Origin: Sulfobacillus thermosulfidooxidans DSM 9293
GTDB taxonomy: Bacteria > Bacillota > Sulfobacillia > Sulfobacillales > Sulfobacillaceae
Assembly (NCBI RefSeq): GCF_900176145.1
Contig: NZ_FWWY01000001.1
Coordinates: 1,473,819-1,537,818 of the forward strand
DNA length: 64,000 bases
Direction: 5' to 3'
A program made the translations under genes and the position numbers. Each line of letters starts with the position of its first letter. Position 1 is the first letter of the stretch. The notes under the pieces are model-generated. The model saw only the letters and a program-made list of their open reading frames with translations, ran no database searches and had not been told where the DNA came from. Of the stretch, positions 1-64,000 are shown piece by piece.

Positions 1-567
1 CGTTTAGCCCCAGGCATCAATACGATTAGCGATTGGAAATTGCCGTGCACGATCATTTCCGTGGATATTGCCACCATGGTACCCGTGGCATTTAGTCCCG
101 TTCCCGGTTTACAGTCCCCTGAACCCGGTTGGCAGATTATTTCCCAAGCGGATTTACTCTGGGCTCTAAATGCGACTATGGCGATGCCGGGCTTATTTGA
201 CGCGGTGCGCCGGGGAACGCATTTGTATGTTGATGGGGGCATTGCCAATACCTTGCCGAGTGACTGGGCTTACCAGTTAAGCCCCTCCCCTGTGTTAGCG
301 GTCAATGTGGCGCCGACCACCGTGGTCAATGGCGAGCATATGGGAATTGCTGATATTTTGTCACGATCAGAATCCTTTGTCACCCAATACTTATCGAATG
401 TGGAAAATCGGGGCTATCCGGTTTTAACGATTAGTCCCCCGACCGAAGGCACGCCCTTCTTTGGATTTCATGATTATGATCACCTTGTAGAAATTGGTCG
501 TCAAACCGCCCTCAACGCATGGCCACAAATTGAAGCCTTCATCTCTACCCCATTCCCAAAGTCATAG
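1..567 (+). CDS. Patatin-like phospholipase, C-terminal part (5' end outside window)
   Basis: The reading frame is open from the first base, so the gene starts upstream. The visible 188 residues contain the D-G-G motif of patatin-like (RssA-type) serine acyl hydrolases, in the stretch YVDGGIANTLPS, whose Asp is the second member of the Ser-Asp dyad. The G-x-S-x-G nucleophile elbow would lie upstream and cannot be checked. No membrane segment is visible in this part, which fits a cytoplasmic or peripheral lipid acyl hydrolase. It converges on the LacI-glucosidase gene with only 36 bp between the stops and no obvious terminator. A TTG at 40 could be mistaken for the start. Confidence 0.75.
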   Translation, partial: RLAPGINTISDWKLPCTIISVDIATMVPVAFSPVPGLQSPEPGWQIISQADLLWALNATMAMPGLFDAVRRGTHLYVDGGIANTLPSDWAYQLSPSPVLAVNVAPTTVVNGEHMGIADILSRSESFVTQYLSNVENRGYPVLTISPPTEGTPFFGFHDYDHLVEIGRQTALNAWPQIEAFISTPFPKS

Positions 568-603
568 CGGACTGGAGCTAGATGAAGGCGTTATGGATTA
601 CCC

Positions 604-3600
604 TTATAGTCTCTCGCTTGAGGAAGACTTGCGAATCTGCCAGGAATCTGGCAGATGGTGGATATGAATTCGCCCCTGGCGAACTTCTAGGTCTATCACG
701 TGATCCGGGGTTAAGGCAATTCCCTCGATGTAGACCCGTCCCAAAGGACCTAGGTCGGCTGGATGCAGGCGGATGGTCTTTTGGGTCATGTCAATGTCCA
801 TACCCAATAGAATTTGCAAGAGCAAAAACGGAGCCCCCGCTGCCCAGGCTTGAGGACTGCAGGCAGCGGGATAGGGGTAGGGTCCAGAGGGAGCAGGGTC
901 GCCAGAAAAGAGCTCGGGCAAGCGGCCATAAGGGAAATGACTGGCTGCTTGAAGAAGGCTCCATGAGAGCGTTTGCGCTTCAGCCCAAAGGCCGTACTGG
1001 GCGAGTCCTTTAGCAATGAGCGCACTATCATGCGGCCAAATGCTTCCCCGGTGATAGCTATAAGGATCATAGGTGCGGGCGTCAGATGATAAGGTACGAA
1101 TCCCCCACCCGGAGTATAAAACCGGTGACATTAACGTCTTGGCTACATCGCGGCTGCGTGATTGGGGCACGATGCCAGTCCACAGACATTGTCCGGGATC
1201 CGAGGTTAAGACGTCTAACGGACGGCCTCTTTGGTCTAGTGCTAAAGCATAATAATGTTTTTCGACCAACCAATACCGTTTATGGAACTGGCGTTTTAAG
1301 TGCATTGCCCGTTTTCGTAAATCGTGGGCTTTGTCAGGTTGATCTGTGGCCTGGTAATACTGACTCATTAAGAAAAGTGCCCGGTAGGCATACCCTTGCA
1401 CCTCACTAACTGCCAAAGGTGGGATGGCATGTTCTCCCGTACTATATACCATCGAGTCAAAAGAATCTTTCCACGATTGAATAATGAGTCCATGATCCAC
1501 ATGATTCTGAAAGGAAAATAACCCAGTTTGGGAATCTTGGGCACCGAGAAGCCAATGGAGCGCTTTTTCTGCGGCGGGCATTAAGTCATCCATCAGATGG
1601 TGATTGCCTGTTCGTTTCCATGTCTCAAGTAGCAACATTAAAAATAGCGGCGTGACATCTACCGAACCATAATAACGGGCAAAGGGCACTTGACGGCTCC
1701 GGGCCATTTCTCCTAGCCGAATTTCATGGACCATTTTTCCCGGTTCTTCTTCGGTGGTGGGATCGACCTTATCTCCTTGCCAGGCCGCCAAGGTGTATAA
1801 CGTGTTTTGTGCAATGGACGGATTCCATAGCAAATATTGATAAGAAGCAATGATGGCGTCACGGCCAAAAAAGGTGCCAAACCAGGGAAGCCCAGCCATC
1901 GGCACGGGACCATAACCAAAGTCGGTTAAGAGCATCTGGTAATCTTGATGGGCTTGGGAGATGACTAGATGCCAGGGATATTCCTCAAGATGAAAGCGCG
2001 GACCCAACGTATCCGGCTTTAGGGGTGCCTTAAGATAAGCTTGGGGAATTTCTGGCACCGGATTCTGCCAAGAAACGATCACGGTTAGTTCTCCATGCGT
2101 TTCGGGTGCATCGATGCACCATTTCCAGTCACCATCAAGAGCCTGCGCCGGATTTCTATCAGCTCTCATACTGACCATGCGGGTAATACCGTCAATGCCT
2201 TCATATTCGACGCGGTATTCGCCGTTGACAGACTTTTTGCGTTTGACACCAGATCGGATTTTGGGGGTGCCCCGCAACTCGAAAATATCCGTAAAATCGG
2301 CATCCATGCTGAGTGACAGGTTCCAAGACGCTAATGGTCCGTAATGCTGCCATTCCCAGTGATCCGTAAACTGGTCAGCACCGAGGGTGAGGCGGCGCCT
2401 TAGGACACGGGTGATGCCATCTTGCTGGATAACATAATGCCAGGTTAAAGTATTGGGCGTGACATCAAAATGTAAAGGATCCGGCACCTCTTCCCCAATC
2501 CGCCATTGGTATATGGATAGCATACGTGTATCGTAGCAGTAGATTCCATGACGCTTGGAGTCCATTTCAATGCGGCCCTGGGTGGAGAAAAGGGCGAAAC
2601 TCGGACCGGTTTTGAGGACAGGTTCTTTGAGATTGGTCTTAGGGGTTTGGTAGATGGCCGGAATGCCCGTCGATCCGCGAATATTGAGGTGGGGAATGAC
2701 CCGCATACTGTAAACGGGATGATTTTGAATGGAGGCAATGAGCATGGTGGCGATTTGATACCCGGCTTCTTTCAGATCGATGTCAATGCTGGACAGAGTC
2801 GGATGCATATCGAAAGACGGGGACAGAGGTTCCAAACTCATAATGGAGAGCTGGCGGGGGACATGAATGTTCAAATCGCCCGCACAGCGGCGAGCTTGTA
2901 GTGCATCATGGCCGCTGGTGAGCACTAAAGCGGTTGGTGGAGATGGTTGAGTTAAAAGGTCATAGGTGAGGTGATAGGCATCCATCTCCATCTTTTCACG
3001 AGCCAAGGCATAGTGGGGATATAGATGTGCTTTGGCCATGGCTTTGGCATAGCCTTGCTGGTAGCGTTCAATTTTGCGCGGCACGTCACGGGGACTGATG
3101 AGAGTAATGCGCTGATGGCCTAAATCAATTAAATATTGTGTTGCAATTCGTGCCGCCTCTTCAAAATCCATATCATACGAGAGAGCCGATTCGCAAGAGG
3201 TGCCGTAGACCACAAAAGGCACATGATTACGGGACAAAATGTCGCGGTAACTGTCTAGATAGGGATCGTCAAATAAAATAAGGCCGTCGACACGTCCCGA
3301 GCGGCTAACCTGTTCGAGATATGCAAGAGTGTCACCGGCAGCAGGCGATAGGACCATGACATGGTAATTGTTTTCTTGGCAAGCACCAATCACGCCTTCC
3401 ATGAGTCCGGAAAAAATGCTCTCGGGGCCATTTGGATCGGGAGAGGTAGGTGGCAAAATGCCGATGGTTTCCGATATTCCCCGGACTAATATCCGCCCCC
3501 GGACATTCGGAGCATAATTTAAAGTCCGTGCTGCATCACGTACTTTTTGGATGGTTTCTTGAGAAAAGTGTCCTTGATTATTTAGCACATAGGAGACTGT

Positions 3601-3666
3601 AGCGATAGACACTCCCGCTAACTTGGCAACATCGCCAATCCGTGCCCGCCGCGAGGATTGCGACAT
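604..3666 (-). CDS. LacI-family regulator fused to glycogen-debranching-type amylo-alpha-1,6-glucosidase
   Basis: This 1020-aa protein joins two proteins that are normally separate. Residues about 11-55 form a LacI helix-turn-helix (IGDVAKLAGVSIATVSYVLN). Residues up to about 335 form a periplasmic-binding-protein-like effector domain. From about 345 to the end there is a glycogen-debranching-type module: an N-terminal beta region and an (alpha/alpha)6 glucosidase region carrying GLPWFGTFFGRDAI, EEPGKMVHEIR and YYGSVDVTPLF, all typical of amylo-alpha-1,6-glucosidases. The ATG at 3666 has GGAGG 7 nt upstream; a TTG 15 nt earlier lacks such a site. The frame runs unbroken through the junction. 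It is divergent from a sugar ABC operon and has a palindromic operator candidate in its own leader. The likely role is alpha-glucan breakdown plus repression of itself and perhaps of the transporter. Confidence 0.85.
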   Translation of the reverse strand: MSQSSRRARIGDVAKLAGVSIATVSYVLNNQGHFSQETIQKVRDAARTLNYAPNVRGRILVRGISETIGILPPTSPDPNGPESIFSGLMEGVIGACQENNYHVMVLSPAAGDTLAYLEQVSRSGRVDGLILFDDPYLDSYRDILSRNHVPFVVYGTSCESALSYDMDFEEAARIATQYLIDLGHQRITLISPRDVPRKIERYQQGYAKAMAKAHLYPHYALAREKMEMDAYHLTYDLLTQPSPPTALVLTSGHDALQARRCAGDLNIHVPRQLSIMSLEPLSPSFDMHPTLSSIDIDLKEAGYQIATMLIASIQNHPVYSMRVIPHLNIRGSTGIPAIYQTPKTNLKEPVLKTGPSFALFSTQGRIEMDSKRHGIYCYDTRMLSIYQWRIGEEVPDPLHFDVTPNTLTWHYVIQQDGITRVLRRRLTLGADQFTDHWEWQHYGPLASWNLSLSMDADFTDIFELRGTPKIRSGVKRKKSVNGEYRVEYEGIDGITRMVSMRADRNPAQALDGDWKWCIDAPETHGELTVIVSWQNPVPEIPQAYLKAPLKPDTLGPRFHLEEYPWHLVISQAHQDYQMLLTDFGYGPVPMAGLPWFGTFFGRDAIIASYQYLLWNPSIAQNTLYTLAAWQGDKVDPTTEEEPGKMVHEIRLGEMARSRQVPFARYYGSVDVTPLFLMLLLETWKRTGNHHLMDDLMPAAEKALHWLLGAQDSQTGLFSFQNHVDHGLIIQSWKDSFDSMVYSTGEHAIPPLAVSEVQGYAYRALFLMSQYYQATDQPDKAHDLRKRAMHLKRQFHKRYWLVEKHYYALALDQRGRPLDVLTSDPGQCLWTGIVPQSRSRDVAKTLMSPVLYSGWGIRTLSSDARTYDPYSYHRGSIWPHDSALIAKGLAQYGLWAEAQTLSWSLLQAASHFPYGRLPELFSGDPAPSGPYPYPAACSPQAWAAGAPFLLLQILLGMDIDMTQKTIRLHPADLGPLGRVYIEGIALTPDHVIDLEVRQGRIHIHHLPDSWQIRKSSSSERL

Positions 3667-3690
3667 AAGATCCCTCCACAAAGAGTTAAA

Positions 3691-3716
3691 CGTTTCAGTG
3701 AAACGATTGAATTATA
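3691..3716 (-). promoter_or_regulatory. LacI-type operator and -10 of the lacI-glucosidase gene
   Basis: CGTTTCAGTGAAACG (3691-3705) is a perfect 15-bp palindrome with a central G, the form expected for LacI-family operators. It lies 24 bp upstream of the regulator's ATG. A TATAAT on the minus strand at 3711-3716 places the palindrome just downstream of a likely -10, so bound protein would block the regulator's own transcription. No clear -35 is seen, and no second copy was found before the ABC operon. Confidence 0.6.
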
Positions 3717-3846
3717 ACCAAAAGTATGCCATAATACACCAAGTTTTCAAAATACTAATTACTAAATCGATAAACCTGATTTGTAGTGAATAAACTGACA
3801 ATAACGAATATTTAATTATCGTTCAAGAAAAGAGGAGGAACGCAAT

Positions 3847-5118
3847 ATGGTCCCATCCAAACGTGTAGGGCGTGCAGGTCTTGGCGTGTTTAGTGCCTTG
3901 TTGTTAACGGGAACTCTGGCTGGATGTGGTTCATCGCAAGCCACGGCCTCGAAGACGGTTAATCTCGTTTTTGCGACACAGGGACTGGGCACAGAAGCGC
4001 AAGCAACGCAAAAAGCCGTGAACGAATTTGAAAAATTGCATCCCAATATTCATGTGCAGATCGAAACCCTCTCGGCATCATCGAATGATGCTTATCAGAC
4101 CTTGGTTACAGATTTAACCTCGGGTTCTAGTACCCCAGATGTCATTACTTCCGATGTGATATGGCCTCCCACATTTGCTGCGGCCAAATGGATTCTGCCT
4201 CTTAATCAATTTCATCCCAATCTCAGCCATTTCTTTCCGGGAATGGTGAAAGCCGGGGAATACCAAGGAAAACTCTATGCGATTCCTTGGTTTATTAATG
4301 TGGAAGGATTATATTACCGAACGGATCTCGTTAAAACACCACCCAAAACCTTTAGCCAATTAGTTTCGGACGCCAAAGCGGCCATGCAAAAGAATCCGAA
4401 ACTAATCGGGCTGGCATTTGAAGGGAACAAATATGAGGGCGCCGTGACGGTGTTCCAAGATGTGTCTGGAGGATTTGGCGGCGAATTTTTAAATGCCAAA
4501 GGGCAACCCGTATTAAACTCCCCACAAAATATCCGCGCTTTGACATGGCTAGATAATGCCATAAAGACGGGACTCTCTCCGCAAGCTGTGACAAGCTGGG
4601 AAGAAGGCAATGTCCAACAAGCGTTCTTATCAGGCGATGCGGTATTTGCCACGAACTGGCCGTATTTATATCCTTTGGCCGAACAAAAAGGATCAGCGGT
4701 AAAGAATGAAGTGGGATTTGCTCCGCCACCAGTGCAAGGCGGCAAGCCAACAGCCTCATTAGGGGGCGATGTCTTAGTCATTAACAAAAACACGAAATAC
4801 CCCAAACAAGCCTGGGAACTGGTGAAGTTTTTGACTTCGGCTAAAACCATGACCCAACGGGCATTAATTTCGGGAGACCCGCCAGCTCGTACGGATGCTT
4901 ATACATCCTCGTTAATCAGTCAAGCGCCATGGTTTAAACAAGAAGAGGCGGTGTATGCCGACGCTACGCCTCGTCCTGTCACCCCGTTATATCCGCAGAT
5001 TTCGGCGAAAATTCAAGAAGCCTTGTCGGCGGTATACTCCGGGCAAGAAACTCCGAAACAGGCACTCGACCAAGCGCAAAAGGCTGTTGAAGCTATCGTG
5101 AGTGGTCATGGCAGCTAA
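3847..5118 (+). CDS. Sugar ABC transporter substrate-binding lipoprotein
   Basis: This is a 423-aa extracellular solute-binding protein of the maltose/oligosaccharide type (family 1). The N-terminus is a lipoprotein signal peptide ending in the lipobox LAGC, so Cys27 would be lipidated and the protein anchored outside the membrane. The start ATG follows AGAGGAGGAACGCAAT, a strong ribosome binding site. It is the first gene of an operon with two permeases and diverges from the LacI-glucosidase fusion, which suggests an alpha-glucoside or maltodextrin ligand. The exact sugar cannot be read from the sequence. Confidence 0.9.
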   Translation: MVPSKRVGRAGLGVFSALLLTGTLAGCGSSQATASKTVNLVFATQGLGTEAQATQKAVNEFEKLHPNIHVQIETLSASSNDAYQTLVTDLTSGSSTPDVITSDVIWPPTFAAAKWILPLNQFHPNLSHFFPGMVKAGEYQGKLYAIPWFINVEGLYYRTDLVKTPPKTFSQLVSDAKAAMQKNPKLIGLAFEGNKYEGAVTVFQDVSGGFGGEFLNAKGQPVLNSPQNIRALTWLDNAIKTGLSPQAVTSWEEGNVQQAFLSGDAVFATNWPYLYPLAEQKGSAVKNEVGFAPPPVQGGKPTASLGGDVLVINKNTKYPKQAWELVKFLTSAKTMTQRALISGDPPARTDAYTSSLISQAPWFKQEEAVYADATPRPVTPLYPQISAKIQEALSAVYSGQETPKQALDQAQKAVEAIVSGHGS

Positions 5119-6055
5119 AGTCGCGGTTAAACCTGAACCTCATCTTCCCAAATCCCGGGCCAAAACGTCGTATCTCGCCAAGCGCCGGCGTGTCGGCTAT
5201 CTATTGGTGTTACCTGCGGTTTTAGCTCTGGCTTTGATTGCGATTTACCCCTTGCTGTATAACCTGGTTCTGTCAACACGTTTTGATGTGTTGACAGAAC
5301 CAGGCACCCAGCATTTTATCGGGTTCCAAAATTACCAACAATTATTGAGCGACCCAAATTTTTGGGGCGATTTGCTCAGAACGGGCATTTTTGTGGTGAT
5401 TTCCGTCACACTGGAATTCATTGCGGGTATGATTTTGGCGCTGGTGGTTCACCGCAAATTTAAAGCCCGGGGCCTGGTGCGTGCCTCGATATTAATTCCT
5501 TGGGCGATTCCCACCGCCGTCTCCGCGTTGTTGTGGAAAATGTTTTTTGATACCCGTTCAGGTTTTGTGGATTTTGCCTTAGGGGCGTTGCACTTGCCGG
5601 GATCGCAACTGGTCTGGTTTAACTCGCCGACATTGGCGTGGGTTCCCATCATCTTAAGTGATATGTGGAAGAACACCCCGTTTATTGCCCTGTTGCTCTT
5701 AGCTGGGTTGCAGACGATTCCCCAAGAAATCTACGAAAGTGCCAAAATTGACGGGGCTAGCAGTTGGCAGGCATTTTGGGCTTTAACCTTGCCGCTCTTA
5801 CGCCCGGCGATTTTAGTGGCGCTGATCTTTCGAACCTTAAGCGCCATGTTGGTCTTTGATACCGTGTTTGTGATGACCGGTGGAGGCCCTGGACAAAGTA
5901 CCGAAGTCATCGCGTACTATGACTGGTACAAATACATGGTGTCCTTGAATTTTGGCTTTGGTGCGGCGGTTGCGGTGGTCATTAGTCTTCTGGCCTTGTT
6001 ATTGGCCGCCTTTTACGTGCGAATCTTGCGGCAGCGGGGAGGATTCATGACATGA
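5108..6055 (+). CDS. Sugar ABC transporter permease, MalF/UgpA type
   Basis: This 315-aa inner-membrane permease has six predicted membrane segments and the EAA loop (YESAKIDGASSWQAFWALTLPLLRP), which docks the ATPase. The ATG at 5108 overlaps the binding-protein gene by 11 bp; an in-frame GTG at 5102 is also possible and neither has a strong ribosome binding site, so translation is probably coupled. A 17-bp perfect inverted repeat lies inside the gene at 5263-5304. The N-terminal basic tail followed by a first membrane segment fits MalF-like partners. It pairs with the next gene. Confidence 0.9.
   Translation: MAAKVAVKPEPHLPKSRAKTSYLAKRRRVGYLLVLPAVLALALIAIYPLLYNLVLSTRFDVLTEPGTQHFIGFQNYQQLLSDPNFWGDLLRTGIFVVISVTLEFIAGMILALVVHRKFKARGLVRASILIPWAIPTAVSALLWKMFFDTRSGFVDFALGALHLPGSQLVWFNSPTLAWVPIILSDMWKNTPFIALLLLAGLQTIPQEIYESAKIDGASSWQAFWALTLPLLRPAILVALIFRTLSAMLVFDTVFVMTGGGPGQSTEVIAYYDWYKYMVSLNFGFGAAVAVVISLLALLLAAFYVRILRQRGGFMT
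5263..5304 (+). repeat. Perfect 17-bp inverted repeat inside the permease coding sequence
   Basis: CCTGGTTCTGTCAACAC (5263-5279) is followed, after 8 bp, by its exact reverse complement (5288-5304). In mRNA this would form a very stable hairpin about 155 nt into the permease gene. It encodes part of LVLSTRFDVLTEPG just after the first membrane segment. There is no U-tract, so it is not a classical terminator. Confidence 0.9.
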
Positions 6056-6879
6056 GAACCTGGTTCGGACGGGCGGGATTTAATCTTCTTATCGTGTTTA
6101 TCATTTTGTATTCGCTGTTTCCCTTTTACTGGGTGTTCAAGTCGTCGATGGAATCAAGCATCGCCCTCAACCAACCGACATCCAGTTTATTGCCCCAACA
6201 GTGGACTTTTGTCCATTACCGGGCCATTTTTGCGGTAGAAAATTTCTTGCGCCCCCTTCTTAATAGCATGTTTGTAGCCGGAATGACGACCATTATCTCC
6301 GTGATCCTGGGATCTATGGCAGCCTATGGCTTAGCGCGTATGCCGATCAAAGGCAAGGCGATGATTTTAGGTTTTGTGTTATTGGTCTCATTCTTCCCGC
6401 AAATTGCTATGGTTGGCCCGTTATTTTTAGTTTTTCGGCATTTACACTGGCTAAACACCTACCAAAGTTTGATTCTCCCGTATCTTATTTTGTCCTTACC
6501 GATAACTACATGGATTTTGACCGCATTTTTTAGTCAAATTCCTGTCGACATTGAAGAAGCGGCTATGGTGGATGGGGCTTCGATTACCCAAACTATTCTG
6601 AAAGTCTTTGCACCCATCGCGTTGCCGGGGATTTTTACGGCGGCGATTTTGGGGTTTCTGTTATCGTGGAATGACTTTTTATTTGCCTTGTCTTTTATTC
6701 AAAGTCCCAATATGGATACAGTCCCCTTAGCCCTGGTCAACTTCCGTAATGCCTACTACGTGCATTACGGCCAAATTTATGCCGGCGTGGTGATTGCGTC
6801 ATTGCCTATTGCCCTCATTGTGCTGTTTTTGCAGCAGCGAATTGAGTCGGGCTTGACGGCAGGAAGTGTCAAGGGTTAA
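6052..6879 (+). CDS. Sugar ABC transporter permease, MalG/UgpE type
   Basis: This 275-aa permease has six predicted membrane segments and the EAA loop (IEEAAMVDGASITQTILKVFAPIALPG), the ATPase contact. It begins at an ATG that shares ATGA with the previous stop, so the two permeases are translationally coupled. No ATP-binding gene follows. In Gram-positive sugar importers a shared MsmX/UgpC-type ATPase encoded elsewhere usually serves several such operons, and that is the likely case here. Confidence 0.9.
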   Translation: MRTWFGRAGFNLLIVFIILYSLFPFYWVFKSSMESSIALNQPTSSLLPQQWTFVHYRAIFAVENFLRPLLNSMFVAGMTTIISVILGSMAAYGLARMPIKGKAMILGFVLLVSFFPQIAMVGPLFLVFRHLHWLNTYQSLILPYLILSLPITTWILTAFFSQIPVDIEEAAMVDGASITQTILKVFAPIALPGIFTAAILGFLLSWNDFLFALSFIQSPNMDTVPLALVNFRNAYYVHYGQIYAGVVIASLPIALIVLFLQQRIESGLTAGSVKG

Positions 6880-7235
6880 AGGCCAAAGATTCTCGGGGAA
6901 CCACGGCGGCTTTCGTCGACGGATTGTGAGACTATGGCCGTGGTGTTCTAAAATCGCCACAGCTTATCGAACCCGCAACATAGGCGGGATTCAGACGGAG
7001 TGCGCCTTAACGTTCCCTTGAGCGCTACGCAATGGCGATTGGCGCCTGGTCGGTTGCCAAAATCGCCTTTTTTAGTATAACAAACATATGTTTTGATTTG
7101 TATGTAGTGGCTGATCGACTTAAGCGGCGACGAACAAGTCGACACGGGGTATTGCCAAGGACTCGGGCCAGAGGATCTGTTTACGGCGCATATGATAAAA
7201 ATGGTGATGCTTTAAACCGGACATGTGGGTCAAGA
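6880..7235. other. Intergenic region with a terminator-like hairpin, no gene
   Basis: 356 bp between the end of the sugar operon and the end of the convergent Enzyme I gene. It holds a loose inverted repeat (CCACGGC 6901-6907 and GCCGTGG 6936-6942) and the hairpin at 7034-7073. The short open frames here have neither ribosome binding sites nor recognisable protein features. Confidence 0.6.
7034..7073 (+). terminator. Probable Rho-independent terminator of the sugar ABC operon
   Basis: GGCGATTGGC pairs with GCCAAAATCGCC (a two-base bulge) and is followed by six T. It lies about 155 bp after the last permease stop. Confidence 0.55.
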
Positions 7236-8858
7236 TTACGAAGTCATCCAGGTTGTAAAAGAAGATAACGAGGATAGAGCGTCTTTTACTTGGCTTTCTA
7301 ATACCGATAGGTTCGCCATATGATCACGGAGATATGCTTTAATATGGGGAATTTGAGGACTTGCCATGCTTAAGCGAGTCATGTGGAGACCGGCGAATAA
7401 CAAAGCCCACCTAGGCTCCTGGGCCAGTTGCCCACAGACGCTTAAGGGAAGGTTGTGGGCTTGGGCCTTTACACTGGCATAAGCCACGGCGCGGGCAAAG
7501 CTGAATGCTCCAGAGCTTGAATGATCAGTAGACTGTTCACGGCCTTTGGCTAGCACATATTGATACAGATCGTTGCTACCCAAGGAGGCAAACTGGACAT
7601 GATGTTGAGCGAGTTCGGGGATGAGAAAGAGGAGAGAAGGAACTTCCAGCATAATGCCAAGACGCATGGATGAAACGGGCCGATTGCACGCGTTGATCAC
7701 CTCGTGTGCCATGTTCCAGCAAAATTGCCATTCCTCGAGGGTGCTGATCATGGGAAACATGATGGAAACAGGTTGCTCGCCATCTTGTGCTCGAAGCATG
7801 GCTTGAAGTTGTGTTTTCAATAACTCGGGATATTGGGAGTAGATTCTTACTCCCCGCTGGCCCAAGGCAGGATTGGCCTCAGGCTTTAAGGGCAAAAAGG
7901 CCAAGGGTTTGTCACTGCCGATGTCTATGGTGCGGAAAATGACGGGACCTGGGCTGTTCTTTAACACAAGCCGGTACAAATCCACTTGTTCGTCAAGGGA
8001 TAGGAGGTGGTCAGCCGCCTCGAAAAAGAATTCGGTGCGCACTAGACCGATCCCATCAGCGCCGTAATCCCGGGCCCGGTTAACTTCTAACACGGAGGAT
8101 ACATTGGCCATGATTTCAAAAGATTGCCCTTGAATGATGACGGGACCAATATAGAGGGGAGTAGGACTATTTTGATGAGGGTCTTCTTTAGGACCGGTGC
8201 TGGATTCATCAAAAAGCTCGATATAACCTTCATCGGCATTTAACAAGATTTGAGGATGCATGGACTGACGGGACAAAATCTTTATTGCCGAAGGCAGTTT
8301 AACCACGGGAATCCCCATATTTTGAGCAATCAATGATGCATGCATGAGAGCACTTCCCTCTTCGACAATGATGCCAAGAACAGGAACTTGTGCCCAGCTT
8401 AAAACGTCTTGCACTGTGATCTTGTCTGTGACAACGATTGTCTGCGGCTCTATGCTTACGGTCTGATGGTTTGTGAGGCTTTGGATCCACAGGACGGCAA
8501 CGTCTCGAATATCTTGTGCGCGTTGTTGCAAATAGGGATCGGCGATTTGGTCAAGAGAGGAGGCAAATTCTTCGGCCGATTGCCAGATAGCGGTCTTGGG
8601 ATCGAAGGTGCGAGAAAGCTCCTCAACCCGGCTCAACCACGTAGGGTCTTGCAACATGAGTATTTGGGCTTCAATGATGTCTTTTTCGTGGGTTTGAGCT
8701 ATTGTCGTGCTGAGTTCTTCGAGGGTGGCAATAGCTCGGGCATGAGCTTTTTTCCAGTCAGAGCTTGTGGATGCTTGACTCTCTTCTACGGTATCCAAGA
8801 CAAACATCCAAGGTCCTTGGGTGACACCTGAAGACAGCACTTCGGCATGATACCGCAC
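7236..8858 (-). CDS. ptsI: PTS Enzyme I (phosphoenolpyruvate-protein phosphotransferase)
   Basis: This 540-aa cytoplasmic protein moves phosphate from PEP to HPr. The phosphorylated His is His173 in LMHASLIAQ, matching SHTSIMAR of enterobacterial Enzyme I. The PEP-binding barrel shows GIGLVRTEFFF, FRTIDIGSDKP, GQRGVRIY and GSNDLYQY, and Cys475 (VCGQLA) matches the catalytic CGEMA cysteine. It is slightly shorter than the usual ~570 aa. The GTG start has GGAGGAG 6 nt upstream. It is divergent from HPr, and the only other PTS part nearby is DhaM, so this Enzyme I probably feeds dihydroxyacetone kinase rather than a sugar permease. Confidence 0.9.
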   Translation of the reverse strand: MRYHAEVLSSGVTQGPWMFVLDTVEESQASTSSDWKKAHARAIATLEELSTTIAQTHEKDIIEAQILMLQDPTWLSRVEELSRTFDPKTAIWQSAEEFASSLDQIADPYLQQRAQDIRDVAVLWIQSLTNHQTVSIEPQTIVVTDKITVQDVLSWAQVPVLGIIVEEGSALMHASLIAQNMGIPVVKLPSAIKILSRQSMHPQILLNADEGYIELFDESSTGPKEDPHQNSPTPLYIGPVIIQGQSFEIMANVSSVLEVNRARDYGADGIGLVRTEFFFEAADHLLSLDEQVDLYRLVLKNSPGPVIFRTIDIGSDKPLAFLPLKPEANPALGQRGVRIYSQYPELLKTQLQAMLRAQDGEQPVSIMFPMISTLEEWQFCWNMAHEVINACNRPVSSMRLGIMLEVPSLLFLIPELAQHHVQFASLGSNDLYQYVLAKGREQSTDHSSSGAFSFARAVAYASVKAQAHNLPLSVCGQLAQEPRWALLFAGLHMTRLSMASPQIPHIKAYLRDHMANLSVLESQVKDALSSLSSFTTWMTS

Positions 8859-9198
8859 GGCATCTCCTCCTTTGATTTCCGTTTTGTTTTGATGATGTCA
8901 ATAGTTAACATGGATTTTCCTATGGCTTAGATAAGGGGACTATGATCTCGACGATTAATTCTTGGTGTTTTTCTTAATAGAACAATAACTCACCTCATAA
9001 TAGAATGGAGAAGGGTTAAGCATAAACATGGTACCGCTTCCTTATTAGCGGAAATATGATGGTTTTCAGTGCGAGAGACTGGCAGGAAGAAAACTCTTAT
9101 CTTACATAATTTCATCGTTCCGATTTCGACATTTTATAAGGGGTGCTTGTGAATATGGTTCAACGAAAATATACCATAATGGCCAGCGACGGACTTCA

Positions 9199-9206
9199 TG
9201 CCCGAG
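9199..9206. repeat. Left target-site duplication of the IS element
   Basis: TGCCCGAG, repeated directly at 10595-10602. An 8-bp duplication is typical of IS256-family insertion and marks this as a transposition into the HPr gene. Confidence 0.92.
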
Positions 9207-10594
9207 GGTCAAGTCCTAATTTGTGTGTAAAAGCGTTCCCTTGGTTGGCGAGTCGTTAGGCGACAACCGCTGGTCCCGCATGAGGCGGCCCATCCGCCGC
9301 CGCTTGAGATCGTTTCGCTTGCCAGTAAGGCTCGAGATTCAGATACCGCTTACCAGTGGTCCACACCTCATGCTGCTCGAGCAACAGCGCGCCCACCAGG
9401 CGGATCGCCGACTCCCGGTTCGGAAAAATCCGAATCACCCGTTCTCGGCGCCGGATCTCGGCATTGAGCCGCTCGACGCCATTCGTGGTGCGTAATCGCT
9501 GGCGCAGCGACTCGGGGAGTTGCAACACCGCCAGCGCGTCCTCGAGCCCGTTCTCCAGAATCGCCACGGCGCGGGGAGCCCGCTCGGCAAAGTCCTCGAG
9601 CAGTTTGGTCCACAAGGTGTCGACGGTGGCCCGGTCGGGGGCTTCGAAGAGCGCGCGGAGGCGGCCGTGCAGCTCCTCCTGCACCGCTTTGGGCGCGGCA
9701 TCGAGGATATTCCGCGTGAGGTGCGTTTGGCAGCGCTGCCAACTCGCCCCTTGGAATTGCTGTTCGATAGCCTGCCGCAGCCCGCGGTGGTCATCCGACA
9801 CCACCAGGTCGACGCCCGTTAAGCCTCGATCCTTGAGGTCGGTAAACACGGCCGTCCACGTCTGCTTCGATTCGCTATCCCCGATCCAAAACCCGAGAAT
9901 TTCTCGGTACCCCGCCGCATTAATGCCGGTCACCACACACCCGCTCCGGGGCCGCACGGCCCCGTTCTCACGGATTTTCAAGACCAAGGCATCCACAATC
10001 AGGAACGGGTACTGCGTCTCCGCGAGGGATCGGGTTCGCCATTGCTGGACGGCCGCCTCTAAGCCTTTCGCCAGGTCCGACACCGTAGACTTCGAAAATT
10101 CGGTGCCACAGAGCTCTTCGGTCACGCGCCGGATTTTGCGGGTTGACACCCCATTCACCACCATTTCCATCAGAGTGAGGACGAGAGCTTTTTCATGCCG
10201 CTGGTACCGCTCAAAGAGTGTGGGACTGAACTCCCCGTCCCGCGTCCGCGGGACCTCCAGCGTCAACGTGCCGACGCGCGTCGTGAGTTGCCGGCTCCGT
10301 GAGCCGTTGCGATATCCGCGCCGGTCTTCGGTCCGCTCGTACCGGTCGGCTTGAAGATGTTCCGTCACTTCGGCTTCTAACACCTGATTTAAGACCTGTT
10401 GCAACAAAAGCGCGAAGGCCTGATCCTTTTGTCCGACTAGGGCTTGGATTGTTTGATCATCCAGTGTAATCTGATAATGAGCCATTGCGTGATCCTCCTA
10501 AGATTTGTGAGTTGTGTCGCTTTCAAATCTACCAAGGAAACGCAATGGCTTTGAAATTTTTAAGCCCCTTTTACACACAATATCGGACTCTACT
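9207..10594. mobile_element. IS256-family insertion sequence, 1388 bp, complete
   Basis: The ends are imperfect 27-bp inverted repeats (9207-9233 and 10568-10594, 21 of 27 identical, with TTGTGTGTAAAAG shared). They are flanked by an 8-bp direct duplication. One intact transposase gene on the minus strand fills the element. The element looks richer in G+C than its neighbours, which suggests recent arrival. It interrupts the HPr gene. Confidence 0.93.
9256..10485 (-). CDS. IS256-family (mutator-type) transposase
   Basis: This 409-aa DDE transposase is intact. The first catalytic Asp lies in FLIVDALVLKIREN, the second in VDLVVSDDHRGLRQAI, and the catalytic Glu in the C-terminal helical region after TTNGVERLNAEIRRR, a hallmark of this family. 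The length matches the usual 390-410 aa. The start ATG at 10485 has AGGAGG a few bases upstream. The protein would cut and insert the surrounding element. It is transcribed against the HPr reading direction. Confidence 0.95.
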   Translation of the reverse strand: MAHYQITLDDQTIQALVGQKDQAFALLLQQVLNQVLEAEVTEHLQADRYERTEDRRGYRNGSRSRQLTTRVGTLTLEVPRTRDGEFSPTLFERYQRHEKALVLTLMEMVVNGVSTRKIRRVTEELCGTEFSKSTVSDLAKGLEAAVQQWRTRSLAETQYPFLIVDALVLKIRENGAVRPRSGCVVTGINAAGYREILGFWIGDSESKQTWTAVFTDLKDRGLTGVDLVVSDDHRGLRQAIEQQFQGASWQRCQTHLTRNILDAAPKAVQEELHGRLRALFEAPDRATVDTLWTKLLEDFAERAPRAVAILENGLEDALAVLQLPESLRQRLRTTNGVERLNAEIRRRERVIRIFPNRESAIRLVGALLLEQHEVWTTGKRYLNLEPYWQAKRSQAAADGPPHAGPAVVA

Positions 10595-10602
10595 TGCCCG
10601 AG
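10595..10602. repeat. Right target-site duplication of the IS element
   Basis: TGCCCGAG, the partner of 9199-9206. Confidence 0.92.
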
Positions 10603-10823
10603 TGGCAGCGCAATTAGTGAAAACATTCGCGTCCTTTCCTTTTATGGTCCATGTGTCGTGTCATGGAAAGACGGCAAATGGCAAAAGTATTCTTCAAGTT
10701 TTGTCGCTCGGAGCCCAATATCATGACATCGTCACGATAGATTATGAGACGGATGACGGGACTCAAGTGATGGATTGCGAACAGTCATTGTCGGAGATCC
10801 TCGAAGCGACATCAAAATCATAA

Positions 10824-11176
10824 TAACTCTATCTCAACACACGATGACATCTATTGGGAATCTTATGTCCTTTTCAGTATTGATAGAACTGGCTCCTCTT
10901 CATTTCCGTTTGGCAGGTTGATGTAATTCTTGTTGCTGAAGCACGGGCCACTTCCTCTTTCTCATCTCTGCTTCACTTGAATTGCATAATGCCTTCCCGT
11001 TGATGTGCATGGAGAAGCATGGTTATTCATGTTGGCATGGTCAGTTATCAGTTAATTGAAAGAATTTTTAAAAGGTAAGGAATATGAGATGTTCGAAGAT
11101 GAAAAAAGAATGATGAAAGTCATCCACGGCCGGCAAATTCTCTGTGTCGAAAAATGTTAAGACTTACGAATAAACC
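10824..11176. other. Non-coding region between HPr remnant and glycerol kinase
   Basis: 353 bp without a supported gene. It is AT-rich toward the right and probably holds the glpK promoter, but no convincing -35/-10 pair or catabolite-response element was found by eye. Confidence 0.5.
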
Positions 11177-11224
11177 AAAGAGAGAATCTAGGAAAGAGAG
11201 AATCTTAGAAAGAGCGAATTTTAG
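11177..11224 (+). repeat. Three tandem 16-bp repeats just before the glpK ribosome binding site
   Basis: AAAGAGAGAATCTAGG, AAAGAGAGAATCTTAG and AAAGAGCGAATTTTAG follow each other without gaps. The third runs straight into the GAGGA ribosome binding site of glpK, so the repeats lie in the mRNA leader or the promoter-proximal DNA. They may bind a regulator or be a simple tandem duplication. Confidence 0.8.
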
Positions 11225-11239
11225 GAGGATAAAATTTTC

Positions 11240-12748
11240 ATGCATCACCCCTATGTTTTAGCGTTGGATCAAGGGACCACCAGTAGTCGTGCCATTTTAT
11301 TTGATCAAGCCGGTCAAGTTGTTGCCGTTGGCCAGAAAGAATTTCGCCAAATTTATCCGCAACCGGGCTGGGTGGAGCATGATCCCGATGATATTTGGCA
11401 CTCGCAATGGCAAGCCATACAAGAATGCCTCAACAAGTCTCAAGTTCCGATCTCTCAGATTCAGGCGATCGGCATTACTAATCAACGGGAGACAACGATT
11501 GTCTGGAATAAAAATACCGGTCAGCCAATTTATAACGCGATTGTTTGGCAGTGCCGTCGAACGGCTGGATATTGTGACACGTTGCGTGAACAAAATCTCA
11601 GTGACACATTTCGAAAAAAGACGGGTCTCGTTATTGATGCCTATTTTTCGGGTACGAAAGTCGCTTGGATTTTAGATCATGTCCCTGGTGCGAGAGATTT
11701 GGCGGCAAAAGGAGAACTGGTTTTTGGCACAGTTGACAGCTGGTTAATTTACAAATTAACCGATGGTGCGGCGCATGTGACCGATTATTCTAATGCTTCC
11801 AGGACCTTGTTGTATAACATTCATGAGTTGTCGTGGGATGAGGATTTATTAAAGATTTTGAACATTCCATCCTCGATGTGTCCTACCGTCGTCAATTCGT
11901 CGGGGATTTGTGCCTATACCAGCACGCATTGGTTCGGCCACAACATACCCATTGCCGGCATTGCTGGAGATCAACAAGCGGCGTTATTCGGCCAAGGCTG
12001 TTTTAACCCAGGTTCTGTCAAAAATACTTATGGGACTGGATCGTTTCTATTGATGAACACCGGCACAACACCGGTTGTATCCGATCACGGCTTGCTCACA
12101 ACGATTGCTTGGGGCATCGGTGGGCAAATCACTTATGCTCTTGAAGGATCTATTTTTATCACTGGCGCCGTCGTGCAGTGGCTGCGGGATGAATTACAAT
12201 TAATTCATACGGCTAAGGAAACCGAAGCCCTGGCCTTGTCGGTGGATAGTACCGATGGCGTGTATGTGGTGCCGGCCTTTGTAGGATTAGGTGCACCCTA
12301 CTGGGACAGTTATGCGAGAGGAACCATTGTGGGCTTAACCCGGGGTAGTAACCGTGCTCATATTGTTCGCGCCGCGTTGGAATCTATTGCGTATCAAACC
12401 CGGGATGTTTTAGATGTGATGCAAAAAGATAGCCACCGCTCGATTTCGGCTTTGCGGGTCGATGGCGGTGCTATTGCCAACCAATTTTTAGCGCAGTTTC
12501 AAGCTGATATCTTGGGAATTCTTGTGCAACGTCCCCAGGTGACAGAGACGACAGCCATGGGCGCCGCTTTTCTGGCGGGACTAGCAACAGGTGTCTGGCC
12601 GGGTTTTGAGCCTCTCACTGCGGCATGGCATTTGGATGCGGAATTTTCTCCGGTGATGGATGAATCTACCCGGGAGCGATTATACCGGGGATGGCACAAA
12701 GCGGTCAGCCGGGCCCAAAACTGGATTGACGGAAATGATGGCGAATAG
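11240..12748 (+). CDS. glpK: Glycerol kinase
   Basis: This 502-aa FGGY kinase makes sn-glycerol 3-phosphate from glycerol and ATP in the cytoplasm. It shows the N-terminal phosphate-binding [13 protein letters not shown], the glycerol-site NQRETT, and the family signature [10 protein letters not shown]...KNTYGTG. His230 in STHWFG aligns with the His that HPr phosphorylates to activate GlpK in Firmicutes. The start ATG follows TTAGGAGGATAAAATTTTC. It is the first gene of an operon with dhaK, dhaL and dhaM; no glycerol facilitator or glycerol-3-phosphate dehydrogenase is present here. Confidence 0.95.
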
Positions 12749-12759
12749 GGGGGCAAACA

Positions 12760-13773
12760 ATGAAAAAACTCCTGGATCAGGTCGAAAACATTGTGGATGA
12801 TGCACTTGATGGATTGGTGTGGGCTTTTCCCCAATATCTTCAGCGTGTTCCCGGCACCCATGTTTTGGCCCGGGTAGAACCCAAAGGTGCCAGCAAAGTC
12901 GGCATTGTGTCTGGAGGCGGTTCAGGGCATGAACCCGCTCACGGCGGATACGTTGGCTATGGGATGTTGGATGCGGCCGTGGCAGGCGAAGTTTTTACCT
13001 CCCCGACACCCGATCAAATTCTTGAAGGGATTCGCGCCGCTAATCACGGGGCAGGAGTTCTCTTGGTGGTGAAAAATTATACTGGTGATGTGATGAACTT
13101 TGAGATTGCCCAAGACTTGGCTGCCGAGGAAGGGATACAAACCCAGACCGTGGTGGTGAATGATGATGTGGCGGTCGAAGACTCCTTATATACCACGGGA
13201 CGACGAGGCATTGCGGGAACTATTTTTGTGCACAAAATCGCGGGAGCACTGGCGGAATCAGGTGCTCCCTTAGAATCTGTCCGGGACGGGGCAGAGCAGG
13301 TGATCCATAATGTGCGGTCGATGGGCTTCGCCCTCACCCCGTGTACCGTTCCTGCGGCTATGCAACCGAGTTTTACTTTAACGGATGACGAGATGGAAAT
13401 GGGAATTGGTATCCATGGGGAACCTGGCACGCACCGACAAAAGGTTAAGCCAGCACGAGAGTTAGCGGATGAGATTCTTCACCAAATTGCTTCGGATCTG
13501 GCGTTAAAACCCGGCGAGGATATAGCATGTATCATTAACGGCATGGGAGCTACGCCCCTTGTGGAGTTAGCGGTTTTCGCTAAAGATGTGGCTCAGTGGT
13601 TTCACCAAGTGCAAGTCAACCCAAAGTTTGTGATGATGGGAGAATATATGACCTCCCTTGATATGGCGGGCGCTTCGCTTAGCGTTTTGCGATTAACGGG
13701 AGATATGACACAGTGGTTGTTGGCAGCTTGTGATACCCCAGCATGGCGGCAGGGGGTTAGACATGACCAGTGA
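12760..13773 (+). CDS. dhaK: Dihydroxyacetone kinase subunit DhaK
   Basis: This 337-aa subunit binds dihydroxyacetone. GSGHEPAHGGYVG contains His57, matching the catalytic base region. GIGIHGEPG contains His219, which in the family forms a covalent hemiaminal with the substrate. It starts 11 bp after glpK with an AGGGGGG site and overlaps dhaL by 11 bp. With DhaL and DhaM it forms the PEP-dependent kinase that yields dihydroxyacetone phosphate, entering glycolysis. Confidence 0.95.
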   Translation: MKKLLDQVENIVDDALDGLVWAFPQYLQRVPGTHVLARVEPKGASKVGIVSGGGSGHEPAHGGYVGYGMLDAAVAGEVFTSPTPDQILEGIRAANHGAGVLLVVKNYTGDVMNFEIAQDLAAEEGIQTQTVVVNDDVAVEDSLYTTGRRGIAGTIFVHKIAGALAESGAPLESVRDGAEQVIHNVRSMGFALTPCTVPAAMQPSFTLTDDEMEMGIGIHGEPGTHRQKVKPARELADEILHQIASDLALKPGEDIACIINGMGATPLVELAVFAKDVAQWFHQVQVNPKFVMMGEYMTSLDMAGASLSVLRLTGDMTQWLLAACDTPAWRQGVRHDQ

Positions 13774-14395
13774 TCAATTTAGGCAACTATGGATGTGTTT
13801 TGCCGATCAAGTGAGTGCTTATACCGACACATTAAATGATCTCGATCGGGCCATTGGCGATGGGGATCACGGGACCAATCTGGTCCGCGGCTTGAATAAA
13901 GTGCGCACTTTGTGGCCTAGTGGCGAGCTTTCTGTCCCTCACCTCCAAGAGATGAGCAAACAAGTGGGAATGACCTTACTTAGTACAGTCGGTGGTGCAT
14001 CGGGGGCTTTGTGGGGTTCGGGCTTGTTAAAAGCTGCTGGGGAGTTGCCAAGCCAAGAGGATGTCATCGATGACGATGGGGTAATTTCATGGATAGAGGC
14101 TCTTGTGAGCAACATCGAGACCCGGGGCAAAGCACAGATCGGTGATAAAACGATGGTGGATGTGATGCGTCCTGCAGTCAATTGGCTGAAGGACGCCCCG
14201 GGACCCTTTCGGGAACGTCTTGAAGCTTTGCCCCGTTTAACCACACAGTGGATGGAAAGCACGAAAGATTTGCAAGCCAAACGTGGACGTGCGGCATATT
14301 TGGGCGCACGCAGTATCGGACATATTGACCCCGGATCCTTTTCCGCCGCATTATGGTGGCAATGCTTAAGCAAGGTGGTGGCTTCTGAGAAATGA
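13763..14395 (+). CDS. dhaL: Dihydroxyacetone kinase subunit DhaL (ADP-binding)
   Basis: This 210-aa subunit holds ADP as a permanent cofactor and passes phosphate from DhaM to dihydroxyacetone. The Mg-nucleotide motif IGDGDHGTN (Asp33, Asp35, His36) and GGASGALWG are present. The ATG at 13763 has AGGGGG 7 nt upstream and is preferred over an in-frame ATT 33 nt earlier. The gene overlaps dhaK and dhaM at its two ends, so the three subunits are probably made in fixed ratio. Confidence 0.95.
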   Translation: MTSDQFRQLWMCFADQVSAYTDTLNDLDRAIGDGDHGTNLVRGLNKVRTLWPSGELSVPHLQEMSKQVGMTLLSTVGGASGALWGSGLLKAAGELPSQEDVIDDDGVISWIEALVSNIETRGKAQIGDKTMVDVMRPAVNWLKDAPGPFRERLEALPRLTTQWMESTKDLQAKRGRAAYLGARSIGHIDPGSFSAALWWQCLSKVVASEK

Positions 14396-14778
14396 CCGGG
14401 ATATTGCTGGTTTCCCATTCTAAACAATTAGCCGAGGGCTTAGCGCAATTGCTTCATGGCGTGGCCGGAGAGGATCTACTCATCGAAACGGTAGGAGGTA
14501 TGAAGACGTTAGGTGTCGATGCCACCATGGTCCTGGAAGGGATCGATGATTTGACCGATTTGGGGTGTACAACCATCCTGATCTTTGGGGATCTGGGCAG
14601 TGCCTTTTTGGCGGCGGAAACGGCCCGCGATTTAATGCAAGGCTCTGTCGACATCCGGGTGGTGGATGCGCCGTTTGTGGAAGGATCCCTGGCCGCATGT
14701 ATGGTACTCAGTATGGGTTCGAGTGCTGAGGAAGCGATCACGGCGGCCGAAGAGGCATATCAGATTCGTAAGCGTTAG
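14392..14778 (+). CDS. dhaM: PTS-dependent dihydroxyacetone kinase phosphotransferase DhaM, single domain
   Basis: This 128-aa protein is only the EIIA-mannose-like domain. His9 in LLVSHS is the phosphorylation site. The enterobacterial DhaM carries HPr and a partial Enzyme I fused behind this domain. Here these are missing, so the protein needs the separate Enzyme I and HPr. ATGA overlap couples it to dhaL. A clear terminator follows. With HPr disrupted, phosphate supply to this subunit is in doubt. Confidence 0.92.
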   Translation: MTGILLVSHSKQLAEGLAQLLHGVAGEDLLIETVGGMKTLGVDATMVLEGIDDLTDLGCTTILIFGDLGSAFLAAETARDLMQGSVDIRVVDAPFVEGSLAACMVLSMGSSAEEAITAAEEAYQIRKR

Positions 14779-14793
14779 TCGGGGGAAAAAGAC

Positions 14794-14825
14794 ATCAGGT
14801 CCATTTATCCGGACCTGATTTTTTT
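14794..14825. terminator. Rho-independent terminator after dhaM (probably bidirectional)
   Basis: ATCAGGTCC (14794-14802) pairs with GGACCTGAT (14811-14819), followed by seven T. On the other strand the stem is followed by GTCTTTTT, so it can also end the cupredoxin transcript. Confidence 0.88.
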
Positions 14826-14861
14826 GTAACTAGATGGACAGTGTTCATGGGATGATTCGGG

Positions 14862-15440
14862 TTATTGGTTAGTTATGGTGATGGTGCCCCGCATATAACC
14901 CGGTGTGACCATCGCTCCTCCCATGCCCATGGGAGAGGTGGCGCACGGTGCCATACACTGCCATAAATAGGAACCGGCTTGATGGAATGGAATTTCCGCG
15001 GTGACGGTGACCGTTTTTCCAGGCGGCGCAACCGGAATGGGCAAATTAATTCCCAGGGCAGGAATGGTAAAGGTATGAGAAATCTCGTTATTGGCAATCT
15101 GCGTGACCTTTTTGCCATCAATACGCTCAATTCCGCCGACTGTCCCTCGGACCTGATCGTTTTGGGTCATCATGAGCGGGGACGCCCCGCTATCATGGGA
15201 GATAATGGTGAGTTTGACCACAGAGTTTTGAGGTGCTGACCAAAAAGCGGGTTGATATTGGGGCCAGCCGGGCCGGTGAATTTCTTTCCCCGTACGAATC
15301 ACCATGGTACGCAAGATGACGGGCTTAGTTGATGAGGAGCTTTGGGGCGCGGGTCCTGATATCGTGGAGCAAGCGGCGATAAAGGGAAGGGATAGGGTCA
15401 ACATGGTGAAAGGTATCAACGAACGAATAAACGTGGTCAT
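14862..15440 (-). CDS. Cupredoxin-domain lipoprotein
   Basis: This 192-aa secreted protein has a lipoprotein signal peptide with lipobox IAAC (Cys24). The rest looks like a blue-copper fold: His122 in ISHTF, then Cys162 and Cys166 in LWQCMAPC, then Met-rich MGMGGAM and TPGYM. Those are likely copper ligands. The C-x3-C spacing recalls the CuA motif of oxidase subunit II, but the following His is absent, so a single-copper electron carrier is more likely. The ATG at 15440 has GAGGAGG 5 nt upstream and is preferred over a start 33 nt earlier. An extracellular respiratory role is inferred. Confidence 0.7.
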   Translation of the reverse strand: MTTFIRSLIPFTMLTLSLPFIAACSTISGPAPQSSSSTKPVILRTMVIRTGKEIHRPGWPQYQPAFWSAPQNSVVKLTIISHDSGASPLMMTQNDQVRGTVGGIERIDGKKVTQIANNEISHTFTIPALGINLPIPVAPPGKTVTVTAEIPFHQAGSYLWQCMAPCATSPMGMGGAMVTPGYMRGTITITNQ

Positions 15441-15752
15441 TATAATCCTCCTCGTTTTCCTAGATGAAAACACTAAACAATGCCGTTCAATTTTTGGATC
15501 CTAAGCTCATTGTTGGATAGTGTAGCCAATTTCCAGCAGGTTTCATACGGCTAAGTGGACAGGCCATGTCATGCCGATAAGCCCTTTGGGCATAGCCATT
15601 GAGAAGGAGATCCAAAGATGCGAGGTGATTGACCCCATTCTTTCACCCACACTATGTTCTTGGTGCACATGAATGAGGTTATTCTTACTGGTTGATCTTT
15701 TATTTCAAATGGGATAGGCTAAAGGGTGGCGTGGACAAGGAAGGTGATATTC
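15441..15752. other. Divergent promoter region, no gene
   Basis: 312 bp between the cupredoxin gene and the two small membrane protein genes. No open frame with a ribosome binding site, terminator or clear promoter pair was found. Confidence 0.5.
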
Positions 15753-16052
15753 ATGCATTTTGTCATCTGGGCGTACATCACCTATCTCCTCACATTCATT
15801 TTAGGAGTGGTGTTTTTTATACGCTTTGACTTAAAGAAGAAAAAACTGCCACCCAGCTTTTTGGCAGTACATTTTTTTCTGACCGTGATGACCTTTATCT
15901 TTTTTAGTTCAGCGATGGCCCCTTATCTCAAAGAACAATATGGGCATCCTAGGGTCAGCACCGGTGTACACAGTTCAAACTGGTTGAATTTGGAACGGCA
16001 TGATCATATGTTGCACCAAAAATCCGTTATCCCGCCAAGCAAGGGGGCATGA
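15753..16052 (+). CDS. Small membrane protein with a histidine in the second membrane segment
   Basis: This is a 99-aa protein with two predicted membrane segments (residues about 3-23 and 36-55) separated by the basic loop DLKKKKLPPS. The C-terminal tail is soluble. AAGGTGAT lies before the ATG. The second segment is FLAVHFFLTVMTFIFF, with a His also found at the same place in the next gene, to which it overlaps by ATGA. I do not recognise the family. The neighbour cupredoxin suggests a respiratory role, but this is a guess. Confidence 0.6.
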   Translation: MHFVIWAYITYLLTFILGVVFFIRFDLKKKKLPPSFLAVHFFLTVMTFIFFSSAMAPYLKEQYGHPRVSTGVHSSNWLNLERHDHMLHQKSVIPPSKGA

Positions 16053-16228
16053 CGATGACCTTATTGGAATGGACTTATTTGATTTTTTTGCTAACCGTCC
16101 TTGGAGGAGCCGTCTTATTTTTTGTCTATTTGCTGCCTAAACGCAATTTCCCATTGCCGTGGGTCATTACGCATTTAGGTTTAGCTGCGATTACGCTGGT
16201 CTTCTTTACCGTGGCCATTTTTCATTAG
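16049..16228 (+). CDS. Tiny two-segment membrane protein, paralogue of the preceding one
   Basis: This 59-aa protein starts at the ATG sharing ATGA with the previous stop, with AGGGGG upstream. Two membrane segments flank the loop LLPKRNFPLPW, and the second reads WVITHLGLAAITLVFF. The layout (membrane segment, basic loop with Pro, His-containing second segment) matches the preceding gene, so the two are probably a duplicated pair working together. The function is unknown. Confidence 0.6.
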   Translation: MTMTLLEWTYLIFLLTVLGGAVLFFVYLLPKRNFPLPWVITHLGLAAITLVFFTVAIFH

Positions 16229-16279
16229 ACTCCCCCTGTTTTTATGATTTGGAAATATCTTTGTGGCGTTTGAGAAGAT

Positions 16280-16310
16280 GGGCCGGTGAATAAGGAACCG
16301 ACCCTTTTTT
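16280..16310 (+). terminator. Terminator after the two small membrane protein genes
   Basis: GGGCCGGT pairs with ACCGACCC (one C-A mismatch), followed by six T. Confidence 0.75.
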
Positions 16311-16357
16311 ATGACGTGAGCTCAAGATAAGAGAAATAGACAGCTGAGGTGAACATC

Positions 16358-17947
16358 GTGGGCCGATCTTCGTTAAAGCACGAGTTACGCTTGATTGATT
16401 TGGTTATGGCCTCATTAGGCGGCATTATTGGTTCCGGATGGTTATTTGGGGCATTATATGCTGCTAATGTGGCGGGTCCCGCCTCGATTCTATCGTGGGT
16501 TTTTGGGGGGATCGCGGTCATATTCATTGGGTTGATTTTTGCCGAATTGACCGGGATGCTCCCGGAATCGGGTGGAGTTGCCCGTTATCCTCATTATTCG
16601 CATGGGCATTTAACCAGTTTTATCATGGGATGGGCGATTTGGATTGGCTATGCGGCAAGCCCGGCGATTCAAGCCGAGGCGATGGTGCAATATAGCGCGC
16701 ATTATATTCCGGGTTTGTTTAATGCCACGACGAATACCATAAAGCCGCCAGGTCTTTTATTGGCGGCAGTCTTAATGTTTATGTTTTTCTTGATTAATTA
16801 TTTTGGGGTACGGTCATTTGCCCGGGTCAATACCCCCTTAACATTAATCAAGTTCATTATGCCGACATTGACCATCATCGTGTTTTTGGCAACCGGGCTT
16901 CATTGGCATAATCTTCATGTTCAACATTTTGCGCCATATGGCAGTGCGGGAGTTCTTGAGGCCATTGCCACCTCGGGGATTATTTTTTCGTATTTAGGAT
17001 TTCGCCAAGCCGTGGATTTGGCGGGTGAGGCGAAAAATCCTCACCGTGATGTCCCCCGGGCGATTATGTTGTCGATCGGGATTGGCATTGTTTTGTATTC
17101 ATTACTGCAAGTGGTGTTTATTGCCGCAGTGCCCACAGCAGATCTTCGGCAGGGATGGGCTCATCTTGCCATGGCGGCACCTTTTGCCCAATTGGCGGTG
17201 GGACTGAACTTAGGATGGTTAGCGGCCTTGTTGTATGCTGATGCGATTATATCGCCGACAGGTACGGGTAATGTCTACTTAGCGTCCACTACCCGGGTGC
17301 TTTATGCAATGGCGGAAAATGGCTATTTACCCAAAGTGTTGGCCAAAGTCGACCCGAAAACCGGTATTCCGGTTGCCTCATTGATTCTGGCATTTCTGTT
17401 AGGCCTATTGTTTTTGGCTCCCTTTCCGGCATGGAACCAACTGGTCAGTGTGATTTCTTCTGCGACGGTTCTCACCTATATTATGGGACCCGTTTCAGCG
17501 GCCGTATTTCGGCAAACAGCGCCAGATGCCCCCCGCTTCTATAAGGTGCCAGGGTTGTCCATCGTCGGTCCTGTGGCTTTCGTAATGGGATCTTGGATCA
17601 TCTACTGGACGGGATGGAATGTCGATTGGAAATTGTTATTAACAATGCTAGTGGGGGTAGTCCTTTATGCCCTGTTTGCCTGGCTTCTGCCTGAACAAAT
17701 TGAAAGGCCATCTTGGCAGTCGGTGAAATCGGGCATCTGGTTGGTGGTGTATTTGATCGCCATGTTAGCCATGTCTTATGGCGGTTCCCACCGCTTTGGT
17801 TCGCCATATAATCATCACAAGGGGTTAATCCACTTTCCTTATGATCTGATTGTGAGTGCGCTGATTTCCCTCGCATTTTATTATTGGGGTGTGGCCAGCG
17901 GATACCCGACTTCCCAGTTGACCGAAGCGTTAGAACACCGCGCATAA
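16358..17947 (+). CDS. APC-superfamily amino acid permease
   Basis: This 529-aa integral membrane protein has about 12 membrane segments. The N-terminal SLGGIIGSGWLFGALYAANVAGP is the glycine-rich substrate loop of APC transporters. GTG at 16358 has GAGGTG 6 nt upstream; a GTG 9 nt earlier has no such site. The substrate is not predictable. A clear paralogue lies at 37951-39597 on the other strand, sharing motifs such as ARYPHYSHG and SYLGFRQAVDLAGEAKNP. It is probably a single-gene unit. Confidence 0.9.
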   Translation: MGRSSLKHELRLIDLVMASLGGIIGSGWLFGALYAANVAGPASILSWVFGGIAVIFIGLIFAELTGMLPESGGVARYPHYSHGHLTSFIMGWAIWIGYAASPAIQAEAMVQYSAHYIPGLFNATTNTIKPPGLLLAAVLMFMFFLINYFGVRSFARVNTPLTLIKFIMPTLTIIVFLATGLHWHNLHVQHFAPYGSAGVLEAIATSGIIFSYLGFRQAVDLAGEAKNPHRDVPRAIMLSIGIGIVLYSLLQVVFIAAVPTADLRQGWAHLAMAAPFAQLAVGLNLGWLAALLYADAIISPTGTGNVYLASTTRVLYAMAENGYLPKVLAKVDPKTGIPVASLILAFLLGLLFLAPFPAWNQLVSVISSATVLTYIMGPVSAAVFRQTAPDAPRFYKVPGLSIVGPVAFVMGSWIIYWTGWNVDWKLLLTMLVGVVLYALFAWLLPEQIERPSWQSVKSGIWLVVYLIAMLAMSYGGSHRFGSPYNHHKGLIHFPYDLIVSALISLAFYYWGVASGYPTSQLTEALEHRA

Positions 17948-18057
17948 GAAAAGACAATTGAAAGCACGACGCAGGATGTCATATATGCTTGCCGAGCTTG
18001 TGCTATCTGTCATAATGATGAGTAAATCATGGAGAAGAGAAAGGGGTCAACTGTTTG

Positions 18058-18537
18058 ATGTTTACCAAGGTCGCTGTTGCCGTCGATGGATCGGAAGCGA
18101 GTTATCATGCGCTTAGTAAAGCCCTGGAAAGGACGGGGGATGAGGGACAACTTCTTCTTATCGATGTAAAAGATATTGCCGCATTTATTCAACCGATGTC
18201 ATTAGGTACGACTTATGGAACGCCGGTAGCTACAGAAAATTTGCAACTGCTTCTCGACGAGTGGGATAAAAATGCTGAGGCCGTTCATCAAAAGGCCCAA
18301 AAAATGGTGGAATCGACCAAGATCCATGCCGAATGGCGCATTGTTACCGTGGAAGAAGGAGAAGGGACGGCAGCGCAGGCCTTTTTTGATGCCGCGACGA
18401 AATGGGGCGCAGATGTCATTGTGGTGGGTAGACATCAAGGATCCCGCTTTATTGAAGGAATGTTTGGCAGCTTTCCCCGTTGGCTGGTGACTCATTCAAC
18501 CCTTCCCGTATTAATCGTGCCGCCTGCTGCGAAATAG
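18058..18537 (+). CDS. Universal stress protein (UspA family)
   Basis: This 159-aa cytoplasmic Usp-fold protein begins VAVAVDGSEASYHAL and ends with the ATP-binding signature GRHQGSRFIEGMFGSFPRWLVTHSTLPVLIVP. That G-x2-G-x9-G-S-like pattern marks the nucleotide-binding class. The ATG at 18058 has AAGGGG upstream, and a TTG one codon before is less likely. It stands alone with its own terminator. The exact stress signal is unknown. Confidence 0.9.
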   Translation: MFTKVAVAVDGSEASYHALSKALERTGDEGQLLLIDVKDIAAFIQPMSLGTTYGTPVATENLQLLLDEWDKNAEAVHQKAQKMVESTKIHAEWRIVTVEEGEGTAAQAFFDAATKWGADVIVVGRHQGSRFIEGMFGSFPRWLVTHSTLPVLIVPPAAK

Positions 18538-18560
18538 CAGGGAAGTTCCAAAAGTGGATA

Positions 18561-18589
18561 GAACAGGGCGCCTTGCCTTGTTCTTTTTT
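18561..18589 (+). terminator. Terminator of the universal stress protein gene
   Basis: GAACAGGGC pairs with GCCTTGTTC over nine pairs (one G-T), followed by six T. Confidence 0.88.
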
Positions 18590-18828
18590 CTTTGACTCGG
18601 TGGATCTTTAGCCTGGGAACTCACCCTAAGGGTGAATCATGGTCTTGTGGTGGCATAGTGCCCCCATTTACCATTGTTATCCCTCCCAGCAAAACAAGCG
18701 ATATCGTCAAAAACAGAGTTAGACTCAACACCATGCGTGCGTTTTTATGCATAAAATCAAAACCTACCCGTGAAAGGCTCGCCAATGTATTTCGGGAAAA
18801 TTTGTCCAAAAAAATTTCCAAAACTTCC

Positions 18829-18897
18829 TTGACATCACGACCAAATGGTCTTAATATAAAGTCAACGAAAGACAAAGTCACAAAGGAGAGGTGAAGT
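18829..18897 (+). promoter_or_regulatory. Promoter and conserved leader of hsp20 copy 1
   Basis: TTGACA (18829-18834), a 17-bp spacer and TAATAT (18852-18857) form a near-consensus housekeeping promoter. The spacer contains GACC-AAAT-GGTC, a short inverted repeat. The leader AAAGTCAACGAAAGACAAAG recurs almost unchanged before the second hsp20. No CIRCE element is present. Confidence 0.8.
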
Positions 18898-19287
18898 ATG
18901 ATGACCATGTGGGATGAACTCTTCCGGCCATTAGAACAAATAGATTTTGTGCCTGCAACCAACATTGTGAAAAAAGATGATGAGTTTGCTGTGGTGTTGG
19001 CGGTTCCCGGTTACACAGAAGAACAATTGAGTTTAAGTATTGATGAGAATGTGTTAGAGATTCGTGCGCAAGGCGCGGCGCCATCCGAAAATGAAGTGTA
19101 CTTGCGTCGGGAAATTCGACAACTGCCCTTCCGGTACCGGGTGGAATTACCCGAACGGGCGCAAGTAGACAACATTAGTGCGGAATTAAAAGCGGGATTG
19201 TTGACAATTAGAATCCCCTTGCAGCCTAAGAAAGTCATTCCGGTGAAAATTCTTGGCAATGACGCCACGAAGAGTATTGAGGCTTAA
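18898..19287 (+). CDS. Small heat shock protein Hsp20, copy 1
   Basis: This 129-aa protein is an alpha-crystallin-domain holdase that binds unfolding proteins in the cytoplasm. The core VVLAVPGYTEEQLSLSIDENVLEIRAQG and the A-G-L-L motif (LKAGLLTIRIP) are typical, and KVIPVKI near the end provides the I-x-I/V oligomerisation motif. Two ATG codons are possible (18898 and 18901); the second matches the start of copy 2. It is nearly identical to the protein encoded at 20599-20985. Confidence 0.93.
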   Translation: MMTMWDELFRPLEQIDFVPATNIVKKDDEFAVVLAVPGYTEEQLSLSIDENVLEIRAQGAAPSENEVYLRREIRQLPFRYRVELPERAQVDNISAELKAGLLTIRIPLQPKKVIPVKILGNDATKSIEA

Positions 19288-19345
19288 ACGGAGTCTGAGG
19301 CCTCAACCTCGGTGAGGCCGGAAATTGACGGTGTCTATCATGAAT

Positions 19346-19384
19346 AAGTCCCATGCCTAAGGATTTTGGTATGGGACTTTTTTT
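19346..19384 (+). terminator. Terminator of hsp20 copy 1
   Basis: AAGTCCCATGCC pairs with GGTATGGGACTT over twelve pairs (one G-T), followed by a run of T. Confidence 0.88.
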
Positions 19385-19480
19385 GTGGTCATGATGATTT
19401 TTCAGCTGAGGGCACAGCAGGAAAGCGGATGAAGTTGTCGAATGAAAACACCATGGACAAAACGAAAAGGAGAGAGTGTT

Positions 19481-20392
19481 ATGCGGGAAATCTATCCTGT
19501 GGCCCCCTATCCGTATACATTCGGACGTTATCACGAACCGATTGCCCAAGTAAAACTCAACGAGATGGTCGTATTATACACCGAAGATTGTTTCGAAGGC
19601 CGGGTCCAGTCGGAAGAGGACTTGCCTAGCGTCGTGGCGGGCAAGTATCTGAATCCTCAAACCGGCCCCATTTACATCGAGGGAGCCGAACCGGGCGACC
19701 AACTCGTGGTACATATTCATGACATCACGTTAACCCGGGACTGGGCGGTGAGTGCCCAAATTCCTTTTTTCGGTGGGCTCACAGCCACCACGCTGACGGC
19801 AACGCTGCAAGATCCCTTACCGGAAAAAGTCTGGATTTACCGTAAACAAGCGGATGGGCGTTTTGCCTATTCGGATCGATTTTCTATTGCTCCCGCACCT
19901 TTTATGGGCACCATTGGGACGGCTCCCGATTTAGAAGCCTTATCCGCCTTAACGCCCTTTATGCATGGGGGAAATATGGATGTTCCCGATGTGAAAGCGG
20001 GCAATACGGTCTATTTGCCGGTGAATGTTAAAGGAGCCTATTTTTCGACGGGCGATTGTCACGTAGCGCAAGGGGAAGGCGAAGCGTGTGGCGTGGCATT
20101 AGAAATTTCAGGAAAAATTACCCTGTCCTTTGATCTGATAAAAAACCGACCCATTAGCTGGCCGCGTATCGAGTCCCCAGAAGAAATTATGACCGTGGGC
20201 AGTGCAAGACCTATGGAAGATGCAGCGCGCATTGCCTACAGTGAATTGGTCAAGTGGTTAATTCAGGATTTCCACTTTGATAAATGGGATGCCTATCAAT
20301 TGGTGAGTCAAGCGGGCAAATTATATGTGGGCAATATGGTCGATACGTATTACAGTCTCGTGGCCAAGCTTTCTAAAGAATTTTTGACGTGA
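19481..20392 (+). CDS. Acetamidase/formamidase family protein
   Basis: This 303-aa cytoplasmic protein belongs to the FmdA/AmdA family, which hydrolyses short amides to ammonia and the acid. Diagnostic stretches are IEGAEPGDQLVVHIHDI and GDCHVAQGEGEACGVALE, which carry the probable metal and catalytic residues. The ATG at 19481 has AGGAGAGAG upstream and is preferred over one 39 nt earlier. It lies alone between two hsp20 copies, so recombination between them could delete it. The true substrate is unknown. Confidence 0.88.
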   Translation: MREIYPVAPYPYTFGRYHEPIAQVKLNEMVVLYTEDCFEGRVQSEEDLPSVVAGKYLNPQTGPIYIEGAEPGDQLVVHIHDITLTRDWAVSAQIPFFGGLTATTLTATLQDPLPEKVWIYRKQADGRFAYSDRFSIAPAPFMGTIGTAPDLEALSALTPFMHGGNMDVPDVKAGNTVYLPVNVKGAYFSTGDCHVAQGEGEACGVALEISGKITLSFDLIKNRPISWPRIESPEEIMTVGSARPMEDAARIAYSELVKWLIQDFHFDKWDAYQLVSQAGKLYVGNMVDTYYSLVAKLSKEFLT

Positions 20393-20424
20393 AGCAAGGA
20401 GTATAGCCACAGGGGATTCTTAGG

Positions 20425-20470
20425 AAGAGGGCCTGCCATGATGATTGCAAAGCGATACCGGTCCTCTTTT
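20425..20470 (+). terminator. Possible terminator after the acetamidase gene
   Basis: AAGAGGGCC pairs with GGTCCTCTT (one G-T) across a long loop, followed by TTC. The U-tract is weak. Confidence 0.4.
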
Positions 20471-20526
20471 CTTGTTGCCTATGCCAAACCATCCTCATCT
20501 TCTAAAAAATTTTTTTCCAAAATTAC

Positions 20527-20598
20527 TTGACAGAGGAAGGTCATGGATCTAATATAAAGTCAAAGAAAGACAAAGTCATAAAGGTGAGGTGAGCAGTC
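20527..20598 (+). promoter_or_regulatory. Promoter and conserved leader of hsp20 copy 2
   Basis: TTGACA (20527-20532), 17-bp spacer, TAATAT (20550-20555), then AAAGTCAAAGAAAGACAAAG and AAGGTGAGGTGA. Spacing and leader match copy 1, although the spacer sequence has diverged. Confidence 0.8.
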
Positions 20599-20985
20599 AT
20601 GACGATGTGGGATGAACTCTTCCGGCCTTTGGAACAAATTGATTTTGTACCAGCGACCAATATTGTAAAAAAGGACGACGAATTTGCTGTGGTCTTGGCC
20701 GTCCCGGGATATACAGAAGATCAATTAAGCTTGAGCATTGACGATAATGTGTTAGAGATTCGTGCTCAAGGCGCGGCGAGCACCGATAACGAAGTGTATC
20801 TGCGGAGGGAAATCCGGCAATTACCCTTCCGTTACCGGGTGGAATTGCCTGAAAGAGCTCAAGTGGATCAGATCAGTGCGGAATTAAAGGCGGGATTGTT
20901 AACCGTCCGAATTCCGTTGCAAGGGAAGAAAGTGATTCCGGTCAAGATTCACAGTGTGGATACGACCAAGAGTCTCCAAGCCTAA
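20599..20985 (+). CDS. Small heat shock protein Hsp20, copy 2
   Basis: This 128-aa alpha-crystallin protein differs from copy 1 at only about a dozen positions, for example ASTDNE for APSENE and a different C-terminal tail (IHSVDTTKSLQA). The start ATG has GAGGTGA 6 nt upstream. The pair arose by tandem duplication including promoter and leader. The two proteins could form mixed oligomers. Confidence 0.93.
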   Translation: MTMWDELFRPLEQIDFVPATNIVKKDDEFAVVLAVPGYTEDQLSLSIDDNVLEIRAQGAASTDNEVYLRREIRQLPFRYRVELPERAQVDQISAELKAGLLTVRIPLQGKKVIPVKIHSVDTTKSLQA

Positions 20986-20995
20986 GGTCGAACTT

Positions 20996-21025
20996 AACCC
21001 CTGCTGAACCATGTGCAGGGGTTTT
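20996..21025 (+). terminator. Terminator of hsp20 copy 2
   Basis: AACCCCTGC pairs with GCAGGGGTT over nine pairs, followed by TTCTTTT. Confidence 0.82.
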
Positions 21026-21275
21026 CTTTTGTCGTTTTTGATATTGTAAAGAGAGGAGCAGCGATATGAAGTCTGGTATTTTAGGCCCGGGAGCTCTTCG
21101 GGTCGTTCCCCAAATGGACCACAAGAACTTCCATTCACAGCGGGCGATAAAGAAATGAGGAGCGAGCTTTGAAGGGCAATTGCGCAATCACCGTATTCGT
21201 CCTGATGGGAGCATTCGGCACACCATGCTTTATAGCATAATCGACACCGATGGCCAGCCGTACGCGAAAGACTCC

Positions 21276-22664
21276 TTAAACGCCTTGAGTTTTCCGGGAC
21301 CAAGGTGTGAAAAAAGAACTGACAAATGCAAGCACACTGATAAAGGAGAGGGCAACAAACAGCGTTTCACTGGTGCTCAGCGTGACTAGCATGGCAGAAA
21401 GCGCAGCGGCAGAGACAATGGCACCCAGATAGCGCAATAACATGTATGTGCCAGCGATAGTGCCTGTATGCGAGGCGGGCACAGACTCAATTACGGCTTT
21501 TTGTAAGACGACATTGTTAATGGCGTAGCCAAATCCTAATAAAATCGCGGCGGCAAAAAGCATGATGGTCGTGAGGTGATCGAGATCTACCATCAAGACA
21601 CTGCCTATGAGGGCAATGCCTGTGCCCCCGATTAATGGGATGCGCCGGCGTGAACCTTGGGCAAAGCGCCCTCCCCAAATGGATCCCACAGCCATGGCGG
21701 CAGACATGGCGAATAAGACGAGAGCGGTATCCATGACGCTTGAGTGCCGATATTCTTGTAAAAAGGTCGGGATGCCAAACAATCCGGCATAAAAAACTAC
21801 ATTGAGCAGTACCGTTAACCCGCTATATAAGCTAAAAGACCTACTCCGAAAAAGCTTAACAGGGATAACGGGATGTGTTCTATGGCTTTCCACCATAATG
21901 AACACTATGGTGAGCAAGATAGCGGCCAGCAAATCGAGCCAGGCCATCGAACTTTTCATGCTATTTGACCATATTAGCCAAAGGACCATGGTGACCACAA
22001 ACAGCAAGGTTCCTAGGGTATCAAAATGCATTAAGGCGGGTTGGGATCGGCCCCCAGAGGGTTTGACCCGGCGAAGCCCTAACCATAAAAGTCCTGCGGT
22101 GAGAATGACTAAAGGGGCATTGAGCCAAAAAATAGCCCGCCAATCAAAGGTTTTAACCAGAAAACCACCGATGGTGGGGCCGATGGCGGCTGCGACGCCG
22201 ATGCTCATACCGATCCATCCGAGAAACTGACCTTGGCGCTTAGTTTGGTAAAGGCGGACAAGGCCGATGGCATTAGGATACAAGATGGAAGTGGAGACAG
22301 CTTGGATAACGCGCCATAAAACCAATATGCCGTAGAACGGGGCAAATGGCGCACCTATGGCGGTAATGAAAAGTAAACCAAGACCAAGATAGACCAGACG
22401 GTTATATCCTAAAACGTCCCCGAGATCGCCCGCGATCGGTTGGGTAATAGCACTCCCCAAGTAGAATCCAGAAATAATCCACACAATGGCATGAGATGTC
22501 AAATGAAACTGCCGTAAAATTTCGGGGATAGCAATCGAAATCGTTGATGAATTGACGGCATTTAAGGAGACACCCAGTAAAATCGCCAAAGTAAACGGGA
22601 GAGCATTAACCGAACGTGAAGTGAAGGAGTCCACGTGTTGAGGCGAAACCGAATGTTGTGACAT
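21276..22664 (-). CDS. MFS drug:H+ antiporter-2 family transporter (EmrB/QacA type)
   Basis: This 462-aa membrane protein has about 14 membrane segments. FYLGSAITQPIAGDLGDVLGYNRLVYLGL is the family loop A motif between segments 2 and 3, and IGPTIGGFLVKTFDWRAIFWLNAP is motif C of drug antiporters. Such proteins usually export toxic compounds with proton entry. The ATG at 22664 follows AAGGG; a GTG sits one codon before. It diverges from the VIT-family gene. The substrate is unknown. Confidence 0.88.
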   Translation of the reverse strand: MSQHSVSPQHVDSFTSRSVNALPFTLAILLGVSLNAVNSSTISIAIPEILRQFHLTSHAIVWIISGFYLGSAITQPIAGDLGDVLGYNRLVYLGLGLLFITAIGAPFAPFYGILVLWRVIQAVSTSILYPNAIGLVRLYQTKRQGQFLGWIGMSIGVAAAIGPTIGGFLVKTFDWRAIFWLNAPLVILTAGLLWLGLRRVKPSGGRSQPALMHFDTLGTLLFVVTMVLWLIWSNSMKSSMAWLDLLAAILLTIVFIMVESHRTHPVIPVKLFRSRSFSLYSGLTVLLNVVFYAGLFGIPTFLQEYRHSSVMDTALVLFAMSAAMAVGSIWGGRFAQGSRRRIPLIGGTGIALIGSVLMVDLDHLTTIMLFAAAILLGFGYAINNVVLQKAVIESVPASHTGTIAGTYMLLRYLGAIVSAAALSAMLVTLSTSETLFVALSFISVLAFVSSFFTPWSRKTQGV

Positions 22665-22945
22665 CACTAACCCTTTCCCGATGAGAACACATTGACACGG
22701 GTTGTGCCTTGTCCACTATACAACCGGACATAATTTTTAGGGCAGACGAATTTCCCATATAGTGATATAGGCTCTGCCTATGACTCATTAAAGAATGGGG
22801 ATCTTGTTCCGGTGCTGCGACAAGACTGATTCTCATTTGCTTTAAGGCGAATAATGCATTCCTTCTCCGTATAATGGCGCTGGAAGATAAACAACTGCGC
22901 TATCCAGTTTCCATGAGACAGACAATAGGGAGGAGGGATTATCCG

Positions 22946-23668
22946 GTGCAACCGCTTAAGACAACTGGGCACTCAGAAAAAGTGCGCCATACGCCGCAAG
23001 CACGTTCTATCCGGGAAGTGGTCTTTGGCGTGAACGATGGTCTGGTATCCATTACGGGACTTGTTGTTGGGGTCAGTGCCTCGCATATGGGTTCTCATCA
23101 AATTTTGGTAGCGGCTATTGCGGCGGTGGTGGCGGCATCGGTGGCAATGGGTTTAGGGCAATATTTATCCACGGTGGCCCAAAACGAGTACTTTCTGGCT
23201 GAGCGTTCTCGCGAAATGAGGGAGGTTCACGAGATTCCGCAAGAAGAAGTGGCTGAAGTAGAAAGTATTTACCGGGCACAAGGATTTTCTCATGATCAAG
23301 TGGAAATGTTGACACGGCACATTACCGCCGACAAAGATCGCTGGGTGGATTTTATGATGAAAGAAGAATTGGGAATTGTGTTGGATAGCATGGATAATCC
23401 TTGGACCTCTGCCTTGATTATGACTTTAGCGGTCATTGCAGGATCCTTACCGCCCGTTCTTCCGTTTGTTATCGATACTAATACGACCACGGCGTTGACC
23501 TGGGCTATCGTTTTGGCTTCAGTAGCCGCATTTTCCTTAGGTGTCCTCAAATCGATCGTGGGGAGGACGTCTTGGATCAAAGGCGGTCTGCAGTTTTTCT
23601 TTGTGACGGCCATAGCTATAATTATTGGCATAGCTGCGGGACATGGATTAGGAGCGCTCTTAACATGA
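22946..23668 (+). CDS. VIT1/CCC1-family membrane transporter (probable Fe2+/Mn2+)
   Basis: This 240-aa protein shows VVFGVNDGLVSITGLVVGVS and the small-residue-rich second membrane segment AVVAASVAMGLGQYLSTVAQNEYF, both typical of VIT/CCC1 metal transporters. Acidic and His residues in the middle cytosolic loop could bind metal. GTG at 22946 has AGGAGG 9 nt upstream; earlier ATG codons lack such a site. It overlaps the small gene behind it by ATGA. Iron handling would suit an acidophile, but that is an inference. Confidence 0.85.
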   Translation: MQPLKTTGHSEKVRHTPQARSIREVVFGVNDGLVSITGLVVGVSASHMGSHQILVAAIAAVVAASVAMGLGQYLSTVAQNEYFLAERSREMREVHEIPQEEVAEVESIYRAQGFSHDQVEMLTRHITADKDRWVDFMMKEELGIVLDSMDNPWTSALIMTLAVIAGSLPPVLPFVIDTNTTTALTWAIVLASVAAFSLGVLKSIVGRTSWIKGGLQFFFVTAIAIIIGIAAGHGLGALLT

Positions 23669-23856
23669 TGCATGACCCCTATACTCAAGGGCTTGCCGAT
23701 CTCTTAGCGGAAGAAGAAGCCTCTGGCGCCGAATGGTTTGCGCCAGAATGGCAGGCCCTTTTTCATGCGCTGGCCATTTGGCAAATATCTCTAGCCCAAG
23801 AATGTGATGCGATAAAATTGTGGCTCCTCCGCCATCCACGATTTTTAGGGAAATAA
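23665..23856 (+). CDS. Small protein coupled to the VIT-family gene, unknown
   Basis: This 63-aa protein is soluble and rich in Glu, Trp and Leu: acidic N-terminal half (LADLLAEEEASGAEWF) and helical remainder. Its ATG overlaps the transporter stop (ATGA), which argues that it is translated. It has no cysteine pair or membrane segment. I do not recognise the family; an accessory of the metal transporter is possible. Confidence 0.5.
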   Translation: MMHDPYTQGLADLLAEEEASGAEWFAPEWQALFHALAIWQISLAQECDAIKLWLLRHPRFLGK

Positions 23857-23918
23857 CATCCGTTGCATGACATCTTGTCGTATTCCTAAGTAAGAATATA
23901 ACCGAAGGAGTGCGCGAG

Positions 23919-25007
23919 ATGAGCATGAGTCCGTTTTACCGGCGTCACTGGCGACATGCAGCCATTTTGGGATTGATTGTATTAACCGGATTCGGGTTAT
24001 TTTTGCCCGAGTGGCGGAAAGCTGCTGGCAATCATTTTGCCCTGGTCCAAACTATTCACGAATGGGGCGGACTATTTTATGGTTTGGCGGTATTAGGTCT
24101 TGGTGGCATGTTTTATCCTTGGCCCACGAAATCGCCGGCCAAGTCGCCGGGATTTACCCGTTGGGCTTATTTTTTCATCGTCATGCTCTTCATAAGTGGA
24201 GTTGGGCTCTTAATTGGACCCTCATGGACCCGGTCGATTGCTACGGTGACTCACGCAATTTTTGCCTTTGTGTTTGTTGGCTGGGTTGTATGGCATTTAG
24301 TTGCGCATATTCCCATCCGCATTGGCAAGAAAAAACCTTTTACATTGTCTTTGGCTCGGCGTCATTTCTTAGGATGGGTTATTGGTACAGCCGCTACGCT
24401 GCCCGTCCTGTGGTCCTTACCGTCACTGGCCAAAGTGGTGAGCGGGCGGACAATTCAACAAGGTGAGGTGCAAGGGGCGTTGCCAGGCTTCGTGCCCTAT
24501 ACCGTGACAAATGGCTACCCTGCAATTGATCCCGCCACCTATCATTTGGAAGTGAATGTGCCAGGAAACTCCATACGGCTTAGTTACGAGCAGTTTAAGG
24601 CTCTGCCGATGATTGAGCGCAAGATCAATTTTCAATGCGTAACGGGTTGGGCTGTTGACGGGGTGAGTTTTTTAGGGGTTGACTTGGAAAAGTTTTTGTT
24701 GAGCAAGGGATGGGATCCAAAAGAAAAGCCGTGGGTGCTCTTTTATTCCGCTGATGGGGTATATACCGAATCCTTAAGTGCTGAACAAATCCACCAATAC
24801 CAACCTCTAATAGCGTGGCAGATCGATCACCGCCCCTTACCGCAGTCCCAAGGATTCCCGCTTCGTCTTTTGGTTCCGGGAATGTATGGATATAAATCCA
24901 TAAAATGGTTGTATAAGATAGATTTTGCGGACCAAGACGTATTAGGATATTGGGAGCAGCGTGGATATCCCGAAAATGCGTATTTGGGATCGTATAATGG
25001 ACTGTAA
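23919..25007 (+). CDS. Cytochrome b-like membrane domain fused to molybdopterin oxidoreductase domain
   Basis: The first ~135 of 362 residues form four membrane segments with His47, His112, His126 and His130, which suit two b-type hemes. Residues about 185-350 form a sulfite-oxidase-type molybdopterin domain; Cys240 in FQCVTGWAVDGVS is the expected molybdenum ligand. Between them lies ARRHFLGWVIGTAATLPVLW (residues 146-165), a Tat-like twin-arginine motif plus hydrophobic stretch. The ATG at 23919 has GAAGGAG upstream. The layout resembles a fused MsrP/MsrQ pair, with an electron path from quinone to an outside molybdenum centre. The substrate is unknown. Confidence 0.8.
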   Translation: MSMSPFYRRHWRHAAILGLIVLTGFGLFLPEWRKAAGNHFALVQTIHEWGGLFYGLAVLGLGGMFYPWPTKSPAKSPGFTRWAYFFIVMLFISGVGLLIGPSWTRSIATVTHAIFAFVFVGWVVWHLVAHIPIRIGKKKPFTLSLARRHFLGWVIGTAATLPVLWSLPSLAKVVSGRTIQQGEVQGALPGFVPYTVTNGYPAIDPATYHLEVNVPGNSIRLSYEQFKALPMIERKINFQCVTGWAVDGVSFLGVDLEKFLLSKGWDPKEKPWVLFYSADGVYTESLSAEQIHQYQPLIAWQIDHRPLPQSQGFPLRLLVPGMYGYKSIKWLYKIDFADQDVLGYWEQRGYPENAYLGSYNGL

Positions 25008-25044
25008 TCGAGACAGCGTGCAAAAATGACAAAGGAGAATATTC

Positions 25045-25905
25045 GTGCCGAAACGACAATTGCCTTTTATGCAGGTGGACGTATTTACGAGTCGTGCGTT
25101 AGGGGGAAATCCTCTAGCCGTATTCTATGATGTTCCCAGTTCTCTTGACGTTCACACGATGCAGGGCATTGCACGAGAAATGAATTTATCCGAAATTGTG
25201 TTTGTGACCACCAAACCGGATCAAGAAGGTCATTACCGGGTCCGAATTTTCACGCCTTATCAGGAACTGCCTTTTGCAGGTCATCCGACATTAGGGACAT
25301 ACTTTGTGCTAAAAGCCAAAGGGCTGTTGAATGGGCAGGGAATTCAAACCACTCACGCTGGAGATACCTCCTGTTTTCAAGATGATCAAGAGTGGGTATG
25401 GATGATTCCGCCAAAGGGCCATGTGCGCAGTCTGCCTGTGAATGCGACCCGGTTGGCCGCCGCCTTAGGGGTAAATGATTTATTTTTGAATGAGATGATG
25501 CCCCCAGCCGCATGTGGCACAGGGTTAGATCAGTTGATTGTTTTTGTTAACAATCCCCATATCTTGCCGGAACTGGAGGCGCAATTTCCGCGCATCAAGG
25601 CTCTTCAAAAAGATTTAGATGTCCAAGGTCTCTATATCCTAGCCATGGTGGGGGCAGGACATTACCGGGCCAGGTATTTTAGCCACGAAGGTGAAGATCC
25701 CGCAACCGGATCGGCCGCGGCAGGCTTTGGTACGTATTTATTGCAAAGTGCAGGAGAAACGGCCATTCGCCGGTATGTGGTCGAACAAGGGCAGGATATG
25801 GGGCGTCCCTCGGAAATTCATGTCCGTCTTAACGCCCTCTCCTTGGGTTCCCTTGAAGTGGGCGGTCGCGTGTCGCCGGTGATCGAAGGTCAATTCTTTA
25901 TTTAA
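25045..25905 (+). CDS. PhzF-family isomerase-like protein
   Basis: This 286-aa cytoplasmic protein has the PhzF fold: GNPLAVF, catalytic Glu50 in LSEIVFV, FAGHPTLGTYFVL and EDPATGSAAAGFG. Members isomerise or epimerise small metabolites; most bacterial ones have no proven substrate. The GTG start has AAAGGAG upstream. The 3' end overlaps the PBP1A stop on the other strand by 4 bp. Its length is normal for the family. Confidence 0.9.
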   Translation: MPKRQLPFMQVDVFTSRALGGNPLAVFYDVPSSLDVHTMQGIAREMNLSEIVFVTTKPDQEGHYRVRIFTPYQELPFAGHPTLGTYFVLKAKGLLNGQGIQTTHAGDTSCFQDDQEWVWMIPPKGHVRSLPVNATRLAAALGVNDLFLNEMMPPAACGTGLDQLIVFVNNPHILPELEAQFPRIKALQKDLDVQGLYILAMVGAGHYRARYFSHEGEDPATGSAAAGFGTYLLQSAGETAIRRYVVEQGQDMGRPSEIHVRLNALSLGSLEVGGRVSPVIEGQFFI

Positions 25906-28004
25906 GGTGTGAGCGACTTCAAAATTTGCTTAAGCAATTGTTCGTTTGAAGAAGCTCCTTGGTGTGGGGAATTCTTCTTCTTTGACTTGGGATTGGTCCC
26001 ACTGGAAGAATCCCCTGAGCAGCCTGGACTGACCTCAGTAGGCGTATGTCCTTTGATGAACACTTCGCGGTAGGATGTACAACAGCCATTGGCCAATAAG
26101 CCTGTTCTGACACAGACCGATTTCCAGACGATGCCCGGCGGTTGTTTAAAGGTCAACTTGGGTTGGTTGGATAGCGCCATGCGCATAAAATGTGCCCAAA
26201 TGGGGCCGGCGCCCAAATCACCGGTCAGACCTAAGGGAGAATCATTGTCATTGCCCACCCACACGGCGGAAGCGAGCTGGGGGGTATAACCGACCAACCA
26301 GGCATCACGTTGTTGTGAGGAGGTCCCAGTTTTGGCCGCTGCGGGTCGATTAATAATTGACCGAAGATCGTGCGCAGTCCCTTGGGGATTTAATAAAGGG
26401 GCTGTGAACAAATTCGTGACCACATAAGCGACCTGGGGACTTAAGACCCGGGTCAAATGCGGGTGATCTTGAAATATCACTTGCCCATTTTGATTGACGA
26501 CCTTAAGGACACCAAAAGGTCGCACGCGGCTACCGCCATTAGCCAAGGTACTGACTCCTCGTGCCATTTCATAAGGCGTGACAGAGGAAGATCCGAGTGC
26601 TGTGGTCAGGTTGTCCGCTAAAGGACTCTCAATGCCCATTTCATGGGCCATATGAATCATCGCTGGCGGACCCACCGTGTTCATCCATTTGACCGCTACA
26701 ATATTATCGGAATACGCAATGGCCCGACGTATGGTTAAAGGCCCGTTATAGACATGTCCAAAGTTGTGGGGGACATACCATTTGCCGTGGCCAGCTGGGA
26801 AACGGACGGGAGCCGAATCTTTGACCGAAGATGTGGGATATCCGTCGTTAATGACCGTGGTATATAAGAAATATTTCATGGTCGATCCGGGTTGGCGAGC
26901 CGCTTTGGTTGCCCGGTCGAGAGAGGTTTTGGCAAAATCATCCCCACCGACTAAGGCCTCAATATAGCCGTTTTGAGGATTCATCGCGATAAGCCCGACT
27001 TCTGGTTCTGGCACACCGTTCACATCGGTGGTACTCGGCATATACCAGGCAACGGCGTTTTGCGCGGCTTGTTGCATGTGCCAATCCATAGTGGTGGTAA
27101 CCCGGTAGCCGCCGTCATAGAGGTGACGTCCAATGTGTGGGGAAAGGCTCATTAACTCATCGGCAATAAATTTGGTAAAGTAAGGAGCCCGGTCACCCAG
27201 AGGGGTTGAACGGCACAAGTTTAATGGGGCTTGTTCGGCGATAAGGGCTTGCCTAAGCGTAATATAGTGAAGTTTAGCCATTTGCTGGAGCACGAGATTA
27301 CGTCTTGCTAGGGCGGCTCCTGGATGAATATAGGGATCATAATAGGTGGGGGCGTTGACCAAACCGGCCAATAAAGCGGCTTCTGGTAACGTCAGCGATT
27401 TGACGGAATGACCAAAATAAATCTCCGATGCGGCTTCAACGCCGTAAGCTCCTTCACCGAAATACACGTCATTGAGGTACATAGTGAGAATTTGGCGCTT
27501 ATCAAACATTGTTGACAGCTTAAGAGTGATCAATAATTCCTTGAATTTCCTCGAGAAGGTGCGTTGGTTACTTAAATATAAATTCTTGGCCAGTTGTTGC
27601 GTAATCGTACTTCCGCCTTGAAGAATTTTGCCATTGGTCAGATCAACGATGGCTGCTCGGACAATGCCAACGGGATCAATCGCGGGTTCAATCCAGTAGG
27701 TGTCGTCTTCAATGGCCACGAGGGCATTTTGCATGGCTGGAGGAATTTGTTGATAGGGTACTGGCATGCGATTTTTTTGGCCGTAGAGTACGGAGACCAG
27801 CTGCCCATGCTGGTCATAGATCATCGTATCGGCAGGAAGCTCGGGGATGGGCAAAGCTAACCAGGCCACTGGTAACACCAAAACCGTGGCGCCGATGACG
27901 AGGGCTGGGAGACTCACTAGGGCCGCAGTATTGACGATTTTCTTTTTGACCCGTTGCATGAACTTGGGACGGTGTCTTTGCCGTTCCCGCCTCGATTCCA
28001 TCAT
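25902..28004 (-). CDS. Class A penicillin-binding protein (PBP1A type)
   Basis: This 700-aa bifunctional cell-wall enzyme has a basic cytoplasmic tail, one membrane anchor (residues about 27-50), a glycosyltransferase domain with catalytic Glu99 (IEDDTYW) and QGGSTITQQLAKN, then a transpeptidase domain. Its active-site motifs are STMK (Ser374), YSDN and KTGTS. The C-terminal tail is Ser/Lys-rich with four cysteines before it. It starts at ATG 28004 after TTAGGAGG, divergent from the polyamine operon, and polymerises and cross-links peptidoglycan outside the membrane. Confidence 0.95.
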   Translation of the reverse strand: MMESRRERQRHRPKFMQRVKKKIVNTAALVSLPALVIGATVLVLPVAWLALPIPELPADTMIYDQHGQLVSVLYGQKNRMPVPYQQIPPAMQNALVAIEDDTYWIEPAIDPVGIVRAAIVDLTNGKILQGGSTITQQLAKNLYLSNQRTFSRKFKELLITLKLSTMFDKRQILTMYLNDVYFGEGAYGVEAASEIYFGHSVKSLTLPEAALLAGLVNAPTYYDPYIHPGAALARRNLVLQQMAKLHYITLRQALIAEQAPLNLCRSTPLGDRAPYFTKFIADELMSLSPHIGRHLYDGGYRVTTTMDWHMQQAAQNAVAWYMPSTTDVNGVPEPEVGLIAMNPQNGYIEALVGGDDFAKTSLDRATKAARQPGSTMKYFLYTTVINDGYPTSSVKDSAPVRFPAGHGKWYVPHNFGHVYNGPLTIRRAIAYSDNIVAVKWMNTVGPPAMIHMAHEMGIESPLADNLTTALGSSSVTPYEMARGVSTLANGGSRVRPFGVLKVVNQNGQVIFQDHPHLTRVLSPQVAYVVTNLFTAPLLNPQGTAHDLRSIINRPAAAKTGTSSQQRDAWLVGYTPQLASAVWVGNDNDSPLGLTGDLGAGPIWAHFMRMALSNQPKLTFKQPPGIVWKSVCVRTGLLANGCCTSYREVFIKGHTPTEVSPGCSGDSSSGTNPKSKKKNSPHQGASSNEQLLKQILKSLTP

Positions 28005-28229
28005 TATCCTCCTAACAGCGTCTTTCTCCAGGAAGGCTATCCCTGGTTAGTATTGCTGGTCGTACAAAAAACATTTGATCCATTAAATGGACGGACAGAA
28101 GAAGCAGCTGAGGGGAGTCGCGTAAAAACGCATAAACGTGCATGAAAAGATGCTAAACGGCCACAATGTCATTGTCAGCAGCCTTCCGACGTGAATTTAC
28201 GGTTTATTTGCGGAATGCGGTCAGAAACA

Positions 28230-28257
28230 TTGTATTCTTGACGGCGTTTGTTATAAT
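28230..28257 (+). promoter_or_regulatory. Probable promoter of the arginine decarboxylase-polyamine operon
   Basis: TTGTAT (28230-28235), 16-bp spacer, perfect TATAAT (28252-28257), 36 bp before the first gene of the operon. Confidence 0.55.
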
Positions 28258-28293
28258 TTGCAAGGAAATTTGTCCGCATAAGGAGGCACACTG

Positions 28294-28755
28294 GTGCTAG
28301 ACACACCGAAGAAATTTACATTAATTGCAGGGTCGGCCGAAGGACCCAGTCGTTTAAACGCGTTTGACAATGCATTGTTAGCTGCTGGTATTGGGAATGT
28401 CAACTTGATCCGTGTCAGTTCGATTCTTCCTCCCAATGCTATTGAAGTGCCCCACTTGGAGATTATCCCGGGGCAATTAATGCCGACAGCCTATGGCACC
28501 ATTACATCCGAGATCGCGGGTGAGACGATTTCGGCAGCCGTTGCGGTGGGAATCGGCGAACAGGATGAATATGGTGTTATCATGGAATTTTCTGGGCGTT
28601 GTGGGCAACAAGAAGCCGAAGAGACCGTCACAGAAATGGTGCGCGCGGCGTTTCGGCAACGGCAAAGGGAACTCAAACGCGTCATAGTGCGGGCGAAAGA
28701 ACACCAGGTGCAATCCATCGGTTGTGCATTTGCCGCCGTAGCGTTGTGGTACTAA
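28294..28755 (+). CDS. pdaD: Pyruvoyl-dependent arginine decarboxylase
   Basis: This 153-aa protein turns arginine into agmatine and CO2. RVSSILPPNA contains the Ser42-Ser43 pair where the proenzyme cleaves itself to form the pyruvoyl cofactor, and YGTITSEIAGETISAAVAVGI and GVIMEFSG match the family core. It is of the archaeal/chlamydial type and needs no pyridoxal phosphate. The GTG start follows AAGGAGGCACACTG. It heads an operon with speE and speB that makes putrescine and spermidine. Confidence 0.9.
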   Translation: MLDTPKKFTLIAGSAEGPSRLNAFDNALLAAGIGNVNLIRVSSILPPNAIEVPHLEIIPGQLMPTAYGTITSEIAGETISAAVAVGIGEQDEYGVIMEFSGRCGQQEAEETVTEMVRAAFRQRQRELKRVIVRAKEHQVQSIGCAFAAVALWY

Positions 28756-28823
28756 GGGGAACGGAACAATTTGGTTAGACCACCAGTCCTTGACTGGCGT
28801 TGGGAAAGGCAGGACGATGACTG

Positions 28824-29636
28824 ATGAATACGTGGTTTACTGAGCTTCAAACCCGTAATGTGAGCCTAGGGCTCCGGATTGAGGATGTGCTATGGCATGA
28901 AAAGACCCCATACCAGGAATTAGCGGTATTGCAAACTGAGGCATATGGCCGCATGCTGGTCTTAGATGGGGCGATTCAAACCACCATTGTCGATGAGTTT
29001 GTCTATCATGAAATGATTACCCATGTGCCCCTCCTTCTTCATCCCAATCCCAAGAAAGTCGCGGTGGTAGGGGGCGGGGATGGCGGTGCCATCCGGGAGA
29101 TTTTGAAGCATCCGAGTGTTGAAGAGGCGCATCTCATTGAAATCGATGAGAAAGTCGTCGAAGCCAGCAAGCGATTTTTACCCGAAATTTCTGAAGCACT
29201 GGATGATGAGCGGGCCAAAGTACATTTCACCGATGGCATCGCTTGGATGAAAGAAGCCCGGGATTATGATGTCATTATGGTGGATTCGACGGATCCTGTG
29301 GGACCGGCTGAGGGACTATTTGTTCCGGAATTCTATCAAAGCATCTATGACGCATTAGGTCCTGATGGGATTATGGTGGCGCAATCGGAATCGCCATTTT
29401 TAGAGCCTGACATTATTCAACGGGTTATGGCCGGGGTTTCCAAAGCGTTTCCCGTGGCGCGCCTTTATTTGGCCAGCATTCCCACCTATCCTTCAGGACT
29501 CTGGAGCTTTACATTGGGGTCCAAAAAGCCCTTACAAAAACCGAGGCAGGCCACGTTTAAAACGCGTTACTGGACCCCTGAAATTCAGACCAGCTGTTTT
29601 CAGTTGCCCCGTTTTGTGGAGGATTTAATTCGGTGA
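28824..29636 (+). CDS. speE: Spermidine synthase (polyamine aminopropyltransferase)
   Basis: This 270-aa cytoplasmic enzyme transfers aminopropyl from decarboxylated S-adenosylmethionine to putrescine. Its Rossmann motif is VAVVGGGDGGAIREIL and the catalytic region is VDSTDPVGPAEGLF. It follows the decarboxylase by 68 bp and overlaps speB by GTGA. No S-adenosylmethionine decarboxylase (speD) occurs in this window, so that partner must be elsewhere. Length and motifs are normal. Confidence 0.95.
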   Translation: MNTWFTELQTRNVSLGLRIEDVLWHEKTPYQELAVLQTEAYGRMLVLDGAIQTTIVDEFVYHEMITHVPLLLHPNPKKVAVVGGGDGGAIREILKHPSVEEAHLIEIDEKVVEASKRFLPEISEALDDERAKVHFTDGIAWMKEARDYDVIMVDSTDPVGPAEGLFVPEFYQSIYDALGPDGIMVAQSESPFLEPDIIQRVMAGVSKAFPVARLYLASIPTYPSGLWSFTLGSKKPLQKPRQATFKTRYWTPEIQTSCFQLPRFVEDLIR

Positions 29637-30490
29637 CGACGTTATTTAGCAAAACGGACACATTTCTTGGTATGAACAGCGAATGGAACGCGGCTGATTG
29701 GATTTACTTTGGTATCCCGATGGACTTTACCGTTTCCTTTCAGCCGGGATCTCGTTTTGGCCCCTCCCGGGTCCGGGAAGCCTCTTATGCCATTGAGACA
29801 TACTCATTAGCCCAAGATCGGGATTTAGAAACGATCAAGGTACATGATGCCGGGGAAGTCGAACTGCCTTTTGGAAATGTGACAGAAAGCCTGGAACGAA
29901 TCCATCAAGCTGCCTGGTCGGTGATTTCTGAAGATAAAAGGTTTTTTGCTTTGGGGGGCGAGCATTTAGTCAGTCTTCCCCTCGTTCAAGCCTTGGTCAA
30001 GCGGTATCCCGATTTGGTGATTGTGCATTTTGATGCCCATGCCGACCTGCGCCAAGACTATATGGGGGAAACCTTGTCTCATGCCACGGTGATGCGGCGC
30101 ATCTGCGAATGGATCAAACCAGGTAATCTCTATCAATTCGGCATCCGCTCGGGGACTCGAGATGAAGTACAATTTGCCCGGGAATTTGGACATTTGTACC
30201 CGCATGAGGTGTTAGACCCCTTAAAGCATGTCCTGCCTGAGTTGCAGGGCCGCCCGGTCTATGTCACTATAGACATTGACGTGATTGATCCGGCGTTTAT
30301 GCCCGGAACGGGAACGCCAGAACCCGGCGGGATTTCATCGCGTGAGGCGCTTGAAGCTGTTCGATTGCTCAAAGGTCTTCAAGTTGTGAGCATGGACTTA
30401 GTGGAAACGATGCCCGCTTACGATTTGTCCCAGCGCTCGGCTGTGTTGGCCGCCAAATTAGTCCGGGAAGCATTATTGGCAATAGGCTAA
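29633..30490 (+). CDS. speB: Agmatinase
   Basis: This 285-aa ureohydrolase splits agmatine to putrescine and urea. The two-manganese ligands are visible in GGEHLVSLP, HFDAHADLR and TIDIDVIDPAFMPGTGTPEPGG. The GTG start overlaps the speE stop (GTGA). With the first two operon genes it gives a complete arginine-to-spermidine path except for speD. Arginase is a relative, but the pairing with arginine decarboxylase supports agmatine. Confidence 0.93.
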   Translation: MTTLFSKTDTFLGMNSEWNAADWIYFGIPMDFTVSFQPGSRFGPSRVREASYAIETYSLAQDRDLETIKVHDAGEVELPFGNVTESLERIHQAAWSVISEDKRFFALGGEHLVSLPLVQALVKRYPDLVIVHFDAHADLRQDYMGETLSHATVMRRICEWIKPGNLYQFGIRSGTRDEVQFAREFGHLYPHEVLDPLKHVLPELQGRPVYVTIDIDVIDPAFMPGTGTPEPGGISSREALEAVRLLKGLQVVSMDLVETMPAYDLSQRSAVLAAKLVREALLAIG

Positions 30491-30506
30491 CAGGGGGGAA
30501 GTACTC

Positions 30507-32174
30507 GTGACATCCCGTTTGGATAACGCGCGCGAGGCGATTACTCGGGCGATTACGGCATGGCTCCAACAAGAAGGATTAGACGCCCTAAAGGACCGGA
30601 TTGAAGTGGATGTGCCGACTGAGGAGGGGCATGGCGACTTAACATCTAGTATCTGCTTAAGGATTGCGAAAGAGGCCAAGAAAGCCCCTCGTCTGTTGGC
30701 ACAAGACATGGCGTCAAGTCTGGCGTCTCATCTGCGTGATCTGGTAACGGAAGTGGAAGCAGCCGGACCAGGATTCTTAAACTTTACTCTTTCCACCGCA
30801 TGGCTGGCTCAGGTGGTCAATGATATTCGCGTGCAAGGCTCCGATTATGGACACAGCGACTGGGGCCAGGGCCAGCGGGTTCTCATTGAATTTGTCTCAG
30901 CCAATCCCACAGGACCCTTGGTGATTGTCAGCGGCCGGGCGGCCGCTGTCGGCGACAGCCTGGCCCGAATCTTCAATGCCAATGGATTTCGTGCTGACCG
31001 TGAATTTTACGTTAATAATGCCGGTAACCAAATTTTGAAACTGGGGCAGGCCATTTATCTGCGCATTAAAGAGCTTCATGGTGAACCAACCCTATCATGG
31101 CCGGAGGGTGTTTATCCAGGAGAATATGTCATTGATGTGGCTAAACAATTTCTTCAGGCCCATCCTGATTTTACGGTGCCAGAACCCAGTGACTCCGTCT
31201 ATGAGGAACTAGGCCAATTTGGCGCCAATTATTTGCGCCAAGTGCAAGAAAACGTTTTGCGCCATTTCGGTGTGGAATTTGATCACTGGACATATGAAAA
31301 GGATTTACGTGATCAAAAAGCGCCTGAAGCCATTGTAGCCCGGTTGGAGAGTCTAGGCTTTGTTAAAGAAGAAGACGGGGCAAAATGGTTTGTTTCTACG
31401 CAATTTGGGGATGACAAAGACCGGGTCCTCGTCAAATCCGATGGGAGTTACACGTATTTTGTCCCGGATGCTGCGTATCATGCACAAAAATTTGAGCGGG
31501 GCTATGACTGGGTTATTGATTTATTAGGTCCTGACCATCATGGCTATATTGGCCGAATGCGGGCCCTGGTTCAGGCTTTGGGATTTCCTCAAGATCATCT
31601 CGAAATTATGATCATTCAACTGGTTCGGCTTGTTCGCGACAATGAAGTGGTGCGCATGTCCAAACGGGGTGGACAATTTGTAACCCTGGAAGATCTTATT
31701 GAAGAAGTGGGAGTGGATCCAGCCCGGTATTTCTTTTTGGAGCGCGCTCCGAATACCCCAATGGACTTTGATTTAGGGTTGGCGGAATTGAAGAGCAATG
31801 AAAATCCGGTCTACTATATTCAGTATGCTGCAGCCCGGATTCATAGTGTGCTTCGCCAGTGGCGGCAAAGTCATCAAGAACCTTTTACGTGGAATCCGGC
31901 CTTATTATCAGCTCCTTTAGAACGCCGCCTATTATTTGTCTTGGCCCGGTTTCCGGATGTCCTGAAACGGGCGGCGATTGACCGAGCACCGCAGTACTTG
32001 CCCAAATATTTGACCGAGTTAGCAGGGGCTTTTCATTCTTTTTATCGGCAACACCGCATCTTGGAAGAGGATCCGGCTCTCAGTATGGCCCGGATTGCCT
32101 TAAGTGAAGCTACATTAATCGTGATCTCTTCAGGTCTACAGTATTTAGGAATTTCGGTTCCGGAAAGCATGTAA
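30507..32174 (+). CDS. argS: Arginyl-tRNA synthetase with an atypical HIGH motif
   Basis: This 555-aa class I enzyme charges tRNA-Arg. The N-terminal tRNA-binding domain, VEAAGPGFLNF, the second signature VVRMSKRGGQFV and the C-terminal anticodon DALR domain are present. The first class I signature, normally PLHVGHGR, reads PLVIVSGR, so both histidines are missing. GTG start follows GGGGGGAAG, 16 bp after speB, so it is probably cotranscribed with the arginine-consuming operon. I recall variant HIGH regions in some Firmicute ArgRS proteins but cannot check. The rest is intact, so I expect it to be active. Confidence 0.92.
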   Translation: MTSRLDNAREAITRAITAWLQQEGLDALKDRIEVDVPTEEGHGDLTSSICLRIAKEAKKAPRLLAQDMASSLASHLRDLVTEVEAAGPGFLNFTLSTAWLAQVVNDIRVQGSDYGHSDWGQGQRVLIEFVSANPTGPLVIVSGRAAAVGDSLARIFNANGFRADREFYVNNAGNQILKLGQAIYLRIKELHGEPTLSWPEGVYPGEYVIDVAKQFLQAHPDFTVPEPSDSVYEELGQFGANYLRQVQENVLRHFGVEFDHWTYEKDLRDQKAPEAIVARLESLGFVKEEDGAKWFVSTQFGDDKDRVLVKSDGSYTYFVPDAAYHAQKFERGYDWVIDLLGPDHHGYIGRMRALVQALGFPQDHLEIMIIQLVRLVRDNEVVRMSKRGGQFVTLEDLIEEVGVDPARYFFLERAPNTPMDFDLGLAELKSNENPVYYIQYAAARIHSVLRQWRQSHQEPFTWNPALLSAPLERRLLFVLARFPDVLKRAAIDRAPQYLPKYLTELAGAFHSFYRQHRILEEDPALSMARIALSEATLIVISSGLQYLGISVPESM

Positions 32175-32199
32175 GATCTTTGGCAAAGACCAAAACATG

Positions 32200-32238
32200 G
32201 AATGCCTGGCGTCAAGGTTTGTAGGGCGCCAGGCATTC
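32200..32238 (+). terminator. Strong stem-loop after argS
   Basis: GAATGCCTGGCG pairs with CGCCAGGCATTC over twelve perfect pairs. Only TT follows, so it may act as a weak terminator or as an mRNA 3' end protector. Confidence 0.6.
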
Positions 32239-32310
32239 TTGCATAAATGGTGCGTGATGATGACTATCCCCGCGTTACTCATTAACCCCAAGAAGGGAGT
32301 ATCTGGGGAG

Positions 32311-32357
32311 AGAAAAACAAGCCACGGGGGAAGAGGACAACACGTTCGTGGCTTGTT
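32311..32357 (-). terminator. Terminator of the three-repeat secreted protein gene
   Basis: On the minus strand AACAAGCCACG and CGTGGCTTGTT form an 11-bp stem, followed by TTTTTCT. Confidence 0.8.
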
Positions 32358-32369
32358 GTGATAAAGAGT

Positions 32370-33509
32370 TTATGAGGCGTGAGTGGATGACGAGAATTTG
32401 TGGAAGTCTTGGTGGTTCCACGCTCCATGCATCGGCATACCCGTATGGGTGACCATCTGGTCGATCCAGGTGCTCAAATGGGCCTCAATCTTGGTGGCTT
32501 GAGTCTGGGTCATTTTGCCAGCCGATACAGCCTGATTAATCCGGGCTTTGGCATCGGCTAGCAGGGTATTTTCTAGTGCCGTAGCCGAAGATCCATGATC
32601 CTGGGCAATGGTGGCCAAGCTATCTCCCGCTTTGAGATCCGCTTTCAGCGTGCTCGGTGAGATGTTCAGGTCTTTAGCCACGGTGGGAAGAACATGTCCC
32701 ATCAGGCCGAAATGGTGCCTCTTATGGCTCCACGGGCCATGCATAAAGCCTGGGTGGGTGACGATCTGGTCGATCCAGGTGCTCAAATGGGTCTCGATCC
32801 GGCTGGCTTGAGTCTGGCTCATTTTGCCAGCCGATACGGCCTGATTAATCCGGGCTTTGGCATCGGCAAGCAGGATATTTTCTAGTGCCGTAGCCGAAGA
32901 CCCATGATCCTGGGCAATAGTGGCCAAGCTATCCCCCGCTTTGAGATCCGCTTTCAGCGTACTCGGTGAGATGTTCAGGTCTTTAGCCACGGTGGGAAGA
33001 ACGTGTCCCATCAGGCCGAAATGGTGCCGCTTATGGCTCCATGGCCCATGCATAAAGCCTGGGTGGGTAACCATGCGGTCAATGCGGGTACTCAAATGGG
33101 CGTCAATCTTGGTGGCTTGAGTCTGGGTCAGTTTGCCAGCGGACACAGCCTGATTAATCCGGGCTTTGGCATCGGCTAGCAGGGTATTTTCTAGTGCCGT
33201 AGTCGAAGACCCATGATCCTGGGCAATAGTGGCCAAGCTATCCCCCGCTTTGAGATCCGCTTTCAGCATACTCGGTGAGATGTTGAGCGCCTTGGCCGCG
33301 TCGACCATCATGAAGCGGCCAGCGAAACCGTGTTTCCCGTGATGCCAACTGTGCCTCTGACTATTTGACGCGGGAGCCTTAGCATTAGCAGACAGCTCTA
33401 TATTTTGAAGCGTTGATCCTGCAGGCGTTTCCCCATGAAGAACACCCGTGAGTGAAGCGCCTCCCGCGACTAAAAGGCCAGCGGCCAGAATTGTGATGGA
33501 TTTCATCAT
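32370..33509 (-). CDS. Secreted protein with three 103-aa tandem repeats
   Basis: This 379-aa protein has a signal peptide (about residues 1-26, ILAAGLLVAGGASLTGVL). It then holds three almost identical units of 103 aa (309 bp in DNA). Each has LNISPSxLKADLKAGDSLATIAQDHG, LLADAKARINQAVSAGK, and the His/Trp-rich linker MHGPWSHKRHHFG. The unit recalls helical repeats of hypothetical exported proteins (DUF2680-like). The His-rich linkers could bind metals. GGAG lies upstream of the ATG pair. The near identity of units in DNA suggests recent expansion or gene conversion. Function unknown. Confidence 0.7.
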   Translation of the reverse strand: MMKSITILAAGLLVAGGASLTGVLHGETPAGSTLQNIELSANAKAPASNSQRHSWHHGKHGFAGRFMMVDAAKALNISPSMLKADLKAGDSLATIAQDHGSSTTALENTLLADAKARINQAVSAGKLTQTQATKIDAHLSTRIDRMVTHPGFMHGPWSHKRHHFGLMGHVLPTVAKDLNISPSTLKADLKAGDSLATIAQDHGSSATALENILLADAKARINQAVSAGKMSQTQASRIETHLSTWIDQIVTHPGFMHGPWSHKRHHFGLMGHVLPTVAKDLNISPSTLKADLKAGDSLATIAQDHGSSATALENTLLADAKARINQAVSAGKMTQTQATKIEAHLSTWIDQMVTHTGMPMHGAWNHQDFHKFSSSTHAS

Positions 33510-33915
33510 ACGGTGTCACACTCCTCAGCAACTTGTGGGGCTTGGTTTAACGCCCCTATATAGTAAACCCAAGAGTTGTTTCCAAGTTGTTGCTAGTGCC
33601 TGAAGAGTTGCTGAAAAAAGTTCATAAAGTGAACTATTTTTGCCTTCAATTTGCTGGTGATGACTCAGGGAGGAGATTTCGGGGCTGCCCAAGACATGTT
33701 AAGAGTAAAGAAAGATAGTTGAGAGTGGTGACTTTATCCCGCCTCAATCTATAGAGAAAAACATGGGAATTATTGTGTTGTGGATGCCTTTGTGAATGGT
33801 CTTGATTGATGCACCATGAGAAGACTAAAGGAATATGGCATAATACGAAGAGAAAACGTTAAGAACAGGTAAAACCCGATAAGGAACTAGAAGAAGGAGA
33901 CGAAGGAGGCATATA
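33510..33915. other. Divergent upstream region, no gene
   Basis: 406 bp between the repeat-protein gene and marR. It is AT-rich and must contain both promoters. No clear promoter pair, inverted repeat or small gene was identified. Confidence 0.5.
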
Positions 33916-34353
33916 TTGGCCGAACCCGATATTTTAGACGAGCTTGTCATTGAAGTCGAACGGTTCATCCGCACAGGCTGGCGATGGCGTGCTCAGGCAT
34001 CTTTTTCCTCTCTTAATGGCGCTGAGGTGCGCGTGTTGATGATTGTATCCCGCCATGGTCAGATGAGTGCTTCCGATTTAGCCGATAAGATGGGAGTGGG
34101 GCGGCCTGCGACCTCGTCCGTCATTCGGCGGCTGCGCAATCAAGGATATCTTCAGCAACAACAAGATACAGATGATCACCGCCGTCATTTACTGTCCTTA
34201 ACCCCGAAAGGCGAACAGATGGTGGAAGAATTGCGGGGCATCCGCCGCAAGATTTGGCATGATCATCTCCAAGCGCTGTCCGTCGATGAACAGCGCTTAT
34301 TACTGCAATTGATTAAAAAGATTTCTGAATCAGCTTTGGCATCCAAGGCATAG
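33916..34353 (+). CDS. MarR-family transcriptional regulator
   Basis: This 145-aa winged-helix DNA-binding protein has ADKMGVGRPATSSVIRRLRNQGYL as recognition region and the wing QQQDTDDHRRHLLSLTPKGEQM, both typical of MarR. The TTG start follows GACGAAGGAGGCATATA. It lies upstream of malate synthase and a lactate/glycolate-type permease, so it may control glyoxylate use. No operator is evident. Confidence 0.9.
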   Translation: MAEPDILDELVIEVERFIRTGWRWRAQASFSSLNGAEVRVLMIVSRHGQMSASDLADKMGVGRPATSSVIRRLRNQGYLQQQQDTDDHRRHLLSLTPKGEQMVEELRGIRRKIWHDHLQALSVDEQRLLLQLIKKISESALASKA

Positions 34354-34401
34354 TCTCATACATGTCCCGTCATGGTCCTTAATGTGGTGGAGGAGTTGTG
34401 C

Positions 34402-34500
34402 GTGTTACCCGCATTCATTTCGTCCGGTACGTTTGGGTTATTGGTTGCCGTTCTCCTTCTTTTGGCCTCATCATCTTGGCATTTCGCCCCAAATAACTAG
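34402..34500 (+). CDS. Possible 32-aa single-span membrane peptide
   Basis: GTG at 34402 follows GGAGGAG by 6 nt and opens a 32-codon frame: a short head, a hydrophobic stretch (GLLVAVLLLLASSSW), and a polar tail. The strong ribosome binding site and membrane-like composition favour a real peptide. It lies between marR and malate synthase. No family is recognised. Confidence 0.35.
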   Translation: MLPAFISSGTFGLLVAVLLLLASSSWHFAPNN

Positions 34501-34582
34501 ATGAACCCCTTGATGTGTCATTAATATACGGGTGGTTCATCATTACAGCATTGATTCAAGGCCTTTTATGGAGGGGAATCCC

Positions 34583-36157
34583 ATGGCAGTGATCATCAAC
34601 GGTCCGGATGTCCCGGGACAAGACCAGATTCTGACCGAGGACACGTTAAGCTTCTTAAGTGAACTGCATGCCCAATTTGAAAAGCGCCGCCGCATGGTGC
34701 TCCAGCGCCGCCAATCCATTCAAGACGACCTTCTTAAGGGTGGAAGGCCAGATTTTCGCAAGGACACCGAAGCCATTCGTCAAAGAGATTGGGAAGTCGG
34801 AAATATTCCTGATGATCTCTTAGATCGGCGCGTGGAAATCACGGGCCCAACAGATGCCAAAATGATTATCAATGCCCTAAACTCGGGGGCTAAAGTGTTT
34901 ATGGCCGACTTTGAGGACGCCAATAGTCCCTGGTGGCAGAATATGATTCAAGGTCAAATCAACCTGACCCGGGCGATAGCACGCACACTGACTTATACCT
35001 CGCCCAAGGGCGATCACTATCAATTAAAAGACCATCTGGCAACCTTGATAGTGAGACCCCGGGGTTGGCATTTGGACGAAGCCCATGTTCTTGTAGATGG
35101 TGAGCGAATGTCCGCATCGCTTTTTGATTTTGGCGTCTACGTCTTTCACAATGGACACCATCTCGTTGAACAGGGAAGTGGCCCTTATTTTTACCTGCCG
35201 AAGTTAGAAAATATGGAAGAAGCACAATTGTGGAATGATGTTTTTGATTGGACCGAGAAGAGGTTACGCTTGGCCCCAGGAACGATTAAAGCGACGGTGC
35301 TCATTGAAACCATCTTAGCGGCTTTTGAGATGGAGGAAATTTTGTGGGCGCTTAAAGATCATATCGTGGGTTTAAATGCGGGCCGATGGGATTATCTGTT
35401 CAGCATTATTAAGAAATTTCGCCACCGGGGTGATGTGTTAGCAGCCGATCGTCAATCAATTACGATGACGGTCCCCTTTATGCGGGCCTATACCGAACTT
35501 TTGGTGCGGACTTGCCATCGCCGGGGGGCTTATGCGATTGGAGGAATGGCCGCTTTTATTCCCAGTCGGCGCCATCCGGAAATTAACCAGGTGGCTTTAG
35601 CTAAGGTGCGCGAGGACAAGGAGCGTGAAGCCCGTGACGGATATGACGGCACGTGGGTGGCGCATCCTGATTTAGTGCCGGTCGCGATGGATGTCTTCAA
35701 CCAAGCCCTTGGGGAGGGCAAAAGTCAAAGGCACCGGTTGCGGGATGATGTGCATGTGAGTGTCTATGACTTGTTGGACTTTAGGGTACCTGGGGACCAG
35801 AGAACCGAAGAAGGCTTGGTTAATAATGTGGCGGTTGGCATCCAGTACCTGGCGTCATGGTTTGCTGGTAATGGGGCCGTGGGACTCTATAACCTCATGG
35901 AGGATGCTGCCACCGCGGAAATTTCTCGCGCGCAGGTATGGCAGTGGGTGTTACACGGGGCATCTTTAGATCATCACAGTCCCTTGACCCACGAGGCGGT
36001 CGATCGGGTGATCCAACAGGGTGTTCAGCAATGGGGAGAGCAGTGGGAATATCTGCCGCAAGCGGTGGAACTCTTCCGGGAGGTCGCCTTGTCGCCCCAG
36101 TGGGTGGACTTTTTGACACTACCCGCTTATGAAAAGTTATTGAAAACCGGACGTTAA
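34583..36157 (+). CDS. aceB: Malate synthase (A type)
   Basis: This 524-aa cytoplasmic enzyme condenses glyoxylate with acetyl-CoA to malate. Signature elements are VFMADFEDANSPWW, LKDHIVGLNAGRWDYLFS (metal and glyoxylate ligands) and GRWDY/KMVH-like regions. ATG 34583 follows GGAGGGG 7 nt upstream; a start 51 nt earlier is less likely. No isocitrate lyase is nearby. The permease behind it could import glycolate or lactate, so glyoxylate may come from glycolate. A terminator follows directly at the stop. Confidence 0.93.
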   Translation: MAVIINGPDVPGQDQILTEDTLSFLSELHAQFEKRRRMVLQRRQSIQDDLLKGGRPDFRKDTEAIRQRDWEVGNIPDDLLDRRVEITGPTDAKMIINALNSGAKVFMADFEDANSPWWQNMIQGQINLTRAIARTLTYTSPKGDHYQLKDHLATLIVRPRGWHLDEAHVLVDGERMSASLFDFGVYVFHNGHHLVEQGSGPYFYLPKLENMEEAQLWNDVFDWTEKRLRLAPGTIKATVLIETILAAFEMEEILWALKDHIVGLNAGRWDYLFSIIKKFRHRGDVLAADRQSITMTVPFMRAYTELLVRTCHRRGAYAIGGMAAFIPSRRHPEINQVALAKVREDKEREARDGYDGTWVAHPDLVPVAMDVFNQALGEGKSQRHRLRDDVHVSVYDLLDFRVPGDQRTEEGLVNNVAVGIQYLASWFAGNGAVGLYNLMEDAATAEISRAQVWQWVLHGASLDHHSPLTHEAVDRVIQQGVQQWGEQWEYLPQAVELFREVALSPQWVDFLTLPAYEKLLKTGR

Positions 36158-36177
36158 AGGAGGGGAAACCCTCTTTT
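36156..36177 (+). terminator. Terminator of malate synthase
   Basis: AAAGGAGGG and CCCTCTTTT pair over nine positions around a GAAA tetraloop. It begins inside the stop codon. Confidence 0.75.
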
Positions 36178-36270
36178 ACCAGCTTCAAAAAAGAAAGAAC
36201 ATTCAGTCAACTATTGCTCGATCGTTTTATTCCTAGCGCATGAACTACGCCGATGATAAGAGGAGGCACA

Positions 36271-37881
36271 ATGGTGTTTCATCAAATCTTAAATCCCGCA
36301 CATCATGTCGCTTTGACCGCTATTTTAGCCCTCATTCCGTTTGCGGTGCTGCTGGCCTTATTGGCGGGTTTTCGCATTACGGCCTGGTTGTCGGTGATCG
36401 TGGGATCCATCGTCACCCTCGCCATGGCGATTGGGGTCTGGAAAATGCCCCTAGGCACAGGACTTCATGCCTATTTTTTAGGCAGCCTGACGGGCTTTTG
36501 GGATATTGATTGGATTACCTTGTGGGGCGTGGTGATTTTCAACACGCTGACCTTAACGGGAATATTTGACACGTTTAAAACCTGGTTAATTAGTCAAGCG
36601 ACGGCCGATATTCGCGTGCAAACCATTTTGTTAGCGTGGTCACTGGGAGCACTGCTTGAGGGATTGGTCGGCTTTGGCTATCCCTGGGCCGTCATGGCGC
36701 CGATCTTGATTGGGTTTGGCATTGTCGAATTAGATGCCATCCGCGTGGCCGCCATTGCGAATAATGCCCCGGTGTCCTATGGCGCATTAGGCGTACCGAT
36801 CATTGCGCTGGCGGCAGTCACCGGGCTGCCGTTATTAAGCTTGTCGGCTTCTGTTGGGAAAATTGTGGCCCTATTGGCCTTATTGCCGCCGTGGCTCCTC
36901 ATTTATTTAGTCACCGGGAAAAAAGGCTTACGGGATGGCTGGCCTCTGGCTGTGGTGGGATCGCTATCCTATATTTTGGGACAATTTCCCGTATCGCAGT
37001 GGGTGGGACCCTATTTGCCAGATGTTACGGGATCGCTGGTTTCCTTTGGCGCGTTGTTGCTGTTCTTGCGGGTGTGGCGTCCGCGTCACATTTTAGGGTA
37101 TGGCGGCGTCGAACTGGATGAAGTGGCGGCAGCGGGTCCAGATTTGCCCCGGCTCAGTGCCAAAGAGGTATGGCGCGCTTGGATGCCTTTCATTGTCTTG
37201 ATTGTTGTGGTGGTGTTATGGACAGGGCCGTGGTCTCCCTTGCCGAAAATTAGCTGGCTCCTCTTGAAAGTGACCGGGATTTCTTCCATTTCTCACAAGG
37301 TCATGGACGTCGAGTTTAGCTTTACCCCTTTTGTTGGCGGTACATCGATTTTGGCGTCGTGGCTCGTGATCTTGCTCTTTGTCCGACCTCAGGCAGCCAT
37401 TTTGAAACAAATCTTTCAAAAAACGCTCTATCAAATGTGGGGAGCCATTGTCGTGGGCATTTTCATTTTCGGCTTAGCAGATGTTTTTAATTTTTCGGGG
37501 ATGGCGGCCTCTTTAGCGTATGCCTTTAGCCGAATTGGACCGGCCTTTATCTTGTTAGCTCCCATTTTGGGATGGATTGGGGTAGCCCTGTCAGGGAGTA
37601 ATACCTCAACGAATGCCATGTTTGGCGTGATGCAAACGTTAGTGGGCAAACTCTTGGGATTTCCCATCTTGCTGCTTCCCTCCTTGAACTCTGTTGGAGC
37701 GGAAGTCGGCAAGCCGATAGCGCCTCAAACGGCGAGTGTCGGGGTCTCAACCAGTCAATATGTTCGGAGTGAAGGGGCGGTGATTCGCCACAATTTGGGC
37801 TGGACGTTAGTGGTCTTAGCCTGGCTGATTGTGGTGGGACTCTTGTATTACTTCTTGGCACCCGGATTAATGCGGTTGTAA
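36271..37881 (+). CDS. L-lactate/glycolate permease family transporter
   Basis: This 536-aa LctP-family protein has about 12-14 membrane segments with LEGLVGFGYPWAVMAPILIGFG, NNAPVSYGALGVPI and SGSNTSTNAMFGVMQ, all typical. It imports lactate or glycolate with protons. ATG 36271 has AAGAGGAGGCACA immediately upstream, better than the ATG 18 nt earlier. Linkage to malate synthase favours glycolate, but the sequence does not decide. Confidence 0.88.
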   Translation: MVFHQILNPAHHVALTAILALIPFAVLLALLAGFRITAWLSVIVGSIVTLAMAIGVWKMPLGTGLHAYFLGSLTGFWDIDWITLWGVVIFNTLTLTGIFDTFKTWLISQATADIRVQTILLAWSLGALLEGLVGFGYPWAVMAPILIGFGIVELDAIRVAAIANNAPVSYGALGVPIIALAAVTGLPLLSLSASVGKIVALLALLPPWLLIYLVTGKKGLRDGWPLAVVGSLSYILGQFPVSQWVGPYLPDVTGSLVSFGALLLFLRVWRPRHILGYGGVELDEVAAAGPDLPRLSAKEVWRAWMPFIVLIVVVVLWTGPWSPLPKISWLLLKVTGISSISHKVMDVEFSFTPFVGGTSILASWLVILLFVRPQAAILKQIFQKTLYQMWGAIVVGIFIFGLADVFNFSGMAASLAYAFSRIGPAFILLAPILGWIGVALSGSNTSTNAMFGVMQTLVGKLLGFPILLLPSLNSVGAEVGKPIAPQTASVGVSTSQYVRSEGAVIRHNLGWTLVVLAWLIVVGLLYYFLAPGLMRL

Positions 37882-37910
37882 TTCACAAATTCACGAACTA
37901 TTGGCTAGAC

Positions 37911-37945
37911 AAACGGGCCTTAAGTTATGTTTTAAGGCCCGTTTT
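37911..37945. terminator. Bidirectional terminator between convergent genes
   Basis: AAACGGGCCTTAA and TTAAGGCCCGTTT form a 13-bp perfect stem ending in TTTT on the plus strand and in TTTG on the minus strand. It separates two converging permease genes. Confidence 0.85.
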
Positions 37946-37950
37946 GCATG

Positions 37951-39597
37951 TTAGTGGCGGTGGTGGTGCAAATCGGCCACAGATGATGCGTGATCCTCTT
38001 TACCGGCTGTTAAAGACTCCTCGAGCCGTTCGGTTAAGTCCCTGGTCCGGTAGCCACTTTGGACTCCCCAGTAATAAAAGGCGAGAGAGAAAAGGGCGAC
38101 GACCACCAAATCCCAAGGATAGGGGATAATGCCTTTCCCATGGTTGGCGGGTGAACCAAAAATGCCTGATCCGATATAGGACATGACGAGCATAAATAAC
38201 AAGAAGACAATAAGCCAAGCGGCCGATTTGACGGATTGTTTATCCGGGCGGGCAATTTCTTGGGGAGCGGTGAAGCCCGCTAACAGGTAGAGAATCAGGC
38301 CCGCTAAAATTATGCCTAATAAGGGTGCATTGGTATTCCAACCCGTCCAATAAATGATTAATGATCCCCCGATAAAGGCTAACGGGGCAATGAGCCCTAA
38401 TCCGCCAAGACGCACCGGGCGGGCATGATGGATGGCCGTGCGGCGAAATACGGCCGCTGAAACCGGACCCGTAATATATGTTAAGACGGCGGCTGATGAT
38501 GCGACCGCGACCAATGCCTGCCAGGCGGGAAAGGGAGCGAGAAAAATAATCCCGACAATAAGTCCAGCCGTTAAGGCCGAAACGGGCACCCCCGTTAAGG
38601 GATCTACTTTGCGAAAAATCTTTGGAACATGACGATTTTGGGCCAAAGCGTACAGTACTCGAGGAGTCGTTGCCATATACACATTGCCTGTTCCTAAGGG
38701 AGAGATGATGGCGTCGGCAAAAATTAATACGCCAAACCAGGCCAAATTTAAGGTAACGGCCAACTGGGCAAAAGGAGCACTATAGGACAGGCTTTGCCAA
38801 CCATGAGCGAGGACGGACGACGGGACTGCGCCGATAAATACCACTTGTAACAGGGTATATAAAGCAATGCCGATAATTAGCGACAAGATAACCGCTAAAG
38901 GTACATCACGTCCCGGATTTTTGGCTTCTCCGCTCAGATCGACGGCCTGGCGAAATCCGAGATACGAAAAGACCACCCCGGCCGTGGAGACGACTTTCAT
39001 CATGCCAGCACTGCCGCCGGGCATAAATCCATCAACATGGAAGTTCCGGGCGTGGAAGCCAAAAATAAAGAAGAGCACAATCGTTAACGACGGCATGAAG
39101 AACTTTAGTAAAGTCAAGGGCGTGTTAACCCGAGCAAAGGTGCGGACGCCAAAATAGTTAATCGTGTAAAACACAATCATAAGGCCTGCGGCGGTCATGA
39201 GTCCCAATAACGAAATGGTTCCGTGAGCGCCTTTAAACGCGGGAATGTAACTTTGGGCATAGGTCACAACCGCTTCAGATTCCACAGCAGGTAATGCCGA
39301 ATAGGCGACGAAGGCGGCCCAGCCAATGATGAAACTGGCCAAAGGTCCGTGGGAATATTGGGGGTAGCGGGCTATAGCTCCCGCCTCCGGTAAAAAGCTA
39401 CCCAATTCCGCATAGACCAACCCTAACAACATGACCACAATGCCGGCAATAAGCCAGCTTAACACGGCAGAAGGTCCCGCCCCCTCTGCCGCACTTTGCG
39501 ATGCTAACAGCCATCCGGAGCCGATAATGGCACCTAAAGAAGCCATGGTTAAATCAAGTAATGATAATTCCTTTTTTAAATGCGTTTGCAGTGTCAT
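37951..39597 (-). CDS. APC-superfamily amino acid permease, paralogue of 16358-17947
   Basis: This 548-aa membrane protein has about 12 segments and the motifs SLGAIIGSGWL and FRQAVDLSGEAKNPGRD. It shares these with the permease at 16358. The C-terminal tail ends in DHASSVADLHHHRH, a His-rich end. The start is uncertain: ATG 39597 and GTG 39600 are adjacent, and GGAG is only 2 nt from the ATG. Substrate unknown. Confidence 0.88.
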   Translation of the reverse strand: MTLQTHLKKELSLLDLTMASLGAIIGSGWLLASQSAAEGAGPSAVLSWLIAGIVVMLLGLVYAELGSFLPEAGAIARYPQYSHGPLASFIIGWAAFVAYSALPAVESEAVVTYAQSYIPAFKGAHGTISLLGLMTAAGLMIVFYTINYFGVRTFARVNTPLTLLKFFMPSLTIVLFFIFGFHARNFHVDGFMPGGSAGMMKVVSTAGVVFSYLGFRQAVDLSGEAKNPGRDVPLAVILSLIIGIALYTLLQVVFIGAVPSSVLAHGWQSLSYSAPFAQLAVTLNLAWFGVLIFADAIISPLGTGNVYMATTPRVLYALAQNRHVPKIFRKVDPLTGVPVSALTAGLIVGIIFLAPFPAWQALVAVASSAAVLTYITGPVSAAVFRRTAIHHARPVRLGGLGLIAPLAFIGGSLIIYWTGWNTNAPLLGIILAGLILYLLAGFTAPQEIARPDKQSVKSAAWLIVFLLFMLVMSYIGSGIFGSPANHGKGIIPYPWDLVVVALFSLAFYYWGVQSGYRTRDLTERLEESLTAGKEDHASSVADLHHHRH

Positions 39598-40020
39598 CAC
39601 TCCTATATCAAGTCGTCATCATCATTTGGGCAGCATCAAGGGACACGAGATCTTTAGGGATAACGTGTCCAATTTTTTATCTTAGTACGCAGTCATATGC
39701 CGTGCCTATCCGCGAATCCGACTAATTTTTACTGTTTTTTTAATTGCTCTTTTCATACAGATTGGACTTGGCTCATTCTTCCCATTCATGGGGATTCTTG
39801 TCTCAGAAATGAGTTGGCGAATCCTTTTCTGCATGCTGTCTCAGTACCTCTTCCGGTTTTTGGGTTTTCGTCTGTTTTGGGAACGTGCTATCATGACCAT
39901 GGTAAGCATGCCTGTCGGGAGATTAGGAAAGCTATTGAAACTACTGGTAAAGATGAAAGGAGGATGCGGTGTTTGTCCCCGTTTTGCGTGATGAGGATGT
40001 TCCACCGTGACTGACAAAAG
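39598..40020. other. Non-coding region with weak small frames
   Basis: 423 bp upstream of a small secreted protein. A 67-aa frame at 39788 has a Cys-rich end but no ribosome binding site. A 13-aa frame at 39969-40010 has AAAGGAGG upstream and ends 10 bp before the next gene, so it could be a leader peptide. Confidence 0.35.
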
Positions 40021-40440
40021 ATGAAAAAAATGACGATAATCAGTGCCAGTGCTGCAGTATTCGGGATTGTTGTCATTGGGGCGATCTGGATTGGCACACA
40101 AAGTGGCAGTTGGAAAGTGGTGCATGATCAAGGGCAAAGTTTAACCATTCCTGCAACGTGGCATCCAACAGATAATGGACAAGCGTATTTGGAACAAGGG
40201 CGTCCGGCAGATGGCTTGTGGTTCTTAAAGGCTTTTTCGTCACAAGAGCTTCCGTCGACCGCCAAAAAGTTACCGAAGGTTGGCCCTAACATTCATGAAT
40301 GGCAAATCAAAGGAGCGAATCATTTTACCTATTATGCGGTCTGGACGGGACACGATCAAACGCAAGCCATTAAAATCCATGTGCCAAAATCCCAACAAAA
40401 TCTGGCGCAAGCTGTTTTAGGGAGCTGGCAACCGGGTTAG
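40021..40440 (+). CDS. Small exported or membrane-anchored protein, unknown
   Basis: This 139-aa protein starts with a signal-anchor (MTIISASAAVFGIVVIGAIWIG) and continues as a small beta-rich domain with many Trp. It has no cysteine and no recognised family. The ATG lacks a strong ribosome binding site, and a tiny upstream frame might couple its translation. It lies alone, converging on the HNH gene. Confidence 0.55.
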   Translation: MKKMTIISASAAVFGIVVIGAIWIGTQSGSWKVVHDQGQSLTIPATWHPTDNGQAYLEQGRPADGLWFLKAFSSQELPSTAKKLPKVGPNIHEWQIKGANHFTYYAVWTGHDQTQAIKIHVPKSQQNLAQAVLGSWQPG

Positions 40441-40470
40441 AGGCAGCAGGATGAAGGAATTATAGAATTT

Positions 40471-41064
40471 TTACGGGACGAAGAATTGTAAAAAGGGCCG
40501 AGGATCGGGATGAAATCGGCTTACAGGCTCTTGAGGTGGCTTGGGTCTGGCAGTGTCAAAGATACCTTGCCGAAATGATACCCAGATCTGCGCTTCCTCC
40601 TTACTCGCACAAGATTGGATAGGGCGAGAGCTTAAAGAGGCTTTGGCTTTTAGTAAGGCCTCAGATTCATTGCGCAAAATTTTCAATATCACCGGATGCG
40701 TGGGCTTAAATCCTGTCCAGGCGATGAATTGTGAAGGTAAGGCATTGTTACGGGAGTGATTGCAGGAGCGGCATGCAATCACACAATTATCCAAGGTGGT
40801 TCGACCACCCCAGGAAATCGGGAGAACATGCTCCAAAGTGGATCCGGGACCGTGACACCATGCACAGGTAAAGCCATCACGTTGGCGAACCAACCTATAA
40901 ATTTTCCGGTAAGCGAGAGGACGGTAATTGAGATGGAGAACACCGTCAATGAAGCGCGCTAAACCATCACGAAGATTTTGCTCCGCTTTTGCCCAACTGC
41001 ACGGTGATAACATCTGTCCCCGCAAATCGACGACCGGAACTTTATCTAGGACCGGCTCCTCCAT
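40471..41064 (-). CDS. HNH endonuclease family protein
   Basis: This 197-aa protein has an HNH nuclease core: CAWC (Cys67, Cys70), LEHVLPISWGGRTTLDN with catalytic His79, and ACRSCNHSRNN (Cys98, Cys101), forming a zinc-stabilised beta-beta-alpha metal fold. Such proteins nick or cut DNA; stand-alone ones are often of unknown role. No restriction or CRISPR genes are near. No intein or phage marker is seen. The start ATG follows AGGAGG-like sequence. Confidence 0.8.
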   Translation of the reverse strand: MEEPVLDKVPVVDLRGQMLSPCSWAKAEQNLRDGLARFIDGVLHLNYRPLAYRKIYRLVRQRDGFTCAWCHGPGSTLEHVLPISWGGRTTLDNCVIACRSCNHSRNNALPSQFIAWTGFKPTHPVILKILRNESEALLKAKASLSSRPIQSCASKEEAQIWVSFRQGIFDTARPKPPQEPVSRFHPDPRPFLQFFVP

Positions 41065-41256
41065 TTGGAATCCTCCTTACAGAATTATTATACCGCAACT
41101 TTTTGAGGGCTAAAAATAGAGGAGTCTTCGAACAGGAAAGAATGATGCCTTCGCTCTAGTCATTTAGAACGATAAGCATGTCGGATATGGATAGTTGGAT
41201 GATGGACATCTGATTGATTATGAAAGAGCGATATCATGACTTTGGCATCTGCAAGA

Positions 41257-41300
41257 ATATCCACACCACTGTGGACAAATGTTGATAAGTCTGTGGAAAA
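41257..41300. promoter_or_regulatory. Cluster of three DnaA-box-like 9-mers
   Basis: ATATCCACA (41257-41265), TGTGGACAA (41270-41278) and TGTGGAAAA (41292-41300) each differ by one base from the DnaA box TTATCCACA or its complement. It is not next to dnaA or another replication gene. Confidence 0.3.
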
Positions 41301-41325
41301 ATATGTTCGTGATGCGAAGAGAGTA

Positions 41326-42819
41326 TTATCCTTGCCGTCTGATTACAGTGAGCTTATTTTGACTCACAGGACTTAACGCATCGAAAAATAATTTTTTAGC
41401 GCGCTGACCTGAGAGTTCTGCCCATTCCACGGCCGAGACTAAGGGTTTGAGAGACTCAAGTTTTTGCCATTCCTCCAAAAAATGACTTTCTGCGCCGCCG
41501 CTGCCAAAAATGAGGCGGTTGGGGCCTAAAAGGCTAATGGTCCGTTGTAATAATTCGACCGAGAGCAAAGAGGTTTCTAAATAAACCTGGGGATAACGTG
41601 TGGCTAACATGATGACTTCGTCCCAAAAAGGCGGCATGGTTCCGGCATGCACCATGATGACGGGAACATCGGGAATTTTTTGTAGAAACTCATCCCAAAA
41701 AATTGGCGATTCCCACCGAAGCGGCATGGGACCAGGTCCGGTATGGATAACCACGGGCCGTTTAAATCGGGAAATAACCGGGGTCAAAGCCAATACTTCC
41801 GGATCATAGGGCAGGTGATGATGAAGTGCTGGATAAAGGTAGGTTCCAGCGGCTCCCTGTTCGAGAAGGGACTCGAGATCATGACTCTGATTTGGAATGC
41901 CCGGAGCTAAAGCGAGCCAACGAGGGTTATCTTGAGCGACGTGCAACAATTGCTGGCCAATAAGGCGCGGTTCATGCGTGAGTAAAGCTCCCCAGTCTAG
42001 TAAAAGTTTCTTTTCGGCCTCTGGCTCAATGGCGCGCCTGGCATGGCAGGCGAGGCCTGGGGGTGCGGGAGTTAAGGGAATATAATAGGAGACATCCGTC
42101 ACGCCTAACTGAATTAAGGGGGCCTGGGGGTCTTCGGTTAATAACAGGGTGGGTTCTTCCCCTGCCATGCTGAGTAATCGCCCTTTATGCGAAATCACCG
42201 CGCCACCAATATAATTTTGTCCAGCAAAGCGGCCCAATAATGGGGAGACGACGACCGTGCCTTGAATGTCCAAACTGTGACTGACCGCTAATTCTTGTAA
42301 CTGGTTACGCTCGGCCACATTGCGAGGACTTGTGGCCATCACCACCATATCGGGCTGATAACTGCGCGCATTGTCCCATAAGTCGCCATCTAAGGCGTCT
42401 AAACCTAGTAAAATCACAAGTCGGCCAAAACGAGTATGAATGACAGAAATACCCGAACCGGGCTCAAACCAGGGGCGTTCTGTCGGCTGAAAGATGATTT
42501 TGGCTTGTGTGCCCACAATCGTTCCATCTTGTTCGATGACGAGCCCTTTTTGTTGCTTTTTAATGGATTCATTATCTAAAACCCTCAAGCTGCCCGTGAT
42601 GATCATGAGGCCGAGTTCGCGAGCCATGATGCTTAAACTGTCAGTAAACCGGTTCGGAATGACTTCGACAGGATTTAATCCGAGAAACCATTCCGGAAAC
42701 ACAACAATCTCTGCTCCCCGGCTTGCAGCCTGGCGAATGCATTCAACGGCCCGTGTCAGCGCTTTGTCCAACTCCCGCATATAGGCGATTTGGCAAATGG
42801 CGATGCGTGGAATAGACAT
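41326..42819 (-). CDS. Nitrilase-superfamily domain lacking catalytic Cys, fused to an amidohydrolase-like domain
   Basis: Residues 1-255 of 497 form a carbon-nitrogen hydrolase fold with Glu43 (VFPEW) and Lys107 (TQAKI). The catalytic Cys position carries Gly139 (VILLGLDALD), so hydrolysis by this domain is doubtful. Residues about 270-480 resemble amidohydrolase-2 TIM barrels: PVVIHTGPG, VIMVHAGTM, VYLETSLLS and LIFGSGGAES carry the metal His and Asp/Glu-type residues. ATG follows AGGGGGAATATCC. It lies 56 bp behind an intact nitrilase and is likely cotranscribed with it. Substrate unknown. Confidence 0.75.
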   Translation of the reverse strand: MSIPRIAICQIAYMRELDKALTRAVECIRQAASRGAEIVVFPEWFLGLNPVEVIPNRFTDSLSIMARELGLMIITGSLRVLDNESIKKQQKGLVIEQDGTIVGTQAKIIFQPTERPWFEPGSGISVIHTRFGRLVILLGLDALDGDLWDNARSYQPDMVVMATSPRNVAERNQLQELAVSHSLDIQGTVVVSPLLGRFAGQNYIGGAVISHKGRLLSMAGEEPTLLLTEDPQAPLIQLGVTDVSYYIPLTPAPPGLACHARRAIEPEAEKKLLLDWGALLTHEPRLIGQQLLHVAQDNPRWLALAPGIPNQSHDLESLLEQGAAGTYLYPALHHHLPYDPEVLALTPVISRFKRPVVIHTGPGPMPLRWESPIFWDEFLQKIPDVPVIMVHAGTMPPFWDEVIMLATRYPQVYLETSLLSVELLQRTISLLGPNRLIFGSGGAESHFLEEWQKLESLKPLVSAVEWAELSGQRAKKLFFDALSPVSQNKLTVIRRQG

Positions 42820-42875
42820 GGATATTCCCCCTTGTGCGTAGGAATATCATACCTTAAAAGACAAAATTTGGCAAT

Positions 42876-43895
42876 TCAATCCTGCCAACGAAAATGCACA
42901 ATATCTTCGGAAGAGGGTTCAGGGGATACAAAAGAACTTTGTGCCAGGATTTGTGCCTGCCCTTGTCTAAAGCCATAAATGGCACTCGGACCATCAAAAT
43001 GGATATCTAAAGCATGAAAGAGCATTTGGGGATTGATGATGATAGAAATATTCTCGAAGCTTTCAAGCAAGCTAAAAGCCCCTTCCGTCGTCCATTGCTG
43101 TTGGCGCGTAATCTCAGGATTAAACGGCCACGGTTTAGTCCACCACCAGGGATTGGCTGACGGTTGGGCAATAATGCGCACGCCTTCTTGATCCATTAAT
43201 GGCAGTAGCGGGGTAAACCCAGGTTCTCGCTTGGTGTGGGGAATACGGAAGCCGTCATAACAAATGGCGGTTGCACAGGGAATTCCCTCTATCCAAACGG
43301 GTTTAAGAGCCTCAGCTAAGGGACCTGGGGAAAGGTCTAACACATCTTCTTGGGTGGGCACTAAATTCACCTTACGGGTGATATGAATCACCTCACCGGA
43401 AGGATTGAGCATGATGCTCATATTAAATATGTTTTTGTTTAAAGGACGAAAAGCCGCTGATTGGTAGCCAAAGGCATTGATGGGCAACAGCGCGCTGCCC
43501 GCAACAATATAGGCATGATATTGGCGCGCCAGCTGGCTCATGGTGGTCTGCCAAATCCGCCAAACCTTGGGCGCGTTAAAGAGAAAAAATGCCTGGCGTA
43601 ATGACAAGGTTCGGTACTGGATCATATAACGCGCCAAAGACGGCCACAGCCTTTGGCCTATGCGGCTAAAGGCTTCAGACATGGTCCTTGTTCCTTCAAT
43701 GAGATCCAAGTTGTCCGCAAGCACCAAAAAAGTGGCTAAGTCTTCAGGGAAGACCACCAGTGCGGGAATATCAGCCTGCCTATAAGGGGAGACCTTCTGC
43801 AATAAAAGATCCATTTTGTGGTAAAATGCAGTTGCGTTAGCATAATCGCTGAGATCCATATAGGGTTGCACAGCAAACAGATCCAAAACCGGCAT
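42876..43895 (-). CDS. Carbon-nitrogen hydrolase (nitrilase superfamily)
   Basis: This 339-aa protein has a complete triad: Glu51 (VFPEDLA), Lys175 (ITRKVNL) and Cys212 (ICYDGFRIP). Such enzymes hydrolyse amides or nitriles in the cytoplasm. The ATG at 43895 has AAGGAG 6 nt upstream and is preferred over one 33 nt earlier. It is the first gene of a two-gene unit with the nitrilase-amidohydrolase fusion, so the two may act on one pathway or form mixed oligomers. Confidence 0.85.
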   Translation of the reverse strand: MPVLDLFAVQPYMDLSDYANATAFYHKMDLLLQKVSPYRQADIPALVVFPEDLATFLVLADNLDLIEGTRTMSEAFSRIGQRLWPSLARYMIQYRTLSLRQAFFLFNAPKVWRIWQTTMSQLARQYHAYIVAGSALLPINAFGYQSAAFRPLNKNIFNMSIMLNPSGEVIHITRKVNLVPTQEDVLDLSPGPLAEALKPVWIEGIPCATAICYDGFRIPHTKREPGFTPLLPLMDQEGVRIIAQPSANPWWWTKPWPFNPEITRQQQWTTEGAFSLLESFENISIIINPQMLFHALDIHFDGPSAIYGFRQGQAQILAQSSFVSPEPSSEDIVHFRWQD

Positions 43896-44099
43896 AACGA
43901 TCTCCTTAACGTTCACGGTTTTCAACACTCAAACGGGTGATGGACTCAAAGACCATGGACCCATCAGCCCATAGTCACAGGCGCATGATGGATTACCTGT
44001 CATTATCATCAAAGGATGTGATACGTCAAGAGACTCATCTCGTATCATCTCATCACCAAATCACCGGTCCCAAATTACACAAAGGAAGATGGGATAATC

Positions 44100-44957
44100 G
44101 TGAGTTCACAACAGCAGGTGGTTGAATCATTTTGGCGGCTCTGTCGCCGCTTTGGCATTCCGATTAATTTTGTCACATGGGGTGAATGGACATACGGTGA
44201 AAATCAAACACTGGGTTACGTCTACCGAGAACAAACCGATGTGGGACTGATCAGTTTGGGCTTTAAAGAACCGGTGAGAATGTCGTGGGTAAAGTTGATG
44301 GCCGCGTTTCTAGCGCACATGGTGCATGATCAGCAAGATGATCTGATTGTCGCCGCTACGGTCCATGAAATTCGCAATCCCCTTACGGTTTTGTCAGGAT
44401 ATCAAGAGTTATTATCCCAAAAGCATCCTGATCCCCTGTGGGAAAAAATGGACGAACTGATGATGCGTATCGCTGAGCGTCTAGATGATATGTTAAGCGG
44501 GTATTCAAGCACCCGTCGCCTGGAAGGATTTGACTTAACGGCATTGTGTCATGATGTGGGAGAAGATTACAAAGTCTTTCTCACCCGGAGAGAAATCTCG
44601 CTTAATATCCATGGGGAACCCTGTGAAATTCATGGGGACCGGAAACAACTTCGTCAGGTCATCCGGAATCTTCTTCATAACGCCGCTGACGCCGTTTTGC
44701 CTGGGGGCCATATTGATATCACGGTTAATGCGCAAGATGAACACGTAATTTTACGCGTAAGCGATAATGGGATGGGAATTCATGAGACAATCCGTCCCTT
44801 TTTATTTCGACCGTATTATACGTCAAAAATCGACGGTCATGGACTCGGATTAGTCATTTGCCAGCGGATTGTTGAGCAACATCATGGTACTATTGATATT
44901 GTCGATTTATCGCCGGGTACGGCGTTTGTGGTGTCATTACCCAAAATGCAAAAGTAA
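44100..44957 (+). CDS. Soluble histidine kinase 1
   Basis: This 285-aa kinase has no membrane segment. The phospho-accepting His89 lies in VHEIRNPLTVLSG. The ATP-binding part shows the N box RNLLHNAADAV, G1 DNGMGI and G2 GHGLGLVI. The N-terminal ~80 residues are an unidentified input region. GTG start has a weak ribosome binding site. It sits before a second kinase, and a receiver lies behind it on the other strand. Confidence 0.85.
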   Translation: MSSQQQVVESFWRLCRRFGIPINFVTWGEWTYGENQTLGYVYREQTDVGLISLGFKEPVRMSWVKLMAAFLAHMVHDQQDDLIVAATVHEIRNPLTVLSGYQELLSQKHPDPLWEKMDELMMRIAERLDDMLSGYSSTRRLEGFDLTALCHDVGEDYKVFLTRREISLNIHGEPCEIHGDRKQLRQVIRNLLHNAADAVLPGGHIDITVNAQDEHVILRVSDNGMGIHETIRPFLFRPYYTSKIDGHGLGLVICQRIVEQHHGTIDIVDLSPGTAFVVSLPKMQK

Positions 44958-45042
44958 CAGCGGGTAACGGTCTGTGACTTCATCAGTAGGGATATTCCCT
45001 ATGAGAAGCTCTCCTGAGTGTCGAGATTTGAAGGAGGATGTT

Positions 45043-46656
45043 ATGAAATGCTCCCCTTCGAAGGCATCGTTGGGCGACGACGCCTTCGATTTTATTGCCC
45101 GTCTACAACAGTTTCTCGTAACACAAGTCGATCATGTCCATCTAAAAGACCAAACCGCCCAGTGGATATTAAACGAAGTGTTCCACATCTATCCCGTGGC
45201 CGGGTTGTCGTTATGGCTCAATAATGATGAGACAAAGTCGTGGAATTTGGCTGCTTCCGTGGGCCTTGATGGGGCTCTCCATAAACAGCTTTTTCAAGCT
45301 CCTGAAGCTTACGAGCATTTAAATCAGGTGCGGACGACGGGCCAACCGGTTATTTTGGATCATTTATGCGAGCATTCCTATGCGCCATTTCGTCAGTGGT
45401 CTCAAGAAACAGGGATTAAGAGGACGGCGAGTTTTCCCTTATTTGGCGTCCCCACCTGTTTATTAGGCGTATTGACGGTCATGTGGATCGATCCGCCACC
45501 CATGGACCAGGTGATTCTCGAACGATGGGAAAATGTGGCCAGAACCTTGGCTTTGGCCTGGCAATGGACGGAATTATGGCAGAGCCATTCGTTGCGGCAA
45601 GTGGTCGCACGAACGGTTACGTCAATGACCCAGTCTGCCTATGCTTATGTTTATGAGGACCGTCTCGAAGTTTGTAACCGGCAATTTTTAGAACTCTTTC
45701 ACCTCGAACCGCCGCTTAGAGACCGATCTGTTAAAAAAATGGTTCAGCAGATGCAGAAAATTTTTCTGGATGAAGACAAGGTCGAGCAGGTCATGGAGCA
45801 GCTTAACAATTCCCAACATAACGATTTCGACGCGATCTTTGAATTAAAAGGGGTACCGACACGGTACTTGCGGTGGATGTCAAGACCGGTACACTTAAGG
45901 GGCGTCTATCAAGGCCGTATTTGCGTCTTTAATGACGTGACCTCGCAAGTCTTATCCGAGCAATACCACGAATCCTTTTTGTCGCTTGTGGCCCACGAAT
46001 TTCGCACTCCGGTGACGATTATTCAGGGATTGGCGGAGTTGATGGAGTCAACTCCGCTGCCCGACAATTTGGAGTCATGGAACAAACATATTCATTTGAT
46101 TTGGCGTGAGGCGCTCCGTTTGTCCCGTCTCATCCGGGAAATTTGGGGAGCGAGTGAGGCAACCAAGAGAGGCTGGGACCATTTCTCGGAATCGCTGGAT
46201 TTCATTAAAGTGGTGGAATCAGAAATGGCAACAGCCAAAAAATTGTGGCCTGACTGCCATTGGGATTATGTCGGGCCAGAGAGTCTACCGGTACGAATGA
46301 ACTATGAAATCTTAATGACTATTTTACAAGCGCTTATCGGCAATGCAGGACGGTTTTCGCCACCATTTTCTCAGGTGACGGTGGAAGTCGAGAACGATGA
46401 TCAGTGGGTCACCTTACGCGTCATGGACAGAGGACCCGGGGTTGATGCGGCCATCGCTGAAGAATTATTTACCCGGGTGCCCGATCCTGCCCACCGTTCA
46501 GGTTCGGGAGGAATGGGGCTCGGACTTTACGTGACGGCGACATTTGTGAAAATGATGGGAGGAGATATTCACTATCATCCGCGGTGTGGGGGTGGTTCGA
46601 TTTTTACGGTGACACTTCCCCGCGAAGCCCCCGCGATAAGGCGTCTAGCACCGTAA
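45043..46656 (+). CDS. Soluble histidine kinase 2 with GAF and PAS-like sensor domains
   Basis: This 537-aa kinase has a GAF-like domain (residues ~25-175), a PAS-like domain (~190-305, ending in VFNDVTSQ), then His318 in SLVAHEFRTPVTIIQG. ATP-binding boxes are LQALIGNAGRFSP, DRGPGV and GMGLGLYV. No membrane segment. ATG 45043 has AAGGAGG upstream. Its last 53 bp overlap the receiver gene on the other strand. It senses an internal small molecule or redox state, by analogy. Confidence 0.87.
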   Translation: MKCSPSKASLGDDAFDFIARLQQFLVTQVDHVHLKDQTAQWILNEVFHIYPVAGLSLWLNNDETKSWNLAASVGLDGALHKQLFQAPEAYEHLNQVRTTGQPVILDHLCEHSYAPFRQWSQETGIKRTASFPLFGVPTCLLGVLTVMWIDPPPMDQVILERWENVARTLALAWQWTELWQSHSLRQVVARTVTSMTQSAYAYVYEDRLEVCNRQFLELFHLEPPLRDRSVKKMVQQMQKIFLDEDKVEQVMEQLNNSQHNDFDAIFELKGVPTRYLRWMSRPVHLRGVYQGRICVFNDVTSQVLSEQYHESFLSLVAHEFRTPVTIIQGLAELMESTPLPDNLESWNKHIHLIWREALRLSRLIREIWGASEATKRGWDHFSESLDFIKVVESEMATAKKLWPDCHWDYVGPESLPVRMNYEILMTILQALIGNAGRFSPPFSQVTVEVENDDQWVTLRVMDRGPGVDAAIAEELFTRVPDPAHRSGSGGMGLGLYVTATFVKMMGGDIHYHPRCGGGSIFTVTLPREAPAIRRLAP

Positions 46657-46993
46657 TCCGCAACTTATCTAATTTGAACGGTTTGGCTAAAGTGCCCACG
46701 ATTAACGCTTGCTGATGCGCAATGTGTTCAAGTTCGGAGGAGGCTGAGACCAAAAGGACTGCGGTTGGCCACAGCGACTCGGCTTGTTGCAACCATTCGC
46801 CTCCGTCCATGTCCGGCAGCCGGTAGTCTAATAAGACTAAATCCGGATGATATTGCGTCAACAGTTCCAAACCTTGCGATCCGCTTGATGCTTCGAGGAT
46901 GGTTAAAGGCTCAGGACCGGGATTTTGACTGAGGATGGTTTTGGCAATGTAGCGTATCCCGGATTCATCATCGATAATAAGAATAGTTGCCAT
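46604..46993 (-). CDS. Stand-alone response regulator receiver
   Basis: This 129-aa protein is a CheY-like receiver only. Asp56 in VLLDYRLPDMDG is the phosphoacceptor, with acidic DDE near the start and Lys in TLAKPF. It has no output domain, so it may work by binding another protein. Its 3' end overlaps kinase 2 by 53 bp, tail to tail. The two neighbouring kinases are its probable donors. Confidence 0.88.
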   Translation of the reverse strand: MATILIIDDESGIRYIAKTILSQNPGPEPLTILEASSGSQGLELLTQYHPDLVLLDYRLPDMDGGEWLQQAESLWPTAVLLVSASSELEHIAHQQALIVGTLAKPFKLDKLRITVLDALSRGLRGEVSP

Positions 46994-47307
46994 GCGGTAG
47001 ACCTTTCATGAGAAATTTGTGCCCATTCATTATCGCCAGAGTCAAGAGGGATTGCAAGACTTCGCAGATGCGATTTCCCCAAGTGTTATATAATGCCTGT
47101 AGAAATAACGGGTGAGATTGGTGGACTTTTAAGTGAGGCGTTTCGAAAACGGTATGCTATAGCGGGTTATTTACCGGCATCATCTTTATCAACGGGCATC
47201 TAAATAATGGGAATGCTATGCTTGGGATGTTGATGGTGTGCCGTGTGAAAAGTTTAGCAATGAAGTACCAATGAAGAATAAAACGATTACGGAGAAGAGG
47301 GGAAACT
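46994..47307. other. Divergent region, no gene
   Basis: 314 bp between the receiver and a membrane protein gene. It contains TATATAAT (47086-47093), a possible -10, and a 36-codon frame at 47093 without a ribosome binding site. Nothing else is recognised. Confidence 0.45.
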
Positions 47308-48147
47308 TTGTCAGCCACGAATATTCTGCGCCATGCTTGGCGACACCTCTTACACAAACCGGGCAATTTGGTGTTGGCTTTTTGGTACCTGTTTATCCTG
47401 TTCTTTTTTCAGTTATTTGCTATGCGTGGACTGGGCAGTGGCTTTCAGCACTGGCTAAAAGCCCTTAACCCAAGCAAAATGAGCATGACGAATTTGCCGC
47501 CGTTACCTCATGGGGTGGCGTTGAAACTAGCATTAACCTATCTGACGATGATCTTAATTGTTTTCCCGTTTGTGATTGGGGCGCTTTATGGCGGGGTGGC
47601 CGATAGTCTTAAGACCGCGAATAACCAGGTGGGACTGTTTGCCTTTTTCCGTTATGGGGCCCGGCTATTTTGGGAAAGCATTGGTCTTTTTGTGGGCATT
47701 GTGCTAGGAACCACGATTATGCTGGTGGCGGGCATTGCCATTAATCTCCTGTTTACCCTCTTAGGTGGACATTCCTCCGTTCTTAGTGTGATTACGAGTG
47801 TTGTGGCCGCCATCATAACCTTAACGATTATGTTTTTGTGGTTTGCCGTCGTATTATTTTGGCTCGGTGCGGTCTATTTTGGGGGACAGCGGATTTGGGT
47901 AAGTTTTACAGAGGCTTTAGGGTGGGTATGGCACCACAAAGCCGAAAGTTTACGTCTTTTGCTATTAACGGCGGTCATTGTTTTGGTGGCGACCATATTC
48001 TTCTCGTTGTTTAGTTTAGTTCCGATTATTGGTCAATTTTTTGCGATTATGCTCTATGCAGGAGTTCTCACGCTTATCGCGATTGAAGCAAACATCTTTT
48101 ACCGGGAAGCCACCCGGCACGATATTCCGCCCGTTTATCGAATCTAA
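47308..48147 (+). CDS. Multi-span membrane protein, unknown
   Basis: This 279-aa protein has about six membrane segments (for example VLAFWYLFILFFFQLF, ILIVFPFVIGALYGG, IGLFVGIVLGTTIMLVAGI) and few charged residues outside loops. TTG start follows AGAGGGGAAACT. No family motif is recognised. It stands alone with a terminator behind it. Confidence 0.65.
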   Translation: MSATNILRHAWRHLLHKPGNLVLAFWYLFILFFFQLFAMRGLGSGFQHWLKALNPSKMSMTNLPPLPHGVALKLALTYLTMILIVFPFVIGALYGGVADSLKTANNQVGLFAFFRYGARLFWESIGLFVGIVLGTTIMLVAGIAINLLFTLLGGHSSVLSVITSVVAAIITLTIMFLWFAVVLFWLGAVYFGGQRIWVSFTEALGWVWHHKAESLRLLLLTAVIVLVATIFFSLFSLVPIIGQFFAIMLYAGVLTLIAIEANIFYREATRHDIPPVYRI

Positions 48148-48178
48148 AATGTTTAAAGATCACTCGATGACATGGTAA

Positions 48179-48228
48179 AAGGCGCCCCCGAGGATAGGCG
48201 TTTTCCTTTGCGAAGGGGCGTCTTTTTT
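48179..48228 (+). terminator. Terminator of the 47308 membrane protein gene
   Basis: AAGGCGCCCC pairs with GGGGCGTCTT (one G-T) across a long loop, followed by a T run. Confidence 0.75.
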
Positions 48229-48372
48229 GATGGGCGCATCGTTTTTGGATGAAATGATCGACGTTGCATGCGGGTTTTAGGGGGACACATTTTCATGAAT
48301 GTATCATAAAAACGTGTTATGTTAGTGGCAAGGCACATTTATGGCACACAAAATGGTTAGGAGATAGGGACA

Positions 48373-50061
48373 ATGCCTTATTCACTATTAAATTACATTA
48401 ACCCCGTGACGATTCATACGTTCTATGTGAGTCTATTTCAAGCGACGGGTGTTATTTTGTTGATGGTACTCGTGGGCGTAGGCATAAGGCATATGGTTCG
48501 TAAAAACCCCGATCATCCCGGAACTACAGAAGATCATCGGGCACTGAAGGAATCGCCACAATATCCCCGGGGCTACAATATTTTGTGGTGGGGACTGGGG
48601 ATTTTATGGCTGATTGACGGCTTGTTACAAGCTCAACCGCCGATGGCGACCAGCATGTTTGTGGACATGGACGTGGCCACCAATGTCACGGGACAACCCC
48701 ATTGGCTTTTAGTCTTGCTAGGGGCAGGAATTCAAGCCTGGACAGATCATCAAATTGCCTCGGCAGTTTTTGCCGTGTTAATCCAGATGTTCATTGGGGT
48801 CGGCATTTTATTGGGATATCGCCGTCCCCTTGGACGTATTGCGCTGTATGTCTCATTGTTGTGGAGTATTCCGGTCTGGATTTATGGTGAGGGACTCGGC
48901 AATTTATTTGCATCGGGCGCCTCGTGGTTAACGGGAACGCCAGGTGCCGTCATTTTTTATATTACCGGCGCCATTTGGTTATTACTGCCCCCAAAATACT
49001 GGACATCAGGAAAAATTGCGGAGTGGACCCGCTATCTGATGGCCGGCATTTGGCTCTTATTGGCGATATTTCAAGCACTTCCCGCCTCAGGTTATTGGTC
49101 TTCGCAAGGTCTCTATAACGTCTTCCGCTATAATACGCTGATGCCCCAGCCCGCCATATTCCTTGATCCCATTACCTGGGCCATGCACGAGTCGTCTCTC
49201 TATCCCGTGCTCTTTAATAGCATTATTGTGGCCGTTATGGCCTATTTGGGTGTAATGATGCTGATCAAACGCACGGGTAAACTGTTTTGGGCGGTGACGA
49301 TCCTGTGGATCTTTGTGAGCTGGTGGTTAGGTCAGGATTTTGGCATTGTGGGGGGCGTCGGAACGGATCCTCAAGCCGCCCCTTTAGCGCTCTTGATAAT
49401 GCTTGGCGGCTGGTGGTATGCGAGAAAGGTTGAGAGCAACCGGCCCAAACCCGTTGAGCCGTTGGTGGCGCGTTCTATGGTTAAGAAACTGGGATGGATT
49501 TCTACGAGCGTTCTCACGGCCCTGTTTTTGCTCTTCGGCTTTGCCATTCCTCAGGTGGTGGTCGCGCAAGGAGACAAACCAGCTCCCACGCCTCATTATC
49601 ACCCAGCGGCTCCTCCGACAACCTTTAATCCACATAAGTGGATGCAATATAATGTAAAAACCAAAACCGTGCATTTACTTTTAGAAGCCTCGGTTAACCA
49701 CTTTGGTTCTTTGGCGTTTGATGGTTATGCCAATGGTTTTATGACGATCACCATCCCCAAGGGATGGACGGTTGATGCCACCTTTATTAATGAACAGGTT
49801 CTTTTAAAAAACAGTGCGATGATTGTTCCCTTTGCCCAGCTGCAACAAGGGGGACCGTTTACGCCGGCATTCCCTGGAGCAACCAGTCCAGACCCCATCA
49901 CCGGAGTAAGTCATGGGGTGGTCCAACATTTTCATTTTGTGGCGAGGCAAGACGGCAAGTATGCGGTCGTCAGCGCGGTTCCGGATGGTCAATCAGATTC
50001 CGGCATGTGGGCATATTTCCTGGTAAAAAATGTGTCAAAACCCCAGATTACTGTGAAGTAA
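48373..50061 (+). CDS. Polytopic membrane protein with a sulfocyanin-like domain lacking copper ligands
   Basis: The first ~410 of 562 residues make about 11 membrane segments. The C-terminal ~140 residues are extracellular and resemble sulfocyanin: FDGYANGFMTITIPKGWTVDATFIN, HFHFVARQDGKYAVV and SGMW. In sulfocyanins the copper is held by two His, a Cys and a Met. Here LLKNSAMIV has Asn in the expected first His place, KYAVVSAVPDGQ has Ser534 for the Cys and no His, and only Met545 remains. It probably does not bind type-1 copper. AGGAGATAGGGACA precedes the ATG. Function unknown, perhaps structural or regulatory in respiration. Confidence 0.65.
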   Translation: MPYSLLNYINPVTIHTFYVSLFQATGVILLMVLVGVGIRHMVRKNPDHPGTTEDHRALKESPQYPRGYNILWWGLGILWLIDGLLQAQPPMATSMFVDMDVATNVTGQPHWLLVLLGAGIQAWTDHQIASAVFAVLIQMFIGVGILLGYRRPLGRIALYVSLLWSIPVWIYGEGLGNLFASGASWLTGTPGAVIFYITGAIWLLLPPKYWTSGKIAEWTRYLMAGIWLLLAIFQALPASGYWSSQGLYNVFRYNTLMPQPAIFLDPITWAMHESSLYPVLFNSIIVAVMAYLGVMMLIKRTGKLFWAVTILWIFVSWWLGQDFGIVGGVGTDPQAAPLALLIMLGGWWYARKVESNRPKPVEPLVARSMVKKLGWISTSVLTALFLLFGFAIPQVVVAQGDKPAPTPHYHPAAPPTTFNPHKWMQYNVKTKTVHLLLEASVNHFGSLAFDGYANGFMTITIPKGWTVDATFINEQVLLKNSAMIVPFAQLQQGGPFTPAFPGATSPDPITGVSHGVVQHFHFVARQDGKYAVVSAVPDGQSDSGMWAYFLVKNVSKPQITVK

Positions 50062-50098
50062 AGCTCAACCTCCTTTATTCCCCTTTTTTGTCATCAAG

Positions 50099-50127
50099 GC
50101 GCCCTAGACACGGTATAGGGCGCTTTT
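50099..50127 (+). terminator. Terminator after the sulfocyanin-like gene
   Basis: GCGCCCTA pairs with TAGGGCGC over eight pairs, followed by TTTT. Confidence 0.78.
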
Positions 50128-50160
50128 GTGTGGGGAACAGTGATCCGGGAGGGAATGACA

Positions 50161-51135
50161 ATGGCAAACCCAGAACAGCCATCATTGACATCAGGAGTTT
50201 CTCCAGGTAAGCATCTCCAAGATTCGTTGACCTCACGCCGTCAATTTTTGCGCCAGTTTCTTGGGGCGTCTTTTATGGCCGCCGGGGGCATCTGGATGCG
50301 TGACAAGGTCTTTGCGAGTTCTACGGGCCCATCACAGCCTCTTCGATTTGTGCAGTTATCCGATACCCACATTGGCTATCAAGGCGATGCCAACCGCGAT
50401 GTCTTGGGATCTTTAGCGATTGCCTTAGGCGCCATTGCCCTTTTGGATCCCAAGCCCGATTTTATTGTGGTGACAGGGGATCTCACGCAGGGCACCAGTC
50501 AGGAAAGTGAACGGTTGAAAAGATTTCAGACATTCCGCCACCATTTGTTATCGTTACATATTCCGGTTTATACGGTGGCCGGTGAACACGATGCCTTAAT
50601 GGACCAAGGGCAAAGTTATGAAAAAGCTATGGGACCCCTATACTATGATTTTCGTCTTCATGGTGTGCAATTTTATGCGTTAGATAATGTGTCCCGAGGA
50701 TTCTTTGTGGGGGAAAAACAACGGCAATGGCTTAAACAGCGTCTGAAACAGGCCAACCCCATGGCCCCTACGGTGATTTTTTGCCATGCGCCTTTGTATG
50801 ATGTGTTTAGTCCATGGAACTGGTATACCTATGATGCCCATGAAGTCCTGAAATTGTTTGCGCCTTTTCACCATTTGTCGGTGTTCTTTGGTCATGTTCA
50901 TCAGCTGCTGAGCCATCAAGGGTCCTTTATCACCCAATATGGAGCCATGCCCACATCGTGGCCGTTGCCGGAACCCGGATTTTTGACGGTGTTGGAACGC
51001 TGGCCCCAAAGCACGTCAGATCCATATATGGGACTCGGGTTTCGTGTGGTCGACATAAAAAACGCAGGCCTGGTGCAAATCCAAAATGTCTTATTACAAG
51101 ATGCCGTCAATTTAAGGAGGCGTTCGTCATCGTGA
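50161..51135 (+). CDS. Tat-exported metallophosphoesterase
   Basis: This 324-aa protein has a twin-arginine signal (TSRRQFLRQFLG, residues 25-36, then a hydrophobic stretch), so it is folded before export. The metallophosphoesterase motifs are SDTHIG (Asp68, His70), GDLTQ (Asp107), GEHD, CHAP and GHVHQ. The usual GNHD is GEHD (Glu142). ATG 50161 has GGGAGGG 7 nt upstream. It overlaps the cytochrome c gene by GTGA. An outside phosphatase or phosphodiesterase is likely. Confidence 0.83.
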   Translation: MANPEQPSLTSGVSPGKHLQDSLTSRRQFLRQFLGASFMAAGGIWMRDKVFASSTGPSQPLRFVQLSDTHIGYQGDANRDVLGSLAIALGAIALLDPKPDFIVVTGDLTQGTSQESERLKRFQTFRHHLLSLHIPVYTVAGEHDALMDQGQSYEKAMGPLYYDFRLHGVQFYALDNVSRGFFVGEKQRQWLKQRLKQANPMAPTVIFCHAPLYDVFSPWNWYTYDAHEVLKLFAPFHHLSVFFGHVHQLLSHQGSFITQYGAMPTSWPLPEPGFLTVLERWPQSTSDPYMGLGFRVVDIKNAGLVQIQNVLLQDAVNLRRRSSS

Positions 51136-51554
51136 GAAAGCTGTTGTTTTCGGTTGTGGTTTTAGCCGGAACATGGGCATTTTTGGGTCCCAAGGCGGGG
51201 GCTTCGGTATTGAATCCTTTCCGCCATTTTTTTGAGCATCATGAACCGGTGAAACCAAAAACCCCACAAGAGATCAAGCCGTCGTGGGCCTTAGGCCAGA
51301 AACTTTATGTGAGAGCCTGTGAATCGTGTCATGGTCCTAAAGGAAATGGGGAAGGGTTTTGGGGATTACCCACTGGCGAAAAAGCCCCCGCCCTCAATCA
51401 CCTGAATCCTCGTGAAAGCACACCAGAATTTTTAACTCAAATGATTGCGCAAGGGAAAGGCATGATGCCTCAGTGGTCTTTGGTGCTTAACCGGGTGCAA
51501 ATCGAAAGCCTCGTGCAGTATCTTCGCTCTATCAACACCCAGGACACCAATTAG
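51132..51554 (+). CDS. Exported c-type cytochrome
   Basis: This 140-aa protein has a signal peptide (about 24 residues) and a single class I heme site, CESCH (Cys63, Cys66, His67), with Met111 or Met112 (GKGMMPQW) as sixth ligand. It carries electrons outside the membrane. GTG 51132 shares GTGA with the previous stop, and AAGGAGG is 12 nt upstream. It belongs to a two-gene unit with the Tat phosphoesterase. Confidence 0.88.
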   Translation: MRKLLFSVVVLAGTWAFLGPKAGASVLNPFRHFFEHHEPVKPKTPQEIKPSWALGQKLYVRACESCHGPKGNGEGFWGLPTGEKAPALNHLNPRESTPEFLTQMIAQGKGMMPQWSLVLNRVQIESLVQYLRSINTQDTN

Positions 51555-51781
51555 TCCTGGGTGGATGACGACGAACTCTGGGGCACAGCATTCACAGTGA
51601 GGGCTAAAGAGCCATCATGCAGATCATGGACAATACAATTGGTTATGCGTGATAACCACATCGCAATTCGGTCGCGTTCAGCAACATCATCGGCAAAAAA
51701 GATTGGAGCCATTCCTCCGCCAATGGCCTTACGGTTCACGGTAACCACGGCAAACATCACAGGTTGTGGAGCATCAGCCAA
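51551..51781 (-). CDS. Small conserved-looking protein, unknown
   Basis: This 76-aa soluble protein reads as one beta-rich domain (FAVVTVNRKAIGGGMAPIFFADDVAERDRIAMWLSR) with a Ser-rich end. TTG 51781 has AGGAGG about 7 nt upstream; a GTG three codons earlier overlaps that site. It overlaps the cytochrome stop by 4 bp. No family recognised. Confidence 0.45.
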   Translation of the reverse strand: MADAPQPVMFAVVTVNRKAIGGGMAPIFFADDVAERDRIAMWLSRITNCIVHDLHDGSLALTVNAVPQSSSSSTQD

Positions 51782-52028
51782 TGACTTCACCTCCTAGCTC
51801 TTTTGACTATTTTGTGTGAATCCTCGTCTTCTCAGATTTTTTCAATCCCGCGCTCTCTTGAATTCAAGAGCTTGCTGATCTTTGATACCGGTGCCAGGAA
51901 CATCTGCGTGAGACACGGCTTTACGCGAGAATACTTTTCCTGCCATTTAGACATAGTTCTCTCCCATTTGTGAAGAAATATGCTAACATGCCAAAGAAGA
52001 AGTTTGAATGGATAGCAATGACAAAGCG

Positions 52029-52060
52029 GGTAGAGTCCTACCTAACAAAGTTTAGGAGAG
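52029..52060 (+). promoter_or_regulatory. Two overlapping hairpins at the sigma gene ribosome binding site
   Basis: GGTAG-AGTC-CTACC (52029-52042) and CCTAA-CAAAGT-TTAGG (52041-52056) share two bases and cannot form together. The second hides the AGG of the ribosome binding site TTTAGGAGAG. Confidence 0.35.
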
Positions 52061-52064
52061 AGCC

Positions 52065-52652
52065 ATGGGCTATTCGGATGACGTGGATCATTGCTCCGAT
52101 GAAGAACTGATAATTCGTATCCAACGGCGCGACGATAAGGCGTTTGAGCAACTCTACAACCGGTATGCGTCACGGGTCCTTGGATTAATTCGGCGCGTAA
52201 TTTTTGATGCAAATGAATCCGAAGATGTGTTACAGATCGTATTTATGAGTATATGGCAGAAGTGTCATCAATACGAGCGAGAGCGGGGAAGTGTTCAAGC
52301 TTTTATCTTCCAAATTGCGAAAACCCGGATGATTGACTACATGCGTAGTCACCGTCATCATGATGACGTGTTAGTGGATATGGAAGAAGAGGATCGCCAG
52401 CCTGATCCCATTGAACTGGATCAAGTGAGTCATGTGGTGGTCGATGATTTGTTGAAGGCTTTAAGCGCCGATGAAAGACGCGCATTAGAATTGACTGTTT
52501 ATGGGGGCTTTACCCAACAAGAAATCGCCAAGTTGTTGCACAAGCCACCGGGTACCGTGAAAAGTTGGATTCGACGGGGTCTTATCAAGCTTAAACGGAT
52601 CGTTTCAGAAACGGCGAATGACGGAGGGGAGGGAGAAAAATGGCACATCTAA
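52065..52652 (+). CDS. ECF-type RNA polymerase sigma factor
   Basis: This 195-aa protein has region 2 (FEQLYNRYASRVLGLIRRVI and DVLQIVFMSIW, the -10 recognition helices) and region 4 (YGGFTQQEIAKLLHKPPGTVKSWIRRGLIKLKR, the -35 reading helix-turn-helix). It overlaps the anti-sigma gene by 13 bp. It resembles the SigK group that pairs with RskA. It probably directs expression of itself and nearby exported-protein genes. Confidence 0.9.
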   Translation: MGYSDDVDHCSDEELIIRIQRRDDKAFEQLYNRYASRVLGLIRRVIFDANESEDVLQIVFMSIWQKCHQYERERGSVQAFIFQIAKTRMIDYMRSHRHHDDVLVDMEEEDRQPDPIELDQVSHVVVDDLLKALSADERRALELTVYGGFTQQEIAKLLHKPPGTVKSWIRRGLIKLKRIVSETANDGGEGEKWHI

Positions 52653-53266
52653 ATGACGAAGAGTTACTGGTGTCGTGGCGCCGTTATGGACATGAATTAG
52701 ATCATATTCAGTCGTGTCCTGTTTGTCAGTCCAGACGCCGTGCCCTATTAGAAGTGGTGACATCTGTGTTGCCAGAACCCATCCAAGAGCCCTCCCTCAC
52801 AGCGACTCAAATCTTATCGCGGCTGGCTTCACGCGAACACACTCTCAAGGTGATATCGCGCCGACAGATTGCTGGAGTCGCCATAGCTTTGATGTTGTCA
52901 TCATTGGCACTGCTCTCCCCGTCTTTACAAAAACCCATTCTGCCCGCACCGGTGCAGATGGCGGCGACATCCCTTCCGTTTGCTTCAAGCCGTGTCATGG
53001 TTCAGTGGAGCCCTGGCCATAAAATGGGCAAGATTTTTGCATCCCAGTTGAAAGTGATTCCCAATTCGGTATTGGAAGTGTGGTTAATCAAAGACCGCAA
53101 GCATGTCCCCGTCGCGATTATTCCGTTATCGAGTCATGATGAAACGGTGATGTTTGCCGTACCCAAAAAGGACCGAAATGCTGAGGCTATTGGGATAACT
53201 TTGGAACATTCCCCCAACATGCCAAAACCCACGGGGCCACGGGTTTTTTATCATAAATTTCATTAA
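52640..53266 (+). CDS. Anti-sigma factor, RskA-like
   Basis: This 208-aa protein has an N-terminal zinc anti-sigma motif H-x3-C-x2-C (HIQSCPVC), a single membrane segment (residues ~77-95), and an extracellular RskA-like domain ending LEVWLIKDRKHVPVAII...PTGPRVFY. It would hold the sigma factor at the membrane until a signal releases it. It overlaps the sigma gene by 13 bp. Confidence 0.85.
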   Translation: MAHLNDEELLVSWRRYGHELDHIQSCPVCQSRRRALLEVVTSVLPEPIQEPSLTATQILSRLASREHTLKVISRRQIAGVAIALMLSSLALLSPSLQKPILPAPVQMAATSLPFASSRVMVQWSPGHKMGKIFASQLKVIPNSVLEVWLIKDRKHVPVAIIPLSSHDETVMFAVPKKDRNAEAIGITLEHSPNMPKPTGPRVFYHKFH

Positions 53267-53278
53267 TGACTTTGGCGA

Positions 53279-53307
53279 GAGGATATCCTGTACAAAAGGG
53301 TATCCTC
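53279..53307 (+). other. Stem-loop after the anti-sigma gene
   Basis: GAGGATATCC pairs with GGGTATCCTC (one T-G pair) around a 9-base loop. No T-run follows, so its role as terminator is uncertain. Confidence 0.45.
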
Positions 53308-53458
53308 AAAAATTTGGGCTTCATGATCCGCTGGACGCCACGGACTCAAGACAAATATTTCCCTAGATTTTTTGGTTGGATTAGCCGTAACCTTATGATG
53401 AATGGTGGCGTTATGCCAGGGATAGGAGATTTTGAGTGAGTCTAGGGGAGTATATGCG

Positions 53459-54769
53459 ATGAAAGTCCAAATAGTGCTGGTTTCTTTGGCAGCCGTGGTG
53501 ACGACAGGAGCCTTGGCAGCGTTTGTCGGTCGTCCATATTTCGGATCGGTTTTAGCCAACACGTCACGGGGTGCATCGACAACTGTCGTCTCTAAAAGCC
53601 ATATTGCTACAAAGGGTTCCGTGCCTGTTAAAACCGCTGCAAACCCAACCATGAGTCTTTCGACGACGACTATTACGACGACCACCACACCCGTGTTTTC
53701 TGGAACCCAGGTTCAGATTCTTGCAGGCAACCAAGCACCTGGCATATTACCCCTTAACTATCCTCTCAGTTTAAATCCCATCGCGTTTTATCAACCTAAG
53801 ACCTATACCCTGGCCTTTCAGCTCCAAGCCGTGCTTGAAGGGCACCATGTCATCCTCCAACTCTTTCAAGGTCCTAATAGTGTAGTCATTGCCACCTCGT
53901 GGGATCATCAAATTACCGGGACTTATGTGGCCACGGGCACAGTGCAATTGACGAATTTGAGTGGAGATAATGCCTATTTTTCCATCTTGGGAAGTCAACA
54001 CACGACCTGGTTGACCACCAATTTGATTACGGGGCAAATGACAACATCACAAGTTATGCCTTTAGCCGCCGAACTCTCGCCCTATATTGGAGGCATTCCG
54101 ACTTTGTATGCGGTTCCAGAAATCAACCCGGGACCGGCTCCTAGTCAACCGGGGAGTGTTAGTGAACCGTTACCATCGTCCGCCCCGTTAATTGAACAGT
54201 GCCTTGGGGAAGCCAATACCCTATTTAATACCCAGGTTCCTTTAAATGCCGTGGTTCTTAATCAAGAGGGCAACCATTTAGACTTGATTCATGTGACGGG
54301 TGGCAGGTGGCGCGTCGTCCGGTTTCACTTAGACGCTGAGGGAATTCCTATCCCCAAAGAGGTTCTCACGGCATGGCAAGGGCACATCTTGACCTATCAT
54401 ATTGGGGTAAATGCCCAAGGTCAGGGTGTCAATGTGGTGTTGTCTGAGACACAAATTCAGTATTTGACCCAAATTGCTAAGAGCCTTGATTATACCGCCT
54501 TTGATAGCCAAGCCGGAGCCGTAGCCTCTTTGCCCATTAATTTAACCGGGTATCAGAGCTTGCATCCTGGGGCGCCCAAACTGATTGTGGAAAAAGGGAA
54601 TCAAACGTTATTAGCTTTGACCTATCAAGCGCCTGATCAACAACACACCGTATATTTACCCGTGGGTTGGTACTGGTGGAAAAATGGGCCGCAGGTCATA
54701 AATGTGCCGACTTCCCCAAGCCTATCGTCATCCTCCACGCCGAGTTCTTCGGCGCCTGGTCCGTCATAG
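53459..54769 (+). CDS. Secreted protein with Thr-rich and Ser-rich linkers, unknown
   Basis: This 436-aa protein has a signal peptide or anchor (residues 1-22), a Thr/Ser-rich linker (SLSTTTITTTTTPVF), two beta-rich domains separated by a Pro/Ser linker (PGPAPSQPGSVSEPLPSS), and a Ser/Pro-rich end. ATG 53459 has GGGGAG upstream. It stands behind the sigma/anti-sigma pair and is a possible regulon member. No family recognised. Confidence 0.6.
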   Translation: MKVQIVLVSLAAVVTTGALAAFVGRPYFGSVLANTSRGASTTVVSKSHIATKGSVPVKTAANPTMSLSTTTITTTTTPVFSGTQVQILAGNQAPGILPLNYPLSLNPIAFYQPKTYTLAFQLQAVLEGHHVILQLFQGPNSVVIATSWDHQITGTYVATGTVQLTNLSGDNAYFSILGSQHTTWLTTNLITGQMTTSQVMPLAAELSPYIGGIPTLYAVPEINPGPAPSQPGSVSEPLPSSAPLIEQCLGEANTLFNTQVPLNAVVLNQEGNHLDLIHVTGGRWRVVRFHLDAEGIPIPKEVLTAWQGHILTYHIGVNAQGQGVNVVLSETQIQYLTQIAKSLDYTAFDSQAGAVASLPINLTGYQSLHPGAPKLIVEKGNQTLLALTYQAPDQQHTVYLPVGWYWWKNGPQVINVPTSPSLSSSSTPSSSAPGPS

Positions 54770-54779
54770 AGAAGAGAAG

Positions 54780-55859
54780 TTAAGCAGGGGGTGAGGCCAC
54801 AATATCCTTTGCCCAGACAGTTTGGTCCTTGCCTTGGGATTTGGCCTGATATAACGCCTGATCGGCCCGGGCGATAATGTCGGAAAGGGGTTCGTTATCT
54901 TCACGGGATAGGGCTATTCCCCCACTTAAGGTAATGGGCGTGGGATAGCGTAAAGACAAATCTTTGAGCCGTTCGTTTAAGCGTAGGAGTCGTTCGGCAA
55001 TCACACTGCGGTCGAGTTCTGCTGGTAGCAAAATCAAAAATTCTTCGCCGCCATAGCGGGCTGTTATTTCTCCGGCACGAAATAATTGCCGAATTAGGCG
55101 TCCTAAATCCCGCAAAACCATATCACCCATCAAATGGCCAAAGCGGTCATTAATCTGCTTAAAATTGTCTAGGTCAAGCAGCACGACCCACCACCGCGCG
55201 CTTTCATGCTGGCGGTAGGTTTGAAGGAGCTGGCGGCGATTAAACAGCCCGGTGAGATAATCGGTGCCCGCTAAACTTTCATAAAGACCCATTTGCCGCC
55301 GTAAGAAATAAGACAAAATGGTCACTAAGGGATAAAACGGGGCAATAAAGAGACTCGAGGGACCTTCTTGGGGAATGATAGGTGCTATGAACGTGGTGAT
55401 GATATACCCCAAACCTAATCCTCCACTAACGACTAAGGCTTGCATGAAGGGCAGAGACCAGACGGCTTCCCAGGTGATTATGACCGATAATAAGGGGACG
55501 GATACGGGAAGCCATTTCCACCAGTACATGTTGATAATCATGATCAGAGCATCGACATACACCAGCCACTTAGGAGTTCGGCATGTTGAGCGAATGACTG
55601 TCCGAATGGGAAGATATAATAGCCAGACGCCTAAAGACCACAGAGCATCGAGGCGAAAAGGGATAAACACCTGACGATTCCAATAGAAAATGGTGACGAT
55701 GAACGTAAGGACGAAATACAGCCACCGTGCATCATCGGCAAAAATGCGTGGATCGTGTTCATATCGCCTTAACAAACGGCTTGGGTAGGTATGATCATTC
55801 ATTTGTGATAACTTCGCGATAATTTGGTGAGATCCTTTTTTGCGCTGGGAGAATTTCAT
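54780..55859 (-). CDS. Membrane diguanylate cyclase (GGDEF)
   Basis: This protein of about 359 aa has about six N-terminal membrane segments and a C-terminal GGDEF domain: DYLTGLFNRRQL, VVLLDLDNFKQINDRFGHLMGD and the active site RYGGEEF. It makes cyclic di-GMP. The inhibitory site, usually R-x2-D five residues before, is RAGE, so feedback may be lost. The start is uncertain: ATG 55859 avoids overlap with the glycosyltransferase; ATG 55802 is also possible. Confidence 0.83.
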   Translation of the reverse strand: MKFSQRKKGSHQIIAKLSQMNDHTYPSRLLRRYEHDPRIFADDARWLYFVLTFIVTIFYWNRQVFIPFRLDALWSLGVWLLYLPIRTVIRSTCRTPKWLVYVDALIMIINMYWWKWLPVSVPLLSVIITWEAVWSLPFMQALVVSGGLGLGYIITTFIAPIIPQEGPSSLFIAPFYPLVTILSYFLRRQMGLYESLAGTDYLTGLFNRRQLLQTYRQHESARWWVVLLDLDNFKQINDRFGHLMGDMVLRDLGRLIRQLFRAGEITARYGGEEFLILLPAELDRSVIAERLLRLNERLKDLSLRYPTPITLSGGIALSREDNEPLSDIIARADQALYQAKSQGKDQTVWAKDIVASPPA

Positions 55860-55917
55860 AGCCCAACACTTTACATTCTTACACAATGGAGCCCATTTGT
55901 TGTGAGTTTGCCAAACC

Positions 55918-56670
55918 TTAAGGTCCTGGGATGCGCCATTTCGCAAACCAGGGATCTGTCATCATTTTGGCAAAGTTGGCGACAGGTACCGGACCTAAAT
56001 GATGCTTACTACGCAGTTTGCGCAATTCGGGGGCCATTTTGCACGGCCGCGATGAAGTCGAATCTATGGAGAAATAGTAGTTTGCCGTGATTTCTGGGAG
56101 CCTGGTAATCGGAACGCCGCGGCGGCTGGCCCGTAAAATCCAGTCCCAATCACTGTAAGCGGGAATTTGCGTATCAAAATACCCAATCTCTTCGAACGTA
56201 GTCCGGGTCGTTACGAGCGTTGAGGGAATCACCGGGCTGGTCTTGGTTAACATGGAGGGCTGATACTCAAACCGAAACGGCTCATGCCAGCCTTCTTGAA
56301 CGTGGTACAATTCGGCGTCGGTAAAGACAATGCCTTGAGTTTTTTCGACTAAGGGAATCGTCAGCGCTAGATGATTGGGGAGCCACTCATCATCATCGTC
56401 CAAAAAGGCGATATATTGCCCCGAGGAAAAATGTAGACCGACATTGCGCGCACCGGCGGCACCTTGTCCCGGTAAAAGGCCCAGCAAGTGCAGGGTAAAA
56501 GGATAGGAACCGAGTTCTTGGCGGGTGAAAGGAGCTTGTCCATCGCGGATTACAAAAACTTCGACGGCGGACAGGTCCGAAGAATTCTGAGTCGCAATCG
56601 AGGATAGAGCTCGTTTAATGGTGTGATTGTGCACGGTCGGAATAATAACGGATATCTTCGGGTACGGCAT
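55918..56670 (-). CDS. Family 2 glycosyltransferase
   Basis: This 250-aa GT-A protein shows ISVIIPTVHN, QGAAGARNVGLHFSSGQYIAFLDDDDEW (the D-x-D metal/sugar-nucleotide site) and the base region AYSDWDWILRA. It adds a sugar to a cell-surface or exported acceptor. ATG follows AAAAGGAGG. No polysaccharide cluster surrounds it. The acceptor and sugar cannot be told. Confidence 0.88.
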   Translation of the reverse strand: MPYPKISVIIPTVHNHTIKRALSSIATQNSSDLSAVEVFVIRDGQAPFTRQELGSYPFTLHLLGLLPGQGAAGARNVGLHFSSGQYIAFLDDDDEWLPNHLALTIPLVEKTQGIVFTDAELYHVQEGWHEPFRFEYQPSMLTKTSPVIPSTLVTTRTTFEEIGYFDTQIPAYSDWDWILRASRRGVPITRLPEITANYYFSIDSTSSRPCKMAPELRKLRSKHHLGPVPVANFAKMMTDPWFAKWRIPGP

Positions 56671-56834
56671 CGTTGCCTCCTTTTCTGATCCCGGTGTCTG
56701 ACCAGCGCCATTCTAACGTGTTCCCTCTTGATCCCTTTTACCATAACACTACCATACTCTTGAGGTAAAAACTGCGGCAAGGTAGCGCCATGAAAATTCG
56801 TGGGATAGACCAATCAAGGAGTGCTCGAAATACG

Positions 56835-57497
56835 CTAATCGGTGAAATCTCCAAGCTCTTTGTTCCAACGGCTTAGACCTTCATAGAGACTATAGAGACC
56901 AGCTAATACCAAGCTATAGGGAATGAACAGCCAAGCCATGCACCCAAAATAGCGAAGACGGCGGAGTTCAAGAATACCTAATAAGGCTAAATATCCTAAA
57001 AGACTCCAAAGAAGGGTCGAAAAGGGCCACGATAATAATTTGCTGGTGGCAATTAATACAAAGAGGAGGCCCCATTCGCGAAGTACGCGCCGCCGGAATT
57101 TGGCATTCACCCACTTGCGAAAATGCATGGAACATAACGACAGGGAGAACCCCACGCAGGATGGACATAAAGGAGCTTGGCAGCGTGTGCAGGTTCTCAC
57201 AATGGGCTGGTGATGCAGCCGGCACGATAGGGGCGGTGGCGAGGCCTTATGCGATGATTCACGGGGACCAGGAGCATCTTTTTTGTTGACCTCGACAACG
57301 AAGGGTGTTTTCATGACTTCGTGATAGGCCCAATTAATCCACTTCATGTGTTCTTCGTGCTCATGACGGGTGAGGGAATCCTTGGCATATAAATCGGGAT
57401 GATGTCGCCTGACTTGGGTGAGATAAGCCTGGCGAATTTTTTGTTCATCAGTCGTTGGCCCAATGCCTAAAATGGTCCACGGATTTTTTTCCGTCAT
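56835..57497 (-). CDS. J-domain membrane protein with a B-box-like zinc finger
   Basis: This 220-aa protein begins with a J domain (residues ~5-63) with HPD at 33-35, which stimulates Hsp70 ATPase. A Cys/His cluster follows: C92-x2-H95-x7-C103-x2-C106-x4-C111-x2-C114-x7-C122-x2-H125, the spacing of a B-box zinc finger. Two or three membrane segments end the protein. AAAGGAG lies 12 nt before the ATG. It may recruit DnaK to the membrane. Confidence 0.75.
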   Translation of the reverse strand: MTEKNPWTILGIGPTTDEQKIRQAYLTQVRRHHPDLYAKDSLTRHEHEEHMKWINWAYHEVMKTPFVVEVNKKDAPGPRESSHKASPPPLSCRLHHQPIVRTCTRCQAPLCPSCVGFSLSLCSMHFRKWVNAKFRRRVLREWGLLFVLIATSKLLSWPFSTLLWSLLGYLALLGILELRRLRYFGCMAWLFIPYSLVLAGLYSLYEGLSRWNKELGDFTD

Positions 57498-57622
57498 GGT
57501 CCCAAGAAACTCCTTTGTGCGGATATCCCGTTTGTTTTCATCGTTGCTCTTAATTTACCCAGGAATCTGGCTTATCTCTATGCGCCAAAGCCTTGAAATA
57601 TCTCTTAAAAGAGCTCATCACG

Positions 57623-57651
57623 AAGAAAACCTCCGCACGACGGTGCGAAGG
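57623..57651 (-). terminator. Terminator of the DUF2231 gene
   Basis: On the minus strand CCTTCGCAC pairs with GTGCGGAGG (one T-G) around CGTC, followed by TTTTCTT. Confidence 0.78.
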
Positions 57652-57689
57652 TGGGTGGTTGCGCAATGTATTCCGTCTTCTCGAATTCA

Positions 57690-58259
57690 TTAGGGCTTCA
57701 AAGGATTCTTGTAGGTCACATGACGGATTCCGACCCCATAGTGGTAAACCATGGTCCCTCCCAGCGAGCCTGTCCACGTAATCATAACGACCGCTAACAA
57801 GAGAAATAAGGTGGATAAACCATTGGAGCGACCGCGGCCGGTATTCCAAAAGGACCACGGTTGATTGCGGCCCGTGGTGGGCGCAGGATACCGTGAGAAA
57901 AATCTCACCACAATCGCTAAGAGAGCGAAAATTCCGGTGAGAACCGCATCGCGTTGATGAGCACTGAGAAGAACCGTCGTCGTAGCGTTCCACCGGACAA
58001 ACTGTTCCGAAATGACCCCCATGGCCGCGGCAATGGCACCGGCAATAAATCCTAAAATGGTTAGCCAAAAACTGGCCCGGTCAAAAAAGCGATCGGGCGT
58101 TTTCACAAACTTACTCAAGATATCAATCGCTAACGCCAGGTACAGTAAGGCGATGGGAAAATGGACCACCATGGGATGAATGGTATGAGGAAAGAGATGA
58201 ATACCAATACGAATCCATGTTCCAAGAAATGCGTTCCAGAGTCCAGCTATAAAATGCAT
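57690..58259 (-). CDS. DUF2231 family membrane protein
   Basis: This 189-aa protein has four membrane segments with HPMVVHFPIALLYLALAID near the first, the DUF2231 hallmark, and further His residues (His105 area, HQRDAVLTG). Members may bind heme, but function is unknown. ATG 58259 has GGAGGGG upstream; a GTG four codons earlier overlaps that site. A terminator lies behind. Confidence 0.8.
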   Translation of the reverse strand: MHFIAGLWNAFLGTWIRIGIHLFPHTIHPMVVHFPIALLYLALAIDILSKFVKTPDRFFDRASFWLTILGFIAGAIAAAMGVISEQFVRWNATTTVLLSAHQRDAVLTGIFALLAIVVRFFSRYPAPTTGRNQPWSFWNTGRGRSNGLSTLFLLLAVVMITWTGSLGGTMVYHYGVGIRHVTYKNPLKP

Positions 58260-58437
58260 GATCCCCTCCACATTGGTGCATTGTCATTGAACATCAGTAA
58301 ACACGGTCACGATGAAAGGATGATGAGAATGTCGATTTCACGAAGTTGCTGTCCATGGTAATTTTGCTTAGAGCATTGTACACTACAAGCTAAGTGTAAT
58401 GGATAACGGGAAGATTCTTAGGATTTTGAGGTGAAGA

Positions 58438-60777
58438 ATGCGTAAGACTCATCTAAATGAAAAAGATCCATCATCGCTTTATCCATTTTCTCTCAAGGGG
58501 TTTAGGCGGGCCAGCCACTTATTTCGGTGGCTAGGGATGGTCAAGCCTGTTCAGAATTTACCCCAAGAGATTTTTACCGATCATTTAGACGGGCCCGTTG
58601 AGGTTGTTCGCGATGATGTCGGGGTTCCGCATATCCAAGCGAGCAGTATGAAAGATGCCTTGTTTGTGCAAGGATTTATTCATGGCCGTGAGCGGGCATT
58701 TCAAATGGATTTGTCTAGGCGCCTGCCGCTAGGGCAATTAGCCGAATTACTCGGCCCAAAAGCCTTAGATTACGACCGATTTATGCGCAAGCTCAATGTC
58801 AAACATTGGGCTAAAGAAGCCAGTTCAACGTGGTCGGACAACACCAAAGAATACGTACAAGCTTATGTCGATGGCGTGAATTATGCATTGAGATCCCAAC
58901 CCTTGCCTCCCGAATACCGGTTTTTGAAAATGGATTTGAGAGAGTGGACCATAGAGGATACTAATGCCATTATTTATCAATTGGCCTGGTCGCTTAATAC
59001 CATTTGGCATAGCAAATGGGTTTATGATCAACTGCAAAGTGAGCGAGATGAGGATGTGCGGGAGTGGCTATTTGGTATGCTCAATCTCATAACTCCCACC
59101 ATTGTCCCAGACTCGGGAACCTATGACGCCTGGGGGACTATTGGGGTGGGATCCAATAACTGGGTTGTGGATGGGGCGCACTCAGAAACCGGCAGCCCGT
59201 TATTGGCCAATGATCCGCATCTTATGCCCCAATTACCCTCAATTTGGTATGAAATGTTTATTGAAGGCGGTGCCTTGCATGTCTTTGGGGCCTCTTTGCC
59301 AGGAGCGCCAGGCATTATTATTGGACAAAATCAGCATATTGCTTGGGGAATGACCAATATTGATCCCGATGTGCAAGATCTCTACCGGATCCACTTGGAT
59401 GAAGACCACCACCATTATCACGTGGACGAGACAGTGCATGAAATTGTCAAACGTCAAGAAGTCATCCATATCCGGGGACAAATCGATGAGATTGTGGAAT
59501 GCCTCGACACCATTTGGGGACCTGTCATTTATTCGGAGTCCGAGACCGAACATATTGCTATGGCATGGACCGGATTTCAACCCTTACCGATGGTGCAGGC
59601 GGTCTTGCGCATTAACCGGGCCCATGACTGGGAGACCTTTAACACAGCGTTGGCGGAATGGTGGGTTCCGGCTCAAAACTTTGTCTATGCAGACCGGGCA
59701 GGACACATTGGTTATATTGCCGCAGGGCGGGTGCCCACGCGGGAAAATGCTCCGTGGCGCGGGGTTGTCGATGGCAATACCCTGAAATATCGCTGGTCGG
59801 GCTGGGTGGAGTGGACGGAAATGCCCCGAATTTTTGATCCCGCCCGCGGATATATCGTCACGGCGAACAATCCTGTAGTGGGTGACAAAGCGCCTGTGCG
59901 CTTATTTGGCCGTTATTCGTTGGGCGCCAGGGCCAAACGCATCCAAGAATTGATTGAACAAGTACCCAAACATTCCAAAGAAACATTCAAAGCCATTCAA
60001 CTGGACATTTATTCGGAACCTTTGGACCAATTGGCCAAAAAATTGTTGGATATCGACAATCTTCCAGAACAATGGCGTCACGTCTTAGAAGAATTTGATG
60101 GCATGACAAGCGTAGACAGTCCAGCCCCGACCTTGCTTTATCTCTTTGCGGTGGCTTGTGTGCCGCCAGCCATTCGCGAACGACTGGATACCGCTTTCTT
60201 CCCGGGTAACACGCCGGGGATTCCGGGGACTCATCCATTTCCGGAAACATTATGGACTCTGATGGGCGAGCGGCTGATTCCTGCGGTCTTAAGCCATTGG
60301 CAAAATATTGACGTGTCCCGGGCCATCAATGAAACCACCGAGCAATTGCACCGGCATTTTGGCGCCACGCCGCAGCAGTGGGCTTGGGGGCGCGCTCATA
60401 AAGCACGTCTTTTTCATCCTTTTGCGGATGTAAAAATTTTAGCCCCCTTATTTGCCCGCCAGCTATTGCCGATGCCAGGGGATCTTTATAGTCCTTTACA
60501 AAGTGCGTTTGCGTTAGACCCGCACTTGCCTTGGCCACGGACGGTGGCGTTTATGCCCAGTTACCGGGAGATTCTTGATGTGGCTTCCCCGGTTGAATCC
60601 ATTGGGGTTCACCTAACGGGGCAATCGGGGCATCCTTTGTCTTCGCATTATGATAACTTGATTGTGCCCTACCTCTTGGGCCAATATTTTCCAATTGGTC
60701 CCGGTATGTTGACCCATTTATGGTTTATGATGGAACCGTCCTTGTCGCAAATCAAAGACAATGCTCCCAAATCTTAA
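58438..60777 (+). CDS. Penicillin acylase family N-terminal nucleophile hydrolase
   Basis: This 779-aa enzyme is made as one chain and cuts itself before Ser239 in GVGSNNWVVDG, which becomes the nucleophile. The alpha chain VRDDVGVPHIQA and the beta-chain Asn/His region (NNPVVGD) match the family. There is no signal peptide, so it probably stays in the cytoplasm. It may hydrolyse acyl-amides or acyl-homoserine lactones. The stop overlaps the next gene's stop by 4 bp. Confidence 0.9.
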   Translation: MRKTHLNEKDPSSLYPFSLKGFRRASHLFRWLGMVKPVQNLPQEIFTDHLDGPVEVVRDDVGVPHIQASSMKDALFVQGFIHGRERAFQMDLSRRLPLGQLAELLGPKALDYDRFMRKLNVKHWAKEASSTWSDNTKEYVQAYVDGVNYALRSQPLPPEYRFLKMDLREWTIEDTNAIIYQLAWSLNTIWHSKWVYDQLQSERDEDVREWLFGMLNLITPTIVPDSGTYDAWGTIGVGSNNWVVDGAHSETGSPLLANDPHLMPQLPSIWYEMFIEGGALHVFGASLPGAPGIIIGQNQHIAWGMTNIDPDVQDLYRIHLDEDHHHYHVDETVHEIVKRQEVIHIRGQIDEIVECLDTIWGPVIYSESETEHIAMAWTGFQPLPMVQAVLRINRAHDWETFNTALAEWWVPAQNFVYADRAGHIGYIAAGRVPTRENAPWRGVVDGNTLKYRWSGWVEWTEMPRIFDPARGYIVTANNPVVGDKAPVRLFGRYSLGARAKRIQELIEQVPKHSKETFKAIQLDIYSEPLDQLAKKLLDIDNLPEQWRHVLEEFDGMTSVDSPAPTLLYLFAVACVPPAIRERLDTAFFPGNTPGIPGTHPFPETLWTLMGERLIPAVLSHWQNIDVSRAINETTEQLHRHFGATPQQWAWGRAHKARLFHPFADVKILAPLFARQLLPMPGDLYSPLQSAFALDPHLPWPRTVAFMPSYREILDVASPVESIGVHLTGQSGHPLSSHYDNLIVPYLLGQYFPIGPGMLTHLWFMMEPSLSQIKDNAPKS

Positions 60778-61916
60778 GGACGTTGTGACGGAGCATGCGG
60801 GGCAGGAGGATAATGAACATGCCATAGATTATAGATGGTATGGCGATCCCAGCCTAGATCCCACGGCACCTGAAAGCGGTCAGCGGTGTGGCTATCGACC
60901 ACCGGATAGCCAAAATGATCATAACCCACCACCAGGGCACTATGCACGGCTCGCCCGCGTTCGATGTAACTAATCAGATCTCCCGGCCTTATCGCGTCAA
61001 TGGCTCCGTGAGGATACTGTGGAGTCGGTTTGGTCAGCTGTGCATAAGAACCGGAAGCATAGAGGGTGGCTCGGCCTGACGCATCGAGAAAATCTTTAAG
61101 ACGCTGGGCATTAACCCAGGCGGGACTGCCTTCTTGACGCCTTACCGAGTACTCCCACCAAGGCGTCATGCGAAATCCAGCGGCTTTCAAGGCTTGCGAC
61201 ACAAAATTTGTGCAATCCCCTCCTTCGCCATTGTAACTCACATAATGCGGGTTATACCGCCTATCATTACCGCAGCCTGGCGCCGCACCACAATAGGTGT
61301 TGGCATAGGTAATGGTTTTAGCGGCTTCAGGAGACGCAGGTGGGGGCGCGAGGCGTTGTATGCGGCCTGAAGCGGGCACGGCGTGATGTGATAACCGGGA
61401 ATCTTGATTCAAGGGGTCTGTAAAGATATCGTTAGCAATTAGCCAATGCCCGTGGTCCTTCACTAATTCATAATCATGCCGGATGCCCAAGCCAAATTGA
61501 TCGTAAAGGCTCCTGTGGGAATCTTTGGAACCAGGGAGTCTCAAAGAATAAGCTTCACTGACGACACCAAAAATTTGAACGCGGTGAGGGGTGATGAACC
61601 GAATCGCTGGGGTTCTGAGTCCCACTGTCACGCCTGTGATTTGAAGACCACGGGCTGTTATCCACGCTTTAAGATATTTTTCGCGTTGTAAGGCGTGTTG
61701 AAAGGCAGAGGCATGAGCCGGAAAAACGGACTGAAGAACCTCTTTATTGCCGGTCACAACGGCCTCGTCTTCTTTTGTCACGAGGTCTAATAAGACCTGT
61801 TTGATTTGTTGTTCTTGCGGGGTTAAGGGAATCACATGAACTTGTGGAGATTTAGAGGCCCCGCTGATTGCGGCCATGAAGGCCCAAGTCATTAACCACC
61901 CATGTCTTATCATCAT
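60774..61916 (-). CDS. Secreted amidase-like protein (Amidase_6 type)
   Basis: This 380-aa protein has a signal peptide (residues ~1-19), a helical middle, and a C-terminal NlpC/P60-like fold of the amidase_6 type: GGDCTNFVSQALKAAG (Cys nucleophile), VHSALVVGYD (His) and VDSHT. Such proteins may trim cell-wall peptides. The ATG has a weak ribosome binding site. It converges on the penicillin acylase gene. Confidence 0.78.
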   Translation of the reverse strand: MMIRHGWLMTWAFMAAISGASKSPQVHVIPLTPQEQQIKQVLLDLVTKEDEAVVTGNKEVLQSVFPAHASAFQHALQREKYLKAWITARGLQITGVTVGLRTPAIRFITPHRVQIFGVVSEAYSLRLPGSKDSHRSLYDQFGLGIRHDYELVKDHGHWLIANDIFTDPLNQDSRLSHHAVPASGRIQRLAPPPASPEAAKTITYANTYCGAAPGCGNDRRYNPHYVSYNGEGGDCTNFVSQALKAAGFRMTPWWEYSVRRQEGSPAWVNAQRLKDFLDASGRATLYASGSYAQLTKPTPQYPHGAIDAIRPGDLISYIERGRAVHSALVVGYDHFGYPVVDSHTADRFQVPWDLGWDRHTIYNLWHVHYPPAPHAPSQRP

Positions 61917-61975
61917 AGGGCTAAAATTGCCCAGAGGTTCCTCAGGCTATGCACGCGCTAAAACCCCTTAAAACG

Positions 61976-63436
61976 TTAAGGAGAAGTCGACGAGGAATTC
62001 TTCAAGGCGTTATACGCTTTAAGCGCGCGTGTACGCGCCTGGTCATGGCGAACAATCCGGTGGGGATAATTTTCTCCTAAGTACACTCCAAAGGATTCTA
62101 GTACGTCGCCAGGAGCTTGCCAGGGCGCGTGGAGCAGGGATAATGGCAAGTTTGCTAACTCCGGAAGCCAGGACTTGATATATTGTCCATTGGGATCGAA
62201 TTTGTGAGATTGGGTAATGGGATTTAAAATGCGAAAAAAGGGGGCATGATCAAAGCCCGTGCCGGAAATCCATTGCCACGATACACTATTATTCGCTAAG
62301 TCAGCATCCACTAAATGATCGAGAAACCATTTGGCCCCCTCAGTCCAGGAGATTAAGAGATCTTTAACCAGAAAGCTCGCTACAATCATGCGAATGCGAT
62401 TAGGGATAAAGCCCATGGTCTTTAGCTGCCGCATCCCGGCATCAACAATGGGATATCCCGTTTCCCCTTCTTGCCAGGCTTTTAGCGTTTTGGTGGCATG
62501 ACGCCACGGAAACGCGGTAAAGTCGTTGTCAGCCGGAACATCTGTTAAAAACGGAAAATGATAGAGCAGGTAGGCCGAGAATTCGCGCCAGATGAGCTCG
62601 CGAAAAAAATGCTCAACACCAGCCGGAATTTCTTGATCCGCACGGAAGAGCGGGTACAACTCGGCGAGATCGTGAAGAATCTGGCGGATACTGATCTCGC
62701 CAAAATGGAGTGCTGCCGAGAGGTGTGAAGAATTTTTGGGCTGATAAATATCGCGGCTATCATGATACTGCTCAAGACCGTGCGCGACAAACGCGTGCCA
62801 TATTTTTTGTTGCGCGATTTCTCCCGGTTTCCAATAAGAGACCAGCTGAGGGGATACCGCTTGTGCCATCTCCTCATGCCATGACGCTAAGCGTTCACTG
62901 GGAATCACACCAAAGCCTCTTAGAGCCGTCGGAGCCGGCACAAGCGGGGGAATACCCTGTTCCCTTAACAAAGACCGGATTTGGCTAAAAAAAGGGGTAA
63001 AGAGGTGATAGGGGGTTTTTTGTTGCGTCATGACCTCTTGAAATGGGGTTAGATAATTTGCTGGATAAATGCGGTAATGAATTCCCCGCTTTAATAAAAG
63101 ATGTTTTAATGCGTCATCTTGGGCTTTTTCTCCCGGGAAAATTCCTTCACTCCAAGCGACATAATCGACCCCAATACTGCTAGCCAAATCGGCGATGGTC
63201 CGTGCATAAGGCCCACGGCGCAAGATTAATGAGACCCCGAGATCGTTAAAGGCTGAGGACAGTGCGGAAAGACTTTGCATCAGCCACCAGTCACTCGCCG
63301 TCGGGTGATTTAGCGGGGTCAAAGAATCGTCAAACACATAGAGAGGAATGACTTGACCGTGTCTGGCATCGTACAGAGCGGGGTTATCCGCTAAACGTAA
63401 ATCCCGCCGGAATAGGACAATAATGGGTTTCGACGT
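61976..63436 (-). CDS. phrB: Deoxyribodipyrimidine photolyase with ACG in place of the start codon
   Basis: This cyclobutane-dimer photolyase shows KPIIVLFRRDLRLADNPAL at the N-terminus and the FAD-binding ANNSVSWQWISGTGFDHAPFFRILNP with RIWPSLPD-like C-terminal region. The expected start, just before SKP, is ACG at 63434-63436 with AAAGGAG 8 nt upstream. No ATG, GTG or TTG lies between the upstream stop and a GTG at 63335-63337, which would drop 33 residues including the first Rossmann strand. Either ACG is used, the gene is inactivated, or the base is wrong. Length from ACG is 486 aa, close to the family. Confidence 0.85.
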   Translation of the reverse strand, partial: TSKPIIVLFRRDLRLADNPALYDARHGQVIPLYVFDDSLTPLNHPTASDWWLMQSLSALSSAFNDLGVSLILRRGPYARTIADLASSIGVDYVAWSEGIFPGEKAQDDALKHLLLKRGIHYRIYPANYLTPFQEVMTQQKTPYHLFTPFFSQIRSLLREQGIPPLVPAPTALRGFGVIPSERLASWHEEMAQAVSPQLVSYWKPGEIAQQKIWHAFVAHGLEQYHDSRDIYQPKNSSHLSAALHFGEISIRQILHDLAELYPLFRADQEIPAGVEHFFRELIWREFSAYLLYHFPFLTDVPADNDFTAFPWRHATKTLKAWQEGETGYPIVDAGMRQLKTMGFIPNRIRMIVASFLVKDLLISWTEGAKWFLDHLVDADLANNSVSWQWISGTGFDHAPFFRILNPITQSHKFDPNGQYIKSWLPELANLPLSLLHAPWQAPGDVLESFGVYLGENYPHRIVRHDQARTRALKAYNALKNSSSTSP

Positions 63437-63867
63437 AAAGACGACTCCTTTCGCGCTTTACGAGATGACTCGACAGAAAGTGAAAAAGCCTTTCTGATCT
63501 ATTTAAGAGTATAGCGAATTTTGGACACCGATTTGGCGCTTCGGGGCCAGTTTGTTGACCGAAAAACATCACAAACGCTGGCCATTCTTTAAATCCTCGG
63601 TAAACATGGGGTAAAGACGGGGAAAGACATCGGGAAGAGAAAAGACATCCAAGGAACCTGTGCCAGTGCTGGTCATCGATGAGGCAGTCCAAAAAGACGA
63701 TGAGGGAAATCACACCGGTTGCAAAATGTTTTGCATCCAAATCACTTCTTGTCAGCGTAGACTTTACCGAAAGACAACATAGGATGTTCACCACTGAAGA
63801 GGTATGAATTGTAAGCGGTATGTTTCGAACTAGATCTTGATGGATTGACCAATCAAAGGAGAGATAT
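63437..63867. other. Intergenic region, no gene
   Basis: 431 bp between the photolyase and a secreted protein gene. A minus-strand 175-codon frame here lacks a ribosome binding site and protein features. No promoter pair was clear. Confidence 0.45.
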
Positions 63868-64000
63868 ATGATGCACAAAGGGATTTTGGCTTTACTCGCC
63901 TCGACCAGCATGTTGATGGCTGCCCCGGTTTTAGCAGCAAGTCCAGCTCACGGAAATCCGACAACAGGGGACATTAATCACCTTCATCATATTCGTGTGA
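63868..64000 (+). CDS. Secreted protein, 5' end only
   Basis: ATG 63868 (or 63871) follows AAAGGAGAG. The visible 44 codons give a signal peptide (LALLASTSMLMAAPVLA, cleaved near AAS), then a His-rich start of the mature protein (INHLHHIRV). The frame is open to the window end. The rest, and so the function, is outside. Confidence 0.65.
   Translation, partial: MMHKGILALLASTSMLMAAPVLAASPAHGNPTTGDINHLHHIRV

Follow-up and report, generated by a model that had tools for sequence, protein, structure and literature searches.

What purpose could a copper-protein domain serve after losing most of its copper ligands, and why should it be joined to a membrane protein? The question is raised by a gene at 48373..50061 (+) of the window, the 64,000-nucleotide stretch of the Sulfobacillus thermosulfidooxidans DSM 9293 genome analysed here (all features of this gene are on the + strand). 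The frame is open, starts with ATG, is correctly placed and encodes 562 residues; its orthologs are 59-92% identical. The product joins a membrane domain to a sulfocyanin-like domain. Fusion to membrane segments had been proposed in a preliminary description which counted about 11 of them; the fusion stands, while the AlphaFold model contains 10.

The C-terminal domain (residues 422-560, 49636..50052) is sulfocyanin-like, as first described. Residues 424-558 match Pfam SoxE (PF06525) with an E-value of 6.3e-12 and a score of 45.7 bits, above the cut-off of 21. The TIGR03094 sulfocyanin profile gives 2.4e-12 and 46.7 bits, short of an equivalog cut-off of 168.4 which is a poor discriminator here, as ligand-intact relatives also fall below it. 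Modelled separately (mean pLDDT 77, pTM 0.74), the domain is predicted to adopt a cupredoxin fold, and its top match among solved structures is rusticyanin (1rcy, E 1.7e-6, TM 0.58). The ligand loop is poorly modelled, with pLDDT below 50.

Type 1 copper is bound by four ligands, His, Cys, His and Met, published for sulfocyanin Q53765 as H110, C171, H176 and M181 (PMC517927). Alignment with rusticyanin and with ligand-intact sulfocyanins of the same order places Asn480 (49810..49812) at the first His (rusticyanin His85), Ser534 (49972..49974) at the Cys (Cys138) and Asp538-Gly539-Gln540 (49984..49992) at the second His (His143), the very replacements read in the preliminary description. Within the last of these, Gln540 aligns best and the loop is longer by one inserted residue. 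Only Met545 (50005..50007), at the axial position of Met148, is kept. The sulfocyanin signature C-G-I-[AL]-G-H-A-[VAQ]-[SA]-G-M-W (PMC517927) here reads S-A-V-P-D-G-Q-S-D-S-G-M-W, and the whole domain contains no cysteine. With no thiolate and neither His ligand, it should not act as a blue copper electron carrier, and the protein would be expected to hold no copper. We found no paper in the literature on the missing ligands.

Could the domain nonetheless carry electrons, with copper or another metal bound through other residues? Met545 is kept, His519 is invariant, and other Sulfobacillus sulfocyanins have been reported as electron carriers in iron oxidation (PMC4062416, PMC6315122). However, three of the four ligands are replaced in every ortholog, including the Cys whose thiolate defines a type 1 site, and the lack of any cysteine and the altered loop length likewise make such a carrier very improbable.

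Orthologs were located on eight contigs, from S. benefaciens and further genomes resembling Sulfobacillus. These represent seven distinct sequences, the copies in G002 and G030 being near-identical; since the G030 bin is partial, the copy in it may owe its presence to faulty binning. Asn480, Ser534, Asp538-Gly539-Gln540 and Met545 are invariant across the orthologs found, down to 59% identity, as is His519. The complete genome of S. thermotolerans Kr1, of the same genus, has no ortholog, and the gene is thus dispensable there. Pairwise dN/dS is 0.046-0.078 in the C-terminal domain and 0.043-0.085 in the membrane domain, against 0.09-0.33 in the linker. An identically changed site in all orthologs, coupled with purifying selection, points to neither error nor decay. 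The loss of the copper ligands might suggest a functionless relic, but the low dN/dS and the invariance of the changed site contradict this, and we regard it as scarcely credible. The non-redox cupredoxin fold postulated at the outset is well supported by the preservation of the modelled fold, by the identical replacement of three of the four ligands and by purifying selection.

The membrane domain is well modelled. A first helix (residues 11-43, 48403..48501) is followed by two tandemly repeated units of some 145 residues each (hhalign E 2.7e-14), the first spanning residues 62-210 (48556..49002, pLDDT mostly above 90) and the second residues 211-356 (49003..49440). The conserved motifs QAQPxM, GQP, GEGLG, W..G.PG, MPQP and WWLGQDFG..GG.GTDP, the last consisting of near-invariant columns in the second unit, lie in segments placed outside by their charge pattern. 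Loop charges, read by the positive-inside rule, would likewise put the C-terminal domain on the outer side.

The membrane half matches nothing in Pfam at an E-value of 1 or better. Kinship with DoxX, DoxD or MauE, suggested by the look of the repeat, found no support (no Pfam match, hhalign probability of at most 3.2%). Nor did kinship with HTTM proteins, whose profile matched nothing in this genome and nothing in the further members of the phylum that were searched. The closest structure is the membrane region of vitamin K-dependent gamma-carboxylase, with a Z-score of 12.4 (rmsd 4.8 over 238 residues); the mere arrangement of helices can bring models up to about 13. The two share about 11% identity and no HTTM family match, and the likeness is suggestive only.

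The last helix (residues 365-390, 49465..49542) resembles the core of a signal peptide, with KK before its hydrophobic stretch and a V-x-A-Q-G-D motif (49558..49575) after it. The latter is a putative signal peptidase site. Cleavage at this point would make the gene product a polyprotein from which a secreted, copper-less sulfocyanin is freed. The basic residues, the hydrophobic core and the invariance of V396, A398, Q399, G400 and D401 in an otherwise variable linker are all compatible with such processing. Nine helices precede the site, however, and the motif could be structural, so that we hold cleavage to be quite unlikely.

The relatives of the membrane domain offer a broader context. About ten members occur in this genome, and others in Sulfobacillus, Alicyclobacillus, Actinomycetota and Dormiibacterota, a distribution drawn from relatives found via a pair of short motif patterns, so that certain branches may be over-represented. 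Many relatives in Actinomycetota, one in Alicyclobacillus and one in another genome of the same order carry a C-terminal SCO1/SenC domain; in Sulfobacillus, a SCO gene directly follows the membrane-domain gene. Among 96 distinct relatives, 14 are fused to SCO, 12 have a SCO gene on the same strand within 200 bp, and five begin 10-15 bp after a cytochrome c-sulfocyanin gene with intact ligands. Some copper partner was seen for 46 of the 96, a biased rate in that certain loci were fetched because both genes had already been seen on one contig, and half of the family shows none nearby. The aligned SCO domains retain CxxxC in 10 of 10 cases and the following His in 9 of 10. At one locus (L175) Pfam identifies a neighbouring CtaG, a caa3 oxidase assembly factor.

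Several of these loci have features of their own. The cytochrome c-sulfocyanin fusions upstream of a membrane-domain relative, all ligand-intact, lie at L113:6389-7246 (+), L114:6037-6897 (+), L115:6648-7505 (+), L060 and L061. Downstream of the membrane-domain gene, L153:6873-8624 (+) and L045:5951-7639 (+) encode a SCO1/SenC domain that continues into a long, propeller-like region at the C-terminus; in Actinomycetota, a region related to the latter forms a separate lipoprotein-like gene.

In the sister group of the fused clade (SH-aLRT 95), some members lie close to copper P-type ATPases and to rusticyanin-like genes with intact ligands. Such copper islands, along with the Met and His residues of the C-terminal domain, could be taken to favour a weak binding of copper(I) or another metal, serving storage, sensing or import without electron transfer. 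Asn, Ser and Gln with a single Met would nevertheless make a poor copper site, and the domain showed no conserved group of metal ligands that could have taken over; we consider this reading unlikely.

The surroundings of the fused gene itself are less informative. No SCO domain is fused to it or encoded directly beside it, the sulfocyanin-like domain being found there instead. Its neighbours are kept only in the nearest relative, for which reason reasoning from operon structure was dropped. As a lone gene among unconserved neighbours, it has a context which names no client. Two genes downstream lies a single-haem cytochrome c (window:50958-51554, +), preceded by a metallophosphoesterase with a twin-arginine signal; only the nearest relative has it next to the gene as well. 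Upstream, window:44100-46993 encodes a response regulator and two histidine kinases.

An interaction with an oxidase had also been named as something to check for this protein. Its domain might be an accessory subunit that docks to a terminal oxidase in particular, and there is a parallel in the same genome: two cytochrome oxidase operons encode, in an upstream position, sulfocyanin-like lipoproteins that lack all four ligands (L052:4847-5362, -; L053:6666-7217, +), together with COX2, COX1 and a likely COX3. Copper-less sulfocyanins do, therefore, go with oxidases. For the fused gene, however, no oxidase gene adjoins, the nearest COX1 being some 23 kb away, and the neighbourhood is unconserved, which leaves such an interaction unsupported here and oxidase docking a possible but rather unlikely alternative. 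On matching gene order alone, the L052 protein is very likely Sulth_0453, which has been named a sulfocyanin and treated as an electron carrier, is tied to iron oxidation by its expression and adjoins Sulth_0449-0451 (subunits III, I and II; PMC6315122).

Ligand loss is not confined to the fused protein. Only one of the six SoxE proteins in this genome has all four ligands, and the tree contains four separate ligand-less or ligand-poor clades: the fused proteins (N,S,Q,M), a free NSL clade (N,S,H,M), a clade of 15 in which all four ligands are missing, and a two-member clade (H,S,D,L) found in a different genus of the family. Parsimony requires at least three changes. A single loss common to the fused and free NSL clades fits worse by 17 log units, although the AU test does not reject it (p 0.095). 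The NSL lipoproteins (L050:5903-6430, +; L073, L071, L101, L103, L198 and L069) have Asn and Ser for His and Cys, thereby matching the fused protein at the first two positions, and keep the second His and the Met. In the two-member clade (L199:1973-2518, -; L200:1729-2469, -), which is SoxE-like, the first His is kept and Cys, His and Met have become Ser, Asp and Leu.

By tree distance, the nearest ligand-intact SoxE proteins are the lipoprotein-like L064-L068 (HSAMIVP...CGVPGHAAMGMW), and a clade joining these with the fused domains has an AU p of 0.44. Four of the five directly adjoin copper nitrite reductase-like genes (L064:5679-6689, -; L065:3619-4596, +; L066:5436-6419, -; L067:5329-6282, -), of which the two scanned match TIGR02376 at 2e-47 and 9e-51, below the equivalog cut-off. 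These neighbours are possible donor-enzyme pairs.

Returning to the opening question, we favour, at a probability of roughly 0.45, a non-redox docking domain on a membrane protein that takes part in handling copper, or in maturing copper proteins, outside the cytoplasm. The gene product would be integral to the membrane, belong to a hitherto undescribed family linked to copper proteins, and display its cupredoxin domain outside. The membrane part would normally partner either a copper-loaded cupredoxin or an extracytoplasmic SCO1/SenC chaperone, and its task would most likely be to mature copper proteins or supply them with copper. In this Sulfobacillus branch a sulfocyanin may have become fused to the membrane part and lost its metal site while keeping its fold. 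The dead domain could then serve as a permanent docking module, or pseudo-partner, bringing the membrane part to a cuproprotein client. Docking appears the likeliest role in view of the selection that preserves the fold and of the membrane half's family, whose members occur alongside SCO chaperones and cupredoxins. The docking or assembly partner envisaged in the preliminary description fits this family context, in which SCO1/SenC or a copper cupredoxin is the usual partner; which protein is bound, and to what end, can be put forward only conditionally.

A wider proposal is more tentative. The copper-less sulfocyanins of Sulfobacillus may perhaps constitute a functional class of their own, comprising structural or docking subunits both of terminal oxidases and of a new membrane system for copper-protein maturation, with the former carrier in the fused protein acting as a built-in pseudo-partner. 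Were this so, some of the electron carriers proposed for iron oxidation in Sulfobacillus would not be carriers. The genus is relevant to bioleaching, and its iron-oxidation chain is unresolved, with published models that include electron transfer to sulfocyanin. These models would need revision if most Sulfobacillus SoxE proteins cannot hold type 1 copper. The unnamed membrane family, which travels with SCO chaperones and cupredoxins in acidophilic Bacillota and Actinomycetota, may supply a component that is still missing from the picture of how copper is handled outside the cytoplasm at low pH.

Known systems resemble the fused protein in part. With sulfocyanin (SoxE; PF06525, TIGR03094) it shares domain homology, fold and the FxGYxNG and SGMW motifs, yet it differs in the replacement of three of four ligands, in its fusion to ten membrane helices and in a score far below the TIGR03094 cut-off. 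Rusticyanin has the cupredoxin fold in common with the C-terminal domain (1rcy, TM 0.58), whereas the fused protein is without equivalents of His85, Cys138 and His143 and is not a free secreted carrier. SCO1/SenC chaperones are found in the equivalent place, adjoining a related membrane domain or fused with it, but have a thioredoxin fold with CxxxC and His, and no homology to the sulfocyanin domain. A precedent for a copper-less scaffold of the kind proposed here is SufI/FtsP of Escherichia coli, a cupredoxin-type protein which has lost its copper ligands and has been read as a scaffold (PMC2661564). Unlike the fused protein, SufI/FtsP is a soluble relative of the multicopper oxidases, acts in cell division and is not fused to a membrane domain.
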